The notes under the pieces are model-generated. The model did not search any database. It was not told where the DNA came from and saw only the letters and a program-made list of their open reading frames with translations. The position numbers and the translations under genes were made by a program. DNA of 64,000 nucleotides, taken from NCBI GenBank assembly GCA_016191845.1, contig JACPVF010000017.1:1-64000 (forward strand), in the 5' to 3' direction. Shown piece by piece: positions 1-64,000 of this stretch. Every line of letters begins with the position of its first letter. Position 1 is the first letter of the stretch. The stretch is from Chloroflexota bacterium. Its GTDB lineage: Bacteria > Chloroflexota > Anaerolineae > Anaerolineales > Villigracilaceae.

Positions 1-142
1 GGAGATGGTGATGCCGGGCGACAACGTGAACATGACGGTGGAACTGATCGTGCCTGTGGCGTTGGAGCAGGGTTCGAAGTTCGCCATTCGCGAAGGCGGT
101 CTGACCGTTGGCGCGGGTGTCGTTACCAAGATCATCGAGTAG
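1..142 (+). CDS. tuf: Elongation factor Tu, C-terminal end (partial)
   Basis: Only the last 46 codons are present, read from base 2 to the TAG at 140-142. The peptide runs from EMVMPGDNV through [12 protein letters not shown] to the end TKIIE. This is the conserved beta-barrel domain 3 end of EF-Tu, the GTPase that delivers aminoacyl-tRNA to the ribosome. It lies 10 bases upstream of rpsJ, the classic tuf-S10 junction, so it is probably co-transcribed with the ribosomal protein genes. The 5' end lies outside the window. Confidence 0.96.
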
Positions 143-152
143 GTGAGAGATG

Positions 153-461
153 ATGGCTAAACAGAAGATCCGCATCCGCCTCAAGGCTTACGATCATCGT
201 GTCCTCGACCAGTCCGCCAAGCGGATCGTCGAGACGGCTGAGCGCTCCGGTGCCCATGTTGTGGGCCCCGTACCCTTGCCAACTAAGGTGGAACGGTATA
301 CAATACGCCGCTCGACTTTTATCGACAAGGATTCTCACGAGCACTTCGAGATCCGTACGCACAACCGCCTGATCGATGTTCTTGATCCTGATTCGAAGAC
401 CATCGACATGTTGATGCGCTTGAATATGCCCGCGGGCGTGGATATCGAGATCAAAATCTAA
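153..461 (+). CDS. rpsJ: 30S ribosomal protein S10
   Basis: S10 of 102 residues, beginning [15 protein letters not shown], binds the head of the 30S subunit and also serves as NusE in antitermination. Length and sequence are typical, including the loop around [20 protein letters not shown]. Two ATG codons lie in tandem at 150 and 153. The second is chosen because the purine-rich GGTGAG at 142-147 is better spaced from it and MAKQKI is the usual family start. It follows tuf closely. A 172-base structured gap separates it from rplC. Confidence 0.96.
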
Positions 462-472
462 GTTTTCAAACC

Positions 473-493
473 CTGCGGTTCTCCGCAGTTTTT
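473..493 (+). terminator. Hairpin with T-tract between rpsJ and rplC
   Basis: CTGCGG (473-478) pairs with CCGCAG (483-488) across a TTCT loop and is followed by TTTTT (489-493). The form is that of a short intrinsic terminator or attenuator lying inside the ribosomal superoperon, 11 bases after the S10 stop codon. Confidence 0.55.
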
Positions 494-509
494 GAGACAA
501 CGTAAGAGT

Positions 510-551
510 AGGTCTGTGAGCGGACCCTGATACGCGCTCTGCTCCAGACCT
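510..551 (+). promoter_or_regulatory. Structured leader upstream of rplC
   Basis: AGGTCTG (510-516) pairs with CAGACCT (545-551), and inside it GAGCG (518-522) pairs with CGCTC (535-539). This gives a two-part stem with an asymmetric bulge. It sits between the attenuator-like hairpin at 473-493 and the rplC ribosome binding site. By analogy with ribosomal protein leaders it could bind a product of this operon such as L4 or L3. That role is inference. Confidence 0.4.
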
Positions 552-633
552 GCTGACTGCGTTGCACGGAGATGATGCAACCGAAGCCCCGGTTGACAGT
601 CTCGTCAATACACTAAGAAGGAGAAAATTGAGC

Positions 634-1266
634 ATGTTGAAAGGGCTGATTGGCAAGAAGATCGGCATGACCCAGATCTTCGATGAACAAGGCGTCGCTT
701 ATCCTGTGACCCTCATCGAAGCTGGGCCATGTTACGTTACCCAGGTGCGTGAGCCCCAGAGCGAGGGGTACTCGGCCGTGCAGTTGGGTTTCGCTGAGGT
801 CAATCCCAAGCGCCTGACTAGCGGCGAATTGGGACACCTAAAAACCAATGAACTCCCCCCTCTGCGCTTTTTGCGCGAATTCCGTGCCAAAGACCATGAC
901 CTCAAGGTCGGCGACAAGATCACCGTTGCCGAAGCTTTTGCCGTTGGTGAGCGCGTGGATGTGATCGGTGTGAGCAAGGGTAAAGGCTTTGCCGGTGCCG
1001 TCAAGCGCCATCACTTCCATGGTATGAATGCCACGCACGGTACCTCTGACCGCAATCGCGCGCCTGGCTCCCGCGGCTCGGGTACCACGCCCGGTCGTGT
1101 GTACAAAGGCGCTCGTGGTGCCGGTCACATGGGTATGGATCGCGTCACGACGCAGAACCTCAAGGTCGTCCTGGTGGATGCGGAGCGCAACCTGCTCGGC
1201 ATTCATGGCGCGGTTCCCGGGCCCAAGGGCGGTCTCATCATGATCAAAGAGGCGCGCAAGCAGTAG
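634..1266 (+). CDS. rplC: 50S ribosomal protein L3
   Basis: L3 (210 residues, start MLKGLIGKKIGMTQIF) is an early assembly protein of the 50S subunit whose long loop reaches the peptidyl transferase centre. The opening, the loop region HFHGMNATHGTSDRNRAPGS and the GHMGMDRVTTQNLKVV segment are family hallmarks. An AAGGAG box at 618-623 precedes the ATG at 634. The in-frame extension upstream to 562 is not L3-like and is excluded. It heads the rplC-rplD-rplW-rplB cluster, 26 bases before rplD. Confidence 0.96.
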   Translation: MLKGLIGKKIGMTQIFDEQGVAYPVTLIEAGPCYVTQVREPQSEGYSAVQLGFAEVNPKRLTSGELGHLKTNELPPLRFLREFRAKDHDLKVGDKITVAEAFAVGERVDVIGVSKGKGFAGAVKRHHFHGMNATHGTSDRNRAPGSRGSGTTPGRVYKGARGAGHMGMDRVTTQNLKVVLVDAERNLLGIHGAVPGPKGGLIMIKEARKQ

Positions 1267-1292
1267 GCGCGCGGGAAACGGGAAGATAAGCC

Positions 1293-1922
1293 ATGAAAGT
1301 AGACATTTACAACATCGAAGGTAAGAAGCTTCGTGAGGTGGAACTGCCCGCGAGTGTCTTCGAAGCCGCGGTCAACATGGACCTGATGCACCAGGCCTAC
1401 ACTCGCCAGATGGCGAACGCCCGCCTGGGCACGCATGACACCAAGACCCGCTCCGAAGTCTCCGGCGGTGGTCGCAAACCCTGGAAGCAAAAAGGCACCG
1501 GCCGCGCCCGTCAGGGCTCGACTCGCGCCGCCCAGTGGGTGGGTGGTGGACGTATCCACACGCCGCACCCCCGCGGCTACGAGCAGCGCATGCCCAAGAA
1601 GATGCGCCAGGCCGCCCTGCGTTCAGCATTGACCGTCAAGGCTTCCGAGGCCAGCATTGTGGTGGTGGATGAGTTCAGCTTCAGCGAACCCAAGACCCGC
1701 CTGATGGCCCAGGCCCTGACCAAACTGGTCGGCGAGTCGACCGCGTTGGTGCTCATGCCCGAGAAGGATCAGTCTTATGAGACCGTCTCTCGCATCGCCA
1801 GCAACATCGAACAGACCAAGGTTCTCTTGGCCAGCTACCTGAATGTCCGCGACCTGCTCGGCTACGACAAAGTCGTCCTGCCGCTCAAGACGCTGGATGT
1901 GCTGACAGCCCACCTCGGATAG
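1293..1922 (+). CDS. rplD: 50S ribosomal protein L4
   Basis: L4 (209 residues) helps line the peptide exit tunnel and in several bacteria represses its own operon. The extended loop with SGGGRKPWKQKGTGRARQGSTRAAQWVGGG (about residues 53-82) is unmistakable. Gaps are 26 bases from rplC and 9 to rplW, so it is a mid-operon gene. L4 is the natural candidate ligand for the leader structures upstream of rplC, although nothing in the sequence proves this. Confidence 0.96.
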   Translation: MKVDIYNIEGKKLREVELPASVFEAAVNMDLMHQAYTRQMANARLGTHDTKTRSEVSGGGRKPWKQKGTGRARQGSTRAAQWVGGGRIHTPHPRGYEQRMPKKMRQAALRSALTVKASEASIVVVDEFSFSEPKTRLMAQALTKLVGESTALVLMPEKDQSYETVSRIASNIEQTKVLLASYLNVRDLLGYDKVVLPLKTLDVLTAHLG

Positions 1923-1931
1923 GAGAGAGAC

Positions 1932-2234
1932 ATGACCAACCTTTACAGTGTCCTTGTCCGACCGCTGGTGACCGAGAAGTCCAACTATCAGTCGAGCAAG
2001 TTGCAGCAATACGCTTTTGTCGTCTCGAACGAGGCGACCCGCACGATGGTCAAGGATGCGATCGAAACCATCTATGATGTCAAGGTCGTGCGCGTCAACG
2101 TTGTCAATGCGCCCGCCAAGCGCGGACGCCGTGCCCGCAGCCGTCGCTTGCTGGTTCGTCGTCCCGCCTTCAAGAAGGCCATTGTGACCCTTGCCGAGGG
2201 ACAGTCCCTCGAGATCTTTGAAGGGGTGCAATAA
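1932..2234 (+). CDS. rplW: 50S ribosomal protein L23
   Basis: L23 (100 residues) sits at the exit tunnel rim and docks trigger factor and SRP. The start [17 protein letters not shown] and the basic segment [25 protein letters not shown] match the family. Its TAA stop overlaps the rplB ATG by one base (TAATG at 2232-2236), which indicates translational coupling. A GAGAGA purine stretch precedes the start. Confidence 0.95.
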
Positions 2235-3070
2235 TGCCCGTCAAAAAGTATAAACCGGTAACGCCAGGCACCCGCGGGATGACTGGTTATACCTTCGAAG
2301 AGATTACCAAGTCCACCCCCGAGCGCTCTTTGCTCGTCCCGTTGCGCAAGCAGGGCGGCCGCAATGCTCAGGGCCGTGTCACGGTCCGACATCGCGGCGG
2401 TGGCGCCCGCCGTTACATCCGCGTCGTGGATTTCAAGCGCGAAAAGCACGGAATTCCCGCCAAAGTGGCCGCGATCGAGTATGACCCGAACCGCACCGCC
2501 CGCTTGGCTCTGCTGTTCTATGCGGATGGCGAGAAGCGCTACATCATTGCCCCGCTGGACCTGAAGGTGGGTGACACCGTCATGTCTGGCCCCACTGCCG
2601 AGATACGCACCGGTAATTTCCTGCCGATCTCCAACATCCCCGTCGGTACCATGATCCACAACATCGAGGTCCGTTCGGGCAAGGGTGCGCAGATGGTCCG
2701 CTCCGCGGGCGGCGCTGCCCAGTTGTTGGCCAAGGAAGGCGATTTTGCCCAGATCCGTATGCCCTCCGGAGAAGTCCGCCTGATCCATCAGGTCTGCTAT
2801 GCGACCATCGGCCAGGTTGGCAACCTTGATCACAGCAACATCAAGCTGGGCAAGGCAGGCCGCAAGCGCCATAAGGGTATCCGCCCAACCGTGCGCGGTA
2901 CTGCAATGTCTCCCCGCGACCATCCACACGGTGGTGGTGAAGGCCGCCAGCCGGTTGGCCTGCCCGGTCCGAAGAGCCCGTGGGGCAAACCTACCCTGGG
3001 CAAGAAGACCCGCCGCAACAAGAAGACAGACCAGTACATTGTGCGCCGCCGCAGCAAGAGCAGCCGCTAG
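2234..3070 (+). CDS. rplB: 50S ribosomal protein L2
   Basis: L2 (278 residues) is required for subunit association and peptidyl transferase assembly. The start [25 protein letters not shown] and the block [18 protein letters not shown], with its invariant histidine, identify it. The C-terminus is strongly basic ([22 protein letters not shown]). It is coupled to rplW by a one-base overlap and lies 28 bases ahead of rpsS. No shift or truncation is visible. Confidence 0.97.
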
Positions 3071-3098
3071 GCGCTGAGAGAATCTGAGGTACGAAGAT

Positions 3099-3374
3099 AT
3101 GTCCAGATCACTGAAAAAAGGTCCTTTCATTCAGCCGAAGCTGCTCAAGCGCATCGAGGCCATGAATCAGAAAGGCGAAAAGAAAGTCATCCGCACCTGG
3201 AGCCGCGCGAGCGTGATCTTCCCGCAGATGGTGGGACACACGATCGCTGTCCACGATGGCCGCCGTCATGTGCCGATCTACATCACCGAGAACATGGTCG
3301 GTCATCGCCTGGGTGAATTCGCGCCCACTCGCACCTTCCGCGGCCACATGGCTGGCGAGAAGGCTGCAGCGTAA
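3099..3374 (+). CDS. rpsS: 30S ribosomal protein S19
   Basis: S19 (91 residues) forms a complex with S13 in the 30S head near the A-site tRNA. The start [20 protein letters not shown] and the end [20 protein letters not shown] are diagnostic. It lies 28 bases after rplB and 13 before rplV in the standard S10 order. Confidence 0.96.
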
Positions 3375-3387
3375 GGAGAAATGAGCC

Positions 3388-3729
3388 ATGACTGATATTC
3401 GCGCTCATTTGCGCTTCCTGCCCCTCTCTGCTCAGAAAGTGCGCCTGGTCGTCGACCTGGTGCGCGGGAAGAGCGCCAACGAGGCCCTGGAGCTCCTGCG
3501 CTTCGCCAACAAGCGTGCCGCCGAGCCGGTCCACAAACTGGTGGCTTCCGCCGTGGCCAACGCGGAAGAGAATTTTGGCGTCAGCCGCGATGACCTGTAT
3601 GTTGCCAGCATTTTTGCCGATGAAGCCCCCACCCGCAAGTGGCGTCGTTTCGGGGCCCGCGGCCGCTTCAAGCCGATCCTGCGCCGCACCTCGCACGTGA
3701 CCGTCATCCTGCGCGAGCGCGGAGCATAA
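3388..3729 (+). CDS. rplV: 50S ribosomal protein L22
   Basis: L22 (113 residues) spans the 50S subunit and its beta-hairpin lines the exit tunnel near the macrolide site. Family features include RFLPLSAQKVRLVVDLVRGK near the start and the hairpin GARGRFKPILRRTSHVTVIL near the end. A GGAGAAATGAGCC context precedes the ATG. It is 10 bases upstream of rpsC. Confidence 0.95.
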   Translation: MTDIRAHLRFLPLSAQKVRLVVDLVRGKSANEALELLRFANKRAAEPVHKLVASAVANAEENFGVSRDDLYVASIFADEAPTRKWRRFGARGRFKPILRRTSHVTVILRERGA

Positions 3730-3739
3730 AGGAGAAATT

Positions 3740-4489
3740 ATGGGTCGTAAAGTTCACCCGATTGGAATGCGCTTAGGAATCAATCAACCCTGGCAAGGCC
3801 GCTGGTTTGCCGAAGGCGCCCAGTACCGCCAGCAGTTGCACCAGGACCTGGCGATCCGCAGCCTGCTTTTGGGAAAGACCTCCAAGGGCGGCGCCGCGGC
3901 CAACGCCACTGTCCGAGAACTCCGCAAGAGCCTGCCCGAAACCATCCTGAATGGCAAGGCTGGTATCTCCCGCGTGGATGTGGAACGCACCCCCGGCAAG
4001 ACTCGCGTGGCCATCCACACCGCCAAACCCGGCATCCTGATCGGCCGCAAGGGCGAAGGCGTCAAGAAGATCCGTGTGGCGCTGGAAACCTTGATCGGCA
4101 AGAAGATCGAGCTCGATATCAAGGAGATCTCCTCGCCCGATATGGATGCCATGTTGGTGGCTTACAACATCGCTGACCAGCTCGAGCGCCGTATTGCCTA
4201 CCGCCGCGCCATGAAACGCGCGATCCAGCAGGCCATGCGCCAGGGTGCCCAGGGCATCAAGATCATGGTCGGTGGCCGCCTGGGTGGCGCGGAAATGTCC
4301 CGCGACGTCTGGCTGCGTGAAGGCCGCGTGCCTCTGCAGACCCTGCGCGCCAACATCGACTTTGCCATGTCCGAGGCTTCGACCACCTATGGTCAGATCG
4401 GCATCAAGGTCTGGATCTACAAGGGTGAAAGCCAGCCCGAGGTTGAAGAAAAAGCCGAAGCGACGGAAGGCGTGTACGTCAGCGAGTAA
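3740..4489 (+). CDS. rpsC: 30S ribosomal protein S3
   Basis: S3 (249 residues) forms part of the mRNA entry channel. It starts MGRKVHPIGMRLGINQ. A KH domain carries the motif KPGILIGRKGEGVKKI (about residues 97-112), and the C-terminal domain contains GGRLGGAEMSRDVWLREGRVPLQTL. The tail after about residue 225 is acidic (EVEEKAEATEGVYVSE), which is a common variable extension. AAAGGAGAAATT precedes the start. Confidence 0.97.
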   Translation: MGRKVHPIGMRLGINQPWQGRWFAEGAQYRQQLHQDLAIRSLLLGKTSKGGAAANATVRELRKSLPETILNGKAGISRVDVERTPGKTRVAIHTAKPGILIGRKGEGVKKIRVALETLIGKKIELDIKEISSPDMDAMLVAYNIADQLERRIAYRRAMKRAIQQAMRQGAQGIKIMVGGRLGGAEMSRDVWLREGRVPLQTLRANIDFAMSEASTTYGQIGIKVWIYKGESQPEVEEKAEATEGVYVSE

Positions 4490-4521
4490 TCGCGACGTCG
4501 CTTTGAGATGAGGTAGACATT

Positions 4522-4938
4522 ATGTTGATGCCAAAACGTGTCAAGTGGCGCAAGCAGATGCGCGGTCGTATGAAGGGCAAAGCCCTGCGTGGAGCAGAGG
4601 TTTCCTTCGGCGAGTTCGGTCTGCAGGCGTTGGAACCGGGTTGGATTACAGCCCGCCAGATCGAAGCGGCCCGCCGCAGCATCGTGCGCGAAATGAAGCG
4701 CCGTGGCAAGGTGTGGATCCGCATTTTCCCCGCCAAACCGTATACCCACAAGCCACCCGAAACCCGCATGGGTTCCGGTAAGGGCAACGTGGAATACTAC
4801 GTGGCGGTGGTGAAGCCCGGCCGCATCATGTTCGAGGTCGGCGGCCTGCCCGCTGAAATCGCTGTTGCTGCCCTCAAGAGCGCGCAGTACAAGTTCCCGA
4901 TCAAGACCAAGGTCGTGACGCGCGAAGGAGGCGAATAA
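4522..4938 (+). CDS. rplP: 50S ribosomal protein L16
   Basis: L16 (138 residues) organises the A-site region of the 50S subunit. The start [24 protein letters not shown] and the segments [30 protein letters not shown] and [19 protein letters not shown] match the family. It begins 32 bases after rpsC, and its stop is one base from the rpmC start, so L16 and L29 are tightly linked. Confidence 0.96.
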
Positions 4939-4939
4939 A

Positions 4940-5152
4940 ATGAAAGCCGCCGAGATTCGCAAACTCAAAGCGGAAGAGATCCGCAATAACCTGGATGAAA
5001 AGCGCCATGAGTTGATGAACCTGCGCTTCAATCAGGTGACCGGTCAGCTGACCGACTTCACCAAGATCCGCTCCCTGCGCCGCGATATCGCCCGCATGGA
5101 AACGATCCTGCGCGAGATGGAATCGGCTGGCGCCGTGGAAGGTGTAGCATGA
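4940..5152 (+). CDS. rpmC: 50S ribosomal protein L29
   Basis: L29 (70 residues) is a small helical protein near the tunnel exit. The sequence MKAAEIRKLKAEEIRNNLDE followed by LMNLRFNQVTGQLTDFTKIR gives the two antiparallel helices of the family. The end overlaps the rpsQ ATG by four bases (ATGA at 5149-5152), implying coupled translation. Confidence 0.94.
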   Translation: MKAAEIRKLKAEEIRNNLDEKRHELMNLRFNQVTGQLTDFTKIRSLRRDIARMETILREMESAGAVEGVA

Positions 5153-5421
5153 ACAATCGCCGTCGTATGACTGGTGTGGTCACCAGCAACAAAATGACCA
5201 AGACCGTCGTGGTCGAGATCACGCGCAAGTTCCGCCACCCCCTGTATCAGAAGGTGGTGTACAGCAGCAAGCGTGTCAAGGCGCATGATGAGATCGGCTG
5301 CCAGATCGGTGACGAGGTGCAGATCGTAGAGTCCCGCCCGCTTTCGCGCGACAAGCGCTGGGTGGTGGAATCCGTGGTCAAGCGCGAAATTCGCACTGCC
5401 GATCAAGGCGTGGGAGAGTAG
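5149..5421 (+). CDS. rpsQ: 30S ribosomal protein S17
   Basis: S17 (90 residues) is a primary 16S rRNA binder with an OB fold. RRRMTGVVTSNKMTKTVVVEI and the motif FRHPLYQKVVYSSKRVKAHDE are characteristic. It overlaps rpmC by four bases and ends three bases before rplN, so L29, S17 and L14 form a coupled trio. Confidence 0.95.
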   Translation: MNNRRRMTGVVTSNKMTKTVVVEITRKFRHPLYQKVVYSSKRVKAHDEIGCQIGDEVQIVESRPLSRDKRWVVESVVKREIRTADQGVGE

Positions 5422-5424
5422 ACC

Positions 5425-5796
5425 ATGATCCAGCAAGAATCACGCATCAAGGTTGCTGACAACACTGGCGCGCGCGAATTGCTCGTGATCCACGTGTTGG
5501 GTGGCTCGACCCGCAAGTATGGCGCGATCGGTGATGTGGTCGTGGCGACCGTCAAGTCTGCCGCCCCACAAGGCTCGGTCAAGAAGAGTGAAGTTGTCCG
5601 CGCGGTGATCGTCCGCTGTTCCAAAGAGTGGCGCCGCGAAGATGGTTCCATTATCCGCTTTGACGATAACGCCGCAGTCATCCTCGATACGGATGGCACC
5701 AACCCGAAGGGCAGCCGCATTTTCGGTCCCGTGGCGCGCGAATTGCGCGACAAGGGCTACATGAAGATCGTGTCGCTGGCCCCGGAAGTTCTGTAG
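5425..5796 (+). CDS. rplN: 50S ribosomal protein L14
   Basis: L14 (123 residues) lies at the intersubunit bridge and contacts the 30S. It opens [22 protein letters not shown] and contains [15 protein letters not shown] and [10 protein letters not shown], all canonical. Length is normal. It follows rpsQ with a three-base gap and precedes rplX by 16 bases. Confidence 0.96.
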
Positions 5797-5812
5797 GCGT
5801 GGGAGCGTAGAT

Positions 5813-6142
5813 ATGAAAGTTAAGATCCGCAAAGGCGATACCGTTGAAATCATCAGCGGCCGCCTCGAAGACAAAGGCAAGCGCGGTGAGGTCATCAACG
5901 TCCTGGTCGAGGGCCGCCGTGTGGTGGTGCAGGGTGTCAACATCCGCACCAAGCATCAGAAGCAGGTGCAGGCCGGGAATCGTCAGATCAACCCGGGCCG
6001 CATCCAGTTCGAAGGTCCGGTGGATATCTCGAACGTGATGCTCGTCTGCCCCAAGTGTGGTGAGGTTACGCGTGTCGCTGTCAAACGCGATGATGATGGT
6101 GCCCGCCGCACGTGCAAAAAATGCCAGGCTCTGATCGACTAG
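5813..6142 (+). CDS. rplX: 50S ribosomal protein L24, zinc-binding form
   Basis: L24 (109 residues) initiates 50S assembly. A KOW motif occupies the N-terminus ([25 protein letters not shown]). The C-terminal segment carries two CxxC pairs (C79/C82 and C101/C104), consistent with a zinc ribbon found in some bacterial L24 proteins. This matches the zinc forms of S14, S4, L31 and L36 elsewhere in the window. Confidence 0.95.
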
Positions 6143-6159
6143 GCCGTGGAGCGTTAAGA

Positions 6160-6708
6160 ATGAATCGAATGTTGGAACTGTACAAAAACGAAGTGGCTCC
6201 CGCCCTGTTCAAGTCGTTCGGCTTCAGGAACGTCATGCAGGTGCCGCGCATCCAGAAGATCGTGGTGAACATCGGCCTCGGCGAGGCCCTGGACAACCCC
6301 AAGGCGATCGAAGCGGCGACCTCCGACCTGATGCAGATCACCGGACAGAAGCCCGTCACTAACAAGGCGCGCAAGAGCATCGCGAATTTTAAGCTGCGCG
6401 AAGGCCGCCTGATCGGTACCAAGGTGACCCTGCGCGGAGACCGCATGTGGTCCTTCCTGGACCGTCTGATCAACGTGGCCCTGCCGCGTGTGCGCGACTT
6501 CCGCGGCATCTCGGCCAACGCCTTCGACGGTCGCGGGAACTACACCCTCGGTCTGAAAGACCAACTGGTCTTCCCCGAGATCGAGTACGACAAAATCGAC
6601 AAATTGCGCGGCATGGAGATCACCATTGTGACCTCCGCCCGAAATGACGACGAAGCGCGCGCGCTGTTGCGAATGCTCGGAATGCCGTTCAGCAAGAAGG
6701 AAGCGTAA
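6160..6708 (+). CDS. rplE: 50S ribosomal protein L5
   Basis: L5 (182 residues from [16 protein letters not shown]) binds 5S rRNA and touches P-site tRNA. Family segments include [37 protein letters not shown] and [28 protein letters not shown]. The start at 6160 is preceded by GTGGAG. An in-frame upstream ATG at 6112 lies inside rplX and is rejected. Confidence 0.96.
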
Positions 6709-6711
6709 CTT

Positions 6712-6894
6712 ATGGCAAAGAAATGCATGCAATATCGTGAATTGCGCCGCCAGCACACCGTGCAGGTGCGCAACCGCTGCCAGCGCTGTGGACGTCCGCG
6801 CGGCTATATCCGCCGCTTCGGTCTGTGCCGCATTTGCTTCCGTGAACTCGCGCTGACGGGCAAGATCCCCGGCGTTGTGAAGTCATCCTGGTAG
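6712..6894 (+). CDS. rpsN: 30S ribosomal protein S14, type Z
   Basis: This 60-residue short S14 has a zinc ribbon formed by C23, C26, C39 and C42 (CQRCG...CRIC) and the usual C-terminal [11 protein letters not shown]. Short zinc-containing S14 is the ancestral form, replaced by the long Cys-free form in many other bacteria. It lies three bases after rplE and 17 before rpsH. Confidence 0.95.
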
Positions 6895-6911
6895 CCGGTG
6901 GAGGTGAGATC

Positions 6912-7325
6912 ATGAGTGTAAATGATCCGATCGCTGATATGTTGACCCGCATCCGCAATGCGGTCCTGGCAGGACATGCCCAGGTCGCCATGCCCAACTC
7001 CAAGATCAAGGCGGAAATCGCCCGCATCTTGAAGGATGAGGGTTTCATCGAAACATTTGAAGTTGTGGACGGCGAGCAGGCCCTGCAAAAGGTGCTGCGC
7101 CTGAAGATCAAGTATGTGGGTGAGCGCCGTGAGCGTCGCCCGGTGATCTCCGGCCTCGAGCGCGTGAGCAAGCCCGGCCGCCGTATCTACACCAAAAAGA
7201 CTGACATCCCCTGGGTGCTCTCGGGTATTGGCGTTGCCATCCTTTCGACCCCCAAGGGTGTGATGACCGGCGCACGTGCCCGCCAGTTGGGCGTGGGCGG
7301 CGAGATCCTGTGCAAGGTCTGGTAG
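6912..7325 (+). CDS. rpsH: 30S ribosomal protein S8
   Basis: S8 (137 residues) binds 16S rRNA helix 21 and in E. coli also represses the spc operon. It starts [22 protein letters not shown]. It has the conserved C-terminal blocks [16 protein letters not shown] and [43 protein letters not shown] purine-rich stretch precedes the ATG. Confidence 0.96.
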
Positions 7326-7334
7326 GAGGTACAA

Positions 7335-7883
7335 GTGTCTCGCATTGGTCGTCTGCCTGTTGAAATTCCGGGCGGCGTGCAGGTGAACGTCAGTGGTTCC
7401 GACGTGCACGTCAAGGGCCCGAAGGGTGAACTCCAGCGCACCTTCTCCCCGTTGATTGGGATTGCGATGGAGAATAACCAGATCGTCATTACCCGCAACT
7501 CGGATAACCCCGCCGAGCGTGCCCTGCATGGGACCACGCGTGCGGTGCTGGCCAATATGGTCCATGGCGTCAGCCAGGGCTTCCAGGTTGTGTTGGAAGT
7601 GGAAGGCGTGGGCTACCGCGCCGAAATGGAAGGCAAGAACCTCATGCTGTACGTCGGGTACTCGCACCCGGTCAGAATGGAACCGCCTGCGGGCATTTCC
7701 TTCGAAACCGATGCCAAGACCCGCCAGATCAAGGTGCTGGGGTTCGACAAGGAAACCGTCGGCCAGGTGGCCGCCAACATCCGCAAGGTGCGCCCGCCCG
7801 AGCCCTATCATGGCAAGGGTCTGCGCTACCTGGGCGAACGCGTCCGCCGCAAGGCCGGCAAAGCCGGGAAAGGAGCCAAGTAA
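7335..7883 (+). CDS. rplF: 50S ribosomal protein L6
   Basis: L6 (182 residues) lies near the sarcin-ricin loop and the factor binding site. It begins at GTG 7335, behind TAGGAGGT, with (M)SRIGRLPVEIPGGVQV. The second domain carries YHGKGLRYLGERVRRKAGKAGKG, the family signature. It ends three bases before rplR. Confidence 0.96.
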   Translation: MSRIGRLPVEIPGGVQVNVSGSDVHVKGPKGELQRTFSPLIGIAMENNQIVITRNSDNPAERALHGTTRAVLANMVHGVSQGFQVVLEVEGVGYRAEMEGKNLMLYVGYSHPVRMEPPAGISFETDAKTRQIKVLGFDKETVGQVAANIRKVRPPEPYHGKGLRYLGERVRRKAGKAGKGAK

Positions 7884-7886
7884 GCC

Positions 7887-8249
7887 ATGGCTAAGAGTCG
7901 TTCTGCTGCTCGTGCAAAGCGCCATGCGCGCGTGCGCGCCCAGGTTGTGGGCACCACGCAGCGCCCCCGCTTGAACGTGTTCCGCAGCATCAGTGAGATT
8001 TACGCGCAGGTCATCGATGATAGCGCCGGCCACACCCTGGTCTCGGCCTCCTCGGTGGACAAGGAATTGCGCGAAAAGATGAAAGGCCTCAAGAAGGCCG
8101 AACAGGCCAAGTTGGTCGGTCAGACCGTGGCCGAACGCGCCAAAAAGAACGGGATCGAGACCGTTGTCTTCGACCGTGGCGGGTTCCGCTATGTTGGGCG
8201 TGTCAAAGCCCTGGCCGATGGCGCCCGCGAGGGCGGCCTGCAATTCTAG
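7887..8249 (+). CDS. rplR: 50S ribosomal protein L18
   Basis: L18 (120 residues) binds 5S rRNA together with L5. The basic N-terminus ([19 protein letters not shown]), [20 protein letters not shown] and the end [28 protein letters not shown] are diagnostic. It follows rplF by three bases and precedes rpsE by 21. Confidence 0.96.
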
Positions 8250-8270
8250 TTGGCCTGAGTGGAGTAAATT

Positions 8271-8822
8271 ATGTCGGAAAAAGAAGTTACCGAACAGCAG
8301 AAATACGAAGGCAGTGAAGACGGCTTCGAGGAACGCGTGATCGAGATCGCCCGCGTGGCGAAGGTCGTCAAGGGCGGCCGTCGCTTCCAGTTCCGCGTGA
8401 CCGTTGTGCTGGGCGACAAGAAGGGTACCATCGGCATGGGCGTGGGCAAGGCCAACGCTGTTCCCGATGCGATGCGTAAGGCCTCCGAGCGCGCGCGCAA
8501 GGATCTGCGCCAGGTGCGCCTGTCTGGCACCACCATCCCGCATCAGACGCTCGGCCGTGTGGCCGGTGCCAAGGTCTTGCTCAAACCGGCTTCGGCTGGT
8601 ACGGGCGTGATTGCGGCGGGCGGTGTGCGTGCCGTGCTCGAAGTGGCCGGCGTGCGCGACATCCTCACCAAATCGATGGGCAGCGCCAACGTGCTTAACG
8701 TGGTCATGGCCACCTTCGACGCCCTCGACCAGATGAAGTCCCCGCAGGAAGAGGCGGCCCGCCGCGGCAAGAAGGTCGAAGATTTGCTGCCGTTCTGGGA
8801 GCGGAGGAAGCAACATGCCTAA
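8271..8822 (+). CDS. rpsE: 30S ribosomal protein S5
   Basis: S5 (183 residues) is involved in decoding accuracy and mRNA unwinding. An acidic 20-residue extension ([20 protein letters not shown]) precedes the S5 core: [22 protein letters not shown], then [15 protein letters not shown] and the ribosomal fold-2 part ending [16 protein letters not shown]. The last eight bases overlap rpmD, which starts in another frame. Confidence 0.96.
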
Positions 8823-9012
8823 GAAGCAAACCAGCGAAAAGACCCTGCGCGTCACCTGGGTCCGCAGCGATATCGGTTATACCAAGGATCAGAAAGCCAC
8901 CGTGAAGGCGCTTGGACTGCGCCGTCTGCACCAGACCGTGGAGCACAAGGACACCCCGGCCCTGCGCGGTATGCTGAACAAGATCATTCACTTAGTCAAG
9001 ATCGAAGAGTAG
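8815..9012 (+). CDS. rpmD: 50S ribosomal protein L30
   Basis: L30 (65 residues) is a small 23S-binding protein. It contains [47 protein letters not shown], matching the bacterial family. The ATG at 8815 lies within the end of rpsE (eight-base overlap), after the purines GGAGGAAG, so S5 and L30 are translationally coupled. Confidence 0.94.
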
Positions 9013-9018
9013 GTCAAG

Positions 9019-9474
9019 ATGAAGCTACACGACCTCAAGCCCAACGAGGGCTCCAAAAAGAATCGCAAACGCGTCGGCCGTGGCATCTCGGCTGGCCAGG
9101 GCAAGACGGCCGGTCGCGGTACCAAGGGTGCGGGTTCGCGCTCCGGCGAGGGCGGTCACCTGTATCGCCAGGGCGGCAACCTGCCGTTCTACCGCCGTCT
9201 GCCGTTCATCCGTGGTGAAGGATTTACCCCCCCGAACCAGGTCGAGTTCAACGAAGTCAATCTCGACCAGTTGTCGGACTCCTTCAAGGCCAACGCCGAT
9301 GTGACCCCCGAGGCGCTCGAACAGGCCCACCTGCTGCGCGATCCCCGCAACCCGGTTGTCGTACTGGGCCGCGGCGACATCAACGTGGCTCTCAAAGTAC
9401 GCGTGCATCGCATCAGCGCGGGCGCCAAGGCCAAGATCGAAAAGGCCGGCGGCAGCGTCGAGTTGATCGCATAA
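9019..9474 (+). CDS. rplO: 50S ribosomal protein L15
   Basis: L15 (151 residues) is a late-assembly 50S protein. The Gly- and basic-rich N-terminus GRGISAGQGKTAGRGTKGAGSRSGEGG, then GGNLPFYRRLPFIRGEGF, and the C-terminal HRISAGAKAKIEKAGGSVELIA define it. It is six bases after rpmD and 22 before secY. Confidence 0.96.
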   Translation: MKLHDLKPNEGSKKNRKRVGRGISAGQGKTAGRGTKGAGSRSGEGGHLYRQGGNLPFYRRLPFIRGEGFTPPNQVEFNEVNLDQLSDSFKANADVTPEALEQAHLLRDPRNPVVVLGRGDINVALKVRVHRISAGAKAKIEKAGGSVELIA

Positions 9475-9496
9475 TTCCTGTGGAAGGGATGCTTTC

Positions 9497-10882
9497 ATGA
9501 AGACAACCTTTTCGGGTTGGCGTTACCTGTGGAAATCCGAGGACATCCGCCGCAAACTGATCGTCACGTTTGCGCTGTTGGCTCTTTTCCGCATCGTGGC
9601 CATCATCCCCGCTCCGGGCGTGAACCAGGCCGTTCTCAATGCGTTCCTCAACTCGGGGTCCGCCAGCGGAAACTTCCTGGGATTTCTGAATCTGCTCTCC
9701 GGTGGCACGGTGACGCGCTTCTCGTTGCTCTCGATGGGCGTCTATCCGTACATTACCGCGCAGATCATCATCCAGTTGTTGGTACCGATCATCCCCGCCC
9801 TGCAGCGCCGCATGGAAGAAGATCCGCGCGAAGGCCGCCGCTGGATGGAGAAATGGACCTACTACCTGGCCGTTCCCATGGCGGCTCTCTCTGCCATCGG
9901 CCAGATCAACATCTTCAACAGCCTGTCTGTGAACAGCACCCTGAACCAGCAGATCCTGCCCTTCGGTTTTAGCGGTGACCTGCTCCTGCCTTCCGTCACT
10001 GTTTTGTTCGCCATGACAGCCGGCACCATGTTCGCCATCTGGCTGGGCGAGTTGATCTCCGAGTATGGCATCCGCGGCCAGGGCCTGTCCCTGATCATCT
10101 TTGCGGGTATCGTTTCGCAGTTGCCGCGCAACTTCGTTGCGCTGTTCTCTGACCCGACCACGGCTATTCAGTTGTTGGTTATTACCGCGATCGTGATCGT
10201 TGGAACAGTCCTCGCCATTGTGTACGTGACCCAGGGTCGCCGCAATGTCCCGGTCATGTACCCGGGCCGCCGCATGGGTGGACGCATGTCCATGCCGGTC
10301 AAGGGTACCCTGCCCCTGATGGTCAACCTCTCGGGCATGATCCCACTGATTTTTGCGAGCGCCATTCTCCAGTTCCCGGCCATTGTTGCCGGCTTCTTCA
10401 TGGGTTCTACCAATGAATCTGTGAGGTCGTTTGCCACCGCGGTGCAGGAGTTCTTTAACAGCAGCCGTGGTATTGGTCATTGGGGTTACTGGGTGATTTA
10501 CATGCTGATGGTGGTCGCCTTCACCTTCTTCTATACTTCGGTGTTGTTCGACCAGCAGAATTATGGTGAGAACCTCAAGCGCGTGGGTGCCACCATTCCC
10601 GGCGTTCACACTGGCGCTCCCACCCAGAAATACCTCAGCCGTGTACAGAACCGCATTGCCCTGCCAGGTGCAATCCTCCTGGGCGTTGTAGCGATCATGC
10701 CTTATCTGATCAGTTTAATCCTGCAACTGGCGAAGATCGGCACCACCAACAACACTGCCGGCCTGTTCCTGGTTTCCTCCTCAGGTCTGCTCATCGTGGT
10801 TGGCGTGGTGCGTGACACTTTCATGAACATCGATGCCGAACTGAAATTGCACGGATATCAAGACTCGATCCTTGTTCGATAG
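9497..10882 (+). CDS. secY: Protein translocase subunit SecY
   Basis: SecY (461 residues) is the channel of the Sec translocon in the cytoplasmic membrane. About ten hydrophobic segments are visible. Conserved blocks include FRIVAIIPAPGVN near the first segment, LLSMGVYPYITAQIIIQLL, the cytosolic loop VTQGRRNVPVMYPGRR and the C-terminal FYTSVLFDQQNYGENLKRVGATIPGV. Its position between rplO and adk is the ancestral spc arrangement. A GGAAGGGATG region precedes the start. Confidence 0.97.
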   Translation: MKTTFSGWRYLWKSEDIRRKLIVTFALLALFRIVAIIPAPGVNQAVLNAFLNSGSASGNFLGFLNLLSGGTVTRFSLLSMGVYPYITAQIIIQLLVPIIPALQRRMEEDPREGRRWMEKWTYYLAVPMAALSAIGQINIFNSLSVNSTLNQQILPFGFSGDLLLPSVTVLFAMTAGTMFAIWLGELISEYGIRGQGLSLIIFAGIVSQLPRNFVALFSDPTTAIQLLVITAIVIVGTVLAIVYVTQGRRNVPVMYPGRRMGGRMSMPVKGTLPLMVNLSGMIPLIFASAILQFPAIVAGFFMGSTNESVRSFATAVQEFFNSSRGIGHWGYWVIYMLMVVAFTFFYTSVLFDQQNYGENLKRVGATIPGVHTGAPTQKYLSRVQNRIALPGAILLGVVAIMPYLISLILQLAKIGTTNNTAGLFLVSSSGLLIVVGVVRDTFMNIDAELKLHGYQDSILVR

Positions 10883-10890
10883 GAGAAGCC

Positions 10891-11541
10891 ATGCCCACCT
10901 TCATCGTCCTGCTGGGTCCTCCTGGGGTAGGCAAAGGTACGCAGGCCAAGATCTTGGCTGAGCAGACTGGGTTGGTGCACGTTTCGTCGGGCGAGTTGTT
11001 TCGAGAGAATCTTAAAAATCAGACCGAGCTTGGCAAACTGGCCAAGGCGTATATCGACAAAGGCGAACTGGTCCCGGATGATGTGACCATCTCCATGATC
11101 CGCGAACGGCTGAGCCGCCCGGACTGCAAGATGGGCGCCATCCTGGACGGGTTCCCCCGCACCCCGGTCCAGGCCGATGCACTGGAGAAAATGCTCTCCG
11201 AGTTCAACGGCCAGGTGGACACCGTTCCGTATATCACCGGTGAAGAATCGGTGCTGGTGGAACGGGTGAGTGGGCGTTGGACCTGCCGCGCAAGCGGCCA
11301 TATCTACCACGAGAAGTTCAGCCCTCCCCACCAGCTTGGTGTGTGTGATGTGGACGGATCCGAGTTGTACCAGCGCGATGATGACAAGGTCGAAACGGTC
11401 AAGAAGCGCATCCAAGTCTATCGGAACCAGACCATGCCTCTCGTGGATTATTACCGTCAGCGTGGAAAGCTGGTCGAGATCGACGGCATGCAGGCCGTTG
11501 AAGTAGTGAACGCAGCGTTATTGACTTGCTGCATGAATTGA
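10891..11541 (+). CDS. adk: Adenylate kinase
   Basis: Adenylate kinase (216 residues) interconverts ATP plus AMP and 2 ADP. The P-loop GPPGVGKGT (residues 9-17), the AMP-binding segment SSGELFREN and DGFPRTPVQ are intact. The LID carries C132, S135, C152 and D155, a mixture between the Cys4/Cys3Asp zinc LID and the non-zinc HSDT type, so zinc binding is uncertain. The last residues (LLTCCMN) are unlike most family ends. It is eight bases after secY and 15 before map. Confidence 0.95.
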   Translation: MPTFIVLLGPPGVGKGTQAKILAEQTGLVHVSSGELFRENLKNQTELGKLAKAYIDKGELVPDDVTISMIRERLSRPDCKMGAILDGFPRTPVQADALEKMLSEFNGQVDTVPYITGEESVLVERVSGRWTCRASGHIYHEKFSPPHQLGVCDVDGSELYQRDDDKVETVKKRIQVYRNQTMPLVDYYRQRGKLVEIDGMQAVEVVNAALLTCCMN

Positions 11542-11556
11542 AAGAAGTAGTTATCG

Positions 11557-12327
11557 ATGAATTGGGCCCGCCAGATCCATTTAAAGTCCCCCGCTGAGTT
11601 GAAGATCATGCGCGAAGCGGGACGCATCAACGCCAGTGTTCTGGCGGCCACCAAGGCTCTTTTACAACCCGGTGTGACGACCGCCGACCTCAACGCGGCT
11701 GCTGAGGAAGTGCTGAAGTCATACGGATGCTTTTCGCCTTTCAAGGGCTATGGCCGTCCGCCATTCCCAGCCTCTGTCACGATTTCGATCAACGACGAGC
11801 TGGTGCACGGTATCCCCAACAAGAAGCGCAAGCTGAAGGAAGGGGACATCGTCTCGGTTGATTGTGGGACGGTGTATGAAGGCTTTGTCGCCGACTCCGC
11901 TTATACGGGCGGGGTGGGGGATATCTCCCCCGAGGCGAAGGCCCTGCTGGAAGTCACCGAAGGCGCCCTGTATGCGGGCATCGACAAGATGCGCGCCGGC
12001 AACAAGACGGGCGACGTTTCAGCGGCGATACAGCAGTATGTTGAAAGCCGTGGCTACTACCTGACGCGCGAGTATACAGGCCACGGCGTCGGGCGCGAGA
12101 TGCATGAAGGCCCGCAGGTCCCCAACTACGGGACCCCGGGAACGGGCATCCTCCTGCGCCCCGGCATGACCATCGCGATCGAACCGATGGTCTTGGTTGG
12201 AACGGAAGAAACGCGCGTTTTGCCCGACCAGTGGACGGTCGTCTCTGCCGACGGATCGCTAACGGCGCACTTTGAACATAGTATCGCCGTTACCGAAGGG
12301 GATCCCCTCCTCCTGACTGTCCTGTGA
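11557..12327 (+). CDS. map: Methionine aminopeptidase, type I
   Basis: This enzyme (256 residues) removes the initiator methionine from new proteins. Metal and substrate ligands of the pita-bread fold are present: H84 (ELVHGIP), D102, D113, H176 (TGHGVGR), E209 (IEPM) and E240 (FEHS). It is a short type Ia form without an N-terminal zinc-finger extension. It lies between adk and rpmJ. infA, which often follows map, is not in the next 100 bases. Confidence 0.96.
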   Translation: MNWARQIHLKSPAELKIMREAGRINASVLAATKALLQPGVTTADLNAAAEEVLKSYGCFSPFKGYGRPPFPASVTISINDELVHGIPNKKRKLKEGDIVSVDCGTVYEGFVADSAYTGGVGDISPEAKALLEVTEGALYAGIDKMRAGNKTGDVSAAIQQYVESRGYYLTREYTGHGVGREMHEGPQVPNYGTPGTGILLRPGMTIAIEPMVLVGTEETRVLPDQWTVVSADGSLTAHFEHSIAVTEGDPLLLTVL

Positions 12328-12346
12328 AACGTCGCAGGCGACACGC

Positions 12347-12375
12347 TGGACGGAACAAAAAAGTGCAAGTATAAT
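12347..12375 (+). promoter_or_regulatory. Promoter for the rpmJ-rpoA segment
   Basis: TGGACG (12347-12352) and a perfect TATAAT (12370-12375) are separated by 17 bases in the map-rpmJ gap. This would give rpmJ, rpsM, rpsK, rpsD and rpoA their own start, 50-odd bases before the rpmJ ATG. Confidence 0.6.
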
Positions 12376-12427
12376 CAGTTCTTTGGTTGTGCCACATGGC
12401 AATCATTGAGCAAGGAGACCGAATTTC

Positions 12428-12541
12428 ATGAAAGTATCACCCTCCATTCGCAAGCGTTGCGCCAAGTGCCGCATTGTGCGGCGCAAGGGGCGCATCTATA
12501 TCATTTGCGAAAATCCCAAACACAAGCAGCGACAGGGATAG
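12428..12541 (+). CDS. rpmJ: 50S ribosomal protein L36, zinc form
   Basis: This is a 37-residue protein with the sequence [21 protein letters not shown] near its start. C11, C14, C27 and H32 form the zinc ribbon of the C+ type L36, the smallest protein of the 50S subunit. AAGGAGA at 12411-12417 precedes the ATG. It lies 11 bases before rpsM, the conserved L36-S13 pairing. Confidence 0.95.
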
Positions 12542-12552
12542 GACAGTAACCT

Positions 12553-12939
12553 ATGGCGAGAATCGAAGGTGTTGACCTGCCCCGCAACAAGCGGGTTGAA
12601 GTTGGCCTGACCTATATCTTTGGCATCGGGCCTACGCGCGCGCAAGAGATCCTTACCCACACCAAAGTCAATCCCGACATCCGTGTGAAGGATCTGAGCG
12701 AGGCGGATGTTTCTGCTTTGCGCGAGTACATCTCCAAAAATTTCAAGGTCGAAGGCGATCTGCGCCGCGAAGTTCAGATGAACATCAAGCGCCTGATCGA
12801 AATCGGCTCCTATCGCGGCCTGCGTCACCGCCGCAATTTGCCTGTTAATGGGCAGCGCACACGCACGAACTCCCGCACCCGTAAGGGCACCAAGAAGACG
12901 GTGGCCGGGCGCGGTCGTCGCCGTGGCGGCAAGAAGTAA
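12553..12939 (+). CDS. rpsM: 30S ribosomal protein S13
   Basis: S13 (128 residues) sits in the 30S head and contacts S19 and the P-site tRNA. It starts [34 protein letters not shown]. The basic tail [31 protein letters not shown] is typical. It is 11 bases after rpmJ and 23 before rpsK. Confidence 0.96.
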
Positions 12940-12962
12940 TCCTGACCCGAAAGGTATAGAAC

Positions 12963-13367
12963 ATGGCTCAGAGTGTACGTTCCACCCGGCGCTCCACCGG
13001 CGCCAAAAAAGGGAAGCGCACCCTGTCCTCCGGGCAGGTACATATTTTTGCTTCCTTCAATAACACAATTGTTACCGTGACGGACAACGAAGGCAACACG
13101 GTCGCCTGGGGCAGCGCTGGTTCGGCCGGCTTCAAGGGTTCTCGCAAGAGCACGCCCTTTGCCGCCCGTCTGGCTGCCGAGCAGGCCGTGAAGGCTGCCC
13201 AGCAGTTGGGCATCCAGGAAGTTGAACTGTTCGTCAAGGGCCCTGGCCCCGGCCGCGAGAATGCCATCCGCGCCGTTCAGTCCATGGGCATGAAAGTGCG
13301 TTCCATGTCGGATATCACGCCAGTCCCGCACAACGGCTGCCGTCCTCCGAAGAAGCGCCGCGTGTAG
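12963..13367 (+). CDS. rpsK: 30S ribosomal protein S11
   Basis: S11 (134 residues) lies on the 30S platform near the mRNA exit. The N-terminus is basic, followed by [30 protein letters not shown] and the end [19 protein letters not shown], which is nearly invariant. It stands between rpsM and rpsD as in most alpha operons. Confidence 0.97.
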
Positions 13368-13389
13368 TTTTAGGTGAGGTAGTTCCAAT

Positions 13390-14043
13390 ATGTCGAAATC
13401 ACTTGGACCGGTTTGCAAACTTTGCCGGCGCGAAGGCGAAAAACTTTATCTGAAGGGTGAGCGCTGCTTCACCCCGAAGTGCGCTTTTGAAAAGCGCAGC
13501 TTTGCCCCTGGCCAACATGGCCGTACTGCGGGACGTTCCGGTGGCGGTGCCAACCGCACCGGGCGCGAATCTGACTTCGCCCGCCAGTTGCGCGCCAAGC
13601 AGAAAGCCCGCCGCGTGTATGGCGTGCTTGAGCGCCAGTTCCGCCGCTATTATGAAACTGCGCGTGGACGTCTGGGTCTGACGGGTCTTAACCTGCTCCA
13701 GATCCTCGAGTCCCGCCTGGATAACGTGATCTTCCGCCTGGGCTTTGCGTCCAGCCGCGCCCAGGCTCGCCTGTTGGTGACCCACGGTCATTTCACCGTG
13801 AACGGCCGCCGCACGGACGTCCCCTCGATGCTGCTGACGCAGGGCGACCAGATTGCCATCCGCGAAGGTTCGGCGCGTCTGTCCTATTTCAAGGACCTGA
13901 ACGCTGAAGTCCGCAACTCGCCGGCTTGGCTCAATCGCGACCTGAAGAACATGACCGGTATGGTTGCACGCCTGCCGGAGCGCGCCGAGATCGATGGCAG
14001 CCTGGATGAACAGCTGATCGTCGAATACTATTCGCGCCGTTAG
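13390..14043 (+). CDS. rpsD: 30S ribosomal protein S4, zinc form
   Basis: S4 (217 residues) nucleates 30S assembly and in some bacteria regulates its own operon. An N-terminal zinc site is formed by C9, C12, C26 and C31. The S4 RNA-binding domain begins near residue 105 with [32 protein letters not shown]. It is followed by a 70-base gap with a strong hairpin before rpoA. Confidence 0.96.
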
Positions 14044-14058
14044 TCCGCCAATGGCATG

Positions 14059-14083
14059 ATGGGCCGGCCATTTACCGGCCCAT
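14059..14083 (+). terminator. Hairpin between rpsD and rpoA
   Basis: ATGGGCCGG (14059-14067) pairs perfectly with CCGGCCCAT (14075-14083) across a seven-base loop. Only a weak CCTCTTCT pyrimidine run follows, so it may be an attenuator or an mRNA-processing stem rather than a full terminator. It would let rpoA expression differ from that of the ribosomal genes. Confidence 0.45.
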
Positions 14084-14113
14084 CCTCTTCTGTCATAAAG
14101 AGAGAGGTGAACC

Positions 14114-15082
14114 GTGACGGGTATCACGAACATGGTCATGCCGAAGATCGAGCGGGAAGCTGAGGCTCGAAATTACGGCAAATTTACAATCAGCCCGCTG
14201 GAACGCGGCTACGGGGTCACGTTGGGCAATGCCCTGCGCCGTGTGTTGCTTTCCTCGCTGGATGGCGCGGCTGTGACCTCCGTCCGAATTGCGGACGTTC
14301 TGCACGAATTCAGCGACATCCCCGGTGTGCGGGAGGACGTCATTCAGGTCATGCTGCAGATCAAACAACTGCGCATCAAGCTGGATGGCGTGGATAGCAC
14401 CCGCATGCATTTGGAAGTCCGCGGCGAGGGCACTGTCACCGCCGCCGATATCATCACCCCGGCCGAAGTGGAGATCGTCAACCCTGATCTCTACCTCTTC
14501 ACCGTGGACAACAACAAAACCAAACTCGATATCGAGTTGACGGTCGAGCGCGGCCGCGGGTACTCCCCGGCCAATGACCGCTCCGGGCATATGCCCATCG
14601 GCGAACTGCCGGTGGACGCCATCTTCAGCCCGGTCAAGCGCGTCAACTGGGAGGTGGTCTCCGCCCGCGTGGGCCAGAGCACCAACTACGACAAGCTTGT
14701 CCTCGATATCTGGACCGACGGCACCATTTCGCCCGAGCGCGCGCTCAGCACCTCGGCCAAGTTCCTCATCGACCACCTGCGTTTCATCGCGGGTGTCAAT
14801 GAAGAGACCCTGGCCGTATCGGTGGAGCGCGAGGTGAGCGGAAGCCGTCTGAGCAGTGAAGTGGCCGAGACTCCTGTGGAGGCCCTCGATCTTTCTGTGC
14901 GCGTCTTCAACTCCCTGAAGCGCACGGGCATCACCACCGTCGGTGATGTGCTCGACCTGCTCGAAAAGGGTGAGACAGCCGTCATGTCCATCCGAAACTT
15001 CGGTGAAAAGAGCCTGGACGAACTGCGTCAGAAGATGCGCGAAAAAGGCTTTCTGAAAGACGATACGACCTCTGCGGAGTAA
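14114..15082 (+). CDS. rpoA: DNA-directed RNA polymerase subunit alpha
   Basis: The alpha subunit (322 residues) dimerises to assemble RNA polymerase. The N-terminal domain carries FTISPLERGYGVTLGNALRRVLLSSL. The C-terminal domain (about 253-314) has R263, N266 and K299 at positions equivalent to the E. coli DNA-contact residues R265, N268 and K298. The GTG at 14114 follows AGAGAGGTG. ATG 14132 is an alternative start. A second copy of a CTD-like domain is found in the rpmE gene of this window. Confidence 0.96.
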   Translation: MTGITNMVMPKIEREAEARNYGKFTISPLERGYGVTLGNALRRVLLSSLDGAAVTSVRIADVLHEFSDIPGVREDVIQVMLQIKQLRIKLDGVDSTRMHLEVRGEGTVTAADIITPAEVEIVNPDLYLFTVDNNKTKLDIELTVERGRGYSPANDRSGHMPIGELPVDAIFSPVKRVNWEVVSARVGQSTNYDKLVLDIWTDGTISPERALSTSAKFLIDHLRFIAGVNEETLAVSVEREVSGSRLSSEVAETPVEALDLSVRVFNSLKRTGITTVGDVLDLLEKGETAVMSIRNFGEKSLDELRQKMREKGFLKDDTTSAE

Positions 15083-15089
15083 TTGAAAG

Positions 15090-15467
15090 ATGCGACATTC
15101 GGTTTCTGGTTACAAACTGGGACGCACCATGGGCGCTCGCATTGCCCTGAGGCGCAACCTGATCAAACAGCTCTTCACCCACGAGCGGATCCAGACCACC
15201 AAGGCCAAAGCGGCCGCGGTGCGCGGCGATGCTGAACGCCTGATCACCATCGCGCGCAACAGCGCCGATGCCAGTGACAGCGCCAAGGTTCACGCCCGCC
15301 GCCTGGTGGCCTCCCGCCTGGGTGATAACCAACTCGTCAAGCGCCTGTTCGACGAGATCGCCCCGCGTTTTGCCACCCGTCCGGGCGGCTATACGCGCGT
15401 CATCAAGCTGGGACCCCGTCTGGGTGACTCAGCCGAGATGGTCATCCTCGAACTGGTCGAAGAGTAG
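15090..15467 (+). CDS. rplQ: 50S ribosomal protein L17
   Basis: L17 (125 residues) opens [24 protein letters not shown] and has the conserved C-terminal [26 protein letters not shown]. It lies seven bases after rpoA, the usual partner. The following 38 bases contain a small GTTGGC/GCCAAC stem before truA. Confidence 0.96.
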
Positions 15468-15505
15468 TTTTGTGAACGACGGTTGGCAACGAACCGCCAA
15501 CTGAC

Positions 15506-16258
15506 ATGGCACGTTACCAGGTGATCCTTGCCTACGACGGCACCCTTTTTGAGGGCAGCCAGCGGCAGGCAAATTCCCGAACTGTACAGGGTGATTTCGA
15601 AAAAGCCCTGCGCAAAGTAGGCTGGTCTGGAAGCTCGGTCCTCATCGCCGGGCGGACGGACACAGGTGTTCATGCCACGGGGCAGGTGGCTGCTTTCGAC
15701 CTCGATTGGTCGCACGCGGAGACCGAACTCGTGAACGCGCTGAACGCGTATTTGCCAGCCGATGTGGCTGTGCGTGAGGCTCGAGTCACGCGGGATGATT
15801 TCCATCCCCGCTTCGACGCGACCTCCCGCCGCTACCGTTATCGCCTGTTCTGTCAGCCGGTCCGCGACCCGTTACGCGAGAAACTGGCCTGGCGAACCTG
15901 GCCCACGGTGGATGGCGAATGCCTCGTCCAGACTGCGGCTCTTCTCATGGGAACGCACGACTTTGCGGCCTTCGGTTCACCGACGACCCCAAAGGGTACG
16001 ACAGTGCGCACCGTGATAAAAGCCGAATGGCAGTCTGTGAGCGCAGACGAGTGGCAGTTTGAGGTCCAGGCGGACGCATTTTTGTACCGCATGGTCCGAC
16101 GGCTGGTCTTCGTCCAGGTGGCCGTGGCGCAGGGAAAGGCCTCAACGGAGGCGGTGGCCCGTTCTTTAGCGGAACAGGCCCAGGGTCCAAGAAAAGTGGA
16201 TCTTCCCTCCGGGCTGGCTCCCGCGCATGGGCTGACGCTGGTTGAAGTCACCTATTGA
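15506..16258 (+). CDS. truA: tRNA pseudouridine(38-40) synthase TruA
   Basis: TruA (250 residues) converts uridines 38-40 of tRNA anticodon arms to pseudouridine. The catalytic aspartate is D52 in GRTDTGVHATGQ, and the FHPRFDATSRRYRY and FLYRMVRRLV segments match the family. No convincing Shine-Dalgarno precedes ATG 15506. The stem at 15482-15501 lies immediately upstream instead. Position after rplQ is common. Confidence 0.95.
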   Translation: MARYQVILAYDGTLFEGSQRQANSRTVQGDFEKALRKVGWSGSSVLIAGRTDTGVHATGQVAAFDLDWSHAETELVNALNAYLPADVAVREARVTRDDFHPRFDATSRRYRYRLFCQPVRDPLREKLAWRTWPTVDGECLVQTAALLMGTHDFAAFGSPTTPKGTTVRTVIKAEWQSVSADEWQFEVQADAFLYRMVRRLVFVQVAVAQGKASTEAVARSLAEQAQGPRKVDLPSGLAPAHGLTLVEVTY

Positions 16259-16302
16259 ATCATCTGGTTCTGAAAAAAAGATAACGAAACGGAGAGACGA
16301 AA

Positions 16303-16746
16303 GTGCAACAGAAGACGTACTATCCGAAAGCGAGCGAGATCGAGCGCAAGTGGTATGTGGTGGACGCCGACGGCCAGAATCTGGGCCGCCTGGCCACCCG
16401 CATTGCTCACGTGTTGCTCGGCAAGCACAAGCCGTCCTTCACGCCCGGCGTGGAAATGGGTGACTATGTGATCGTGGTCAATGCGGAGAAGGTTACCGTG
16501 ACCGGCACACGCACCAACAGCCGCCTCGACACCAAGACCTATCATCGCGTGTCGGGCTATCCCGGCGGTATCACGAGCATTTCGCTGCGCGATCAATTGA
16601 AGCAACATCCCGACCGCGCCCTGCGCGCGGCCGTGTGGGGCATGCTGCCGCACAATCGCATGGGCCGCTCCCTGCTCAAGCGCTTGAAGATCTATGGCGG
16701 GCCGAATCACCCGCATGGCTCGAGCCAGCCCCAGGAACTGAAGTAG
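16303..16746 (+). CDS. rplM: 50S ribosomal protein L13
   Basis: L13 (147 residues) is an early 50S assembly protein. It begins at GTG 16303 behind CGGAGAG, with the family opening KASEIERKWYVVDADGQNLGRLAT. The C-terminal part contains AVWGMLPHNRMGRSLLKRLKIYGG. It is 19 bases from rpsI, the conserved L13-S9 pair. Confidence 0.96.
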   Translation: MQQKTYYPKASEIERKWYVVDADGQNLGRLATRIAHVLLGKHKPSFTPGVEMGDYVIVVNAEKVTVTGTRTNSRLDTKTYHRVSGYPGGITSISLRDQLKQHPDRALRAAVWGMLPHNRMGRSLLKRLKIYGGPNHPHGSSQPQELK

Positions 16747-16765
16747 AAAGGAACGGAGAGCCATT

Positions 16766-17161
16766 ATGTCTGTTCAATATTTTGAAGGCGTTGGTCGTCG
16801 CAAGGAAAGCAGCGCGCGTGTGCGCCTGATGAGCGGCTCCGGCAAGTTCGAAGTCAACGGCAAGGAAGCGGCCGCCTATTTCACCCGCATCGGTGACCTG
16901 CAGGATATCCTGCGCCCGTTCAGCGCGGTGGGTGAGGACCTCCAGAAGTACGATGTGACGGTGGTCGTCAACGGCGGCGGCGTGACGGGTCAGACCGAGG
17001 CGGTTCGCCTGGGCCTCGCCCGCGCCCTCCTGCTCATCAACAAGGACTGGACCTCCTCCCTGCGCAAATTTGGCCTGCTGACCCGCGATGCCCGCATCAA
17101 GGAACGCAAGAAACCAGGCCTCAAGCGCGCCCGCAAGGCCCCGACCTACACCAAGCGCTAA
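16766..17161 (+). CDS. rpsI: 30S ribosomal protein S9
   Basis: S9 (131 residues) has a C-terminal tail that reaches the P-site tRNA. The start YFEGVGRRKESSARVRLMSGSG and the end RIKERKKPGLKRARKAPTYTKR are diagnostic. It is the last gene of the ribosomal block and is followed by a strong inverted repeat. Confidence 0.97.
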   Translation: MSVQYFEGVGRRKESSARVRLMSGSGKFEVNGKEAAAYFTRIGDLQDILRPFSAVGEDLQKYDVTVVVNGGGVTGQTEAVRLGLARALLLINKDWTSSLRKFGLLTRDARIKERKKPGLKRARKAPTYTKR

Positions 17162-17195
17162 ATCGGTTTTTACAACCGTTGCGTGGACCGTAATG

Positions 17196-17227
17196 CGTAA
17201 TTCGTAAGGGACACTTTACGAATTACG
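17196..17227 (+). terminator. Inverted repeat after rpsI
   Basis: CGTAATTCGTAA (17196-17207) pairs perfectly with TTACGAATTACG (17216-17227) across eight bases, followed by TTTTACGTTTTA. It probably terminates the ribosomal superoperon. The repeated ACG/TTA pattern around it (ACGAATTACGTTTTACG) also suggests a dispersed repeat element. Confidence 0.6.
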
Positions 17228-17256
17228 TTTTACGTTTTAATGCGAAGGAGAGAACG

Positions 17257-18324
17257 ATGGACTTCACCCGGATTGCCGCGACCTTTTCCACACTTGGACT
17301 CCAACCGCCCTCGAAACTGATCCTGCTCGAGGCGGCTGACTTGCGCGAAGCGCACGTCCTGCCGACCCCGCCCGACTGTGCCACCCTGATCACGGGCATT
17401 GATTCGGCGGAACTGGCTGCACAGGTCGGGTCGGTGCTGCGGGCGGTGTATCCGAAGGAACACATGCTCCTGTCGGTAACAGGCGGAAAGAAACAAGAAG
17501 AAAGTGTGGAATCGTGGAGCAGCAGCGCGGACAGTCTGTTCGTCCCGCCGTTGGCGACAGGTGCGAGCTTCGAGGCCTTCCAGGAGATCGTGGCTCATCT
17601 GCGTGCGCCAGACGGTTGTCCGTGGGATCGCGAGCAGACCCATGCCAGTCTGCGTACGCACCTGCTCGAAGAATCCTACGAGGCGCTGGGCGCCATCGAC
17701 AGCGGCGACACGGACGCCATGCGCGAGGAGTTCGGCGACCTGCTGCTCCAGATCATGCTCAATTCACAGATCGCCAACGAGGCAGGTGACTTCAACGTCA
17801 ACGCGGTGGTAAAAGGCATCTACGACAAGATCATCCGCCGCCACCCGCACGTGTTTGGCGAGGTGCAGGTGGATGGGGTGGACGGTGTCCTGCAAAACTG
17901 GGAGAAGTTGAAAGAGAAGGAACGCAAGGATAAGAAGGAGAAGAAGGGCATTCTCGATGGCGTGCCCGCTGCCCTGCCTGCGTTGACGCAAGCTCAGGAA
18001 TACCAGGATCGTGCCGCGCGCGTGGGCTTCGACTGGCCCGAGATCGAGGGCGTGCTGGACAAGATTCGCGAGGAGATTCGCGAGGTGCAGGAGGCGACGG
18101 AGCCAGACCACGTGGCCGAGGAACTGGGCGACCTGTTCTTCGCGCTGGTCAATTTGGCGCGTTGGAAGAAAGTGGATGCCGAGTCCGCGCTGCGCGAGAC
18201 CAACCTCAAATTCAAGACGCGCTTCGCCCACATCGAGGCGGGTGCAAAGAAGCAGGAACGCAATCTGAGCGACTTGTCGCTGGATGAGATGGAAGCCTTG
18301 TGGCAGGAAGCCAAAAAGAAGTAA
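17257..18324 (+). CDS. mazG: MazG nucleoside triphosphate pyrophosphohydrolase
   Basis: MazG (355 residues) hydrolyses non-canonical or surplus NTPs to NMP and pyrophosphate. Two MazG domains are seen: about 105-210 (LLEESYEAL, then EEFGDLLLQIM) and 240-325 (IREEIREVQEA, then EELGDLFFAL), each with the acidic EExxE and EExxD metal sites. A Lys/Glu linker (EKLKEKERKDKKEKK) joins them. Residues 1-75 resemble the end of the tetrapyrrole-methylase domain fused to MazG in YabN-type proteins, but its SAM-binding front is gone. AAGGAGAG precedes the ATG. Confidence 0.93.
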   Translation: MDFTRIAATFSTLGLQPPSKLILLEAADLREAHVLPTPPDCATLITGIDSAELAAQVGSVLRAVYPKEHMLLSVTGGKKQEESVESWSSSADSLFVPPLATGASFEAFQEIVAHLRAPDGCPWDREQTHASLRTHLLEESYEALGAIDSGDTDAMREEFGDLLLQIMLNSQIANEAGDFNVNAVVKGIYDKIIRRHPHVFGEVQVDGVDGVLQNWEKLKEKERKDKKEKKGILDGVPAALPALTQAQEYQDRAARVGFDWPEIEGVLDKIREEIREVQEATEPDHVAEELGDLFFALVNLARWKKVDAESALRETNLKFKTRFAHIEAGAKKQERNLSDLSLDEMEALWQEAKKK

Positions 18325-18330
18325 TTGAAA

Positions 18331-18357
18331 AATCCCACGGTTGACCGTGGGATTTTT
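18331..18357. terminator. Bidirectional terminator between mazG and GNAT gene
   Basis: AATCCCACGG (18331-18340) pairs with CCGTGGGATT (18345-18354) across a TTGA loop and is followed by TTTTT. A-rich sequence on the other side allows it to serve the convergent minus-strand gene too. Confidence 0.85.
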
Positions 18358-18386
18358 TTGTGGTCATAGTCTCTTTTGACGTGAGT

Positions 18387-18926
18387 TTATACCCTGTCCA
18401 CGAAGCGGACCATAAGATATTCGTCATAGTACTTTCCATCGTAGAAGATGGCTTGCGGTTCCGTGCCATAGGTCTTGAAGCCGCAACGCTCGTAGCAGCG
18501 GATGGCGGATTGATTGTCGCTTACGACCGCCAGTTTAACGATGCCCACTTTGTTGGCGCGGGCCCAGTCCAGGCAGGATTCAATCAGGGCCTCTGCGATG
18601 CGTTGTCCACGCCAGGCCGCGTTGACGTATACACCCCAGATGGTGGCGCTGTGTTTGACCTTGGGCGCACCCGGGCGGATGATGCCCGTCATGCCGATCA
18701 GGGTTCCTTCATGTTCGGCAAAAAACACGGACAGGTTCGGGTCAGGCTGCAGGCGCTCGACCCAGTAGCTTGACGGGCGTGCGACGATGTCCTCGTAGCT
18801 TTGACCGAAGGCGGTGGGATGATTCTGGAGCGCTTCCAATCGCAAGGCGCGATAGCCGTCCACATCGGCCAGGGTGGCGGTGCGGATGAGCACGTCCCCT
18901 ATGGAGGTGTGCAGCAGCCTGGGCAT
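18387..18926 (-). CDS. GNAT family N-acetyltransferase
   Basis: This 179-residue protein has the acetyl-CoA-binding motif A (WGVYVNAAWRGQRIAEALIES, about 97-117, with the RGQRIA pyrophosphate loop) and motif B (NQSAIRCYERCGFKTYG) of the GNAT fold. The acceptor substrate cannot be told from sequence. Its start codon directly abuts the stop of the upstream lipoprotein gene on the same strand, so the two are probably co-transcribed. Confidence 0.85.
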   Translation of the reverse strand: MPRLLHTSIGDVLIRTATLADVDGYRALRLEALQNHPTAFGQSYEDIVARPSSYWVERLQPDPNLSVFFAEHEGTLIGMTGIIRPGAPKVKHSATIWGVYVNAAWRGQRIAEALIESCLDWARANKVGIVKLAVVSDNQSAIRCYERCGFKTYGTEPQAIFYDGKYYDEYLMVRFVDRV

Positions 18927-19553
18927 TTATTGCTGACAGACGAAACGGTTGAGCGCGTCGTTGAAGAGCGCCTGGGCTGAGCCGCTGTCGGGGGTGTAGG
19001 TCTTCCAGGCGAAGACGCGGTCGCCGCAGGTCCAGCCGCCGACGCCGCCGAAGGGCAGGAGCGGCGAGGCGTTAGTGCCGATGGAGGAGTACAGCACGTT
19101 CATGTTCCGCACCTGGGTCACGCTCAACTCGCCGGTGCGGGTGTCGTAGGCGTCGTCGAGGATCAAGTCGATCAGGAAGGTTGGGTCGCTCGCACCGGGC
19201 GCAGTCTGCCACAGCACCTGGATGAACAGATTGGCGCTATAAGCTGCAATCATCCCTTGCGCGTAGCCGCTGACGTTGCCCGGGTTTTGCTGGGCACTGA
19301 CGTCGAAGAAGGCCATCTCAGGCGGATGCCCGATGCAGAACTGATACTCGCAGAACAGGCCAACCAGGCTCATGGGTGTGGCGGTTGGGATGGGCAGGGG
19401 CATCTCGGCGCGGGTCGGCGTGGGGATGGCGGCCAACGTGGCGGCTACTGCCTGTTGGATTTGGGCCTGGGGATTGGGGGTGGGACGGGCGCAGGCGGCC
19501 AGTAAAACGGAACCAGCCAGCAGTCCGACGAAGAGCAGGGGGAGTTTTTTCAT
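18927..19553 (-). CDS. Predicted lipoprotein of unknown function
   Basis: The protein has 208 residues. A signal peptide MKKLPLLFVGLLAGSVLLAAC ends in a lipobox with the acylated cysteine at residue 21. A Pro/Thr-rich linker (about 45-60) follows. The mature domain is not recognised. It has paired cysteines (CEYQFC, then WTCGD, and a terminal C three residues from the end), suggesting disulfides and surface exposure. It is immediately upstream of the GNAT gene. Confidence 0.7.
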   Translation of the reverse strand: MKKLPLLFVGLLAGSVLLAACARPTPNPQAQIQQAVAATLAAIPTPTRAEMPLPIPTATPMSLVGLFCEYQFCIGHPPEMAFFDVSAQQNPGNVSGYAQGMIAAYSANLFIQVLWQTAPGASDPTFLIDLILDDAYDTRTGELSVTQVRNMNVLYSSIGTNASPLLPFGGVGGWTCGDRVFAWKTYTPDSGSAQALFNDALNRFVCQQ

Positions 19554-19571
19554 GGAGTGATTATACAGTCA

Positions 19572-19612
19572 AAACAAAGAGTGCCTGCAAAAGATGCGGG
19601 CACTCTTTGTTT
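19572..19612 (-). terminator. Terminator downstream of nirK
   Basis: AAACAAAGAGTGCC (19572-19585) pairs over 14 bases with GGCACTCTTTGTTT (19599-19612). Read on the minus strand it lies after the nirK stop and ends with GTTTTGAC, fitting an intrinsic terminator. Confidence 0.8.
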
Positions 19613-19617
19613 GTTCG

Positions 19618-19657
19618 CCCTGAGCGGAGCTGCGTTTTTCGCGGCGTAGTCGAAGGG
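19618..19657. repeat. Dispersed CCTGAGCGGAG...GTAGTCGAAGG repeat, copy 1
   Basis: The left arm CCCTGAGCGGAGC and right arm GTAGTCGAAGGG surround a variable middle and can fold imperfectly. It lies between the nirK stop codon and its terminator. Related copies lie at 21823, 23103, 41640 and 60671. Confidence 0.7.
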
Positions 19658-19666
19658 TGGTCTTGG

Positions 19667-21508
19667 CTAATGCCCGCTGCCGGGGGTGACCGTCCCGCTG
19701 AAGACGTCTGGGTTATCGGGGCCTTCCACGATCAGGTATCCAGCCAGGCCGCGCTGCATGCGCGAGAGGGCGTGGTCGACGAGGATGTAGCGTCCGGGCA
19801 CCTGCAGGCTGAACTCGACCATCGTCGCGCCACCAGGCGGGACCATGGTGGTCTGCACATCGGTGAGCGGGTTGGAGGTGAGCGAAGCCTGGTCGTACAC
19901 GCGGTCGAAGATCTCGCCGATGACGTGGAACGAAGAGGTGAAGTTGGGGCCGCCGACGCCGAAGAAGATGCGCACGGTCTCACCGACCTTGGCTTTCAAC
20001 GAGTGCGCGTCGCTGGTCAGCGCCATGGATGCGCCGTTGAAGACGAAATATTCGGGATGTTCGTCGAGCAGTTTGGTCGTGTCGCGGGTGAGTTGGCCCG
20101 CGGTGCCGAAGGGCTGGGCGGTGTAGAGCTCGCCCTGCATGACGTAGAACTCGCGGTCCACCTTGGGCAGGCCGCCCTCAGGCTCAACCAGGATCATGCC
20201 ATACATGCCATTCGAGATATGGTCGGCCACCATGGGAGTGGCACAGTGGTAGACGAACAGGCCGACGTTGAGTGCCTGGAAGGTGAAGGTGGTCTCCTCC
20301 CCGGGCTTGGTCTGGGTGGCGACCGCGCCGCCGCCCGGGCCGGTCACAGCGTGCAGGTCGATGGAGTGGGCCATGCTGGAGGTCATGTTATTCTTTAGGT
20401 GGACTTCCACTGTGTCGCCCACGCGCACACGGATCATGGGACCTGGGACGAGGCCGTTGAAGGTCCAGTAGGTGTAGGTGGTGCCGTCGGCCAGTTTGCC
20501 TACCACCTCGACGGTCTCCAGGTCGATGCGAATGTGCTCGGGGCCGCGGTTTCCTACGGAGGCGGGGATGTCGGTCGGGTCACGAGTGATATCCACGGCG
20601 TTGGCATCGGCGGGGCCAGCGGCAGCAGCCGATGCGGCGGGGGCGGATGTCATGTTCATATCCGTCATGCTGCTTTGCGCGCTGGCGGCTGCCACGCCCG
20701 TTCCAACGATGAACTTGCCTTCCATGCCTGCCTGACGGTGGCCGGGGATGCTGCAGTAATAAGCGAAGGTGCCGTCTTTGTCGGGGGTGAACTCCAGAGT
20801 GGTTGTGCTGCCCTGGCCGACCACATCCTCTGATTGGGCGTTGACGCCTTCGAAGAAGATGTTGTGCTGGATGCCGTCCGCGCTGGTGAGCGTGATCTGC
20901 ACCTTGTCGCCGACGTTGGCCTTCAGGTCGGGGTTGACCTTGCCGTCGATGTCGCCGCCCTTACCAAGGAAGACCATCTTGCCGTCCTGCATGGCGGTAT
21001 CGAGTGCATAGGTCACGGTGACGCCCGTGGGCTGGACGCTTGTCGACGAGTCAGCCGCCATGTCCATGCCTGTGGATTGGGCCACGGCGGGGGCCTCTGT
21101 GTCGCCGACTAGCAGGTAACCCTGCATGCCCGCTTCGGCGTGGCCAGGGACGCTGTCCATGTAGGCGAAGGAACCGCTGCGATCGGGCGCGGTGAACGTG
21201 ACCGAGGCACTGCTGCCCTCTCCGCTGACGCGGGCGGTCTTGGCATCCACATCGGGGAAGAAGATGTCGTGCTCGGCGCCTTCGCCGTTGATAAGGGTCA
21301 CGGTGACCTGCTCGCCTGGCTGGGCCTTAAGCGCGGGATTGACCACGCCTTCAATGTCGCTGCCGACGCCGACAAAGACCAGTTTGCCGTCCTTGAGGGC
21401 GGTGGTCAGTACGTAACCGCCCTGGTCGCTGGCGGGTTTTGTGCCGCAGGCCGTCAACAAAAGGACGGTCACCACGAGTAAGGTGAAAATTTTGGAAATG
21501 GATTTCAT
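19667..21508 (-). CDS. nirK: Copper nitrite reductase with two N-terminal cupredoxin domains
   Basis: The protein has 613 residues. NirK reduces nitrite to nitric oxide. A lipoprotein signal peptide ends at C21, so the enzyme is anchored outside the membrane. Domains in order: cupredoxin 1 (about 30-135), cupredoxin 2 (165-270), a Met/Ala linker, then the two-domain NirK core (about 320-600). Core type 1 copper ligands are H381, C422, H430 and M435. Type 2 ligands are H386, H421 and H528, with catalytic D384 and H502. Cupredoxin 2 keeps H215, C252, H257 and M262. Cupredoxin 1 has H80, H123 and M128 but Asp at 118 where Cys is expected. Its ATG overlaps the upstream stop. Confidence 0.93.
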   Translation of the reverse strand: MKSISKIFTLLVVTVLLLTACGTKPASDQGGYVLTTALKDGKLVFVGVGSDIEGVVNPALKAQPGEQVTVTLINGEGAEHDIFFPDVDAKTARVSGEGSSASVTFTAPDRSGSFAYMDSVPGHAEAGMQGYLLVGDTEAPAVAQSTGMDMAADSSTSVQPTGVTVTYALDTAMQDGKMVFLGKGGDIDGKVNPDLKANVGDKVQITLTSADGIQHNIFFEGVNAQSEDVVGQGSTTTLEFTPDKDGTFAYYCSIPGHRQAGMEGKFIVGTGVAAASAQSSMTDMNMTSAPAASAAAAGPADANAVDITRDPTDIPASVGNRGPEHIRIDLETVEVVGKLADGTTYTYWTFNGLVPGPMIRVRVGDTVEVHLKNNMTSSMAHSIDLHAVTGPGGGAVATQTKPGEETTFTFQALNVGLFVYHCATPMVADHISNGMYGMILVEPEGGLPKVDREFYVMQGELYTAQPFGTAGQLTRDTTKLLDEHPEYFVFNGASMALTSDAHSLKAKVGETVRIFFGVGGPNFTSSFHVIGEIFDRVYDQASLTSNPLTDVQTTMVPPGGATMVEFSLQVPGRYILVDHALSRMQRGLAGYLIVEGPDNPDVFSGTVTPGSGH

Positions 21509-21738
21509 CGTTCACTCCTGATTAAGAGATTTGAGTCCTGAATCGCCTTGCCCATCTCTTCCATCCATTCTTTGGGCTGGATGTGATAGGTGTCCGCCAC
21601 ATCCTGCAGGGAGCAGAAGCGCGCCAAATAACAGCCGATGCAGGCCGTTTTGAACGCCTGAAAGACGCCGGCTGTCTTGGGCCAGTTATTCAGTGTTTCG
21701 TATACACTGGTGTGGAGTTGGGGCGGTTTGCGATCCAT
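21505..21738 (-). CDS. DUF1858-like small cysteine protein coupled to nirK
   Basis: The 77-residue protein has a core VFQAFKTACIGCYLARFCSLQDVADTYHI, with C33, C36 and C42. It resembles DUF1858-type domains found alone or attached to redox and NO-stress proteins such as hybrid-cluster and ScdA-like proteins. Its stop overlaps the nirK start (ATGA), so it is translated just ahead of nirK. No Shine-Dalgarno is seen, and a candidate -10 lies only about ten bases upstream, so the mRNA may be leaderless. The function is unknown. A role in NO or redox sensing, or in NirK maturation, is inference. Confidence 0.7.
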   Translation of the reverse strand: MDRKPPQLHTSVYETLNNWPKTAGVFQAFKTACIGCYLARFCSLQDVADTYHIQPKEWMEEMGKAIQDSNLLIRSER

Positions 21739-21746
21739 GCGCCTAC

Positions 21747-21787
21747 TTTATCCCCTCGGCGCGAGTCTGTCTTTGCGCTAGCGCAAA
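21747..21787 (-). promoter_or_regulatory. Candidate Crp/Fnr-type operator and promoter of the nirK operon
   Basis: The 16-base perfect palindrome TTTGCGCTAGCGCAAA (21772-21787) has the TTG-N8-CAA spacing of an FNR/DNR box with CG in place of AT. Flanking GTCTGT (21765-21770) and ACAGAC (21790-21795) extend the symmetry. On the minus strand a -10-like GATAAA (21752-21747) follows, which places the palindrome near -40 from a start next to the ATG at 21738. The Crp/Fnr gene at 21952 is the obvious candidate regulator. Confidence 0.6.
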
Positions 21788-21822
21788 TAACAGACAGAAA
21801 TTATCTTAATTTAGGGTACTAC

Positions 21823-21887
21823 GTCCTGAGCGGAGCTGTGTTCCCTTCGATAAACTCAGGACGGACTTTGCGGTGTAGTCGAAGGAC
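21823..21887. repeat. Dispersed CCTGAGCGGAG...GTAGTCGAAGG repeat, copy 2
   Basis: GTCCTGAGCGGAGC begins it and GTAGTCGAAGGAC ends it. The middle contains an inverted half-copy (CCTTCGATAAACTCAGGAC), making this a compound element between the nirK promoter and the regulator gene. Confidence 0.7.
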
Positions 21888-21951
21888 GAGTGCAAGAGAA
21901 ATGTTTTCAATCTCTGCGCTTCGACTGCGAGATGAAGGACACGCCCTTCGC

Positions 21952-22656
21952 TCAACGCGATTCGTCCAACTCTTCGGCGATCTGCACGATCCCATGTGGA
22001 TTGGAAAGCACCACCCGCTCGCGGCCTGTTTGCACGAGCCCCAGCCGCTCCCACTCTGACAGGGTTCGGCTGACGGTGTACAGTGTGGTACCAGACATCT
22101 CAGCCAGGTCCTGGCGAGTGAAGGCCAGCTCGATGTGTCCTTGCGCGTTCTTGACGCCCATCTGGGCCGTCAGCCGCAGCAGAGAACGGGCGATGCGGCG
22201 TTCCACTTTCTCGGTAGCCAGCTCTCGGTAGCGGGATTGCATCTCTTGGATGTAACCCGTCATGAGCTGCATCAGATCAAAGGAGAGATACGGGCGGGTC
22301 TGCATCATTTCGTGTAGGAAAACACTTTCGATGGCGAGCGCGCTGCTGGATTCCAGAGCTTGTGCCGTGGCGGGATAGGTCACCTCTTTTTCACGGACTG
22401 CGCCCAGGGCACCGAACATCTGCCACTCGTTGATCGTCCGCAAGTTGACCTGCTGCCCTGCCGCGCTGGATTGCATCAGCTTGGCGCGGCCCGAGACGAG
22501 AATGTACAAATATTTGGCAGGATCCCCCTGAAAAAAGAAGAACTCGCCCTCCTCGATGGAGCGCAGGATGCCGCGATTGAGCAGCAGACTCAGATCATCG
22601 TCAGTAGCGTTCTGGAAAACGCTAACCCGTCGCAGGTCGGTAGGGTGGAGGTTCAT
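21952..22656 (-). CDS. Crp/Fnr family transcriptional regulator
   Basis: The protein has 234 residues. A cyclic-nucleotide-type beta-roll spans about 12-120, a dimerisation helix 125-155, and a winged HTH 155-215 with recognition helix GTTLYTVSRTLSEWE. The sequence contains no cysteine, so it cannot carry the FNR iron-sulfur cluster and fits DNR/NnrR-like NO sensors better. Ser196 and Arg197 match the FNR DNA-contact pair, but the usual Glu is Tyr193, consistent with an altered half-site such as TTGCG. It probably controls the adjacent nirK operon, which is inference from position. Confidence 0.88.
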   Translation of the reverse strand: MNLHPTDLRRVSVFQNATDDDLSLLLNRGILRSIEEGEFFFFQGDPAKYLYILVSGRAKLMQSSAAGQQVNLRTINEWQMFGALGAVREKEVTYPATAQALESSSALAIESVFLHEMMQTRPYLSFDLMQLMTGYIQEMQSRYRELATEKVERRIARSLLRLTAQMGVKNAQGHIELAFTRQDLAEMSGTTLYTVSRTLSEWERLGLVQTGRERVVLSNPHGIVQIAEELDESR

Positions 22657-22724
22657 GAAGACTATTCTACTCCGAATAGGACGACTTTCCTGATAAAAAG
22701 TGACATTCTGTCTGGAGTTTTTCC

Positions 22725-22752
22725 TTGACGAAGTGGAGCGTTATGGTATGAT
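22725..22752 (+). promoter_or_regulatory. Promoter of csoR operon
   Basis: TTGACG (22725-22730) and TATGAT (22747-22752) lie 16 bases apart. The predicted start (about 22759) falls at the edge of the CsoR-type operator, so repressor binding would block initiation. Confidence 0.75.
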
Positions 22753-22758
22753 TTTAGA

Positions 22759-22785
22759 ACCCACCCCCCTGGGGGGGGGGGGGTA
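22759..22785 (+). promoter_or_regulatory. CsoR-type operator with a 13-G run
   Basis: The segment is ACCC, then ACCCCCCT, then thirteen G (22771-22783), then TA. A C-tract facing a G-tract flanked by A/T matches the pseudo-palindromic sites of the CsoR copper repressor family. The 13-base homopolymer is prone to length change by slippage or to sequencing error. Confidence 0.65.
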
Positions 22786-22826
22786 AGATTAGAGACTTCG
22801 ACACGATCAGAGAGCAAGAGGAACCG

Positions 22827-23096
22827 ATGAACAATGATAATACCCTACGCCGTTTGAAGACCATTGAAGGCCATCTGAAAGGTGTCATCCGCATGGTGGA
22901 AGAGGATGCCTACTGCATCGACGTCATCCGCCAGATTCAGGCAGTGGAAGCCGCTCTCAACAAGGTCAGTTCGCAGATTCTGGAGAGCCACCTCAACTCG
23001 TGTGTGATCACTGCCATCCAGGGTGACGATGCCAGCGAGCGCGAACGTGTGCTCCAGGAGATCACCGAAGTCTTTGAGATGGCCAACAAAGTGTAA
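22827..23096 (+). CDS. csoR: Copper-sensing repressor CsoR
   Basis: The protein has 89 residues. It is an all-helical CsoR/RcnR (DUF156) tetrameric repressor that leaves DNA when it binds Cu(I). The metal triad is C30, H55 and C59 (YCIDVIRQIQAVEAAL and HLNSC), the Cu(I) signature. AAGAGGAACCG precedes the ATG. It heads the operon with copZ and copA, and its own promoter carries a CsoR-type operator, so autoregulation is likely. Confidence 0.93.
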   Translation: MNNDNTLRRLKTIEGHLKGVIRMVEEDAYCIDVIRQIQAVEAALNKVSSQILESHLNSCVITAIQGDDASERERVLQEITEVFEMANKV

Positions 23097-23102
23097 TTCT
23101 AC

Positions 23103-23142
23103 GTCCTGAGCGGAGCGACCGTCAGGGAGCGCAGTCGAAGGA
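23103..23142. repeat. Dispersed CCTGAGCGGAG...GTCGAAGG repeat, copy 3
   Basis: GTCCTGAGCGGAGC starts it and GCAGTCGAAGGAC ends it, with a short middle. It lies between csoR and copZ, inside what otherwise looks like one transcription unit. Confidence 0.7.
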
Positions 23143-23221
23143 CAGTTTTATGCGCTTCAACTTTGCCTGCGGCTCCGCTCAGCGCGAAGAAAAAACAAAT
23201 CATTTTCAAGGAGAAACTACC

Positions 23222-23440
23222 ATGACTACCGTTACCTATACTGTCCCTGCCATTTCCTGCGGACACTGCACCCATACCATCGAGACCGAAGTCGCCGAAC
23301 TGGCGGGTGTCCAGTCTGTGAAGGCTGAAATCGACACGAAGAAGGTCGTCATCAGCTTCGACGTCCCCGCCAGCGAAGAGAAGATCAAGTCGCTGCTGGC
23401 TGAGATCAATTACCCCGTGGCGGGCCCCATCGCTTTGTAA
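23222..23440 (+). CDS. copZ: Copper chaperone CopZ-like (HMA domain)
   Basis: The protein has 72 residues and a single ferredoxin-like HMA fold with ISCGHC as metal loop (cysteines at about 12 and 15), the site that carries Cu(I) to CopA. The ATG at 23222 is preceded by AAGGAGAAACTACC. The upstream in-frame extension to 23150 has no such signal and lies partly in repeat-derived sequence. It is followed by copA after 57 bases. Confidence 0.92.
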   Translation: MTTVTYTVPAISCGHCTHTIETEVAELAGVQSVKAEIDTKKVVISFDVPASEEKIKSLLAEINYPVAGPIAL

Positions 23441-23497
23441 GTGAAAGCAAGTTAGTGGCAGGTCATGCTGAGGCGTGACCTGCCTTTGAGGATTGAA

Positions 23498-25924
23498 ATG
23501 ACCGATACCAAACAACTCACCCTTCCCATCACTGGCATGACTTGCGCGAATTGTGTTGCCACGGTGGAGCGCAATCTCAAGAAAATGGACGGCGTGCAAA
23601 CCGCAGTGGTCAATCTCTCCTCGGAGCGGGCCACCGTGGAATTCGATGCCTCGAAATTGGTACTGACCGATGTGATTGCACGCGTGCAGCGCGCGGGTTA
23701 CGGCGTCGCCACGGGCGAAGCGGACCTGGTCATCAAGCGCCTGGCCGACGATAATGACGCCCGCCGCCTTGAGAAGACTCTGCAAAAGCTGGATGGCGTG
23801 CTCGAAACGCAGGTCACGTTCACAACCGAGAAGGCGCGTATTAAATACGTGCCGACCATCATCAGTCAGGCCGAAATTCGACGAGCCGTCAGTGCGGCTG
23901 GGTTCGAGGCGCTGGAACTGGGCGGCGACGCCGAAGATGCCGAAGCGCTGGCGCGCGAACATGAGATCAACGAGCAGCGCCGACTGCTGCTGACAGGCTT
24001 GCTGTTCACTGTGCCGCTGTTCCTGTTCTCGATGGCGCGTGACTTTGGCTTGCTCGGCATGTGGGCACACGCGGAGTGGGTCCATTATGCGATGTGGGCG
24101 GTGGCGACGCCCGTGCAGTTCTACGTGGGCTGGCAGTATTACGTGGGCGCATACAAGTCGCTGCGCAACGGCTCAGCCAACATGGACGTGCTGATCGCGA
24201 TGGGTTCGTCGGTCGCATATATCTATTCGATCTTCATCACGCTGGGCATTATCCCAGGCCACGTGTATTTCGAGACCTCGGCGGTCATCATTACCTTGAT
24301 CCGCCTGGGCAAGTTCCTCGAAGCACGCGCCAAGGGACGTACCTCTGAGGCGATCAAGAAGCTGATGGGCTTGCGCGCCAAAACTGCGCGCGTCGTGCGC
24401 GATGGCGCGGAGACTGAAGTGCCCGTAGACGAAGTCCGCGTGGGCGACGTGGTGCTGGTGCGCCCTGGCGAGAAGATCCCCGTGGACGGCGTGGTCGTGG
24501 AAGGCCGCTCGGCCGTGGATGAATCCATGCTGACGGGTGAATCGCTGCCTGTCGAGAAACAGCCAGGCGAGACGGTCATCGGCGCGACGCTCAACAAGCT
24601 GGGTCTGCTCAAGTTCGAGGCGACCAAGGTTGGCAGGGAGACCGCGCTGGCGCAGATCATCAAGCTGGTGGAAGATGCGCAAGGTAGCAAGGCGCCCATT
24701 CAAAAGATGGCAGACCAGGTCTCGGCCATCTTTGTCCCTGCGGTGATCGGGATCGCGCTGTTGACCTTTGCGGGCTGGTACTTCTTTGGGCCTGCATTGC
24801 CTGTCAACGCGGATATGGACAACTTCACGCGCGCGCTGATCAACATGGTGGCTGTGCTGGTAATCGCCTGTCCGTGCGCGATGGGGTTGGCCACGCCGAC
24901 CGCCGTCATGGTGGGGACGGGCAAGGGCGCGGAAGCGGGCATCCTCTTCCGCAACAGTGAGGCGCTCGAACGTGCGGGCCGCATCGGCGTGGTGGTGCTG
25001 GATAAGACGGGCACCATTACGAAGGGTCAGCCTGCGGTGACGGATATCGTGACCGTGAACGGTGGACCGTTACCCGAAGAGCAGCTCCTGCGTCTGGCAG
25101 CTTCTGTGGAGAAAGGCAGTGAACATCCGTTGGGTGAGGCGATCTGGGCGGAGGCGACTCAGCGTGGGCTGGTTCTGGCGGAAGCGGCTGGGTTCAAGGC
25201 CGAGCCTGGGAACGGAGTCCAGGCCGAGGTCGAGGGCAGGGTGGTGGCTGTCGGTAACGTGAGGATGATGCAGGCACGGAACATTTCGCTAAACGGAATC
25301 CAGCCCGAGGTCGAACGTCTGCAAGCCGAGGCCAAGACGGCCATGCTGGTCGCGGTCGATGAGCAGATCGCGGGCGTCATCGCCGTAGCGGACACGCTCA
25401 AGGACGGTTCGGTCGAGGCGATCCAGGAATTGCATCGACATGGCTTGAGGGTTGCCATGATCACAGGCGACAATCAGAAGACTGCCGAGGCGATCGCAAA
25501 GCAGGTTGGCGTGGATACGGTTCTGGCCGAAGTGCTGCCTGCCGACAAAGCCAGTGAGGTGAAGAAGTTGCAGGAAGCCGCCAACGTGGTGGCGATGGTC
25601 GGCGACGGCGTGAACGATGCGCCCGCCCTGGCGCAGGCTGACGTGGGCCTGGCCATCGGCACGGGTACGGATGTGGCCATGGCTGCCGCGCCTGTGACCT
25701 TGATGAGCGGTGACCTGCGCGGTGTGGGGCGCGCCATCTCGCTCTCGCGCAAAACGCTGGGCACCATCAAGCAGAATCTGTTCTGGGCTTTCTTCTACAA
25801 CGTGATCCTGATCCCTGCCGCGGCGCTGGGATACCTCAACCCGATGCTGGCGGCTGGCGCGATGGCGTTCAGCAGTGTGTTCGTGGTCAGTAACAGCCTG
25901 CGCCTGCGCGGGCAGAAGATCTGA
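23498..25924 (+). CDS. copA: Copper-exporting P1B-type ATPase CopA
   Basis: The protein has 808 residues and exports Cu(I) from the cytoplasm at the cost of ATP. HMA domain 1 carries GMTCANC (C16, C19). HMA domain 2 (about 80-145) keeps the fold but has no CxxC. The TM block then contains [10 protein letters not shown], with TGES (actuator), DKTGTIT (phosphorylation), SEHPLG and [10 protein letters not shown]. The late helices carry YNVILIPAA and [12 protein letters not shown], the Cu(I)-type signature. GAGGA at 23488-23492 supports the ATG at 23498. An upstream ATG at 23465 lacks support. Confidence 0.95.
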
Positions 25925-25931
25925 AATTTAA

Positions 25932-25963
25932 GGGAGGCCTGTGAAAAACAGGCTTCCCTTTTT
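25932..25963 (+). terminator. Terminator or attenuator after copA
   Basis: GGGAGGCCTGT (25932-25942) pairs with ACAGGCTTCCC (25948-25958), with one G-T pair, across GAAAA and is followed by TTTTT. Because the next gene starts only 20 bases later, read-through must supply it unless a promoter lies inside copA. Confidence 0.85.
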
Positions 25964-25982
25964 AAAAAGGACAAACTTTAAC

Positions 25983-26501
25983 ATGCGTTTCAATAAACTT
26001 TCCTTTATCATCTCTTCGCTCCTGTTCATCTCATTGCTGGCAGCCTGTGCACCCAAAGCGGCTGAGATGCCGACCGTGGTGCTGCCCGCGGGTATGGCCT
26101 ACGTGGACGGCAAGGAGATCTACTTCGTCCATACCGAGGCATCGGATGCGGATGTTGCCAAACTGCTGACCGACATGATGGATTCGCCTGTACTGTATGT
26201 GCCTACCCTGGCAAACACACCTGATGAGGCATTGGCGAATGTATATGTGTTCGAGAATGGTCTGAAAGGCATGGGTCCCTTTGGTTTTCAGTCGGATGTC
26301 TTCGACAATCCGCCAGGCAGCGAGGGATATTCACCCCTGCGCCGCATCAACGTGGTGACCTGGGCAGACGCGTCCAAGGCGCGTGAGTTGAAATCAGTGG
26401 CCGAGATCCAGGCGGCGGAAGCGGCAGGCGAGGTGACTCTTGCCCAGCCTGGCGTGGTGGTCAACATGCCCTTCGTCGTCTGGGACGGCGGGAAGCGTTA
26501 G
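25983..26501 (+). CDS. Lipoprotein of the copper cluster, unknown function
   Basis: The protein has 172 residues with a signal peptide MRFNKLSFIISSLLFISLLAAC and acylated cysteine at residue 22. The mature part contains AYVDGKEIYFVHTEASD, DSPVLYVPTLANTPDEAL and GFQSDVFDNPPGSEGYSPLRRI. It looks like a conserved secreted domain rather than a random tail, but I cannot name the family firmly. The start at 25983 lies outside the terminator stem, unlike the GTG at 25941, which is inside it. It lies two bases before the SafE-like gene, so the products probably work together in extracytoplasmic copper handling (inference). Confidence 0.75.
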   Translation: MRFNKLSFIISSLLFISLLAACAPKAAEMPTVVLPAGMAYVDGKEIYFVHTEASDADVAKLLTDMMDSPVLYVPTLANTPDEALANVYVFENGLKGMGPFGFQSDVFDNPPGSEGYSPLRRINVVTWADASKARELKSVAEIQAAEAAGEVTLAQPGVVVNMPFVVWDGGKR

Positions 26502-26503
26502 CC

Positions 26504-27736
26504 ATGTCGGCCAACCGATCTCAAAAAATTAACAAGCCACGCTCGCCACAAGTGGATCCTGTAGTGCTGGCTGCCCTGGGCGTGCTGCTGGTGGCAATTG
26601 CCATTTTGATGATCGTCAACCCATCGTTGGGTCAGCGTGGCGTGACGGTGGCGGGCGGCGCCTTCTCGATGAGCCAGATCATGGTGGCCTTCGTCACAGG
26701 TGTAACCACGGGTGGCCTGAGCTGCCTGGCGGTGCAAGGCGGGCTGCTGGCCAGTTCACTGGCGCACCAGATCGAGCAGGATTACCTGCAAAATGCGCCG
26801 CAGGGTAAAAAGGAAAAGGACAAGGTCCAGCCGAAACGTTCCAACAGTGCCTTGCCGATTTTGCTTTTTCTCTCGTCCAAGCTGGTGATGTACACCCTGC
26901 TGGGCGCGCTCTTCGGCTGGGCGGGTTCATTCCTTACCTTCAGCCCCGTCACGCGCGCGGTGCTGATGATCGCCATTGCGATCTTCATGCTGGGCAACGG
27001 TCTGCGCATGTTGAACGTGCACCCGATCTTCCGTTATTTCTCCATCGAGCCGCCCAAGTTCATCACACGCTACATCCGCCGCACTGCCAAGAATGGAACG
27101 GAGTTGTTCACCCCGCTCTTCCTCGGCTCGCTGACAGTCTTCATCCCCTGCGGCGTAACGCAGGCCATGCTGGCGACCGCGCTCGGCACGGGGAGCGCGC
27201 TGGCGGGTGCAATGCTATTGTTCGCCTTCACACTGGGAACCAGCCCCGTTTTCTTCATCGTTGCTTATCTGACAACCGAACTAGGTGCGCGTCTCGAAAA
27301 GTTCTTCATGCGCTTTGTGGCCGTAGTAGTGCTGGTATTGGGACTTGTAACGTTGAACGGCGCGCTCAATCTGTTGGGTTCCCCGCTCTCCTTTGAAAAC
27401 CTGACCCGTGGGCTGATCCCGTCTACGAGCGGAGTCTCGGCCCAAGCCACCTCGGCGCCGATCGCCTCGACAGGCGGGATCACGCTCGAGGTTCGCTCGG
27501 CGGGTTATTTCCCGCAGACGCTCAAGGCTCCCGCGGGACAAAAGGTCACGCTCAACCTGGTCACGAATCAGACCTATTCCTGCGCCCGCGATTTCGTCAT
27601 TCCCGACCTGAACTATTATCAGCTCCTGCCCGAGACGGGCACCGTCACCGTGGACATTCCCGCCCAGCCCGCGGGCACGAAGATGTTCTTCACCTGCTCA
27701 ATGGGCATGTACACGGGACAGATCATTTTCGAGTGA
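26504..27736 (+). CDS. SafE/DsbD-like membrane protein with C-terminal cupredoxin domain
   Basis: The protein has 410 residues. After one N-terminal TM helix (about 20-40) comes a six-helix SafE/UreH-like transporter domain with the paired cysteine motifs TTGGLSCLAVQGG and VFIPCGVTQAML. A Ser/Thr linker leads to a cupredoxin-like domain (about 320-410). There the usual histidine end is replaced by SCARDFVIP, and the C-terminal loop is FTCSMGMYTGQI with Cys and Met ligands. It is probably a copper-trafficking protein of the membrane's outer face. It is two bases from the lipoprotein gene. Confidence 0.85.
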   Translation: MSANRSQKINKPRSPQVDPVVLAALGVLLVAIAILMIVNPSLGQRGVTVAGGAFSMSQIMVAFVTGVTTGGLSCLAVQGGLLASSLAHQIEQDYLQNAPQGKKEKDKVQPKRSNSALPILLFLSSKLVMYTLLGALFGWAGSFLTFSPVTRAVLMIAIAIFMLGNGLRMLNVHPIFRYFSIEPPKFITRYIRRTAKNGTELFTPLFLGSLTVFIPCGVTQAMLATALGTGSALAGAMLLFAFTLGTSPVFFIVAYLTTELGARLEKFFMRFVAVVVLVLGLVTLNGALNLLGSPLSFENLTRGLIPSTSGVSAQATSAPIASTGGITLEVRSAGYFPQTLKAPAGQKVTLNLVTNQTYSCARDFVIPDLNYYQLLPETGTVTVDIPAQPAGTKMFFTCSMGMYTGQIIFE

Positions 27737-27743
27737 GGTTCTC

Positions 27744-27956
27744 ATGATCAAGAAGACCTATTCTGTTCCCGATATGCACTGCTCGAACTGCTCGATGCGC
27801 CTCGAAAGTATCGAGGACGACCTGCCTGGCATCCGCGAGATCAACGCCAGCTATCACAAACAGCAGATGGTGGTCGAGTTCGATGAGGCCCAGGTCAGTG
27901 AGGAGCAGATCCTGGCGGCGGTCAAGAAAAAAGGCTATCAGGCCATCCCCGCATAA
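27744..27956 (+). CDS. Heavy-metal-associated domain protein (second CopZ-like)
   Basis: The protein has 70 residues, a single HMA domain with the metal loop MHCSNC (cysteines at about 13 and 16). It follows the SafE-cupredoxin gene by seven bases, suggesting that it delivers copper to that protein or to CopA. It differs clearly from the first chaperone at 23222, so this is not a recent duplication. A terminator follows. Confidence 0.9.
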   Translation: MIKKTYSVPDMHCSNCSMRLESIEDDLPGIREINASYHKQQMVVEFDEAQVSEEQILAAVKKKGYQAIPA

Positions 27957-27960
27957 CAAA

Positions 27961-27988
27961 AATGGACGGTGGATGCCGTCCATTTTTT
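27961..27988 (+). terminator. Terminator of the copper cluster
   Basis: AATGGACGG (27961-27969) pairs with CCGTCCATT (27976-27984) across six bases, followed by a T-run. Confidence 0.85.
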
Positions 27989-28003
27989 ATGGAATTGCAT
28001 TGC

Positions 28004-28135
28004 TCATTTGGAGATGTTGTCGAGCCGACGTTCCACATTGCGCTGAACCGCGGGAGTCATTAGCTGCCGTTTGACACCAAATGTGCCAAAGAGAAAACCG
28101 AGTGCGGACCACACAAGAAAATAAGGGAATTTCAT
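28004..28135 (-). CDS. 43-residue predicted membrane peptide
   Basis: The peptide begins MKFPYFLVWSALGFLFGTFG and continues with a basic amphipathic tail rich in Arg and Asn. One hydrophobic helix is seen at residues 4-20. On the minus strand the ATG is preceded by AAGAAAGGAAAAACG, a good ribosome binding site. The function is unknown. The evidence is the start context and the TM-plus-basic-tail layout only, so a non-coding stretch is still possible. Confidence 0.5.
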   Translation of the reverse strand: MKFPYFLVWSALGFLFGTFGVKRQLMTPAVQRNVERRLDNISK

Positions 28136-28223
28136 CGTTTTTCCTTTCTTGATCGATAATGTACGGAAGACGACTCCTTCCCATGAATTGTTCCCGTTAT
28201 TTCGACTGTTAATGATTTGGAAG

Positions 28224-28252
28224 TTGCCTTCCTTGAAAATCTACTCTATACT
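28224..28252 (+). promoter_or_regulatory. Promoter of the acyltransferase-rarD-SDR operon
   Basis: TTGCCT (28224-28229) and TATACT (28247-28252) are 17 bases apart. The predicted start (about 28259) excludes an upstream TTG at 28217 as translation start. Confidence 0.65.
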
Positions 28253-28291
28253 TGGCAGGCCTTTCAAAAAAAACATAAACTGAAAAATTAC

Positions 28292-29335
28292 ATGCCAGAT
28301 TCATTGATGCAACCTAAAGATACAACCCGCCTCCATTGGGTGGATTTTTTGCGGGTGCTGGCCACCTTCCTGGTCGTGTTGGCCCACGTGGACTTGTGGG
28401 GAAGTCCGCCGCGACAAGCCCAGTTGTTCTATTATGTTCTGTCGCGAGTGGGGGTTCCGTTCTTCTTCATGATCAGCGGTTATCTCCTGCTCGGAAAACA
28501 GGAAGGAATTGGGGAGTTCCTGAAAAAACGCGCGTGGAAGATCCTGGTCCCTTTTCTTGTCTGGTCCGTTCTGTACGACGTGTTTTGGAATCAATCTTTC
28601 GCTCCAACGGGATTCACCGTAGAGGCCGTGCTCAAGATGTTCATACGCATCCTGCGCGGCCCCCGGGCTGGTCACCTGTGGTTCTTTTATCCGTTGATCG
28701 GGCTATACCTGTTCATGCCCACCCTGCGACTTTTTGTCGCCAAGGCCAGGCAATCCGATCTGTATTATTTTATCGGTCTCTGGTTCTTTGCCGTCCCAGT
28801 TCTGTATATTTTGAGCGAGTTCACGCCCCTGAAAGTTGGCTTTGACCTGCAATTCGCGACAGGATATGTGGGTTATTTCCTGCTGGGACTGGTGCTCGGG
28901 CGGCTGGAACTTACGCCGCGCCTTTTATGGATGGCGGTCTGTATCTTTTTGATAGGGTCCGTGTTTACCTACGCAGTCCACTACTTCAACCTGCCGCCAC
29001 AGAATAATGAAACGGTCTTCCGTAGTTATCTGAGCCTGAATGTCGTGCTCATGTCTGCGGCGGCTTTCCTGCTGGTGCGGGCGGCAGGGGAGCAAATTAC
29101 TCCGCGTTTCGCCCCCGCACTGACTTTGTTCAGCCAGACCAGTTTTGGCATTTACCTCGTACATCTCTTTGTCATGAACTGGGTCGCCTTGGGTTGGAAT
29201 GCTCTGGGTTTCAGCACAGAGGTCGGACCTTCGGCGTTGATCATCCCTCTTGTTGCGCTGACTGTCTTCCTGATTTCCTTCCTGATTACTTATATTTTGC
29301 GTAAAATTCCACTTGTCCGTTCCATTGTTCCCTAG
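28292..29335 (+). CDS. Membrane acyltransferase, family 3
   Basis: The protein has 347 residues from ATG 28292 (28307 is an alternative start). About ten TM helices are visible. The opening WVDFLRVLATFLVVLAHVDLW with its histidine is typical of acyltransferase family 3 (OafA/WecH-like), which transfers acyl groups onto exported sugars or lipids. The late segment LFSQTSFGIYLVHLF also fits. The ribosome binding site is weak. It is the first gene of a three-gene unit with rarD (14-base gap). Confidence 0.8.
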   Translation: MPDSLMQPKDTTRLHWVDFLRVLATFLVVLAHVDLWGSPPRQAQLFYYVLSRVGVPFFFMISGYLLLGKQEGIGEFLKKRAWKILVPFLVWSVLYDVFWNQSFAPTGFTVEAVLKMFIRILRGPRAGHLWFFYPLIGLYLFMPTLRLFVAKARQSDLYYFIGLWFFAVPVLYILSEFTPLKVGFDLQFATGYVGYFLLGLVLGRLELTPRLLWMAVCIFLIGSVFTYAVHYFNLPPQNNETVFRSYLSLNVVLMSAAAFLLVRAAGEQITPRFAPALTLFSQTSFGIYLVHLFVMNWVALGWNALGFSTEVGPSALIIPLVALTVFLISFLITYILRKIPLVRSIVP

Positions 29336-29349
29336 CCAAAGGAAGAAAA

Positions 29350-30249
29350 ATGAATAAAGGTATTCTGTACGGCATTGGCGCGTATGCGTTGTGGGGATTC
29401 TTTCCCATCTATTGGAAGCTTCTCCATCACGTGCCCGCCCTGCAATTGCTCGGCCATCGTATCGGCTGGTCGTTCGTCATGCTGATGGCGGTTGTCTTTG
29501 TCACCCGTCAATGGGCGGACTTTCGCTCGAAACTTAACGGGCGCACTCTTGGCATCTACTTCATCGCTGCCATCCTGATCGGCGTCAATTGGCTGACCTA
29601 CGTCTGGGCGGTCAACGCAGGCTTTATCGTCGAGACCAGCCTGGGCTATTTCATCAATCCGCTCCTGAGCGTATTGTTGGGCGTGATCATCCTGCGCGAA
29701 AAGCTGCGCCCCGCCCAGTGGATACCGCTTGGGTTGGCCGCCGCGGGTGTCATCTACCTGACCGTCGTCTACGGCAAGCTGCCGTGGATCGCGTTGACGC
29801 TGGCCTTTTCGTTCGGTGTCTACGGCCTGGTCAAGAAGTTGGCTCCGCTTGGCTCGCTCTACGGTCTGACGCTCGAAACGGGCATTCTCTTCCTGCCGGC
29901 GCTTATCTACCTGCTGACGATGGAAACGAACGGATCAGGCGCCTTCCTGCACACGGGCACCAACTCTGATCTGTTGATGATCGGTGCGGGCATCGCCACC
30001 ACGGTCCCGCTGCTGATGTTTGCCTCGGCGGCGAAGAGTATCCCGCTTTCAATGGTCGGCCTGTTGCAATACATCGCGCCCACCATCCAATTTCTCTTGG
30101 GCGTCTTCGTCTACAAGGAAGCCTTCGACTTCAATCACCTGATCGGTTTCAGCGTGGTCTGGCTGGCGCTGGTCATCTTTTGGGTCGAGAACTACCTCGC
30201 ACATCGCAACGTTTCGACGGAACCCATCCCTGAGATGGGGGAGGGCTAG
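29350..30249 (+). CDS. rarD: RarD/EamA family transporter
   Basis: The protein has 299 residues and about ten TM helices arranged as two EamA repeats. It starts MNKGILYGIGAYALWGFFPIYWK, the RarD signature, and contains WLTYVWAVNAGFIVETSLGYFINPLL. RarD proteins are drug/metabolite-superfamily permeases. The substrate is not predictable. AAAGGAAGAAAA precedes the ATG. Its stop is directly followed by the ATG of the SDR gene. Confidence 0.88.
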   Translation: MNKGILYGIGAYALWGFFPIYWKLLHHVPALQLLGHRIGWSFVMLMAVVFVTRQWADFRSKLNGRTLGIYFIAAILIGVNWLTYVWAVNAGFIVETSLGYFINPLLSVLLGVIILREKLRPAQWIPLGLAAAGVIYLTVVYGKLPWIALTLAFSFGVYGLVKKLAPLGSLYGLTLETGILFLPALIYLLTMETNGSGAFLHTGTNSDLLMIGAGIATTVPLLMFASAAKSIPLSMVGLLQYIAPTIQFLLGVFVYKEAFDFNHLIGFSVVWLALVIFWVENYLAHRNVSTEPIPEMGEG

Positions 30250-31266
30250 ATGAAAATTCTGTTCATCGGCGGGACAGGGCTGATCAGCTCCGCTTGTTCG
30301 GACCTGGCTGTCCAGCGTGGACACGACCTGACCTTGTTGAATCGTTCCGCCTCGACGAAGTATCCTGTACCCGCACCTGCTTCCGTACTCCAGGCGGACG
30401 TCCATGCCGATGAGGCGGCGCTTTCCGCGCTGTTGGCGGATCAGCACTTCGATGTCGTCGTCGATTGGATCGCCTTCAATATGGACGACATCCAGCGCGA
30501 CCTGCGCCTTTTCCGCGGCAGGACCGACCAGTTTATCTTCATCAGTTCGGCCAGCGCCTATCAGAAACCGCCGCAGAATTACCTGATTACTGAAGAGACG
30601 CCGCTGGAGAATCCTTTCTGGCAATATTCGCGCGACAAAATTGCTTGTGAGGATCGCCTGATGCAGGCCTATCGTGAAGAGGGCTTTCCCGTCACCATCA
30701 TCCGCCCGTCGCTGACGTATGGCCCGTCGCAGATCGCGTTATGTGTCAACTCGTGGCAGCACCCGTGGACGGTCCTCGCGCGTATGAAACGCGGTGAGAG
30801 GGTCATCGTGCCGGGCGACGGTACCTCGTTGTGGGTGATGACCTGGCACGAGGATTTTGCCGTCGGCCTGCTGGGCTTGTTCGGGAATCCCAAGGCCATC
30901 GGCGAAGCCTTCCACATCACCTCGGACGAAGTCCTTTCGTGGAATCAAATTTACCTCGAAGTGTACAAAGCCCTGGGTGTGGAACCGAACATCGTCCACG
31001 TGGCCTCGGAGTTGATCGCTGCTTACGACGAGCACGCCGTCGGCAGCCTGATCGGCGACAAGGTCAACAGTGTGGCCTTCGATAATAGTAAGATCAAACG
31101 TTTCGTACCCGAGTACAGCTGCCAGGTCCATTGGGCGGAGGGCTGCCGCCGCACCCTGGACTGGTTCGAGGCGCATCCCGAATTCCAGACCGTAGACGAA
31201 GACCAGAATCGATTGTGGGATCGCATCCTTGTGGCATACGAGAATGCTTATCCGGCAAAAGCCTGA
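30250..31266 (+). CDS. NAD(P)-dependent epimerase/dehydratase (extended SDR)
   Basis: The protein has 338 residues. The Rossmann motif FIGGTGLISS is at residues 5-14. An SSASAYQ serine segment and YSRDK (YxxxK catalytic pair) follow. The C-terminal part binds the sugar or other substrate (FHITSDEVLSWNQIY). It resembles NAD-dependent sugar epimerases, but the substrate is unknown. It is fused end-to-end with rarD, with no gap. Confidence 0.85.
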   Translation: MKILFIGGTGLISSACSDLAVQRGHDLTLLNRSASTKYPVPAPASVLQADVHADEAALSALLADQHFDVVVDWIAFNMDDIQRDLRLFRGRTDQFIFISSASAYQKPPQNYLITEETPLENPFWQYSRDKIACEDRLMQAYREEGFPVTIIRPSLTYGPSQIALCVNSWQHPWTVLARMKRGERVIVPGDGTSLWVMTWHEDFAVGLLGLFGNPKAIGEAFHITSDEVLSWNQIYLEVYKALGVEPNIVHVASELIAAYDEHAVGSLIGDKVNSVAFDNSKIKRFVPEYSCQVHWAEGCRRTLDWFEAHPEFQTVDEDQNRLWDRILVAYENAYPAKA

Positions 31267-31282
31267 CAGCACCGGAGCAATT

Positions 31283-31312
31283 GCCCAATCTCCATAGAGA
31301 TTGGGCTTTTTT
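31283..31312 (+). terminator. Terminator after the SDR gene
   Basis: GCCCAATCTC (31283-31292) and GAGATTGGGC (31297-31306) form a perfect ten-base stem with a CATA loop and a six-T tail. Confidence 0.92.
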
Positions 31313-31321
31313 ATCCCCCGG

Positions 31322-31350
31322 TTGAATTCGACTCCTGCAGGTTGTACAAT
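31322..31350 (+). promoter_or_regulatory. Promoter of the patatin gene
   Basis: TTGAAT (31322-31327), 17 bases, TACAAT (31345-31350). A start near 31357 supports the ATG at 31393 over an in-frame ATG at 31342. Confidence 0.7.
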
Positions 31351-31392
31351 GGTTTCAATCTCCTTCCCACTTTCTTTAGTAATGGAGGCAAC

Positions 31393-34300
31393 ATGTCAGT
31401 CCATACCCGCGCGGATTTGATGGTCTCTCCTGAGACGTGGAAGCCTAATTTCGAAAAGGAAGTACGGTTTGCAGTGGTCATGTATGGGGGGATTTCGCTG
31501 GCGATCTACATCTACGGCGTGGCACAGGAACTCTACAATCTGGTACGCGCTACGGCGGTCAAGACCGGGGAGGATGGAGGCGAGGAATTCCTGATTTCGT
31601 GGAGCCAGCTTACCGCGATCCAGCGCGAATATCGGGCGTTGGGGCGCAAGCTGCGCGCCCGTTTCGTGGTGGACATCCTCTCGGGTACATCCGCGGGGGG
31701 CATCAACGCGGTGTACCTGGCCAAGGCCCTGGTCAACGATCAGGATTTCAACAAGCTCAAGAATCTATGGATTAAAGAAGGCGACATCGGGCGACTCCTC
31801 AACGATAAGGGGTCGCGTCCTGAACTGGGCGGGCTAAAAGAACAGTCTATACCCGCCTCACTGCTGAACAATCAGCGCATGTACTTCAAACTGTTGGAGG
31901 CCCTCGATCGTATGGAAGACCCTCCCAGGAAGGAGGAATACACCTCGCCTTACGTTCAGGAACTGGACCTGTCGATCACTGCCTCGGATATCCGCGGATA
32001 TCCCCTGCGGGTGAACCTGCCCGGTAACACCCCTGGCACGGAAGTGGACGAATATCGCTATCGGTCGGTCTTCCGCTTCCATTACTCAACGGAAGAAGCG
32101 GCGGGCGAATATAGTAACGATTTCACGCTCAAGCAGAATCCCTTCCTGGCTTTTGTGGCGCGCTGCACCTCCTCGATCCCGCCTGCCTTCGAGCCGATGC
32201 GTTTGGACGACACCAAGCCCATTTTGGAGACGGGATATTTCCGCAACCGCTACTCCTACGACCCCGAATCCTGGAAGAGGCTGTATCGTGACTTTCAGCG
32301 CCCGGGCGAGGATTTCCCTGCCCGTGCCTTTGGTGATGGCGGCTATCTCGACAACAAGCCCTTCAGCTATGCTACCGGAGATTTGTTACGCCGCCGCGCT
32401 GACCTGCCTGTGGACCGCAAGTTGATCTACATCGAGCCAGCGCCCGTATCGCTGACCACGCCCGGGGGCGACCCTCCCCGCCCGGATGTGGTGGAGAACG
32501 TGTTCGCCGCCCTGGTGTCCCTGCCGCGCTATGAGACCATCCGCGAGGACATCCGTCTGGTGGAGGAACGCAACCGCCTCATCGATCAGGTCAACCACGT
32601 GCTGGAACATTCGCAGGAGTCCACCATTGACTTCATGCGTTCGAATTGGAACAAAATCCGCGACTGGCAGACACGCGGACCGAAGTTTGCGCTGCGCTAT
32701 CTCGATGACCTGATTGCCGCCTATGGTCCAGGCTACCTTCTATATCACAATCTGCGGGTGGCGAACGTCTTGAATAATCTCTCCGAGGCGCTGGCACGCG
32801 CCCTGGGTTGGGATGATGATGAAAGGCTGGGGGATGTGTTGAGGAAACTCCTGGAAGCCTGGCGGTTTCGATATTACGATATCAAAGAGCCGGGCAATCA
32901 GAATAAGAAATCGGAGAACGATCTGGTCTACAACCTGGATATGTCCTGGCGGTTGCGTCGCCTGTATTTTGTGCAGAACCTGATCGACACCCTGCTCTTC
33001 GCTTTGACGGAGTCTTCGGAGGGCGATCTTCGCGCCACCGAGAACAGACGCCGCGCCCTGAACCTGATCCAGGCCTCGGTGGAGGGTCGGCAGGGAGCGA
33101 ATGCGCTCCGCCGCGCCAGGCCTTGGACTCTGCCCGAGCCATCCTCTGAACAGGCAGGGCACATGCGTGAAGTCCTGCTGTGGTACAAGCAATACCTCAA
33201 CAATGTTCACGTTGCCTTGCGCCGAAGCGGACGCAACATGCGGAAGCGAAACCTTGTTTCCGATACCAGCACGATCCCCAGTTTTCAGGCTTATATTGAT
33301 GCATTGAAGCCGCTGGCCTCCTCCAAGGATGTACTCCAGAATACTTTCATAGTGGACGAGAAGTCTGAGCAATGGCAGTCCCTGGTCGAGGTGGTTGACC
33401 GGGCTGTCGAGGCACTCACGCACCAGGCAAAGGATGAGACGGAGTCCAATGGCCTTTTGTATGAGGCGTTGGACGACGCCTCCCGTCGGTGCCGCGCACC
33501 CCTGAAGATCTACGGCAGAGATGGGAAGATCCCACCGATCGAAAAAGAAATGTTACCCAAATCGGGTGACCTGCCCAACTTCCCGCAGGAAGAGAAGCTC
33601 GTTCGCGAATTCATCGGCTTTTACTTCGACCGCTATGAATACTTCGACATGATCAGCTTCCCGATCCAGTTCGGCACACCCATCGGCGAATCGGACGTGG
33701 TGGAGGTGGTGCGCATCAGCCCTGAGGATGCCACCAGCCTGGTGGACGAGCGCAAACAGGGACGAAAGAAACTGGCGGGGATCAAGCTGGCCAGCTTTGG
33801 CGCCTTCTTCGCCGAGGAATGGCGCAGGAACGATATGTTGTGGGGCAGGCTGGATGGGGCGGAGCGCCTGTTCGATATGCTCTGGCCATCGAGCGAGGAC
33901 CCTGAGGCGCGGAAGGAATGTCTGCGTGCTGCCCATCAGGCCATCCTGGCCGAAGACCTGCTCCCCGATCTGACGGATAACCTGCAGAAGTCTCTCAACG
34001 CGACGGGTAAGGTCGGCACGTACCCCATTCCACGGCCGCAGCCGCAGGGATCCAGACCGGGGTTGATCCCGCCTGAGGTGCAGCGTTTACGGGCAAACAA
34101 GGTCATGTTGGAGGAAACACGCCGAAAAATCGCTAGGGCTATTTCCCCCTGGCCGTTCGGCGAAAAACTTCCACGTGCGGAGGGGCGAGCTGCATTGCAA
34201 TCGCTCGATGCAGTCCTGGCCGACATCAACCAAAAAGTCAAGGCTCATGAAACAGCGCAGGTAGGGAGCGCGGCAGAAACGTCCCTGCCCGGCCTGGAGA

Positions 34301-34938
34301 CGGCCATGGTCGACGGGAACGCCTTGCTGGAATATTTTGTCCGCGTCCACCGCGTGCGCGATGGCTTTCCGCCCGAAGAGACCTCCAGGGTGATCGCACG
34401 CGGAGCAACGGTCACGGGCAAACTGATGCAGGGATTGTCGGGCTCCTATCAGGCGCTGGGAAACCCGGGGGCGTTGGTTGCCCGCCTTGGTCAATGGGCG
34501 ATGGGTGTGGTGGAAGTGGCGCTGCCGGGCAGCCTTCCCAATCTCCTTCTCCGTCATGGTCTGGGTGTTTTGTATGCCTTTGAAGTGTTCCTGATCGTGG
34601 TTGGAGCGTTGTTGGGGTTCAATAATACGGTGATGAAGTTTGGGATCGGGGCACTGCTCGTGACGTTGGCGGCCAACCTTGGAATCCTCCTGACGGGATA
34701 CTTGGTTCGGGGAGTGGGTGCCGTACAGAAATGGGCCCGGGCTGGGATCATCTTCATCGCCACCTTGGCGGTACTGACCCTGGTTGTGCTGGTCTATCTG
34801 GGCTTGGTCCAGTTGGGATTGGCAAGCCTGCCCGGTGGCCTGATCGGCGAATGGCTTGGAGCGCTCAAGCCCAAACAGGATGCTGCACAGGGCTGCGTGG
34901 ACTGTCTGTGCACGTTGCTGGCTACCTGCGGCAAGTAA
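31393..34938 (+). CDS. Large patatin-like phospholipase with C-terminal membrane helices
   Basis: The protein has 1181 residues. The N-terminal patatin domain has the nucleophile motif GTSAGG (S100), the glycine-rich oxyanion region VVMYGGISLAIYIYG, and DGG (D315, FGDGGYLDNKPF), the catalytic dyad partner. The long middle (about 400-1000) resembles patatin-related proteins with a DUF3376-type extension (tentative). The last 130 residues carry three hydrophobic helices. It is probably a lipid hydrolase bound to the membrane. AATGGAGGCAAC precedes the ATG at 31393. It is monocistronic, between a promoter and a terminator. Confidence 0.85.
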   Translation: MSVHTRADLMVSPETWKPNFEKEVRFAVVMYGGISLAIYIYGVAQELYNLVRATAVKTGEDGGEEFLISWSQLTAIQREYRALGRKLRARFVVDILSGTSAGGINAVYLAKALVNDQDFNKLKNLWIKEGDIGRLLNDKGSRPELGGLKEQSIPASLLNNQRMYFKLLEALDRMEDPPRKEEYTSPYVQELDLSITASDIRGYPLRVNLPGNTPGTEVDEYRYRSVFRFHYSTEEAAGEYSNDFTLKQNPFLAFVARCTSSIPPAFEPMRLDDTKPILETGYFRNRYSYDPESWKRLYRDFQRPGEDFPARAFGDGGYLDNKPFSYATGDLLRRRADLPVDRKLIYIEPAPVSLTTPGGDPPRPDVVENVFAALVSLPRYETIREDIRLVEERNRLIDQVNHVLEHSQESTIDFMRSNWNKIRDWQTRGPKFALRYLDDLIAAYGPGYLLYHNLRVANVLNNLSEALARALGWDDDERLGDVLRKLLEAWRFRYYDIKEPGNQNKKSENDLVYNLDMSWRLRRLYFVQNLIDTLLFALTESSEGDLRATENRRRALNLIQASVEGRQGANALRRARPWTLPEPSSEQAGHMREVLLWYKQYLNNVHVALRRSGRNMRKRNLVSDTSTIPSFQAYIDALKPLASSKDVLQNTFIVDEKSEQWQSLVEVVDRAVEALTHQAKDETESNGLLYEALDDASRRCRAPLKIYGRDGKIPPIEKEMLPKSGDLPNFPQEEKLVREFIGFYFDRYEYFDMISFPIQFGTPIGESDVVEVVRISPEDATSLVDERKQGRKKLAGIKLASFGAFFAEEWRRNDMLWGRLDGAERLFDMLWPSSEDPEARKECLRAAHQAILAEDLLPDLTDNLQKSLNATGKVGTYPIPRPQPQGSRPGLIPPEVQRLRANKVMLEETRRKIARAISPWPFGEKLPRAEGRAALQSLDAVLADINQKVKAHETAQVGSAAETSLPGLETAMVDGNALLEYFVRVHRVRDGFPPEETSRVIARGATVTGKLMQGLSGSYQALGNPGALVARLGQWAMGVVEVALPGSLPNLLLRHGLGVLYAFEVFLIVVGALLGFNNTVMKFGIGALLVTLAANLGILLTGYLVRGVGAVQKWARAGIIFIATLAVLTLVVLVYLGLVQLGLASLPGGLIGEWLGALKPKQDAAQGCVDCLCTLLATCGK

Positions 34939-34952
34939 AAGTTTTTCTTTCG

Positions 34953-34988
34953 AACAAGAACGCGGCAGGGATGCCGCGTTCTTGTTTT
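34953..34988 (+). terminator. Terminator after the patatin gene
   Basis: A 15-base stem, AACAAGAACGCGGCA (34953-34967) with TGCCGCGTTCTTGTT (34972-34986), GGGA loop, then TT. The T-rich end overlaps the -35 of the next promoter. Confidence 0.9.
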
Positions 34989-35016
34989 GGATTACCGAGC
35001 TCGAAAGTGCTACAAT
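34987..35016 (+). promoter_or_regulatory. Promoter of the two-component operon
   Basis: TTGGAT (34987-34992) and TACAAT (35011-35016) with an 18-base spacer. The transcript would start about 20 bases before the histidine kinase ATG at 35045. Confidence 0.5.
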
Positions 35017-35044
35017 GATATTGACGCTGTTCCGCGAGGGCCCA

Positions 35045-36244
35045 ATGCAAACACACTCGCCCTTTTATGCTCAACAAGCCAGGAACCTGCTCATCTTTCT
35101 CGTCGTGCTGGGATACGTTGTCACTTTCTTTACCGCCTCACGAAACAACGTACAGTTTACCGCGCTTCGAATCCTGTTGGGGATATCATTCGGGGCGGCC
35201 TACTTGATCCTGGCCTTGTTCGATGAGGAGCTTCTCCACCGCTTTCCTGAAAACACACGTCACATTCTTTTCTTTACCCTGCAATGTGTGTTCGCCACAG
35301 GGGTGGGGGTCACGCTCGGGCCTGGCGGCAATTGGCTGATCAGCCTGCCGCTGGTGAGCATTGCCGTTGAGCGACTCACCTCTCGTTGGCGTTGGCTTGT
35401 CTACCTGGGGGTGCTGGCAACGGTCATCCTTCCCATCCTTTATCATTCGACCTGGGAGACCGCGTTGATGAATACGATGTTCATCTCCCCGGCGATCCTG
35501 TTCGTAGTACTGATCGCGCAATCGCAACTCAACGAACGGCACGCCCGCGAGAGTGCTGAACGTCTCACCCTTGACCTTGAGGTGGCCAACCATCAAATGG
35601 CCGAATACGCCTCCCAGGCGGAGGAACTCGCCGCCACCCAGGAACGGAACCGTCTGGCCCGCGAGATTCATGACAACCTCGGTCACTATCTGACCATTGT
35701 CAACGTGCAGATCGAGGCGGCAAAGGTGACATGCAAATCTGACCCTGCTCGTGCGCTTGCTGCGCTCGATAAAGCGCAGGAGATGGCGCGTAAAGGATTG
35801 AGCTCTGTGCGCGAGTCTGTCGCCGCGTTACGCGTCTCGCCCGTGGAGAATCGTCCGCTCGAAGAAGCCATCGTCGAGCTGGCCAACGAATCGCAATCCG
35901 CTGGAATCGCTACCGAGTTTCACCTGGTTGGCTCATTGCACCCCGTCGAATCGAAAGCCGCCCTTGCCTTCTATCGCGCTGCCCAGGAAGCGCTGACTAA
36001 CGTCTGCAAGCACTCCCGCGCCTCTCATATTGACGTGACCCTCGATTTCTCCGAACCTGATCTTGTCCGTCTCACCGTCTGCGATGATGGAGTAGGCGCG
36101 GGCGATGTCACAGGAGGCTTTGGCCTCATCGGTATTCGCGAACGTGTCCAATTGCTTGGCGGTGTATGCAGGGTGGAGACTGAAACAGGCAAAGGGCTTC
36201 GGCTTGAAGTCTCAATTCCTGTGGCAGAAGGGGAGGGAGTATGA
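35045..36244 (+). CDS. NarL-type sensor histidine kinase
   Basis: The protein has 399 residues. Five to six TM helices (about 12-160) form the sensor part with no large extracellular domain. A coiled coil (160-200) leads to the HisKA_3 dimerisation box ERNRLAREIHDNLGHYL with phospho-acceptor H209. The ATPase domain has EALTNVCKHSRASH, DDGVG and GFGLIGIRERVQLLGG. An intramembrane-sensing kinase of the LiaS/DesK type is suggested, and the stimulus is probably membrane stress (inference). ATG 35045 is chosen after the promoter. The stop overlaps the response regulator start by four bases. Confidence 0.9.
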   Translation: MQTHSPFYAQQARNLLIFLVVLGYVVTFFTASRNNVQFTALRILLGISFGAAYLILALFDEELLHRFPENTRHILFFTLQCVFATGVGVTLGPGGNWLISLPLVSIAVERLTSRWRWLVYLGVLATVILPILYHSTWETALMNTMFISPAILFVVLIAQSQLNERHARESAERLTLDLEVANHQMAEYASQAEELAATQERNRLAREIHDNLGHYLTIVNVQIEAAKVTCKSDPARALAALDKAQEMARKGLSSVRESVAALRVSPVENRPLEEAIVELANESQSAGIATEFHLVGSLHPVESKAALAFYRAAQEALTNVCKHSRASHIDVTLDFSEPDLVRLTVCDDGVGAGDVTGGFGLIGIRERVQLLGGVCRVETETGKGLRLEVSIPVAEGEGV

Positions 36245-36894
36245 CCATCCGCGTCCTTCTCGCTGACGATCAGGCTCTCTTCCGCGAAGGGCTCGAAACC
36301 TTGTTATCTGTCCACCAGGATATTCAAGTGGTTGGTCAGGCGGCCAATGGCCAGGATGCGGTGGATCAGGCGCTGAAGTTTCGCCCCGACGTAATCCTGA
36401 TGGACATGCAAATGCCCATCCTCAACGGTGTCGGCGCGACCCATCGGATCAAACAATCCATGCCCGGTTGCCGCGTCATCGTGCTGACCACCTTTGATGA
36501 CAAGGAAACCGTCTTCGACGCGCTGCGCGCAGGTGCGGTGGGGTACCTGCTCAAGGATGTCGGGTCGGTGCAATTGGCCGAATCCATCCGCCGCACCGCC
36601 CGTGGCGACTCGATCCTCGACCCGTCGGTGGCGGCGAAGGTAGTGGCCGAGTTCAGCCGCGTATCCAGCCTGGTTTCGGCGACCAGTTCCGAGGTCCTGC
36701 CCGAGCCGCTGTCTGAACGCGAGATCGAAGTGCTGCGGCTGCTTGCGTTGGGGTTGTCGAACCAAGAAATTGCAGACAGACTCTTCATCAGCGCGGGGAC
36801 GGCGAAGACACACATCCACAATTTGTGTGTAAAGTTGGGCGTGCATAATCGTACCGAAGCAGCCATGCGTGCGAGGGAGTTGGGACTGGCATAA
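36241..36894 (+). CDS. NarL/FixJ family response regulator
   Basis: The protein has 217 residues. The receiver domain carries acidic D9 and D10 and the phospho-site D55 (VILMDMQMP). A LuxR-type HTH (about 150-212) contains LSEREIEVLRLLALGLSNQEIADRLF and the recognition helix SAGTAKTHIHNL. It is coupled to the kinase by an ATGA overlap. Direct repeats and a palindrome just upstream of the next operon are the natural target. Confidence 0.92.
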   Translation: MTIRVLLADDQALFREGLETLLSVHQDIQVVGQAANGQDAVDQALKFRPDVILMDMQMPILNGVGATHRIKQSMPGCRVIVLTTFDDKETVFDALRAGAVGYLLKDVGSVQLAESIRRTARGDSILDPSVAAKVVAEFSRVSSLVSATSSEVLPEPLSEREIEVLRLLALGLSNQEIADRLFISAGTAKTHIHNLCVKLGVHNRTEAAMRARELGLA

Positions 36895-36912
36895 CAAAGG
36901 ATCGGATTTGCG

Positions 36913-36942
36913 AGACGACAGCCAACATGGCTGTCGTCTTTT
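36913..36942 (+). terminator. Terminator after the response regulator
   Basis: AGACGACAGCC (36913-36923) pairs with GGCTGTCGTCT (36929-36939) across AACAT and is followed by TTT. Confidence 0.82.
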
Positions 36943-36955
36943 GGTTTATTCCCAA

Positions 36956-37022
36956 TCTACCGTTTCTAAACCATCGGCTCTACCGTTCGGTAGATGACCT
37001 GCATTGCACAAGGGAGTAAATT
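36956..37022 (+). promoter_or_regulatory. Response-regulator-type sites and promoter of the 38-residue peptide operon
   Basis: TCTACCGTT occurs twice (36956-36964 and 36979-36987), 23 bases apart, about two helical turns. The second lies in the palindrome CTACCGTTCGGTAG (36980-36993). Immediately after it come ATGACC (36994-36999), a 17-base spacer and TAAATT (37017-37022), a weak promoter of the kind that needs an activator. Confidence 0.6.
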
Positions 37023-37066
37023 AGGAGCGTACGTTCAATCTGACCTTTCAAACAAAAGGAGAAAAA

Positions 37067-37183
37067 ATGGACATGTGGCTCGTTCTCTACTGGGGAGGCC
37101 CGATCGGTCTCGGCGCGTTCTTCGCTGGTCTTGGCGTTCTGTTCATGGGCATTGCAAAACTGTCGCAGATCTCGAAGAAATAA
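37067..37183 (+). CDS. 38-residue predicted membrane peptide
   Basis: The peptide starts MDMWLVLYWGGPIGLGAFFA. One Gly-rich hydrophobic helix covers about residues 4-30, followed by a short basic tail ending SQISKK. AAAAGGAGAAAAA gives it the strongest ribosome binding site nearby. It is the first gene after the two-component target promoter. Its role, perhaps as a regulator or partner of the downstream CPBP protease, is inference. Confidence 0.7.
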   Translation: MDMWLVLYWGGPIGLGAFFAGLGVLFMGIAKLSQISKK

Positions 37184-37195
37184 TCGTCCTCTCTC

Positions 37196-37225
37196 GTCAT
37201 CGGCGGCGTTTTCGCCGCCGATGAC
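37196..37225 (+). promoter_or_regulatory. Strong hairpin between the peptide gene and the CPBP gene
   Basis: A 13-base perfect stem, GTCATCGGCGGCG (37196-37208) with CGCCGCCGATGAC (37213-37225), has a TTTT loop and no T-tail. It may attenuate or stabilise the mRNA so that the small peptide is made in excess of the protease. Confidence 0.55.
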
Positions 37226-37277
37226 CTGATACTTTTGACCTGGAATTATTCTTCACGATTTTTAGATGGAGTAAGAA

Positions 37278-38219
37278 ATGGAAAGCAGAAAACGAAAAGC
37301 GTTCTGGCTCTACATCGTTTTGGTTTACGTCATCACCTGGCTGCCATGGATTCCCGTGGAAGTGTATGCGGCGCAGCGCGGCTACGTGATACCCAACCCT
37401 CGGACCATCCCTGAGTTGCTTGCCAATGGCTTTCAAGACGATACCCATCTTTTGCTTGTTTTGCTCACCTTTGTCTCTATTTTGCTCCCAGGGACGGTGA
37501 TTGCTGCAATCGTTTCCCAGGCATACGAATCAGGGAAGGCGGGACTGCAAGGCTGGTGGAAACGGGTAACACATTGGCGAGTTGGATGGCGCGGGTACGG
37601 GATGATGCTTGCGCTGATCGGCATCATCTATTTGCCAATCTTCATTCTGGGGATGGTGAAAGGTCCGCTCCCCGCAGCAAGTCAGGTCTCGACCGTTTTG
37701 ATGTCGCTCGTCCCGATGTTCGTCTACACCTTCTTCGCCTCTGGCATGGAAGAACCGGGCTGGCGCGGCTACCTGCTCCCCAGTCTCCAGACGCGTCTGA
37801 GCGCAAAGAAAGCCAGTTTCATCGTCGGCGTCGTTTGGGGCCTCTGGCACTGGCCTGTGTTCATCCCCATCTACATCAGTACACTGAATTCTCCCGGCGG
37901 AGTTCCACAAGCGGTCACTACCCTTCTAGTGCAAGTTGTCTTATACACCGCGGGTTCTATCATGAGCGGCGCATTGATCTACACCTGGTTGTACAACCGT
38001 ACAGGCAGCGCTTTTCTATGCATCCTGTTCCATGTGATCCACAACGATGTTGGGACCTACCTATTGATGCTCTTCCCGAGCATTGGAGATATTATTCCTT
38101 TGGTGGGTACGGCCATCCAATGGATCATCGCCATCGTACTGATGCGTTTCTTCTGGATCGAAGCACGTGAGTCCAAAATTGGGCAGGTTCCTGTCCAATC
38201 TCAGACTTCTGCACTCTAA
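37278..38219 (+). CDS. CPBP family intramembrane metalloprotease
   Basis: The protein has 313 residues and about eight TM helices. The CAAX-protease/bacteriocin-processing motifs are complete: EEPGWRG (E158, E159, R163), the H191 motif GLWHWPVF, and HVIHND with His and Asn. These proteases cleave within the membrane and often serve in peptide processing or bacteriocin self-immunity. GGAGTAAGAA precedes the ATG. The neighbouring 38-residue membrane peptide is a conceivable substrate (inference). Confidence 0.9.
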   Translation: MESRKRKAFWLYIVLVYVITWLPWIPVEVYAAQRGYVIPNPRTIPELLANGFQDDTHLLLVLLTFVSILLPGTVIAAIVSQAYESGKAGLQGWWKRVTHWRVGWRGYGMMLALIGIIYLPIFILGMVKGPLPAASQVSTVLMSLVPMFVYTFFASGMEEPGWRGYLLPSLQTRLSAKKASFIVGVVWGLWHWPVFIPIYISTLNSPGGVPQAVTTLLVQVVLYTAGSIMSGALIYTWLYNRTGSAFLCILFHVIHNDVGTYLLMLFPSIGDIIPLVGTAIQWIIAIVLMRFFWIEARESKIGQVPVQSQTSAL

Positions 38220-38233
38220 CAGGGAGAAATGAT

Positions 38234-38818
38234 ATGAAAAAGCTTAATCTTTTCCTCGGTATCTTGAGCCTGCTTGCTGCACTGGGACTGGTCTATGCCA
38301 ACTTGACTCTGCCGCCCGAAAGCATCTGGTTCGACATCGGCTACGGAAATATGCCCTGGGTGCCGCCGGTCATTTTTGCCATCATCGGCATCATTCTACT
38401 TGCACCTTCAAATAAAGGAGAACCTCAAATGTCTGAGCAAACCCCCAACCCCACCCCCGTCATCGACCCTGAAAAGGCTGTCCTCAACAAACGCCTGGAA
38501 ACCGCCTTCTGGGGCCTCTTCCTCATCATGCTCGGCGGCCAGTGGCTTCTGCGCGACGCCAACATCCCGAAAGGGACCTGGGATATCGGCGTCGGCCTGA
38601 TTTTCCTTGGCCTGAACGCAGCGCGTTACTTCAATGGCCTGCGCATGAGCGGATTTACCACCTTCCTTGGCACCCTGTCCCTGGTTGGCGGACTCGCCCA
38701 AATGATCTTCAAGTTCGACCTCGGTGGTGCGCTCCTGCTCATTGTCCTCGGCGCATACCTGATCCTCAAGCCGTGGTTCGACGAGCGGAAACTCTTTGGC
38801 AAGGCGGAAGAGAATTGA
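38234..38818 (+). CDS. Membrane protein with a strong internal start site
   Basis: The protein has 194 residues. Two TM helices (about 5-20 and 42-58) are followed by a Pro-rich linker, then three or four more TM helices (90-180) ending in a basic/acidic tail. An internal AAAGGAGAACCTCAA box precedes ATG 38429 (MSEQTPNPTP), so a 130-residue short form may also be made. The second half resembles DUF5668/LiaF-like membrane modules. It is the last gene of the two-component target operon, 14 bases after the protease. Confidence 0.7.
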   Translation: MKKLNLFLGILSLLAALGLVYANLTLPPESIWFDIGYGNMPWVPPVIFAIIGIILLAPSNKGEPQMSEQTPNPTPVIDPEKAVLNKRLETAFWGLFLIMLGGQWLLRDANIPKGTWDIGVGLIFLGLNAARYFNGLRMSGFTTFLGTLSLVGGLAQMIFKFDLGGALLLIVLGAYLILKPWFDERKLFGKAEEN

Positions 38819-38840
38819 GTGAAGAGTCGTCTTCGGCTGG

Positions 38841-38877
38841 GACCCCTAGGCCAGACGGCCTTGGGGTCTGCCTTTTT
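38841..38877 (+). terminator. Terminator of the target operon
   Basis: GACCCCTAGGCC (38841-38852) pairs with GGCCTTGGGGTC (38857-38868), with one mismatch, followed by TTTTT at 38873-38877. Confidence 0.8.
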
Positions 38878-38905
38878 CAGGGCGACGAATAAATCGGACA
38901 GGTGT

Positions 38906-38914
38906 TGTTATAAT
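38906..38914 (+). promoter_or_regulatory. Extended -10 promoter of the first UbiA gene
   Basis: TGTTATAAT gives a perfect TATAAT (38909-38914) with an upstream TG. No clear -35 hexamer is present. Confidence 0.5.
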
Positions 38915-38942
38915 TGCCAAAATCTTCCCAAAGGAGCAAGAA

Positions 38943-39968
38943 ATGAACTTCAGCATGTGGCGCAAAGCGCTCAACGTCATTCCAGAGGTTTCCAAGGAGG
39001 AATGGGACCGTCTGGATCTGATCTCGAAGTGGCTGATCTCCACCCGTGCAGCCGTCCTTATCATGACTTTTATCTCTGCCGCCCTGGCGGGACTCTTCGC
39101 CTTCCGCGACGGTGCCTTCAACTTCCTGCCGTGGCTGGCCCTGGCCTTCGGCCTGATCATGGCCCATGCCACCAACAACATCTTCAACGACTACACCGAC
39201 TTTGTGCGCGGCGTGGACAAGGACAACTACTACCGCACGATGTACGGCGCGCAGCCCATCGCCAGCGGCCTGATGACCCAGCGTCAGCACCTGACCTACT
39301 TCGCGGTGACAGGTTTGATCGCCCTCGCAGCGGGCTTGTACCTGATCTTCATCAACGCCAGCGACCCGCTCATCTGGATCCTGCTTGGGCTGGGGGCGTT
39401 CTTCGTCCTCTTCTATACCTGGCCGCTCAAGGGACTGGGGCTGGGTGAAGTGGCGGTGCTCATCGTATGGGGTCCGCTGATGATTGGCGGCGGATACTAT
39501 GTCCTGGCCCATCATTGGAACTGGAACGTGGTCATTGCCAGCATCCCCTACGTGCTGGGCGTCACCACCGTCATCTTCGGCAAGCACATCGACAAACTCG
39601 CCATCGACAAGGCCAAGGGCATCCACACCCTGCCCGTGGTCATCGGCGAGAAGGCCGCCCGCTACACGGTCCTGAGCATGATGGTGCTGCCGTATCTGTT
39701 TACCTTCTACCTGATTGCCATCAAGTTCTTCACGCCCGTCATGGCCATCGTGCTGCTGGCCCTGCCGGCCTTTTTGCAGACCTACCCCGCGCTACTGAGG
39801 CCCAAGCCCACCGAGCGCCCCGAGGGCTTTCCCGATGGGCAGGGCGGCTGGCCGCTCTACTTTGCTCCGCTGGCCTTCCGCAACAACCGTTCCTTCGGCA
39901 CACTCTTCATGTTCGGCCTGTTGATCGATGTGCTCCTGCGCGTTTTCCTTCCAGCCTTCTGGCATTAG
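38943..39968 (+). CDS. UbiA family prenyltransferase, paralogue 1
   Basis: The protein has 341 residues and eight to nine TM helices. The first Asp-rich motif is NDYTDFVRGVDKDN (N82, D83, D86, D92). The second is KHIDKLAIDKAKGI. Both bind the prenyl diphosphate through magnesium. The pattern is closest to MenA-like enzymes that prenylate aromatic or quinone precursors, but the acceptor is unknown. AAAGGAGCAAGAA precedes the ATG. A second paralogue follows after a terminator and a new promoter. Confidence 0.85.
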   Translation: MNFSMWRKALNVIPEVSKEEWDRLDLISKWLISTRAAVLIMTFISAALAGLFAFRDGAFNFLPWLALAFGLIMAHATNNIFNDYTDFVRGVDKDNYYRTMYGAQPIASGLMTQRQHLTYFAVTGLIALAAGLYLIFINASDPLIWILLGLGAFFVLFYTWPLKGLGLGEVAVLIVWGPLMIGGGYYVLAHHWNWNVVIASIPYVLGVTTVIFGKHIDKLAIDKAKGIHTLPVVIGEKAARYTVLSMMVLPYLFTFYLIAIKFFTPVMAIVLLALPAFLQTYPALLRPKPTERPEGFPDGQGGWPLYFAPLAFRNNRSFGTLFMFGLLIDVLLRVFLPAFWH

Positions 39969-39976
39969 AACTCAAA

Positions 39977-40001
39977 AAAGAGCGGAAAACTCCGCTCTTT
40001 T
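39977..40001 (+). terminator. Terminator between the UbiA paralogues
   Basis: AAAGAGCGGA (39977-39986) pairs with TCCGCTCTTT (39991-40000) across AAAC and continues into T-rich sequence. TATAAT at 40026-40031 downstream probably starts the second gene. Confidence 0.85.
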
Positions 40002-40060
40002 ATTTTTTAAGCCCGGGTTTGGTTGTATAATTTGCCACAATCAACTTCTTTGGAGGAAGA

Positions 40061-41200
40061 ATGAAAATTAATTTTGCCATGTGGCGCAAGGCCTCATGGG
40101 AACTCATCAAGATGGATAGCAAGAAGGAATGGGATGCCCTTGATGTGATTTCCAAATGGCTGATCGCCACTCGTTCAGCGGTAACGACCGTTACCATTTA
40201 TTCATGCATCATCGCGGGATTGCTGGCCTGGCGCGACGGATATTTTTCCTGGCTGCCGTGGATTGTCCTGACCCTGGGCCTGTTCATCGCCCACGGGACG
40301 AACAACCTGCTCAATGACTACACCGACTACTCGCGCGGCGTGGACAAGGACAATTATTTCCGCACGCAGTACGGTGTCCACCCGCTCGTGCAGGGCTTCT
40401 GGACCAAGCCCCAGCAGATTCAGTGGTTTCTGGTCAGCGGCGTAATCGCCTTCCTGTCGGGGGTCTTCGCGTTGTTCTATACCAGTTTCAATCCCATGGT
40501 CATTAGCCTGTTTGCGTTCGGTGCGCTGGTCCTGCTGTTCTACACCTGGCCGCTCAAGTATTGGGCGCTGGGCGAACTGGCCATCTTCCTGATTTGGGGG
40601 CCGATCATGATCGCGGGTGTGTACTTTGTACTGACCCTTGGTCATAACGGCACGTTCGAAAACATCTGGAATGTGGCGCTGGCGGGCATTCCCTTCGGCC
40701 TGAGCGTGGCCAGCATCAACATCGGCAAGCACATCGACAAGATGATCCCCGACAAGCAGAAGGGCGTGGGCACCTTCCCTGTGCGCGTCGGCCAGACCTT
40801 TGCGCGCTACGTCAACATGGCTTCCATCGTCATTGCTTATGCGGTTGTGATCTACCTGGTCGCGACGGGGTATTTCTCCACCTTCATGCTGTTGGTGCTG
40901 TTCGCGGTCAAGCGCGCCTTTTATGCGATTGCCGTGCTGTCCAAGCCGCGCCCTGAGGGTCCGCCCGCGGGCTTCGAAGCCTTCTGGCCCACCTGGTTCT
41001 CGGGCTTCTGCTTCTACCACAATCGCATGTTCGGCGGCCTGTTCATCCTGGGCGTTCTGCTCGATGCAGCCGCGCGTCTGTTCGAGAAGAGCCTGCCGCT
41101 CTCGCTCAACTGGATGGGCGCCATCGCCCTGGGCGTGGCTGCGGTCTATGCCGTGGTCAACATGTGGCTGGATAAGTCCAAGAAGGCCAAGGCCGCGTAG
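40061..41200 (+). CDS. UbiA family prenyltransferase, paralogue 2
   Basis: The protein has 379 residues, clearly homologous to the preceding gene along its whole length (MWRKAS, KKEWDALDVISKWLIATRSAV, NDYTDYSRGVDKDN). The second motif, KHIDKMIPDKQKGV, differs: the Asp of LAIDKAKG is moved. It has an extra C-terminal TM and a Lys tail. GGAGGAAGA precedes the ATG. Separate promoters and terminators for the two copies suggest different regulation or substrates. Confidence 0.85.
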   Translation: MKINFAMWRKASWELIKMDSKKEWDALDVISKWLIATRSAVTTVTIYSCIIAGLLAWRDGYFSWLPWIVLTLGLFIAHGTNNLLNDYTDYSRGVDKDNYFRTQYGVHPLVQGFWTKPQQIQWFLVSGVIAFLSGVFALFYTSFNPMVISLFAFGALVLLFYTWPLKYWALGELAIFLIWGPIMIAGVYFVLTLGHNGTFENIWNVALAGIPFGLSVASINIGKHIDKMIPDKQKGVGTFPVRVGQTFARYVNMASIVIAYAVVIYLVATGYFSTFMLLVLFAVKRAFYAIAVLSKPRPEGPPAGFEAFWPTWFSGFCFYHNRMFGGLFILGVLLDAAARLFEKSLPLSLNWMGAIALGVAAVYAVVNMWLDKSKKAKAA

Positions 41201-41218
41201 TTCCAGTAGTATCAATCA

Positions 41219-41256
41219 AGACCCTAAAGGTTTTTTGAAGCCTTTAGGGTCTTTTT
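41219..41256. terminator. Bidirectional terminator
   Basis: AGACCCTAAAGG (41219-41230) pairs with CCTTTAGGGTCT (41241-41252), with T-runs on either strand. It lies between the second UbiA gene and the convergent gene at 41244, whose stop codon is inside the right arm. Confidence 0.88.
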
Positions 41257-42008
41257 ATTTCCAGTTCCTCGATCTCCAACCAAACCTCTGGATGCGCCAG
41301 CACCCCGAACGAGATCTTTCCCTCGGGCGTGAAGGCCGCAAACTGATTGTCGATCCACAGGATCATCCCCAGCGGCGGATGCGGACTTACGCGCGTTTCC
41401 ATTACGAGGGCATCATCCACTTCGAAGAGGACGCTGTCCTCCCGCCACCTCAGCCTGTATCCATGCCATTGGGTGACGTCCACGCTGAGAGCGACCGAGT
41501 CTTCGGCGATGACCTGACTCAACTGTCGCCGCGCTGTAACGCGCGAGAAGGGTAAGGCCAGCCCTGCACTAATCAACGATGGGTGAAAATGCGGCGACCG
41601 AAACGTCTGCGCGAGGAAACCGTGGGCGGGGTGAGCCTGCCCTGAGCCTGTCGAAGGGTCGTTTTGGAACGAGAGGTAATTTTGCGGAGAGGCATAAAAG
41701 AACCAGGCGGCGTTTGGCAGCGCAGGCAGGCGGAAGGGACTCCCGCCGAAGCCCAGGCTCAGCCCAAAAGGATCGTTCCACAGGCCAAAACCCCACGTTC
41801 CAGGCGCGGATTCGGCGGAGGTGCGGGCACGCAGGCTCAAGTCCAGGGAGCGGTGGGGGAAGGCCCGTCGTGCGAGGCCCGTGTAATCGTCCAGTTGGGC
41901 GTCGTCGTAACGGGACCCATCCGAGGCGGGGATCGTCAGGCGGAATCCGCCTTGGGTCGAATCGACGGCCGCGCCCTTCGTCTGCCTGGCGGATAATCCC
42001 AATTCCAC
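41244..42008 (-). CDS. Concanavalin-like domain protein, unknown function
   Basis: The protein has 254 residues from GTG 42008, which follows AAAAGG on the minus strand. Segments GTWGFGLWNDPFGLS, WHGYRLRWREDSVLFEVDDALV and PHPPLGMILWIDNQFAAF form the beta-sandwich pattern of LamG/GH16-like sugar-binding domains. Residues encoded at 41640-41658 (STGSGQA) come from a dispersed repeat inside the gene. An in-frame extension to 42224 overlaps the upstream gene and is rejected. The function is not known. Confidence 0.7.
   Translation of the reverse strand: MELGLSARQTKGAAVDSTQGGFRLTIPASDGSRYDDAQLDDYTGLARRAFPHRSLDLSLRARTSAESAPGTWGFGLWNDPFGLSLGFGGSPFRLPALPNAAWFFYASPQNYLSFQNDPSTGSGQAHPAHGFLAQTFRSPHFHPSLISAGLALPFSRVTARRQLSQVIAEDSVALSVDVTQWHGYRLRWREDSVLFEVDDALVMETRVSPHPPLGMILWIDNQFAAFTPEGKISFGVLAHPEVWLEIEELEIKRP
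41640..41658. repeat. CCCTGAGCCTGTCGAAGGG repeat inside a coding region
   Basis: A 19-base near-palindrome related to the larger CCTGAGCGGAG...TCGAAGG elements. It lies in frame in the gene on the minus strand and encodes a Ser-Thr-Gly-Ser-Gly-Gln-Ala loop. Confidence 0.75.
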
Positions 42009-42009
42009 G

Positions 42010-42675
42010 CTAGTCCTTTTGCAACCGATACGGCAGGACGATCGGGTCGGGGCGCTCGGGATAGCCGTCGAGGTGATAGGCGTAGACGTAGCCCGTGTGG
42101 CGTTCCACCGAGAACGGCCAGGGCGTGGCGCAGATGACGCCCTCTTCGACGGTGTATTCCACTTTGACCGTTTGGTCGCTCCCGTTGCGCGGGAAGACCT
42201 CAACCGAACCGCGAGCGGGGACATCGAAGCAAAAGTCGAAGGAGATTCTGTCGGTCAGGTCGGTGATACGGTCGATGCGGTCGAACAGCTCGCGCGAGAG
42301 GTGATGTTCCTCCAGTTGCGCGTCGATGCCTGCCGTGAACTCCCGGGCGAGGGCCTGCCGCTCGGGCAGGGGATTGGACGCGGCCAGCCGTCGGACGTGA
42401 TATTTGACGATGGTATCGGCCACGGCATCCGAGTTGTGCATGCGGAATCCACGCCGCGCGATGCCATGCCAGGTCTCCTCGCGCATTTCGCCGATGGCGT
42501 CGTTGTCGAGCACGCCATAGCCGCGGTCGTGCAGGCTCATGCCTGCAACCATCGAATTGTGATTGACGGGGGGAAGGTCGAATTCGGCGTTGCCCCATAA
42601 TAGGGCCAGCGCGCCCACCAGCCTGAGATGCTCGGACTGGGGGACGACAATCGGTCTGCGTTTGGATTTGAACAT
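42010..42675 (-). CDS. DUF3891-like protein
   Basis: The protein has 221 residues. PQSEHLRLVGALALLWGN and AGMSLHDRGYGVLDNDAI contain the conserved His/Asp positions typical of DUF3891, a family of unknown biochemical role. AAGGAG is seen before the ATG on the minus strand. The downstream concanavalin-like gene begins two bases after the stop, so they are expected to be co-transcribed. Confidence 0.75.
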   Translation of the reverse strand: MFKSKRRPIVVPQSEHLRLVGALALLWGNAEFDLPPVNHNSMVAGMSLHDRGYGVLDNDAIGEMREETWHGIARRGFRMHNSDAVADTIVKYHVRRLAASNPLPERQALAREFTAGIDAQLEEHHLSRELFDRIDRITDLTDRISFDFCFDVPARGSVEVFPRNGSDQTVKVEYTVEEGVICATPWPFSVERHTGYVYAYHLDGYPERPDPIVLPYRLQKD

Positions 42676-42735
42676 GGGAACTCCTTCACCAATAAAACGG
42701 AAACGGCAGTCTCATTTTAATCCATTTGCATACAC

Positions 42736-42741
42736 TATAAT
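42736..42741 (+). promoter_or_regulatory. -10 element for a leaderless mRNA
   Basis: Perfect TATAAT seven bases before the ATG at 42749. The expected start coincides with the A of ATG, and no ribosome binding site is present, so the mRNA is probably leaderless. Confidence 0.5.
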
Positions 42742-42748
42742 TCGGCCC

Positions 42749-43588
42749 ATGTGGATTGGAACCCGAAGACGCGCGTTCGCACTGACGGCGATCCTGGCCG
42801 TGACGTTGGCCTGCTCGGCCGTCGACTCGATGCTGCCCCAGCCGACGGCCACGCTGTACGTGGCCCCCACGTTGACGCCCGTCCCGACCCAGACCTCCAC
42901 GCCGACGGTCACGCCCCTGCCGCCCACACGCGTCGTCCCGCCGCCGCCCGCCTGGGTGGCGGATTTTTCCGACCCGATCCTGGCGGCGCTGGCGAACGTT
43001 CCGCCCGCCTTCAAGGATGATTTCTCAGGCTACAACCTGGGCTGGTTCTACGCCAAGCGTGGCAGCGCGGACGGTCCCTTTTATGCGCCCATCGAAGAGG
43101 AGACCCTGCCTTTGCGCATCCCCACAGGCCAGGAATACAGGGACTTCTTCGTCTATAACCCCTATTTGCGCCGCACGGACTTCGTGCTGACTCTCGACTT
43201 CAAGTTCGGCAAGACCCAGCCGTTCGACGTGTTGCGCTTCCAATTCAACCAGTCCGCCGACCAGAGCGTACAACTCGACCTCTCGAAGCACGAAGATTGG
43301 AGCTTCGACTGGAGCCTGCACAGTCCGCTACAGACCGCCTCGGGCACATACCAGTATTTCTCGCCCGAGTTCATCCGTGTGACGGTCATCATGCGCGGAC
43401 AGGAATGTGCCTTCTACGTCAACGACGATCCGCTCGGGTATCTGAGTCAGTGCAGGGCGGAGGCTGGGGTGGAGAAGTCGCCGCGCGCCGTGTCGTTCCG
43501 CCTGCTGTCCACCACGGGACAGCAGGCGCTGGTGACGGTCGACAACGTCAGGTTATGGGATTTGGATCAGATCCCCGGGTTGCGCTGA
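42749..43588 (+). CDS. Predicted lipoprotein with concanavalin-like domain
   Basis: The protein has 279 residues. The signal peptide ends at a lipobox VTLAC, with acylated Cys at about 21. A Thr/Pro linker (PTLTPVPTQTSTPTVTPLPPT) precedes a beta-sandwich domain (about 85-279), with DDFSGYNLGWFYAKR, DFVLTLDFKFGK and YFSPEFIRVTVIMRGQECAFYVND. This resembles the laminin-G/3-keto-disaccharide-hydrolase-like fold and may bind carbohydrate. It is divergent from the DUF3891 gene. Its last 36 bases overlap the convergent DUF4870 gene. Confidence 0.75.
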   Translation: MWIGTRRRAFALTAILAVTLACSAVDSMLPQPTATLYVAPTLTPVPTQTSTPTVTPLPPTRVVPPPPAWVADFSDPILAALANVPPAFKDDFSGYNLGWFYAKRGSADGPFYAPIEEETLPLRIPTGQEYRDFFVYNPYLRRTDFVLTLDFKFGKTQPFDVLRFQFNQSADQSVQLDLSKHEDWSFDWSLHSPLQTASGTYQYFSPEFIRVTVIMRGQECAFYVNDDPLGYLSQCRAEAGVEKSPRAVSFRLLSTTGQQALVTVDNVRLWDLDQIPGLR

Positions 43589-44521
43589 TGGTGCTGCTTC
43601 CTGTGGCGGGATAGCGGGCATCCTGCGGGCGAGGATTCCGCCCAGGATCGGGTACTTGAATTCGTGTCCGCGCATGGTGCGGAGGGCGCCGATGCCTGCC
43701 AGCAGGTAGTATAGCGGAACCAGGAGGAACGCCAAAAGTTCCACCAGGAACATGCCAAGGATCAGCAGGAGGAGCACTCCGCCCGCGGTGTTATATACTG
43801 ACTCGTTGCTCCCGTCCCTGCCGCCCACCACGATGACTACCGAGGCCATGAGGACAAAGAAGAACACGAGGCTTCCCACGGAAGTCAGAACGTAGGCGAT
43901 TACTGAGATCAACTGATAGAACGCAGCCTGCAAGGCCTGAAGCCGTAATTTGACGGAACGTTCCTTTTGAGTGAACCAGACGATCAGCGGGGTGATGATC
44001 CCAAACAGTTGTACAACGACGGTCAAGTGGCAGATGCCGCCCACCCAGGCATCCTCCCAACGCTCGAAATCCTCATCCGTGACCTGATCCGCGAAGAGTT
44101 TATTCTTGAGCCAGGGCCCGATGATCGGATAACGAAAATCGTGTCCCGTCATGCAGAAGACTGCACCTGCCAGGCCGCCCAGGAAGAAGAAGCCCCATAA
44201 ACCGAAAATGGATAATATCATGAAGAATTGCAGGAAGATTTCAATGGCAGACGATTTCATCTGGTTTGCATCGAGCACGAGGGCCGCCAGGAAAGTCACC
44301 CCGAACATGCCGATGAAGGCAGCGATAACCCCCAGGATCCAGCCCCAAAATCCCAGGGCCTGGTATCCCATGGCCTGCAAGGCATGGAAGCGGACGTACT
44401 TTGATTTTTTCCGCTGCGTGATCCATAGGATGGTCGGCGCGATGGGGCCGAACCAGGCAAAAAGCACCGATCCATGTGCCAGTGCCGCCAGAACTTTTTC
44501 TTCCGAGGTGGGGTTTTCCAT
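43553..44521 (-). CDS. Duplicated DUF4870 membrane protein
   Basis: The protein has 322 residues. Two tandem DUF4870 repeats are seen: first SVLFAWFGPIAPTILWITQRKKSKYVRFHALQA with MTGHDFRYPIIG, then QLFGIITPLIVWFTQKERSVKLRLQALQA with MRGHEFKYPILG. Each has three to four TM helices. The role is unknown. GGAGGAAACCCGCTT precedes ATG on the minus strand. The C-terminal end overlaps the lipoprotein gene antisense. Confidence 0.85.
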   Translation of the reverse strand: MENPTSEEKVLAALAHGSVLFAWFGPIAPTILWITQRKKSKYVRFHALQAMGYQALGFWGWILGVIAAFIGMFGVTFLAALVLDANQMKSSAIEIFLQFFMILSIFGLWGFFFLGGLAGAVFCMTGHDFRYPIIGPWLKNKLFADQVTDEDFERWEDAWVGGICHLTVVVQLFGIITPLIVWFTQKERSVKLRLQALQAAFYQLISVIAYVLTSVGSLVFFFVLMASVVIVVGGRDGSNESVYNTAGGVLLLLILGMFLVELLAFLLVPLYYLLAGIGALRTMRGHEFKYPILGGILARRMPAIPPQEAAPSAQPGDLIQIP

Positions 44522-44657
44522 AAGCGGGTTTCCTCCTGAAAGTGGATGCGGGTAATGATACCCCAAATCTTGTTTTCCCAACGTTGCCCAAGGCGGTAAG
44601 AGCCTCTGTGACAATGGCATCCTTTAACGTAGTCTACAAGGAGATTTTCAGAACACT

Positions 44658-45065
44658 ATGAGCGACTGGAACCAGAAGATCATCGACGAATTTCGGGCCA
44701 ACGGCGGCAAGGTCGGCGGACCGTTCGAGGGCAAGACCCTGCTGCTTTTGCACACCGTCGGCGCCAAGAGCGGACAGGAGCGCGTCAACCCCGTGGCTTG
44801 CATCCGCGACGGCGGAAACCTGGTGGTGATCGCCTCGAAGGGCGGCGCACCGAATCACCCCGACTGGTATTACAACCTGCTGGCTCATCCTGAGGTGAGC
44901 GTGGAAGTGGGGACCGAGACCCTCAAGGTCCGCGCGCAGGTGGCCCCCGAGCCCGAGCGGACCCGCCTGTACGAGAAGATGGTGGACATGATGCCTGGCT
45001 TCGACGACTACCGCCGCAAGACCTCGCGCGTGATCCCCGTCATTGTGCTAACGCCTGAAAAGTAG
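44658..45065 (+). CDS. F420-dependent nitroreductase family protein (Ddn-like)
   Basis: The protein has 135 residues. LLLLHTVGAKSGQERVNPVACI, ASKGGAPNHPDWYYNLLAHPEVSVEVG and the FDDYRRKTSRVIPVIVL end are typical of deazaflavin (F420)-dependent nitro/quinone reductases of the Ddn split-barrel family. This suggests that the organism may make F420. The substrate is unknown. A weak ribosome binding site precedes the ATG. Confidence 0.87.
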   Translation: MSDWNQKIIDEFRANGGKVGGPFEGKTLLLLHTVGAKSGQERVNPVACIRDGGNLVVIASKGGAPNHPDWYYNLLAHPEVSVEVGTETLKVRAQVAPEPERTRLYEKMVDMMPGFDDYRRKTSRVIPVIVLTPEK

Positions 45066-45080
45066 AAAATCGAGAAAAGA

Positions 45081-45117
45081 AAACGGCCTTGGGTTATTTC
45101 CCGAGGTCGTTTGTTTT
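45081..45117. terminator. Bidirectional terminator
   Basis: A 13-base stem, 45081-45093 with 45100-45112, including two G-T pairs, loop TTATTT, then GTTTT. A-rich sequence upstream permits termination of the minus-strand helicase too. Confidence 0.65.
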
Positions 45118-45149
45118 CTTCCAGAATTAAGCCATTTGGCTTTTACGAT

Positions 45150-47447
45150 TTACTGACCATCATTCACTGATTCCCACCATCCCATCAACTCGGACAGGGC
45201 CAGGCTGGGGGTGGCGTCGCCCTGACGGCCTGAATTCCAGGTGACGATCAGGTCGCGTTTGGCGCGGGTGAGACCCACGTACAGCAGGCGCAGGCGTTCC
45301 TTGACGTAGCCCAGGCGCGATTTCTGGGTGGCCGCGCCTTCCTCATACCAGTCGAATTCGCCGTTCGATTCCAGCGCGGTCAACTGAGCCAGGGCTTCGG
45401 CCTCCAGGTTCAGCCCGCCGCGTACGAACCACTTCTCCGAGATGAAGCGGTCGCCCGGCAGGTTCGCGGGGAAATCATAGTTGTTGACCGACATGATGTA
45501 CACGCGGTCCCATTCGAGACCCTTGGCCTTGTGCAGGGTGGTCACCACAACCTTGCCGCGGTGCCGTTCGGGGTCGAAGCCCGAGTCGTCGGACGAGAAG
45601 CCGATGAAGCGGCGTTCGTTCTTGGCGATGACGGCCAGCTCCGAGGTCAGTTCGGGCAGACGCCAGTCGCCGTGATCCGCGGCGGCCTTGCGCAACACCA
45701 GCGCCAGCTTGTGCGCCAGCGCCAGGTCCGAGGCGTCGCTGAAGATGTCCTGCGCCAGGGTCAGGATCAACTGGTCGATGGGCAGCGTGACCGCTTTCAG
45801 CCAACGCTCCACGTTGACGCGGAAGTCGGCCAGCTCTTGCAGCACCTGCTGCGATTCAGACTCGCTCAACAGCGCCAGCCAATCTTTGTTCACCCCTCTG
45901 GAGGTTAGATTCGCGGGCGCGACGAAGGTCTCCACCTCGCTGATGCGGCGGATAACGTCGATCGTGGCCTTGACCAACTCCATCTTCTCGGCGTCCGAGC
46001 GCCAGTCGCGCCGCCAGACCTCGTAGGCCTTGGCCAGCTTGCGCGCCGACTGTGGGTCCGCAAGGTAGGACAGCAGGTAGTTCAGCGATCCCGCCGCCGC
46101 GCGCGTGTTGGACGTGGACGAGATCAGCTCGATGGTCTCGATCCCGCGCTTCTTGAGCGCCTCGATGACCTCGATGCCGCGGTTGTTGCGCGGTACCAGC
46201 ACGGCGATGGTCGGCTTCTGCTCGTCGGGCAGGTCAGCCAGCGAGTCGACGTAGCCCTTGACCGATTTGGCCACGGCTTCGAGCTCCTCTTCGGGCGTGA
46301 ACTTCTTGTCGATGAAGCGCACCGCCTCGGGCTGGTCGGGCGGGTTGACGGGTTGGTAGCCCTCGGGCACGGGCTGGATGTGCGGCAGCGAGAGCGCGGT
46401 CCGCGCGAGGGGCTCGGGATGCGACTGCATGACCCAGTCGATCAGGTGGTTGGCCAGCGCGATGACCGACGGCTGGGAGCGGCCCGACTCGGGCATGTCC
46501 GCGTTGGGGTTGGTGCGGATGAAGTCGCGCAGTAGGTCGGGGTCCGCGGTGGTGAAGGTCTCGAAGATGGCCTGGTTCGGGTCACCGACGCGCACCCAGT
46601 TCCCATCCCCCCTCCTGCTTCCAGAGGACGAGGGGGTGGCAGCGCCAGACAGCAGTCCCAGAATCCGCTGTTGAGAGAGGCTCGAGTCCTGGGCCTCGTC
46701 CTCCAAAATATAGGGGTAGCGGAAGCGCAGGCGTTCGAGGAATTCCTCGTCGTGTTCGAGCAGGGTCAGCGCCAGGCGGATCAGGTCGTCGAAGTCGACC
46801 GCGCCGCGATAGGCCAGCGCGCGCTGATAGTCTGCGTAGATGCTCCAGCCGAGTTCGGCCAGCGGCAGCGGGGCGGGGGAGGCGTCCAGCAGGGAGCGCA
46901 ATTGTTCGGGTGTGAGCAGACGGTCCTTGGCCGAACGGATGAAGGCGTTGGCCAGCGCGTCGACCATGTCGGGCAGTTGTTGGCGGCGGACCCACTCACG
47001 GCGCGATTCGTCCAGCGCGGGGTCGAGGTACTCGTCCAGCGTGTGTGAGGCCAACCAGGCGTTGACCGACTCACGGCGGATGAAGCCCGCTTCACGCTCG
47101 TCGATGATGCTGAACTGGGTTTCGAGTCCCACGCTGGCGGGTTTCTCACGCACCAGGTCGTGCGCCAGCCCATGCAGGGTGCGGACACGATACTTGTACA
47201 AGGCCTGCAGCGGATTCTCGAAGAAGCGGCGGATGCGCGCCTCGAAGTTGTCCACCGCCGAATTGACCAGTGTGACGATCAGCACTTCCTGTCCGTCCTG
47301 CAAGCCGCCCTCCGCGATGATCTGCGCCGCCAGCGCCGACAGGATGTGCGTCTTGCCCGCGCCTGGCACGGCGGCAATGCCAAGCAGTCCGCCGCGGTAG
47401 CGGAGGATGTTTTGTTGGGAGGGGCGGGGAAGGAAGGTAGGGCTCAT
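45150..47447 (-). CDS. UvrD/Rep-family ATP-dependent helicase
   Basis: The protein has 765 residues. The Q-motif RPSQQNILRY and Walker A AAVPGAGKTH (25-34) are followed by ILEDEAQDSS (motif II), GDPNQAIF (III), VVVTTLHKAKGLEWDRVY (V) and LYVGLTRAKRDLIVTW (VI). This is a superfamily I 3'-to-5' helicase for DNA repair or recombination. It is the last gene of a five-gene minus-strand run that begins with a second helicase-like gene at 49916. The two may act together in an AddAB-like manner (inference). Confidence 0.9.
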   Translation of the reverse strand: MSPTFLPRPSQQNILRYRGGLLGIAAVPGAGKTHILSALAAQIIAEGGLQDGQEVLIVTLVNSAVDNFEARIRRFFENPLQALYKYRVRTLHGLAHDLVREKPASVGLETQFSIIDEREAGFIRRESVNAWLASHTLDEYLDPALDESRREWVRRQQLPDMVDALANAFIRSAKDRLLTPEQLRSLLDASPAPLPLAELGWSIYADYQRALAYRGAVDFDDLIRLALTLLEHDEEFLERLRFRYPYILEDEAQDSSLSQQRILGLLSGAATPSSSGSRRGDGNWVRVGDPNQAIFETFTTADPDLLRDFIRTNPNADMPESGRSQPSVIALANHLIDWVMQSHPEPLARTALSLPHIQPVPEGYQPVNPPDQPEAVRFIDKKFTPEEELEAVAKSVKGYVDSLADLPDEQKPTIAVLVPRNNRGIEVIEALKKRGIETIELISSTSNTRAAAGSLNYLLSYLADPQSARKLAKAYEVWRRDWRSDAEKMELVKATIDVIRRISEVETFVAPANLTSRGVNKDWLALLSESESQQVLQELADFRVNVERWLKAVTLPIDQLILTLAQDIFSDASDLALAHKLALVLRKAAADHGDWRLPELTSELAVIAKNERRFIGFSSDDSGFDPERHRGKVVVTTLHKAKGLEWDRVYIMSVNNYDFPANLPGDRFISEKWFVRGGLNLEAEALAQLTALESNGEFDWYEEGAATQKSRLGYVKERLRLLYVGLTRAKRDLIVTWNSGRQGDATPSLALSELMGWWESVNDGQ

Positions 47448-47465
47448 GTCTAAGTCATCGTGAGT

Positions 47466-47990
47466 TTAATAATAAAACTCTAACCAAAGACTGGAGTGCA
47501 ATTTCCATACTATCCTCCAGTTTGGTCCGTCGTTGAAAAAATCTATCCAGCTTGGAAGGCGTTCCTCTGGACATCGCAGGATGTATTCTGACAGTACTGT
47601 AGCATAAAATGCAGCTTTTCTGTAATCATCGAAATTTTGCGAGGCTACAAGTATTTTGGCCAGAATACCTTCCACTGTTAAGGCTGATGTTCTACTGTCG
47701 TCCAGCGAAAGCCTACGAGTATAAAGGGCCTGAAATAGTTTCATCCGAAAATGCCGAGAAAAAACTTCAAACTGCCCTTTTTGCCATGATGGGTCAATAC
47801 GGAAAAGTGCGGTTCTGAGGGCACTGGTGACAGAGCTAAAATTTTGAGGCAGGAGAATATCAAGCAACTTATCCACTTCATTATCAGAGAAACGGAAATG
47901 CTCATTTTTAACCGTTTTATTTTTGGAGGCATATTGAACCGCCTCTGTAATCTTCTCTTTTGCTCTTTGTCTCTCAAAGATATCGCTCAT
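47466..47990 (-). CDS. AT-rich orphan protein between the helicases
   Basis: The protein has 174 residues, starting MSDIFERQRAKEKITEAVQ. The predicted structure is helical, with aromatic C-terminus (WKLHSSLWLEFYY). No family is recognised. The gene is clearly more AT-rich than everything around it (AAA, TTT and ATT codons are frequent), suggesting recent acquisition. An upstream in-frame extension lies inside the lipoprotein gene and is excluded. It lies 18 bases before the helicase and 16 after the lipoprotein. Confidence 0.6.
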   Translation of the reverse strand: MSDIFERQRAKEKITEAVQYASKNKTVKNEHFRFSDNEVDKLLDILLPQNFSSVTSALRTALFRIDPSWQKGQFEVFSRHFRMKLFQALYTRRLSLDDSRTSALTVEGILAKILVASQNFDDYRKAAFYATVLSEYILRCPEERLPSWIDFFNDGPNWRIVWKLHSSLWLEFYY

Positions 47991-48006
47991 TTTTCTTTCC
48001 TGAATC

Positions 48007-48717
48007 CTACGGCGCAGGCGTGTACGTGGCACAGGTGGTCCCGCAACCCGCCGGGCAGGCGGTGCCCGAGCAGGTGTACACCTCGTTCGTGCCGATGGCG
48101 CACAGCGGCGGCGTGCAGATCGCAACGGGCGTGACGCAGACAAATCCGCAACCGCCGATGCACTGTCCCTGATCGCAGACCAATGCCTCATACGGTCTGC
48201 AGGCGGGCTGGGTGCAGACGATCTGCGGCGTCGCCGTGGCGATAACAGCCAGGCTGACGTCCACCACGGGGTTGGGCGTGCGGACGGCGTTGACGTACAC
48301 GGTCTGGTCGATGTAACCTGGGGCCTGCACTTTCAACTGAAAGTAGTCCCCGTCCACGAAGTACACATTGGGGAAGATGTATTTGCCGTCTAGGCCTGTG
48401 AGGACACTGGCGTTGCACGGTGCGGTGGATGTGACTGAGAAATGCTGACAGGTGATCTTCGCCCCAACGATGGGCAGGTATGTGACCGAATCCGTGACCT
48501 TGCCCTGGATGTTCCCCCAGCCGAGGTCACCGTTGGGGGTGGCGGTCGGCCTGGGAAGGTCGGTGGCGATAACGGTCATCTGCGCGTTGATGAAGTTGGA
48601 CATGTCCTGTGACAGGGTAGGGGTGGCGATCGGGCCTGGCAGCGCACTGCAGGAGGTCACCAGTAAGGCGAGCGTCAGCACAGCCAGCAGAAAAGCGGAA
48701 CGTTTGATTTTGTTCAT
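48007..48717 (-). CDS. Lipoprotein with CarboxypepD-like domain and Cys-rich repeats
   Basis: The protein has 236 residues. The lipobox LLVTSC places acylated Cys at about 23. A carboxypeptidase-regulatory-like beta domain (about 65-155) contains GWGNIQGKVTDSVTYLPIVGAKITC and GLDGKYIFPNVYF. The tail has two tandem cysteine modules (C-x4-C-x7/9-C-x4-C-x3-C-x3-C, beginning CTQPAC and CTPPLC), twelve cysteines in 70 residues, likely disulfide-bonded at the cell surface. GGAGGTTCCTC precedes ATG. Confidence 0.78.
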   Translation of the reverse strand: MNKIKRSAFLLAVLTLALLVTSCSALPGPIATPTLSQDMSNFINAQMTVIATDLPRPTATPNGDLGWGNIQGKVTDSVTYLPIVGAKITCQHFSVTSTAPCNASVLTGLDGKYIFPNVYFVDGDYFQLKVQAPGYIDQTVYVNAVRTPNPVVDVSLAVIATATPQIVCTQPACRPYEALVCDQGQCIGGCGFVCVTPVAICTPPLCAIGTNEVYTCSGTACPAGCGTTCATYTPAP

Positions 48718-48764
48718 GAGGAACCTCCGAATCAGGCAGGGCACATCCGTCCCGCCTTTGAGAC

Positions 48765-49913
48765 TTAGTGGGCGGGAGATTCAGGCCTCGTCTCCAACCA
48801 TTGGCGGACGAGCAGGGACACGACCATTCCCGTGTTGAGCAGGATGGCGGTCAGCAGAAATAGCTGATTCTGCTGGTCGGTCATCCTGAACAGGAAGAGC
48901 GCATATACCAGGCTGGAAATGACCTGATATCCCAGGGCCACATACCAGTAAGACGGCGCAAAGAAAGCCAGCACGTACGCGAGATTGTCCGCGGGGTAGA
49001 AATAGCGATCGTGCATACGAGGCAGCAGGAAGGGCGTCAGGGCGGCGGACACGAGCGCCGTGAGCAGGACCAGCCGCGGGGTCAGTGCGAAGCGGCGGCG
49101 GGCGTAGACCAGGATCCAGCTACCAAGGACGACCGCTGTCAGCGTCAGCCCACCCAAGTAGATCGGCTGTCTCCAGGTGGGATGTCCCACCGCAAACGAG
49201 TACAGGTTGGGCGCGTGCATGGACACCTGTTGGAATTCGCCCGATTGCGAGAGGTAGATGGTCAGCGCTTCCATGAACGGACGCCCTGCCCAGACGGCGG
49301 GCAGGATGCTGACCACGAACACCAGCGGCGGAAGCAGCAGGGTCGGCCAGGGGATGCGCTTCTTCAAGAATAACACTGCCAGGAAGGGAAACAGGAAGAT
49401 CGCCTGGGCCTTGATCGAGAGCGACAGCCCCAGCATGAGCATGGCGGGCGCGGGACGCTCCGTCAGCAGGAAGTAGACGCACAAGAGCAGGAAACTCGTG
49501 TAGAGTGAGTCGATCTGACCCCAGTACGCGCTGTTGAGCAGGATCGTGGGCAGCAGCAAGAATCCCGCCGCCGCCAGCCAGGGAACTTGCCCCTGCGGGA
49601 ATTTCAGCCGTACCAGTTTGTAGACTGCGAAAGCGCTCAATGCGTCGAAGAGGACGGGGATCAACTTGATGGCCGTCAGCGGCGGGAGAACGCCCCTGAC
49701 CAACGTCGCCAGCCACAATAGATACAGGTAGGGCGGCGTGTACACCGAGAAATCGTCAGCCAGGGCCGCAAAGCCACGCGTCTCGATCTGGCTGTACCAG
49801 TTCAGGTAGCCGTGCGTGTCGATGTTCTGGTTCGGGAAACTGGCAAGGCGCAGGCCGACGGCCAACACGAACATCAGTGCGATCAGGGCAGTAACGAGCG
49901 TTTGTTTCCGCAT
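48765..49913 (-). CDS. GT-C family membrane glycosyltransferase (Gpi18-like)
   Basis: The protein has 382 residues and about ten TM helices. The first external loop holds NQNIDTHGYLNWYSQIETRGF with the catalytic-type Asp, and the AYWGQIDSLYTSFLLL segment is a hallmark of Gpi18/PIG-V-like mannosyltransferases using polyprenyl-phosphate sugars. The acceptor is unknown. It starts two bases after the upstream helicase-like gene stops, so the two are translated from one mRNA. Confidence 0.75.
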   Translation of the reverse strand: MRKQTLVTALIALMFVLAVGLRLASFPNQNIDTHGYLNWYSQIETRGFAALADDFSVYTPPYLYLLWLATLVRGVLPPLTAIKLIPVLFDALSAFAVYKLVRLKFPQGQVPWLAAAGFLLLPTILLNSAYWGQIDSLYTSFLLLCVYFLLTERPAPAMLMLGLSLSIKAQAIFLFPFLAVLFLKKRIPWPTLLLPPLVFVVSILPAVWAGRPFMEALTIYLSQSGEFQQVSMHAPNLYSFAVGHPTWRQPIYLGGLTLTAVVLGSWILVYARRRFALTPRLVLLTALVSAALTPFLLPRMHDRYFYPADNLAYVLAFFAPSYWYVALGYQVISSLVYALFLFRMTDQQNQLFLLTAILLNTGMVVSLLVRQWLETRPESPAH

Positions 49914-49915
49914 GG

Positions 49916-52000
49916 TTAGGAGGCCTGCTCCTGCAAGACTTTCTGGAAGGCACGCAGCAACTCGCCGCGTTGTTCAAATCCGCTTTCGCCGAGTTCAGCC
50001 AGCCCAAGATAGACTCGCTCGCGGCAGCGCCTCAGCAGGCCGCCGATCAGCCGCGACATGGATTCCTGCGAGGCGTTGACCTCGTCAGCGTCGGTCCAGG
50101 CCTGGCCGAAGGGCCAGGTGCGCGCCAGCACGTAGGGATGGGTCAACGGTTGGGCCAGGCGCTCGTACCAGCCGCTCGAGCCAGGGTCCAGCCAGAACTG
50201 CACGGCGGCGGGACGGTTCATTAGCAGGAAGGTATGGGCGGGCGCCACCAGCACCGCGTCGGTGGTCTGCTGCTTCCAGGCCTCCACGTACGAGGCGGCG
50301 ATCACGCCGTCTTGCAACATGGCGATGTATTCTTTTCCAAGACCTGATAGGTTTGTGGAACCCGTCGGGTCCAATGCAATGCGGAATTTTCGGAATGACT
50401 CGATCAGGCTGGCGGCCACACGTACGCGGTCGAAGTCTGCGTGGTAGCCGAATCCAGGCTGAGACAATACTTCGCCGAACAGTTTGCGCAGGAAATGATC
50501 GAGCGGAAGCGGCTCCGCCTCGCGCTGGGCCAGCAGCCAGTCGCGCAGGATGGAGTAACTCAGCCCGAGCGAGAAGGTGATGCGTTCCTGGACCTCGGGC
50601 TTGATCCCGTCAAACGGAGCGAGCGCCAGCTCGCGCGGACGGTAGACGATCTCCGTCAGCAACTGGGCGCGGATCAGGTCCAGGCCGTCGATGGCCTGCA
50701 TCAGGGCGTAGGCCACGTCGAACTTCGGCGGGCGGATTTCCCAGTGCGGATGCGCCAGAGTCGCCAGGGTCAGCAAGGCCTGGCTAGCGGGTTCGTCGCG
50801 CAGGGAGCGCGAGGGACGATGGGAGCGCCACGGGATGCCCAGCGTTTCGAGGCGGTGCGTGAGCGAGAAGCGCAGCGCATCCGAGAGGTACGGCGCAAGG
50901 ATGACGACCTCCGAAGGCGGCAGGCCGCCGTCCAGTAGCTGCCTGACCTCGCCCGCCACCGCGTCCAGCATCTCGGGATAGAAATGCGACTGGATGATGT
51001 GCAACGCCTCGACGCCCGTGGAGTCCGTGCTGGGCGGCGGGACCAGGCTCGGGGCGATGGCGTGAGGCAGGTGGGCGCTCAGGTCCGCAATGGGCGGACT
51101 CATCACGAAGGACGGGTCGAAGACGACCTGCTGATCGCACAACTCGTGCAGGGCGAAGCCCGTGCTCATGTCCGCGCCGAGGAAATAGCGGAAGCCGCCG
51201 CCCTCGTCGTAGATCAGCAGCGCGGAGTCGAAGTCTGCCAGCCAATCGCGCATCAGGTCGTGCGCGCGCGGACCGTCTTCCTCCACGTTATCGTAGATCA
51301 GGTGACGGTAGGTGCGGGCCAGGTATTCGCGGACGGGCGGCTGCGGCCACAGCACGTTCGCGAAGACTTCCAACTGAAGCGAGAAATCCAGCAGGTTATT
51401 TTCCAGGCAGTAGGTGCGGAAGCGGTTGGCGCATTCCTGTGCGTCGGCATACACGCGGCGCTGGGCAGGCTCGCCCACATACGCCGCATCCAGCCGCGCT
51501 CCGATCTCGGTGTGCGGAAAGCCGATCACCGCCGACTTGTTCAGGTTGTCGAGGATCTGCGAGTACAGGCGGTTGCGGTCGATGGTGACCGATTCAAAAA
51601 AGCCCTGGTCGAGCAATGGGCGGACGAGATGCGCCATGTAGTATTGCGCGGTCTCGAGGGTCAGGAAGACGGGCGGCAGGTCGGGACGGGCGAAACCGCC
51701 TGCCTCGGCGGCCAGCGGCCAGAACAGGTCCACCATGCGGCGGGCCAGGCCGCCCAACGTGGCGGGAGTCACCTCGCCGCCCGCGTACGGGTCGTTGTAC
51801 AGGCTTTCGAGGTAGGGCTCGTGCAGAGAACGCTGCGGCGCGAGCAGCAGGATCGAGTCGGCGCGCACGCCTTGAGACAGCAGGAAGCTCATCCGCTCCA
51901 CCGCCGCCGAGGTCTTGCCCGTGCCCGCATAGCCAGAAAGAAAGGTCTTCGCGTTTAACGGGGCCTGAGCGATGGCGAGTTGGTCGGGCGTTGGGTCCAT
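49916..52000 (-). CDS. Second UvrD-like helicase/AddB-type ATPase
   Basis: The protein has 694 residues. Walker A is GYAGTGKTSA (23-32). Motif II is degenerate (LIYDNVEEDGPRA), as in AddB/RecB-like inactive or altered helicase subunits. Late segments LIGGLLRRCRERVYLGLAELGESGFEQRGELL match motif VI of such proteins. No iron-sulfur Cys quartet is present at the ends. It heads a five-gene unit that ends with the canonical helicase at 45150. Confidence 0.75.
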   Translation of the reverse strand: MDPTPDQLAIAQAPLNAKTFLSGYAGTGKTSAAVERMSFLLSQGVRADSILLLAPQRSLHEPYLESLYNDPYAGGEVTPATLGGLARRMVDLFWPLAAEAGGFARPDLPPVFLTLETAQYYMAHLVRPLLDQGFFESVTIDRNRLYSQILDNLNKSAVIGFPHTEIGARLDAAYVGEPAQRRVYADAQECANRFRTYCLENNLLDFSLQLEVFANVLWPQPPVREYLARTYRHLIYDNVEEDGPRAHDLMRDWLADFDSALLIYDEGGGFRYFLGADMSTGFALHELCDQQVVFDPSFVMSPPIADLSAHLPHAIAPSLVPPPSTDSTGVEALHIIQSHFYPEMLDAVAGEVRQLLDGGLPPSEVVILAPYLSDALRFSLTHRLETLGIPWRSHRPSRSLRDEPASQALLTLATLAHPHWEIRPPKFDVAYALMQAIDGLDLIRAQLLTEIVYRPRELALAPFDGIKPEVQERITFSLGLSYSILRDWLLAQREAEPLPLDHFLRKLFGEVLSQPGFGYHADFDRVRVAASLIESFRKFRIALDPTGSTNLSGLGKEYIAMLQDGVIAASYVEAWKQQTTDAVLVAPAHTFLLMNRPAAVQFWLDPGSSGWYERLAQPLTHPYVLARTWPFGQAWTDADEVNASQESMSRLIGGLLRRCRERVYLGLAELGESGFEQRGELLRAFQKVLQEQAS

Positions 52001-52092
52001 GCTTCTATTTTCTCACAAAAGAAGAAGACTTCGGTAGTCCCCCAAAAGGTGAAGAGGCGGAATTCACCAGGATTTTTATCGATGTTCAGAGT

Positions 52093-52127
52093 CGACTCGG
52101 GCGGTAGCTGAACTGTCGCCCGAGTCG
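52093..52127 (-). terminator. Hairpin after the dienelactone hydrolase gene
   Basis: CGACTCGGGCG (52093-52103) pairs with CGCCCGAGTCG (52117-52127) over 11 bases with a 13-base loop. No T-run is seen, so its strength as a terminator is doubtful. Confidence 0.45.
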
Positions 52128-52134
52128 AGAACCG

Positions 52135-52806
52135 TCAGTTCAGATGTTTTGCGAAGAAATTCTTCACCCGCTCCCAGGCGTCCCGGGCGGCTTCGGGTTT
52201 GTACACGCTAGGGTCGCTGTCGCGGAAGAAGGCATGGCCCGAGTCTGGATACATGATGACCTCGTGCTCCATGCCGATCTCGCCCAGCAGCTGATCGAAT
52301 TCCTGGACCGTGCCCGCGGGGATCGAGACATCCGCGTCACCGAACAGGCCGAGTACGGGCGCGTGGAAATTCGTGCGCATCTGCTCGAAGAGGACCTGCA
52401 TCTGTCCGCCGTAGAAGGTGCAGACGGCGTCCACGGGGCGGCGCAGCCCGAGGGCCAGCGACATGCGTCCGCCGAAGCAGAATCCCACCGAGCCGACCTT
52501 GCCCGTGCAATCGGGATGGGACTTGAGCGCGTCGTACAGCTTCTCCAGATCGGCGGGTGCGCCTGGGGCGTATTTCTGTACCAGGGTCATGGCTGTGTTG
52601 CCGTCACCGAGGGCGGCCAGTTCGCCGTGATACAGGTCGGGAGCGAAGGCCAGGTAGCCTTGCGCGGCGAAGCGGTCCGCGATGGACTGGGTCTGGGCGT
52701 CGAGGCCCCACCATTCCTGGATGACGATCACGGCGGGCCAGGGGCCCACCCCGACGGGTTTGGCCAGATAGCCAGGGACGGAACCAAGTTCAGTGCGTGT
52801 GCTCAT
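52135..52806 (-). CDS. Dienelactone hydrolase family protein
   Basis: The protein has 223 residues with an alpha/beta hydrolase fold. E31 (QEWWGL), the nucleophile C110 (GFCFGG), the acid D157/D159 (FGDADVSIP) and H191 (SGHAFF) match dienelactone hydrolases that open lactone rings in aromatic breakdown. Many members have other or unknown substrates. It is a single gene with its own hairpin, on the minus strand. Confidence 0.87.
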   Translation of the reverse strand: MSTRTELGSVPGYLAKPVGVGPWPAVIVIQEWWGLDAQTQSIADRFAAQGYLAFAPDLYHGELAALGDGNTAMTLVQKYAPGAPADLEKLYDALKSHPDCTGKVGSVGFCFGGRMSLALGLRRPVDAVCTFYGGQMQVLFEQMRTNFHAPVLGLFGDADVSIPAGTVQEFDQLLGEIGMEHEVIMYPDSGHAFFRDSDPSVYKPEAARDAWERVKNFFAKHLN

Positions 52807-52871
52807 GGATACCTCTCAAGAGTTGGAATCAAAGTCCCATCGGGAGGATTCCCGATGGGACAAAAGATGAT

Positions 52872-54332
52872 CTAGCCCGCGGGCGTGGGGGCGGGGGTGT
52901 TTTCGCCCTCAGGCGCGTAGGGGGTCGGGGTGGTGTCGTAATAATAATCGCCACCCGACGAGCCGTCCGAGAAGCTGCCGCCGTAGCCGATGCTGCACAC
53001 GCCGATGTCACCCTGAATCACACAGCCGTACAGCCCGCCGCTGAGCGTGTCGAGCAGGATGGTGACGTCGTCAGTGGTATCGGCCAGCAGGACCAGCGTG
53101 TTGCCCTGGTCACTCGTTTTGAAGAGCAACAGGCCGTTGCCCGTCCGCCCAACCTTGCCAAAGCCTGGCACCTCGATGTAAGAGGAGAAGTCCTCAGCCG
53201 TCAGGTTGAAGCCTTTCAGGAAGGGAGTCAGGTCGTCGCTTTGAGTGAAGGTCCCGAGCACGAGCAGGTCGCCCGAGCGGGGAGCCTCTTCCACCATCTT
53301 GAGGTCGACGTTGAGGAGGTGCAGGGACGATTGCATGCGCCCGAGCGCGCCCACCATTTCGGCGGTCATCTGTACCTCGGAGGTCGGCAACACCTGCACG
53401 GTCTTGCTGCTGAAGACAAAGGGGAAGTTGGCCAGTTCCGCTTTGCGCGTGCCGCCCAACAGGAAGTCCGCGATATTGGCGATCAACGTGGAGTTGTCGG
53501 CTACTTCGTTATAAGGCGTGTTGAGGAAGGTGAAGTCGCCGAGAACCAGGACGTTGCCATCCGCGCTGAGGGCGGCTCCGCCTTCGAGCGGATCATGCAC
53601 ATCGGTCAGCGACGAGAAGGTCTGGTCGCCGCTCGAAAGCAGAATCTGCCCCGAGTCCGTTTTGACCGAGTGCGCCCCGTAGAGTGCCACCCGCTTCAAT
53701 CCGATGGACAGCGCGTCCTTGCCGAATTGATCGAAGTACACGTTGCGGAAGTTGCCCTCGTTCTCAACCAGGTTGTAGAGATAGTCGTTGTTGACCGTGA
53801 TGCCGAACGAGGCCAGCAGCGGATTGACGGCATTGCTGTCGGCAAACTGGATCTCGTTGCCCGTGTTGTAGTCGTACATCAGCGTACCGCGTGTGGCGTC
53901 GGTGAAGATGACCAGCCGTCCGCCGCGTTCGACGAAGCCGGTCAGGATGCGAATCTCGTCGCTGGAGAAGTAGGCGTTCGGCGCGATGAGCACGTAGGCG
54001 CTGGCGTAGCGCAGACGCGCTTCGAGCGTCCCGTAATCCATGTCATATTCCACGCGCGCGCCACGCAGGTTCAGGGCCTCAGTCAGCGACTGGATCTCAC
54101 CCTGCTGATACTGGTTGGCGTGCATGGCGTCGAAGATCACCACGCCGCCCAGTTGACTGACGGGGGCAGCCGCATTGGGAGTCTGCAGCGGCGCAACGGG
54201 TTTCTTCATCGTGGCGTAATCGGGTGTCTTGACCTCGGGCCGAGTCGAATAGCCGGGGAAGTACCACAGTCCGCGCGCGATGATCGGAAGCAGGAAGGCG
54301 ACCAGGGCAATCCAATACCATGTGCGTTTCAT
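52872..54332 (-). CDS. Membrane-anchored GATase/DUF4350-like protein
   Basis: The protein has 486 residues. An N-terminal TM anchor (about 5-25) precedes an extracytoplasmic domain. It includes GVVIFDAMHANQYQQGEIQSL, VLIAPNAYFSSDEIRILTGFVERGGRLVIFTDATRG and LVLGDFTFLN. These are features of class-I amidotransferase-like folds without the catalytic Cys, as in DUF4350. It ends in a Gly/Ser/Tyr/Pro low-complexity tail. The function is unknown. It lies downstream of the S49 peptidase gene with a short gap, so they are probably co-expressed. Confidence 0.65.
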   Translation of the reverse strand: MKRTWYWIALVAFLLPIIARGLWYFPGYSTRPEVKTPDYATMKKPVAPLQTPNAAAPVSQLGGVVIFDAMHANQYQQGEIQSLTEALNLRGARVEYDMDYGTLEARLRYASAYVLIAPNAYFSSDEIRILTGFVERGGRLVIFTDATRGTLMYDYNTGNEIQFADSNAVNPLLASFGITVNNDYLYNLVENEGNFRNVYFDQFGKDALSIGLKRVALYGAHSVKTDSGQILLSSGDQTFSSLTDVHDPLEGGAALSADGNVLVLGDFTFLNTPYNEVADNSTLIANIADFLLGGTRKAELANFPFVFSSKTVQVLPTSEVQMTAEMVGALGRMQSSLHLLNVDLKMVEEAPRSGDLLVLGTFTQSDDLTPFLKGFNLTAEDFSSYIEVPGFGKVGRTGNGLLLFKTSDQGNTLVLLADTTDDVTILLDTLSGGLYGCVIQGDIGVCSIGYGGSFSDGSSGGDYYYDTTPTPYAPEGENTPAPTPAG

Positions 54333-54341
54333 GTCGGCCTC

Positions 54342-55199
54342 CTATTTTTCTGCCGCAGGCAGGGACGGGATGTAGAGCAGGTACAGGCCTGGCTCGGCGG
54401 GGTAGGGCAGGCTCACGCCGTCGCTGCTGGCCTGGAAGAATAGCCCCGAATAGCTGGCTTGGAGTCCCGCCAGGTCATACAGATCGGCGGAGTCATAATT
54501 CCACAGGTGGGCCATCTTTGCCGCTTTTTGGATGGCATCGCTCTCGGTACCGATCTCGTCGATGATGCCGAGGTTCGTGGCCTCCACGCCCATCCACAAC
54601 TGCCCACGCAGGACGGTTTCGGGACCCACTTTGAGTGCGTCCCCGCGACCCTTCTGCACGGCGTCGAAGAAGACGCCCTTGATCATGTCGATCTCGCGCA
54701 AATAGGCGTCGCGCGGTGAGCCCCATAACTTGTATGGCCCTGTAGAGATGACATCTTCATAGAGGAAGGGACTGGGCGGCAGGTAACCGATCACGCCCAC
54801 GTTGCCCACCTCCGAGGTCGGCTTGGCGTAGATGTAATCCGTGCCGACGGCCAGGTAGTAGGCTCCGCTGGCGGCCATCCCGTTGACCGAGGTCACCACG
54901 GGCTTCTCTGCGCGCAGGCGTTCCAATTCCATGTAGACCGCCTCCGTATCCACCACCGTGCCGCCCGGGCTGTTCAACACCAGCACCACGGCCTTGACCT
55001 CGGTGTGCTCGCGTGCGTACTTGATCTGGGCCAGCAGGTCGCTGGCGGTGGAGGAGTAGATCGCATCATCCAGGTGGATGATGCCCACCACGGGCTTGGG
55101 GATGAAGGACACCGCCACCAGGATGCCCAACAGCAGGGGAAGCGCGCCCCACAACAATCCGCGTTGCACGTGCTCCCATTTCCATTCAGGGAATTTCAT
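54342..55199 (-). CDS. sppA: S49 family signal-peptide-peptidase-like protease
   Basis: The protein has 285 residues. One TM helix (about 15-33) anchors an extracytoplasmic ClpP-like fold. LNSPGGTV binds substrate, S111 (NGMAASGAYYLA) is the nucleophile, and K157 (TGPYKLWGSP) fits the general base of SppA-type Ser/Lys dyads. It probably degrades cleaved signal peptides or membrane proteins. It is followed at once by the GATase-like membrane protein on the same strand. Confidence 0.82.
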   Translation of the reverse strand: MKFPEWKWEHVQRGLLWGALPLLLGILVAVSFIPKPVVGIIHLDDAIYSSTASDLLAQIKYAREHTEVKAVVLVLNSPGGTVVDTEAVYMELERLRAEKPVVTSVNGMAASGAYYLAVGTDYIYAKPTSEVGNVGVIGYLPPSPFLYEDVISTGPYKLWGSPRDAYLREIDMIKGVFFDAVQKGRGDALKVGPETVLRGQLWMGVEATNLGIIDEIGTESDAIQKAAKMAHLWNYDSADLYDLAGLQASYSGLFFQASSDGVSLPYPAEPGLYLLYIPSLPAAEK

Positions 55200-55263
55200 G
55201 GCAACTCCTTTTCGGTCAGGATGTTTTCAGCATATACGAGGTAATGGAGTTTGTCAATCGCCA

Positions 55264-55292
55264 TTGTGGGGCAGGCGGTTTCAATGTATAGT
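55264..55292 (+). promoter_or_regulatory. Promoter of the orphan gene at 55321
   Basis: TTGTGG (55264-55269), 17 bases, TATAGT (55287-55292). Confidence 0.5.
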
Positions 55293-55320
55293 TACTGAAA
55301 TTCCCATTCGGAGGTATTCC

Positions 55321-55794
55321 ATGCCCACCCAGCCTTCCGGCCGCTCTGGCCTTTCCAACGTCAGTACATCTGCAGGTCAGGTTTCCTACGTCAAATTCTC
55401 GGACAAGCTGACCGACTCGCTCAACGACATCGGCCGCATGATCCAGGAACACAAGGACATGATCGACGCCATCCAGGAAGTGGCCCTCGAACTGACCAAC
55501 TCCATCGGATCGCTGCACACGCTCACGGTCAAGTATGCGGGCATCGCCAACTCTATCCTCGACGTGCTGCTGCCCATCGTCAAGAACCTGCCTATCATCC
55601 CCAAGAACATCATCGACATGCTGGTCAACCTCGAAAGCATGACCCAGAAGATCATCGACAACCAGGCCTCCACTGCCAAGACCATCACCGACGTGCAGGG
55701 CGGCCTGCGCAGCGGCGACGTCTCGAAGATCAAAGGACACGCAGGCGAACTCCAGGCGGTGACCCGCGCCATCACGGGAATCCTGCCCAAATAA
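55321..55794 (+). CDS. Orphan amphipathic-helix protein
   Basis: The protein has 157 residues from ATG 55321, which follows CGGAGG. After a Ser/Gly-rich start the sequence is nearly all amphipathic helix: DKLTDSLNDIGRMIQEHKDMIDAIQEVALELTNSIGSLH, then a hydrophobic turn VLLPIVKNLPIIP and another helical stretch. It recalls phasin-like, apolipoprotein-like or methyl-accepting helical bundles, but I recognise no family. A large antisense frame over it is a shadow. Confidence 0.65.
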   Translation: MPTQPSGRSGLSNVSTSAGQVSYVKFSDKLTDSLNDIGRMIQEHKDMIDAIQEVALELTNSIGSLHTLTVKYAGIANSILDVLLPIVKNLPIIPKNIIDMLVNLESMTQKIIDNQASTAKTITDVQGGLRSGDVSKIKGHAGELQAVTRAITGILPK

Positions 55795-55871
55795 CGCCGA
55801 ATCCGCGTTGAGCGCGGTCGAAATGCTCTGGACCTTCGGTCTGCTCCCGTCAAATTGGCGCGTTCCGCCCG

Positions 55872-55901
55872 TTGACATGGTCGCCGCGCCCGTAGTATAA
55901 T
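55872..55901 (+). promoter_or_regulatory. Strong promoter of rplU-rpmA-rpmE
   Basis: Consensus TTGACA (55872-55877) and TATAAT (55896-55901) with an 18-base spacer, the best promoter in the window. The transcript would begin near 55908 and have a 150-base leader. Confidence 0.85.
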
Positions 55902-55914
55902 ACCGCCCGCTTCT

Positions 55915-55941
55915 GCCTCAGCAGTTGGTTGTTGCTGAGGC
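55915..55941 (+). promoter_or_regulatory. Hairpin at the start of the rplU leader
   Basis: GCCTCAGCA (55915-55923) pairs with TGCTGAGGC (55933-55941) across nine bases, close to the predicted 5' end. The remaining 118 bases to the ATG hold no open frame of note. It may be an L21-type autoregulatory leader or simply a 5'-protecting stem. Confidence 0.5.
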
Positions 55942-56059
55942 GAATGCTTGTATATCCCAGCTTCCCCGTTCGCAGGCGCAGGTTCACCCCAGATGAATCA
56001 AAGGGTCGCAAGAAACCCGCAGGCACACGGCGAAGTGAATGACTGGAGAGTCAAAAACA

Positions 56060-56608
56060 ATGAGATACGCGATCGTTGAAAGCGGCGGCAAGCAATACCG
56101 CGCCGTCGAAGGCGGCACCCTGGATGTGGACCGCCTGCCCGTGGAAGCGGGTGCCAAGCTCGACCTGCCCGTCCTGCTTATATCGGATGGGGATGAAGTT
56201 CTGGTCGGCGCCCCAACCGTCAGCGGCATCCTGGTCAAGGCCACGGTGCTGGCTCACGTCAAAGGCCCCAAGGTTCTTTCCTTCAAGTACCGCCCGAAGA
56301 AGCGCATCCGTGTGCGCGGTGGCCATCGCCACCAGTACACCCGCCTGATGGTCGACTTCATCGGCAAGGAAGGCGAAGAGCGCAAGGTCGAGAAGGCCCC
56401 CAAGGCCAAGAAGGCTGCTGAAGTGGAAGCCGTCGCTGCCGTCGAGGAAGTGGCTGAAAAGCCCGCCAAGAAGCCTGCGGCGAAGAAAGCCACTACTGAG
56501 AAGAAGCCCGCTGCCGCCAAGACCACGGAAAAGAAACCCGCGGCCAAGAAGGCGACCGCCGAGAAGAAACCCGCTGCGAAGAAGACCTCCAGCGAGAAGA
56601 AAAAGTAG
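56060..56608 (+). CDS. rplU: 50S ribosomal protein L21 with long Lys/Ala tail
   Basis: The protein has 182 residues. L21 proper ends near residue 103 (GHRHQYTRLMVDFIGKEG) after the usual start MRYAIVESGGKQYRAVEGG. It is followed by about 80 residues of EKKPAAKK-type repeats, like a histone H1 or HU tail. TGGAGAG at 56044-56050 supports ATG 56060. It is cotranscribed with rpmA and rpmE from the promoter at 55872. Confidence 0.95.
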   Translation: MRYAIVESGGKQYRAVEGGTLDVDRLPVEAGAKLDLPVLLISDGDEVLVGAPTVSGILVKATVLAHVKGPKVLSFKYRPKKRIRVRGGHRHQYTRLMVDFIGKEGEERKVEKAPKAKKAAEVEAVAAVEEVAEKPAKKPAAKKATTEKKPAAAKTTEKKPAAKKATAEKKPAAKKTSSEKKK

Positions 56609-56625
56609 TAGTGTGAGAGGTAGAA

Positions 56626-56889
56626 ATGGCTCATAAAAAAGGCGGCGGTTCAAGCCGCAACGGACGAGACAGTAATTCCCAGCGCCTGGGCGTGAAGCGC
56701 TACGCTGGTCAGTTCGTGCTCTCTGGCAACATCCTCGTTCGCCAGCGCGGCACGAAGATCAAACCCGGCCTGAACGTGCTGGTGGGCAAGGATGACACCC
56801 TGTTCGCCACCGCTGACGGCGTGGTGATGTTTGATATCATCCACGGCCGCAAACGCGTCAACGTTGTGCCCGAGACCCCGGCGGAATAG
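56626..56889 (+). CDS. rpmA: 50S ribosomal protein L27
   Basis: L27 (87 residues) has the N-terminus [22 protein letters not shown], which reaches the peptidyl transferase centre and needs no cleavage. The core [22 protein letters not shown] is standard. It lies 17 bases after rplU and 11 before rpmE. Confidence 0.97.
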
Positions 56890-56900
56890 GAACTTTACTG

Positions 56901-57374
56901 ATGAAAGAAAAAATTCATCCCACTTACTATCCCGATGCCAAGGTCTCTTGCGCTTCCTGCGGCAAGACTTGGACCACGGGCTCGACCCGCAAGGAACTGC
57001 GCGTGGACGTGTGCTCGAACTGCCACCCGTTCTTCAGCGGTGAGGCTGCCCGCCTCATCGACATCGAAGGCCAGGTGGACCGCTTCTATAAGAAGCTTCA
57101 GGCCCGCCAGACTCACGTCGATGCCCAGCAGGCCCGCGAGGCCGCCAAGGCTGCTCCCGAGCGCACCGTCGAAGATCTCGGCCTGGCCGCCCGCGCCACC
57201 GAGGCCCTCAAGAAGGAAGGCATCGTCACGGTCAACCAGCTCCTGGCGAAACTTGGCGAAGGCGACGAAGCCGTCCTGGCGATCGCTGGCTTTGGCCAGT
57301 CCTCGTTGACCGCGGCCAAGAAGAAACTCCGCGCTCTCGGTTACGAACTCCCCGAAGCTCCCGCTGCGGCGTAA
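56901..57374 (+). CDS. rpmE: 50S ribosomal protein L31 fused to an RNA polymerase alpha-CTD-like domain
   Basis: The protein has 157 residues, twice the normal L31 length. Residues 1-70 are C+ type L31 with zinc ligands C17, C20, C38 and C41 and the [22 protein letters not shown] end. Residues 88-150 closely match the alpha C-terminal domain: [26 protein letters not shown] and [20 protein letters not shown]98 aligns with alpha R265, whereas the Lys equivalent to K298 is Ser. It could recruit L31 to nucleic acid or be a helix-hairpin-helix spacer. The reading frame is continuous. Confidence 0.92.
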
Positions 57375-57396
57375 GTTTCCCTTTTCTGGTAAAACG

Positions 57397-57426
57397 ACAG
57401 GCAGACGTGAAAACGTCTGCCTGTTT
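57397..57426 (+). terminator. Terminator of the rplU-rpmA-rpmE operon
   Basis: A 12-base perfect stem, ACAGGCAGACGT (57397-57408) with ACGTCTGCCTGT (57413-57424), GAAA tetraloop, then TT. Confidence 0.82.
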
Positions 57427-57442
57427 GCTATACCGCACTCGG

Positions 57443-57504
57443 GTGAAAATTGTGTTTTTTTAGAGGGTGGAAAGCGCAATTTTCACTTGTGGGTATTATA
57501 TAAT
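57443..57504 (+). promoter_or_regulatory. tdk promoter region with inverted repeat
   Basis: GTGAAAATTG (57443-57452) and CAATTTTCAC (57477-57486) form a ten-base inverted repeat 24 bases apart. TATAAT is at 57499-57504. The right arm covers the -35 position, as for a repressor operator. Confidence 0.45.
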
Positions 57505-57545
57505 AGGGCCATCGCAAGTCATCCTCGCAAGCGAGAAAAGGACTC

Positions 57546-58115
57546 ATGAGACATACCCACGGTTCCATCGAAGTTGTCTGCGGTTCCATGTTCAGCGGCA
57601 AGACGGACGAGTTGATCCGCCGCCTGGTACGCGCCACCATCGCCAAACAGAAGGTCCAGGTCTTCAAACCCGCCATCGACGTGCGCTACGCCGTCGAGAA
57701 AGTGACCTCGCATGCGGGTGCCGATTTCGACGCCATCCCGATTCAAAATGCGCAGGATATCTTTACCCGCATGGACGCCGATACCACCGTGATTGGCATT
57801 GACGAGGCCCAGTTCTTCGATCCCGAAGTCGTGGACGTATCCCGCACCCTGGCCGAGCGTGGCATCCGCGTGATTCTGGCAGGCCTGGACATGGACTTCC
57901 GCGGCGAGCCCTTCGGTCCGATGCCGCGTCTGATGGCCGTGGCCGAGCGCGTGGACAAACTGCACGCCATCTGCATGGTCTGCGGCGATGAAGCTTCCCG
58001 CACCCAGCGCCTGGTCAACGGCAAGCCCGCCCGCTACGATGACCCGGTTGTAATCGTTGGCGCGTCCGAACTATACGAAGCGCGCTGCCGCGTTCATCAC
58101 GAAGTCCCACGCTAG
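57546..58115 (+). CDS. tdk: Thymidine kinase
   Basis: The type II enzyme (189 residues) phosphorylates thymidine to dTMP in salvage. Walker A is GSMFSGKT (13-20), the catalytic base E87 is in DEAQFF, and a lid zinc site is formed by C143, C146, C181 and H184. AAAAGGACTC precedes the ATG. The operon partner downstream is a zinc-ribbon gene and hpt, another nucleoside salvage gene. Confidence 0.95.
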
Positions 58116-58188
58116 TGGAGCGAAGTCCATGTTAGTCATTTGTTATGGCTACCGTCTTCGGTGGCAGTAGGAGCGAAAAGGTACTTCC

Positions 58189-58440
58189 ATGACCAGAAAC
58201 ACGACTTGCAATGAATGTGGCGGAAAAATGGAAAGGGGACATGTTGTGGCTGAACTGGATGCTTTGGGGCATATAGAAGATAGAGCATTCTGGCTGGAAG
58301 GAAAACTGGAACGAAATTTTTTGGGGTGGGTGAAAACAGAAGGAAAGCGACAGCACTATATCTCTGCCTACCGTTGTGAACGTTGTGGGTTGCTCAAATT
58401 TTATGCTGGGCCAGACCAGGCGGCCCAAGGAAATAGTTAA
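58189..58440 (+). CDS. Small zinc-ribbon protein (DUF6487-like)
   Basis: The protein has 83 residues. CNECGGKMERG at the start and YRCERCGLLKFYA at the end give a CxxC...CxxC zinc ribbon around a beta strand region. It resembles the PF20097/DUF6487 type. It is more AT-rich than its neighbours. It ends three bases before hpt, so it may be co-translated. The function is unknown. Confidence 0.7.
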   Translation: MTRNTTCNECGGKMERGHVVAELDALGHIEDRAFWLEGKLERNFLGWVKTEGKRQHYISAYRCERCGLLKFYAGPDQAAQGNS

Positions 58441-58443
58441 AAT

Positions 58444-59001
58444 ATGCAAAATTACCAAGACCTTCTCTCCGAAATCCTGATCGACTCGGACAAGCTCCAG
58501 GCGCGCGTTGCCGAACTGGGACAGCAGATCAGCGCGGACTACGTCGGCGCCGACCTGCTGCTCATCTGCATCCTGCGTGGCGGCGTGCCCTTCATGGTCG
58601 ACCTGAGCCGCAATATCACCGTCCCGCATATGATGGACTTCATGGCCGTCTCCTCGTACGGCGCGGGTAAACGCGAATCGAGTGGGACCGCGCGCGTGAC
58701 CCTTGACCTGCAGATGGACATCCGCGGCAAGGATGTGCTGCTGGTCGAAGACATCATCGACAGCGGCCACACCATTGCCTCGGTGCTCAACCTGCTCGGC
58801 ACGCGTCAGCCCAAGTCGCTCAAGGTCTGCGCCTTGCTCGACAAGCCTTCGCGCCGCGAAGCCTACGTCCCGATCCATTATTGCGGGTTCGAGATCCCCA
58901 ACAAATTTGTCTTCGGCTACGGCCTCGACCTGGACGAGTACTATCGCAACCTGCGCTTCGTCGGTGTCGTGGATCTCGACAAGTACAAACCGCCCGCATA
59001 A
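58444..59001 (+). CDS. hpt: Hypoxanthine phosphoribosyltransferase
   Basis: The enzyme (185 residues) converts hypoxanthine or guanine and PRPP to the nucleotide. The PRPP loop VLLVEDIIDSGHTIASVL, the first loop LRGGVPFMVDL and the flexible loop around SSYGAGKRESSG are intact. The C-terminal GYGLDLDEYYRNL is typical. It is positioned after the zinc-ribbon gene and before the tRNA nucleotidyltransferase. Confidence 0.95.
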   Translation: MQNYQDLLSEILIDSDKLQARVAELGQQISADYVGADLLLICILRGGVPFMVDLSRNITVPHMMDFMAVSSYGAGKRESSGTARVTLDLQMDIRGKDVLLVEDIIDSGHTIASVLNLLGTRQPKSLKVCALLDKPSRREAYVPIHYCGFEIPNKFVFGYGLDLDEYYRNLRFVGVVDLDKYKPPA

Positions 59002-59024
59002 ATTCAAGAAAGGGGATCTGCAGG

Positions 59025-60677
59025 ATGGGAGATGAAAAGGATCGATCGGCCTATGCGGGACGGTGGGTGGCCCGCTTGCATGGACACGTTATCGCCCAGG
59101 GTGGTACGCCCGAGTTGGCTCGCCGCGCCGCCCTTTCCACCCGTCACAAGGAAAGCCCTGAGATTGTGTATATGCCCGTTGAATTGACGTTTTCTCCGCT
59201 CGTGGACCAGGTCCGCGCTGTGTTGCCCGACCAGGAAATTTATCTGGTTGGTGGAGCCGTGCGTGACATGCTGTTAGGACGTTCCTCGCCTGACCTGGAT
59301 TTTTCCGTGCCTGCCCGCGCCATTCCGCTGGCCCGCAAGGTGGCCAATGCTCTCGGCGCGGATTACATGACCCTCGACGAAGAGCATGACACGGGCCGCG
59401 TCATCTACACCGATGCGGACGGCGCGCGCACCTACCTCGACTTTGCCTCCTTCCGCGGTAAGACCCTGGAAGACGACCTGCGCGATCGCGACTTCACCAT
59501 CAACGCCCTGGCGTATGACCTGCGCGAAGGCGCCATCCTCGACCCGTTGGAAGGCGCCGCGGATCTGCGCGTCCGGCGCATCCGCGCCTGCTCGCCGACC
59601 TCGCTGAGCAACGACCCCATCCGCGTGCTGCGTGGAATCCGCCAGGCCGCCGCCTTTGGATTCCAGATCGACAAGTCCACGCGCGAGTGGATGAAGCAGG
59701 CCGCACCGTTGCTGGGTCGGGCATCGGTGGAACGTCAGCGCGATGAATTGTTCAAGATCCTCGACGGCCCCAAGCCCGATGCATCCATCCGCGCGCTGGA
59801 GATGTTGGGCGTCCTGCCGTACTTCCTGCCCGAACTGACCGCCCTGAAGGGCGTGGAACAGTCCGCGCCGCACATTCACGATGTATGGGCACACACCCTG
59901 GCCGTCCTGCAAAGCCTGGAGGATATCCTGTCCGCGCTGGCAGTGGGGTATAGCGCCGACGCCACCAACGATCTATACACGGGACTGCTGACGCTGCGCA
60001 TTGGCCGCTACCGCGAGCAGATCGCCCGCCACTTCGACACGCCGCTCAATACCGACCGCTCCGTGCGTGGACTGCTTTTCCTGACTGCGCTGTATCATGA
60101 CGTGTGCAAGCCGCAGACCCGCACCGTGGAGGAAAGCGGTCGCATCCGCTTCTTCGACCACGACGAGCAGGGCGCGGAGGTCGCTGCTGAGCGCGCCCTG
60201 GCCTTCCATCTCAGCAACGACGAGGTAAGCCGTTTACGGATCGTCATCAAGAATCACATGCGCTTTCACTTCCACACCAGCCGCATGGAGGGCGAGGGAA
60301 AATCCCCGTCGCGCCGCTCCATCTATCGCTTCTTCCGAGAGAGCGGGCCCGCGGGCGTGGAGTTGGTCCTGCTTGGGCTGGCTGACCTGCGCGGTACGCA
60401 GGGTCCCAATCTCAGGCAGGAGTCTTGGAGCGCTGCACTGGACGTGGCTCGCATCCTGCTCGAAAACTATTTCGAGAAACCCGAAGAGACCATCGCCCCG
60501 CCGCGCCTGTTGGATGGTCACGACCTGATGAGTGCCCTCGACCTCAAGCCGGGTCCCGTGGTCGGCGATGTGCTTGAAGCCATCCGCGAGGCGCAAGCCA
60601 CGGGCAAGGTCTCCACGCGGGAGGATGCACTGGCTTTCGGAAAGTCCTGGTTCGAAGAGCAGCGCCATTCGTCCTGA
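59025..60677 (+). CDS. cca: CCA-adding/poly(A) tRNA nucleotidyltransferase with N-terminal DUF5678-like module
   Basis: The protein has 550 residues. Residues 1-50 (YAGRWVARLHGHVIAQGGTPELARRAALSTR and EIVYMP) look like the DUF5678 module found alone in Chloroflexota. The polymerase head follows with GGAVRDMLLGR (76-86) and DLDF carboxylates. Next come the RNA-binding region and an HD domain with LYHDVCK and HDEQG, found in enzymes that trim or add CCA ends. AAAGGGG precedes the ATG. The stop codon lies inside a dispersed repeat. Function of the N-terminal module is unknown. Confidence 0.88.
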   Translation: MGDEKDRSAYAGRWVARLHGHVIAQGGTPELARRAALSTRHKESPEIVYMPVELTFSPLVDQVRAVLPDQEIYLVGGAVRDMLLGRSSPDLDFSVPARAIPLARKVANALGADYMTLDEEHDTGRVIYTDADGARTYLDFASFRGKTLEDDLRDRDFTINALAYDLREGAILDPLEGAADLRVRRIRACSPTSLSNDPIRVLRGIRQAAAFGFQIDKSTREWMKQAAPLLGRASVERQRDELFKILDGPKPDASIRALEMLGVLPYFLPELTALKGVEQSAPHIHDVWAHTLAVLQSLEDILSALAVGYSADATNDLYTGLLTLRIGRYREQIARHFDTPLNTDRSVRGLLFLTALYHDVCKPQTRTVEESGRIRFFDHDEQGAEVAAERALAFHLSNDEVSRLRIVIKNHMRFHFHTSRMEGEGKSPSRRSIYRFFRESGPAGVELVLLGLADLRGTQGPNLRQESWSAALDVARILLENYFEKPEETIAPPRLLDGHDLMSALDLKPGPVVGDVLEAIREAQATGKVSTREDALAFGKSWFEEQRHSS

Positions 60678-60713
60678 GCGGAGGGGTGGCGCTTTCCGCC
60701 CCGTAGTCGAAGG
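60671..60713. repeat. Dispersed CCTGAGCGGAG...GTAGTCGAAGG repeat, copy supplying a stop codon
   Basis: The left arm GTCCTGAGCGGAG contains the TGA at 60675-60677 that ends the tRNA nucleotidyltransferase. The right arm is GTAGTCGAAGGA. The middle has GGTGGCGCTTTCCGCC. Confidence 0.75.
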
Positions 60714-60785
60714 ATGCATCCGTAAGTTTTGCAAAATGTAAAATGCGCCGCCCAAAGCGCATCTGGATGATGATTGAGAGGTACA

Positions 60786-61322
60786 GTGAACATCGTCTAT
60801 TTTGATCTTGAAACGCAGAAGCTCTTCGAAGACGTCGGCGGACGCACGGGTGTGGCCCAACTTGGTCTGGCCTGTGGCGTCACCTGGTCCACGGCGCGCA
60901 ATGATTTCGCCGTGTATTGGGAAAAAGACGCCGCCGTGCTGGTGGCTGAGCTCAAAGCTGCCGACCGCGTGGTGGGCTTCAACATCCTTAACTTCGATTA
61001 CGAAGTTCTCAAACCCTACGCCCCGCAGGAAAATTTCCGCGCCTTCCGTTCCACCGACATGCTGGCCGATATCTTCAAGGCCTTGGGCTTCCGCCTCAGC
61101 CTCGACTCGCTGGCCAAGGCCACCCTCGGCGCCACCAAGACCGCCGACGGCGTGCAGTCCGTGGAGTGGTTCCGCAACGGCGAACTCGACAAAGTGGCCG
61201 AATACTGCAAGGCCGATGTGGACATCACCCGCCGCGTCTACGAGTTTGGCCGTGATAACGGTTTTGTGTATTACTATTCGAAACTCGGCAGTAAATTGAA
61301 ACTCCCCGTCAACTGGAAGTGA
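60786..61322 (+). CDS. DEDD-family RNase H-like exonuclease domain protein
   Basis: The protein has 178 residues from GTG 60786, behind GAGAGG. YFDLETQKLF near the start, VVGFNILNFDYEVL, STDMLADIF and EYCKADVDITRRVYEFG correspond to the ExoI-III motifs of DEDDy 3'-5' exonucleases (YprB/DnaQ-like). Whether it acts on DNA or RNA is unknown. It lies six bases upstream of the hydrolase gene. Confidence 0.78.
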   Translation: MNIVYFDLETQKLFEDVGGRTGVAQLGLACGVTWSTARNDFAVYWEKDAAVLVAELKAADRVVGFNILNFDYEVLKPYAPQENFRAFRSTDMLADIFKALGFRLSLDSLAKATLGATKTADGVQSVEWFRNGELDKVAEYCKADVDITRRVYEFGRDNGFVYYYSKLGSKLKLPVNWK

Positions 61323-61328
61323 GGATCC

Positions 61329-62069
61329 ATGCAACTGGCATATACGCGACGAGGGCAGGGGACTCCGTTGGTGCTGATCCACGGCTATCCATTGGATCAT
61401 TCCATCTGGGATGAAACCGCCTCCCTCCTCTCTGAGACCTTCGACCTGATTCTGCCTGACCTGCGCGGATTCGGCGCCTCAGCTTCTTCCACTGACCCCT
61501 ACACCCTGGTTGACATGGCCTCCGACCTGGCCGAACTGCTCGACGAGTTGGGCATCCCTAAGGCTGCACTGGCGGGACATTCGATGGGCGGGTACGTGGC
61601 GTTGGACTTTTTGCGCACCTATCCCGCACGCGTGCGCGGGCTGGGACTGGTGGCGTCACAGGTATTGGCCGACAAACCTGAAACCCGCGAAGGCCGCTAC
61701 AAGACCGCCGAGAATGTGGCACAGAATGGCGTCGGTGTGGTGGCCGAAGCCATGACGCCCAAACTGACAGCCGACTCTAGTTTGCAAGGTTTCATTCGTG
61801 CCTTGATCGAGCAGCAGACTCCTGCAGGTGTGATCGGTGCGTTGCGCGCCATGGCGGAGCGTCCTGACTCGACCGATCTGTTGCCCCAACTGAACGTGCC
61901 TCTGGCCCTCATCCACGGCGATGCGGATGTGTTGATTCCCATCGAGCGTGCGCACGAGGTGAAAGTAGCGGTGCCGCAAGCGAAGCTGTTTACGCTGTCC
62001 GGTGTAGGTCACCTGCCGATGATGGAATCCCCGCGGGCAGTGGCCGAAGCGCTCAAGACCTTGGTTTGA
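61329..62069 (+). CDS. Alpha/beta hydrolase
   Basis: The protein has 246 residues. The oxyanion loop LIHGYPLDHSIWDE, the nucleophile elbow AGHSMGGYV (S at about 86), the acid in HGDADVLIP and the histidine in GVGHLPMMESP complete the triad. It belongs to the esterase/BioH-like group, and the substrate is unknown. It follows the exonuclease-like gene closely and is ended by a 26-base palindromic terminator. Confidence 0.88.
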   Translation: MQLAYTRRGQGTPLVLIHGYPLDHSIWDETASLLSETFDLILPDLRGFGASASSTDPYTLVDMASDLAELLDELGIPKAALAGHSMGGYVALDFLRTYPARVRGLGLVASQVLADKPETREGRYKTAENVAQNGVGVVAEAMTPKLTADSSLQGFIRALIEQQTPAGVIGALRAMAERPDSTDLLPQLNVPLALIHGDADVLIPIERAHEVKVAVPQAKLFTLSGVGHLPMMESPRAVAEALKTLV

Positions 62070-62077
62070 GAATCACC

Positions 62078-62107
62078 CGCGCCCGTCGAATTCGACGGGC
62101 GCGTTTT
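62078..62107 (+). terminator. Terminator of the hydrolase gene
   Basis: A 26-base perfect palindrome with arms CGCGCCCGTCGAA (62078-62090) and TTCGACGGGCGCG (62091-62103), followed by TTTT. Confidence 0.88.
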
Positions 62108-62134
62108 ATAACGGGATCAGGTTGTAGATCCAGT

Positions 62135-62566
62135 CTAACGGATGGGCTGGGGGTGAGTCCCTATTGTGGGGTGAAAGGGGCCCGTTGCCCGCAGAGTCCC
62201 GGTGCCCGTGCGGCGCACCAGTTGTTTGATGTGAGCCACCAGCACGCTGCTAGGCGTGGGCTTGGTGAGATAATCGTCGGCGCCCGCATCGAGGATGCTG
62301 GCAATCATACCGGGATCGTTGAGCGCTGAGAGAATAATGATGGGGACGTTGCTGAAGCTGCGCACACTCTTGCAGACTTCCCATCCGTCCATGTCTGGCA
62401 TCATCAGGTCGAGGACGACCAGGTCGATCTTTTTCTCGCGCAAAATGGCGATGCCTTCGGGGCCGCTATTGACCGCCGTGACCTCATACCCGTGCGACTT
62501 GAGCAACAGGGAGAGCAGTTCAGTTACAGCGTTATCATCATCAATGACCAAAAGGTTGATAGGCAT
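62135..62566 (-). CDS. Single-domain response regulator (CheY-like)
   Basis: The protein has 143 residues from MPINLLVIDDDN. The receiver domain has acidic D9-D11, phospho-site D53 (VVLDLMMPDMDG), switch Ser at about 80 and the K in YLTKP. A short basic Thr/Pro tail (RRTGTGTLRATGPFHPTIG) follows, with no output domain. The partner kinase is not in the window. Confidence 0.88.
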   Translation of the reverse strand: MPINLLVIDDDNAVTELLSLLLKSHGYEVTAVNSGPEGIAILREKKIDLVVLDLMMPDMDGWEVCKSVRSFSNVPIIILSALNDPGMIASILDAGADDYLTKPTPSSVLVAHIKQLVRRTGTGTLRATGPFHPTIGTHPQPIR

Positions 62567-62972
62567 ATGAGTTTCCAATCTGACCCTATTATCCATGATT
62601 TGTCGCTCTTTTTACTTTGCAGTAGGTTAACAGTTACATGCATGGAAATGTGTTATCCTTTGCAAAATGGTAAGCATGCAACGACCTCTTCCACAGATTG
62701 TTGTTCATCTCTTCCCGAAGGACCATGGATCTGTGATGCACGATGTCTTGGAGAAGACTTTTTTGTTGACGTTTACTAAAATTAGATGATTCGTTCCCGC
62801 CTCATTTGCTGTAAGAAAAGGTAGGTTAGGACGGTGGAGGTGATCTTTTTTTATTTTGTTGTCGCACCCAACTTACTGACAATCGTATGCAAAAGTCATC
62901 ACTTTTGTCCAAATTCCTTGTGGTAAAATTCACACAATTAAATCGATTTCATAACCTGTAAGGAGGTTCATG
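62567..62972. other. 406-base AT-rich intergenic region
   Basis: No supported gene was seen on either strand. It separates the divergent receiver gene (minus) and ppdK (plus). Its right end holds the ppdK promoter region. The centre contains short palindromic patches (ATGCAT, GGTTAACAG) and a T-rich run, but nothing that I can assign. Confidence 0.6.
62891..62929 (+). promoter_or_regulatory. ppdK promoter with upstream inverted repeat
   Basis: AAAAGT-CATC-ACTTTT (62891-62906) lies at about -38. The extended -10 TGGTAAAAT (62921-62929) precedes the start by 40-odd bases. AAGGAGG at 62961-62967 is the ribosome binding site. Confidence 0.45.
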
Positions 62973-64000
62973 TGGTTACTAAAACCAAAAAGACTGTCAA
63001 GAAGGTCGCTGTGAAGAAACCCGCCAAGAAGGTCGTCAAGAAGGCGGCGGCGGCCCCGAAGAAGTGGGTGTACTTGTTCGAGGAAGTGAAAGCTGCCGAG
63101 AAGTATGCTGGTTCGTGGGAAGGCGTGCGCGCCCTGTTGGGCGGCAAGGGTTCTGGCCTGGCCGATATGACCCGTGCTGGCGTGCCTGTGCCTCCTGGCT
63201 TCACCGTCACCACCGAAGCATGCAACGAGTTCCGCAAGGCTGGCAAGTTCCCGAAGGGTCAGTGGGAACAGCAGTTGGCTGCGATGAAGAAGGTGGAAAA
63301 GGCCACCGGCAAGACGTTCGGCGATCCCAAGAATCCGCTGTTGGTCTCCTGCCGCTCGGGTGCCAAGTTCTCCATGCCTGGCATGATGAACACCATCCTT
63401 AACATCGGTTTGAACGATGCAGTAGCCGAGGGCTTGACTGAGTTGACCGGCAACCCGCGCTTCGTGTGGGATTCCTATCGCCGCCTGGTCGAAATGTTCG
63501 GCACCACCGTGTTCAACCTCGACGATGAGGTCTTCGAGCATCCGATGGCTGAGTACAAGGCCAGCAAGGGCTACAAGCTCGACACCGAGATGACTGCTGA
63601 TGACTGGATGGCGCTCGTCGCCACCTTCAAGGAAGTCTTTAAGAAGCATGTTGGTTTCGATTTCCCGCAGGACGTCTATCAGCAGTTGGAACTGGCCACC
63701 AAGGCCGTGTTCGAATCCTGGATGGGCAAGCGCGCCATCGACTACCGCAAAGCGACCGGTATCTCTGATACCCTCGGCACCGCCGTCAACATCGTAACCA
63801 TGGTGTTCGGTAACATGGGTGATGACTCGGGTACGGGCGTGGCCTTTACACGCAACCCGTCCACCGGCGAGAAGAAGATGATGGGCGATTACCTGCTCAA
63901 CGCGCAGGGCGAGGACGTGGTCGCGGGCATTCGTAACGCCGACCCGATCGAGCACCTGTCCGCCCAGATGCCCAAGGTCTACAAGCAGTTCATGGACATC
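62973..64000 (+). CDS. ppdK: Pyruvate phosphate dikinase with Lys-rich N-terminus (partial)
   Basis: At least 342 codons are open to the window end. PPDK interconverts pyruvate, ATP and phosphate with PEP, AMP and pyrophosphate. A 28-residue extension of Lys, Val and Ala (KKTVKKVAVKKPAKKVVKK) precedes the canonical KKWVYLFEE start, followed by LLGGKGSGLADMTRAGVPVPPGFTVTTEA and SCRSGAKFSMPGMMNTILN of the ATP-grasp domain. The GTG at 62973 follows AAGGAGG. The overlapping ATG at 62971 is in a frame that stops within 15 codons. The 3' end is outside the window. Confidence 0.93.

Follow-up and report, generated by a model that had tools for sequence, protein, structure and literature searches.

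Ribosomal protein bL31 fused to a re-tuned RNA polymerase alpha-CTD-like domain in the order Anaerolineales

Introduction

Why should a core ribosomal protein carry a domain of RNA polymerase (RNAP), and what might that domain hold on to? The question is raised by a single gene in the window, by which we mean the whole stretch of 64,000 nucleotides analysed here, where ribosomal protein bL31 runs on into a region resembling the C-terminal domain (CTD) of the RNAP alpha subunit. The first-pass annotation of this DNA described the fusion and offered three possible uses for it, namely a link between translation and RNAP, the binding of UP-element-like DNA, or the binding of rRNA through the helix-hairpin-helix (HhH) fold. 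We examined the identity, distribution, age and residue signature of the added domain, in the order (Anaerolineales), the class (Anaerolineae) and beyond, and weighed these readings against one another. Loci, genomes and families are cited by our own L, G and f numbers where they have to be told apart.

Results

The fusion gene and its locus

The features of the window on which the analysis draws are the following.

56901..57374, + strand: rpmE, 157 aa, encoding bL31 with a fused alpha-CTD-like domain; ORF with ATG start, PF01197 and PF03118 both above cut-off, aligned with 58 relatives
56901..57098, + strand: bL31 domain, residues 1-66, with zinc-ribbon C17, C20, C38 and C41; PF01197, Cys invariant in 59 aligned fusions
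57072..57149, + strand: helical extension or linker, residues 58-83; a single helix in the predicted model
57141..57356, + strand: alpha-CTD-like (HhH)2 domain, residues 81-152, with R98 and G132 kept and basic K140, K141 and R144; PF03118 on 81-144, PDB profile matches, Foldseek, VIA-align and residue table
14114..15082, + strand: rpoA, normal alpha subunit with its own CTD, for comparison; PF03118 at 14855-15043 (1.9e-18), ORF in L196, 25/62 identity to the L31 CTD
56060..56608, + strand: rplU (L21), which opens the ribosomal gene cluster and ends in a Lys/Ala-rich tail; TIGR00061, 9.1e-27
56626..56889, + strand: rpmA (L27), ending 11 bases before the fusion gene; PF01016, 1.2e-35
57546..58115, + strand: thymidine kinase gene, next downstream, context only; PF00265, 1.7e-56

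The N-terminal residues 1-66 match Pfam PF01197 (Ribosomal_L31) with 84.1 bits (7.9e-24, cut-off 27) and NCBIfam PRK00019.1 with 82.8 bits (cut-off 70), and in a profile search the fusion was the sole L31 match of its 4.6 Mb genome. The protein shares with type A bL31 (RpmE) these 66 residues, the four Cys, which form the type A zinc ribbon in 59 of 59 aligned fusions including that of the window, and its standing as the single L31 of the genome. It differs from bL31 in running about 85 residues beyond the L31 domain, into a second domain that is predicted to be folded, whereas the unfused proteins of loci L069-L083 measure 67-98 aa. An identity as rpoA was ruled out for the fusion ORF: the alpha N-terminal domain (NTD) is absent, the N-terminal half is L31, and NCBIfam rpoA models score far below their cut-offs (for example 38.9 against 277).

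The reading of the gene as a genuine single-frame fusion was borne out by its relatives. Among the best 80 L31 loci of our contig collection, 61 have a CTD after L31 and 60 of these 61 are open in one frame, and a frame or assembly artefact was rejected on this ground. The frame of L064 is broken beside an ambiguous base, L033 and L047 are cut by a contig end, and the match of L057 starts at residue 16; L047, L057 and L064 were left out of the alignment as truncated or frame-broken, which leaves 58 loci and the window. A stop was counted inside the match in three of the 121 order genomes with a single match (G224, G469 and G485) and in one fused genome of the class (G366). Wherever the neighbourhood could be tested, fused loci had L27 directly upstream (60/60), L21 upstream (55/55) and thymidine kinase downstream (55/56), as compared to 11/18 for L27 and 3/18 for thymidine kinase at unfused loci. 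The Lys/Ala-rich tail of the window L21 (56060-56608) gives a weak match to histone H1-like models.

The second domain belongs to the alpha-CTD family

Profile, predicted fold and conservation agree with the earlier proposal that residues 88-150 form an alpha-CTD. In Pfam, PF03118 (RNA_pol_A_CTD) covers residues 81-144 with 35.4 bits (8.8e-9, cut-off 23.8), and the genome search gave 37 bits. BLASTP aligned the domain without gaps to residues 252-313 of the genome's own RpoA, with 25 of 62 residues identical (40%, 4e-12), practically the segment 253-314 given before. A profile built from 59 L31 CTDs was searched against the PDB sequences at E up to 1; RNAP alpha chains made up 51 of the 54 entries matched, with 3gfk_B as the best (2.6e-11), and the first match of another kind was a glycerol-3-phosphate dehydrogenase at 0.31. 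In this search, residues 252-314 of E. coli alpha (10ma_G) correspond to profile positions 14-79, that is, to residues 85-150 of the window protein, and R98 pairs with E. coli R265, as had been proposed. Over the domain the L31 profile exceeds E. coli alpha by three residues (14-79 against 252-314), and it aligns gapless to the own RpoA; this agrees with an origin of the CTD from a Chloroflexota alpha-CTD or from a close relative of one, and the rpoA of the window is likely kin of that source.

The full-length AlphaFold2 model (pLDDT 77.4) joins the two parts by one helix, residues 58-83, and its pTM of 0.42 leaves the mutual orientation of the L31 and CTD domains unsure. Modelled alone, the CTD reached pLDDT 74.2, with core blocks at 77-87, and pTM 0.58. 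Structural searches with this predicted model retrieved alpha-CTDs: the best 50 of 240 Foldseek matches (E up to 10) were all RNAP structures, with no unrelated fold among them, and included 7vpd_S (1.1 A, TMt 0.88); no E-value fell below 0.001, the lowest being 3.1e-3. VIA-align 2 superposed the model on residues 250-316 of E. coli alpha with Z 9.6 (66 residues, 1.9 A), and the N-terminal HhH lobes of RAD51 came next, at Z 8.0 and below. Since the RAD51 lobes follow so closely, the fold is of the general (HhH)2 type and it is the sequence that decides for alpha-CTD. A generic HhH domain, less clearly distinguished by fold alone, was rejected on the PDB profile search and the identity to the own RpoA. 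By sequence and predicted structure, the second domain belongs to the alpha-CTD family.

The fusion is order-wide and old

The four L31 Cys are invariant throughout the alignment of 59 fusions, and the invariant positions of the CTD include R98, G121 and L136. All 61 CTD-bearing loci among the best 80 come from Chloroflexota groups, in a scan that reaches close relatives only. Of 141 genomes of the order that were searched, 122 have an L31 match and 19 do not, and the fused form is present in 122 of those 122; the first-pass annotation had proposed a search of this kind across Chloroflexota rpmE genes as a check on conservation. In 121 of them a single match begins at profile position 1-2 and reaches position 150 or beyond, out of 158, and in G486 the match is split over two contigs. 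One further short L31-like match, devoid of a CTD, lies beside the fused L31 of G527 (G527:C19:418-627), possibly on a contaminant contig.

In the class as a whole the fusion was found in 32 of 150 genomes, under 12 family codes, and in a sample of the phylum in 28 of 301, all of them within the class (25 in the order and 3 outside it). Among the best 150 matches from 263 genomes of other Chloroflexota classes, where fused forms rank on top, there was no fused form. The named strain Longilinea arvoryzae KOME-1 (L041) carries the fused gene. In the fusions of family f8 (L141, L142 and L143) the zinc Cys are missing and the CTD is kept, and L141 exceeds both Pfam cut-offs. Intermediate L31 matches reaching profile position 92-130 (f96, f11 and f97) were considered as fusions and rejected at the loci read in G344, G405, G208 and G371, which have charged or low-complexity tails in place of the CTD. 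Charged low-complexity tails are also present on many unfused L31 proteins of the class. We conclude that the fusion is genuine, read in a single frame, and ancient.

The added domain is under constraint

Over all pairs with an overall pS up to 0.6, the pooled dN/dS was 0.282 for the CTD and 0.155 for the L31 half. Because this set holds saturated pairs (the CTD reached 1.2 in L021/L062 and 0.4-0.9 in other pairs with L062), pairs were re-chosen by the L31 half alone, at dN < 0.05. In the resulting 31 pairs, many of them still with dS > 1, the CTD dN/dS lay between 0.014 and 0.186 in 24 and was undefined in 7. The CTD is under constraint, less so than the L31 half.

These figures bear on the possibility that the CTD is a nearly neutral passenger, a recombination product tolerated as soluble and out of the way. 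The greater variability of the CTD in the pooled comparison and the tails on many unfused L31 proteins of the class speak for a passenger. Such an origin would sit poorly with a loss in 0 of the 122 order genomes with an L31 match, with the constraint in near pairs and with the L31-specific conserved residues described below, and we hold it to be very improbable.

The same domain occurs on other proteins of the class

PF03118 was searched in 35 class genomes, most of them selected because they had several matches; the host ORFs were then read and submitted to Pfam. Besides RpoA and L31, the following hosts were recorded.

L145:1806-2456; L164:1161-1745; L165:701-1282; L166:674-1216: L21 ending in an alpha-CTD-like domain, four genomes (Pfam)
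L149:1475-2062; L169:812-1399; L167:747-1244; L171:270-791; L175:1061-1573: S16 ending in an alpha-CTD-like domain, five genomes
L156:563-1822: S2 with a C-terminal alpha-CTD-like domain, 21.6 bits, below the cut-off of 23.8
L144:2616-4637; L152:1355-3328: NusA with tandem alpha-CTD domains, far above the Pfam cut-off
L186:1-3609: RpoC with an internal alpha-CTD-like insert in Rpb1_3, residues 728-783, 24.7 bits
L190:3-3977: RpoC with an internal alpha-CTD-like insert in Rpb1_3, residues 727-788, 22.6 bits, below cut-off
L178:943-1881: deoxynucleoside kinase ORF, alpha-CTD-like residues 89-149 ahead of the main dNK match at 155-278
L182:643-1140: small HTH protein ending in an alpha-CTD-like domain (28.7 bits)
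L146-L148 and L150: large PglW-like proteins (PADLOC) with two or three N-terminal alpha-CTD-like domains

Searches with fused-form profiles found the L21 fusion in 3 of 150 class genomes and the S16 fusion in 6 of 150, the latter in none of the 32 with a fused L31; a full-length S2 fusion was matched in at least one of the 141 order genomes, one among the matches listed. At L145 the L21 fusion lies in the same cluster as an L31 fusion. For NusA, 21 domains in 19 ORFs were sorted by sequence motif, and Pfam on four of these ORFs returned NusA in 4/4 and PF03118 in 3/4; at L144, NusA lies near an L31 fusion, and the CTD of that fusion is similar to those on NusA. The L31-CTD profile detects three domains in the window genome, on L31, on RpoA and, weakly (6.7e-5), on NusA, where Pfam at 0.001 does not list PF03118. 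A rough binomial estimate for enrichment of ribosomal hosts, taking 3 ribosomal protein families besides L31 out of an assumed 15 host families against 55 out of an assumed 3000 families, gave p 0.0024, which is no proof, the genomes having been chosen mostly for several matches. Among the neighbours of the PglW-like proteins are, at L148, a BrxP-like and, at L147, a TGT-like protein.

A quick tree of these CTDs (71 columns, 141 rows, including two RpoA-labelled PglW-like rows from L104 that are grouped as 'other' in the residue counts below) brought 39 of the 46 L31 rows together in a single cluster of weak support, which also takes in L21, S16, S2 and an HTH protein. Six L31 rows (f92, f112 and f116) fell outside the main cluster, and L132 (G373) stood among the NusA CTDs of G373 and G319 on a starred branch. 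Another starred branch is common to the L21 and S16 of f85, with the S16 of f111, apart from the L21 and S16 of f115, and the L21 and S2 of f128 also lie on one starred branch. Short as the tree is, it suggests that the CTD was copied from gene to gene inside a lineage. We also considered that the L31 CTD might have arisen several times independently; a single origin was not rejected (AU p 0.443).

The range of hosts fits, at the level of compatibility, a link between translation and RNAP, the first of the uses proposed earlier, the domain being predicted on NusA as well as on several ribosomal proteins of the class. The main rival to the explanation that we prefer is accordingly an expressome module, in which the CTD would tie the ribosome to the transcription complex (RNAP, NusA or the nascent RNA that runs between them), as a structural coupling of transcription and translation. 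Its strength is the presence of alpha-CTD-like domains in the class on RpoA, on NusA (in tandem in two), on RpoC (two genomes) and on L31, L21, S16 and S2, with RpoA, L31 and weakly NusA in the window genome itself, and the grouping in G373 of the L31 CTD with tandem CTDs of NusA, its own and that of G319. HhH repeats also close the NusA of other bacteria, so that the domain on NusA may be ancestral, and this weakens the argument, as do the missing PF03118 on the window NusA, the rarity of the full-length S2 fusion (one genome of 141 among the matches listed) and of the RpoC insert (two genomes), and the AU test, which allows one origin for all L31 CTDs. In favour of coupling, NusA is described as a pantograph between RNAP and S2/S5 (PMC7858274), and a review names NusA and NusG as the ribosome-RNAP bridge (PMC10953045). 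On balance we regard coupling of this kind as doubtful. In its widest form, the Anaerolineae alpha-CTD module would be a general connector with a polymerase side (RpoA, NusA and RpoC) and a ribosome side (L31 throughout the order; L21, S16 and S2), coupling the transcribing polymerase and the leading ribosome via contacts of the copies with one another or with shared nucleic acid; this extension we consider unlikely.

DNA-contact residues are altered and a basic ridge is gained

The residues R265, N268, G296, K298, S299 and E302 of alpha are those which we take to contact promoter DNA. Their equivalents, in E. coli numbering transferred via the profile alignment, were tabulated for 98 unique L31 CTDs from two overlapping sets that are not independent. 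All 55 RpoA domains of the class have the full set (RNGKSE), and none of the 98 L31 domains does; among the other hosts it was retained in 6/21 NusA, 2/5 S16 and 1/4 L21 domains. The window protein reads REGSSA, with E101, S134 and A138. The serine noted earlier at the Lys298 position is thus correct for the window, but the family as a whole mostly keeps Lys (K in 64, S in 16 and A in 11 of 98). The R265 equivalent is R in 93/98 and the G296 equivalent G in 91/98, both being missing in 5/98, whereas the N268 equivalent is N in 11, D in 33 and E in 23 of 98, that of S299 is S in 62/98 and that of E302 is E in 6/98.

Other positions have become characteristic of L31. K or R occupies position 140 in 95/98, position 141 in 90/98 and position 144 in 91/98 of the L31 CTDs; position 141 is E, Q or D in 45 of 55 RpoA domains. 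Over residues 88-148 the net charge averages +1.36 in L31 (range -9 to 4) and -0.75 in RpoA, and the basic ridge is weaker on the CTDs of S16 and NusA. Compared with the alpha CTD (PF03118), the L31 copy shares the profile, the predicted fold, 40% identity to the own RpoA and the equivalents of R265 and G296, and differs in lacking the alpha NTD, in its incomplete DNA-contact set, in a basic ridge of its own and in a G at the N294 equivalent (95/98). Judged by these residues, the domain is kept but re-tuned, away from promoter DNA and toward an L31-specific basic surface, and the alteration of the DNA contacts suggests that a part of the transcription machinery has been re-used on the ribosome.

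The residue table bears on two further readings. The first is the UP-element-like DNA binding suggested by the first-pass annotation; a domain of this kind would bring ribosomes to promoters or the nucleoid. The retained equivalents of R265, G296 and K298 speak for such a binder, but the eroded positions N268, S299 and E302, the full set in 0/98 L31 against 55/55 RpoA domains and the three substitutions of the window protein tell against it; this part of the earlier proposal is not supported, and such DNA binding has, in our estimate, only a very slim chance of being right. The second is that free L31 acts as an extraribosomal autoregulator, binding its own mRNA or operon DNA via the CTD. Alpha-CTDs bind DNA, the gene sits in a conserved L21-L27-L31 cluster, and rpmE of E. 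coli is reported to be under autogenous control. Autogenous control of rpmE is named in the title of a reference cited in PMC10931766. The erosion of the DNA-contact set argues against an autoregulator, which would in addition leave the domain on S16, L21 and S2 unexplained, and we rate this reading as improbable.

Discussion

A proposed contact with RNA at the 30S head

The best explanation that we can offer is that bL31 in these bacteria permanently carries a repurposed alpha-CTD, whose basic ridge would hold RNA at the 30S head rather than recruit UP-element DNA; we assign it a tentative probability of roughly 0.42. According to PMC7530986, the N-terminus of bL31 is anchored to 5S rRNA and uL5 on the 50S central protuberance and its C-terminal part crosses to the 30S head (uS13, uS19, uS14 and 16S helix 42); when bL31 loses its last seven residues, subunit association and 100S formation become weaker. 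Because the C-terminal end of bL31 reaches the 30S head, a domain added to it should hang there as well, from the bL31 C-terminal arm beside uS13, uS19 and uS14. Since the domain has given up the DNA set and acquired a basic ridge, we consider RNA at the head its most probable partner: the ridge K140/K141/R144 would most likely hold 16S rRNA of the head, or else RNA on its way past it, and such a hold could stabilise the arm of bL31 together with the contacts of the subunits or the head. The ridge seen in the L31 sequences is also consistent with the third of the uses proposed earlier, that the HhH fold binds RNA. L21, S16 and S2, which bear related domains, are located elsewhere on the ribosome than L31, so that a single docking site on rRNA would not account for every host. 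This tells against the explanation, as do the weaker basic ridge on S16 and NusA, the five L31 CTDs that lack the R265 and G296 equivalents alike, and the unsure orientation of the two domains in the model.

Precedents and novelty

The domains described by the models PRK12278 (L21) and PRK12311 (S2), which we take to be of HhH nature and at home in Alphaproteobacteria, are likewise HhH domains appended to a ribosomal protein, and L21 and S2 are alpha-CTD hosts in Anaerolineae too; their HhH subtype differs from alpha-CTD and, to our knowledge, L31 is not among the hosts of this type. The L21 of the window (70.1 against a cut-off of 281, 67.3 against 193) and that of L145 (84.5 against 281, 116 against 193) remain below PRK12278-type cut-offs. 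The L21 of G064 (L227:3-302) carries a different HhH domain, of the PRK12278 L21 / PRK12311 S2 type, the only such case here. The RpoC model PRK14906, whose name is presumably that of a fusion, has an alpha-CTD-like region on another expression protein, in its C-terminal region, whereas the RpoC inserts found here are internal; the S16 fusion matches its positions 1316-1370 of 1459 at 1.5e-5, far below the model cut-off. PglW of BREX contains, according to a passage of PMC12839542, a domain like alpha-CTD, but is a defence kinase and not a ribosomal protein, and the window protein matches NF033442 (PglW) weakly (0.0019). The HhH domains on L21 and S2 and the alpha-CTD-like regions in the RpoC model and in PglW are precedents for the principle. 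Among the titles and abstracts retrieved by searches of an open-access library, no paper dealt with an L31 that carries an alpha-CTD. The parts belong to known families; what appears to be new is an order-wide, re-tuned alpha-CTD on a core ribosomal protein.

A core ribosomal protein that keeps, throughout an order, the domain which serves RNAP as its promoter-DNA arm is a natural experiment on parts shared by transcription and translation. The named strain and the clear residue signature make it testable whether some bacteria have hard-wired the ribosome to the polymerase or have given the ribosome an extra contact with RNA.
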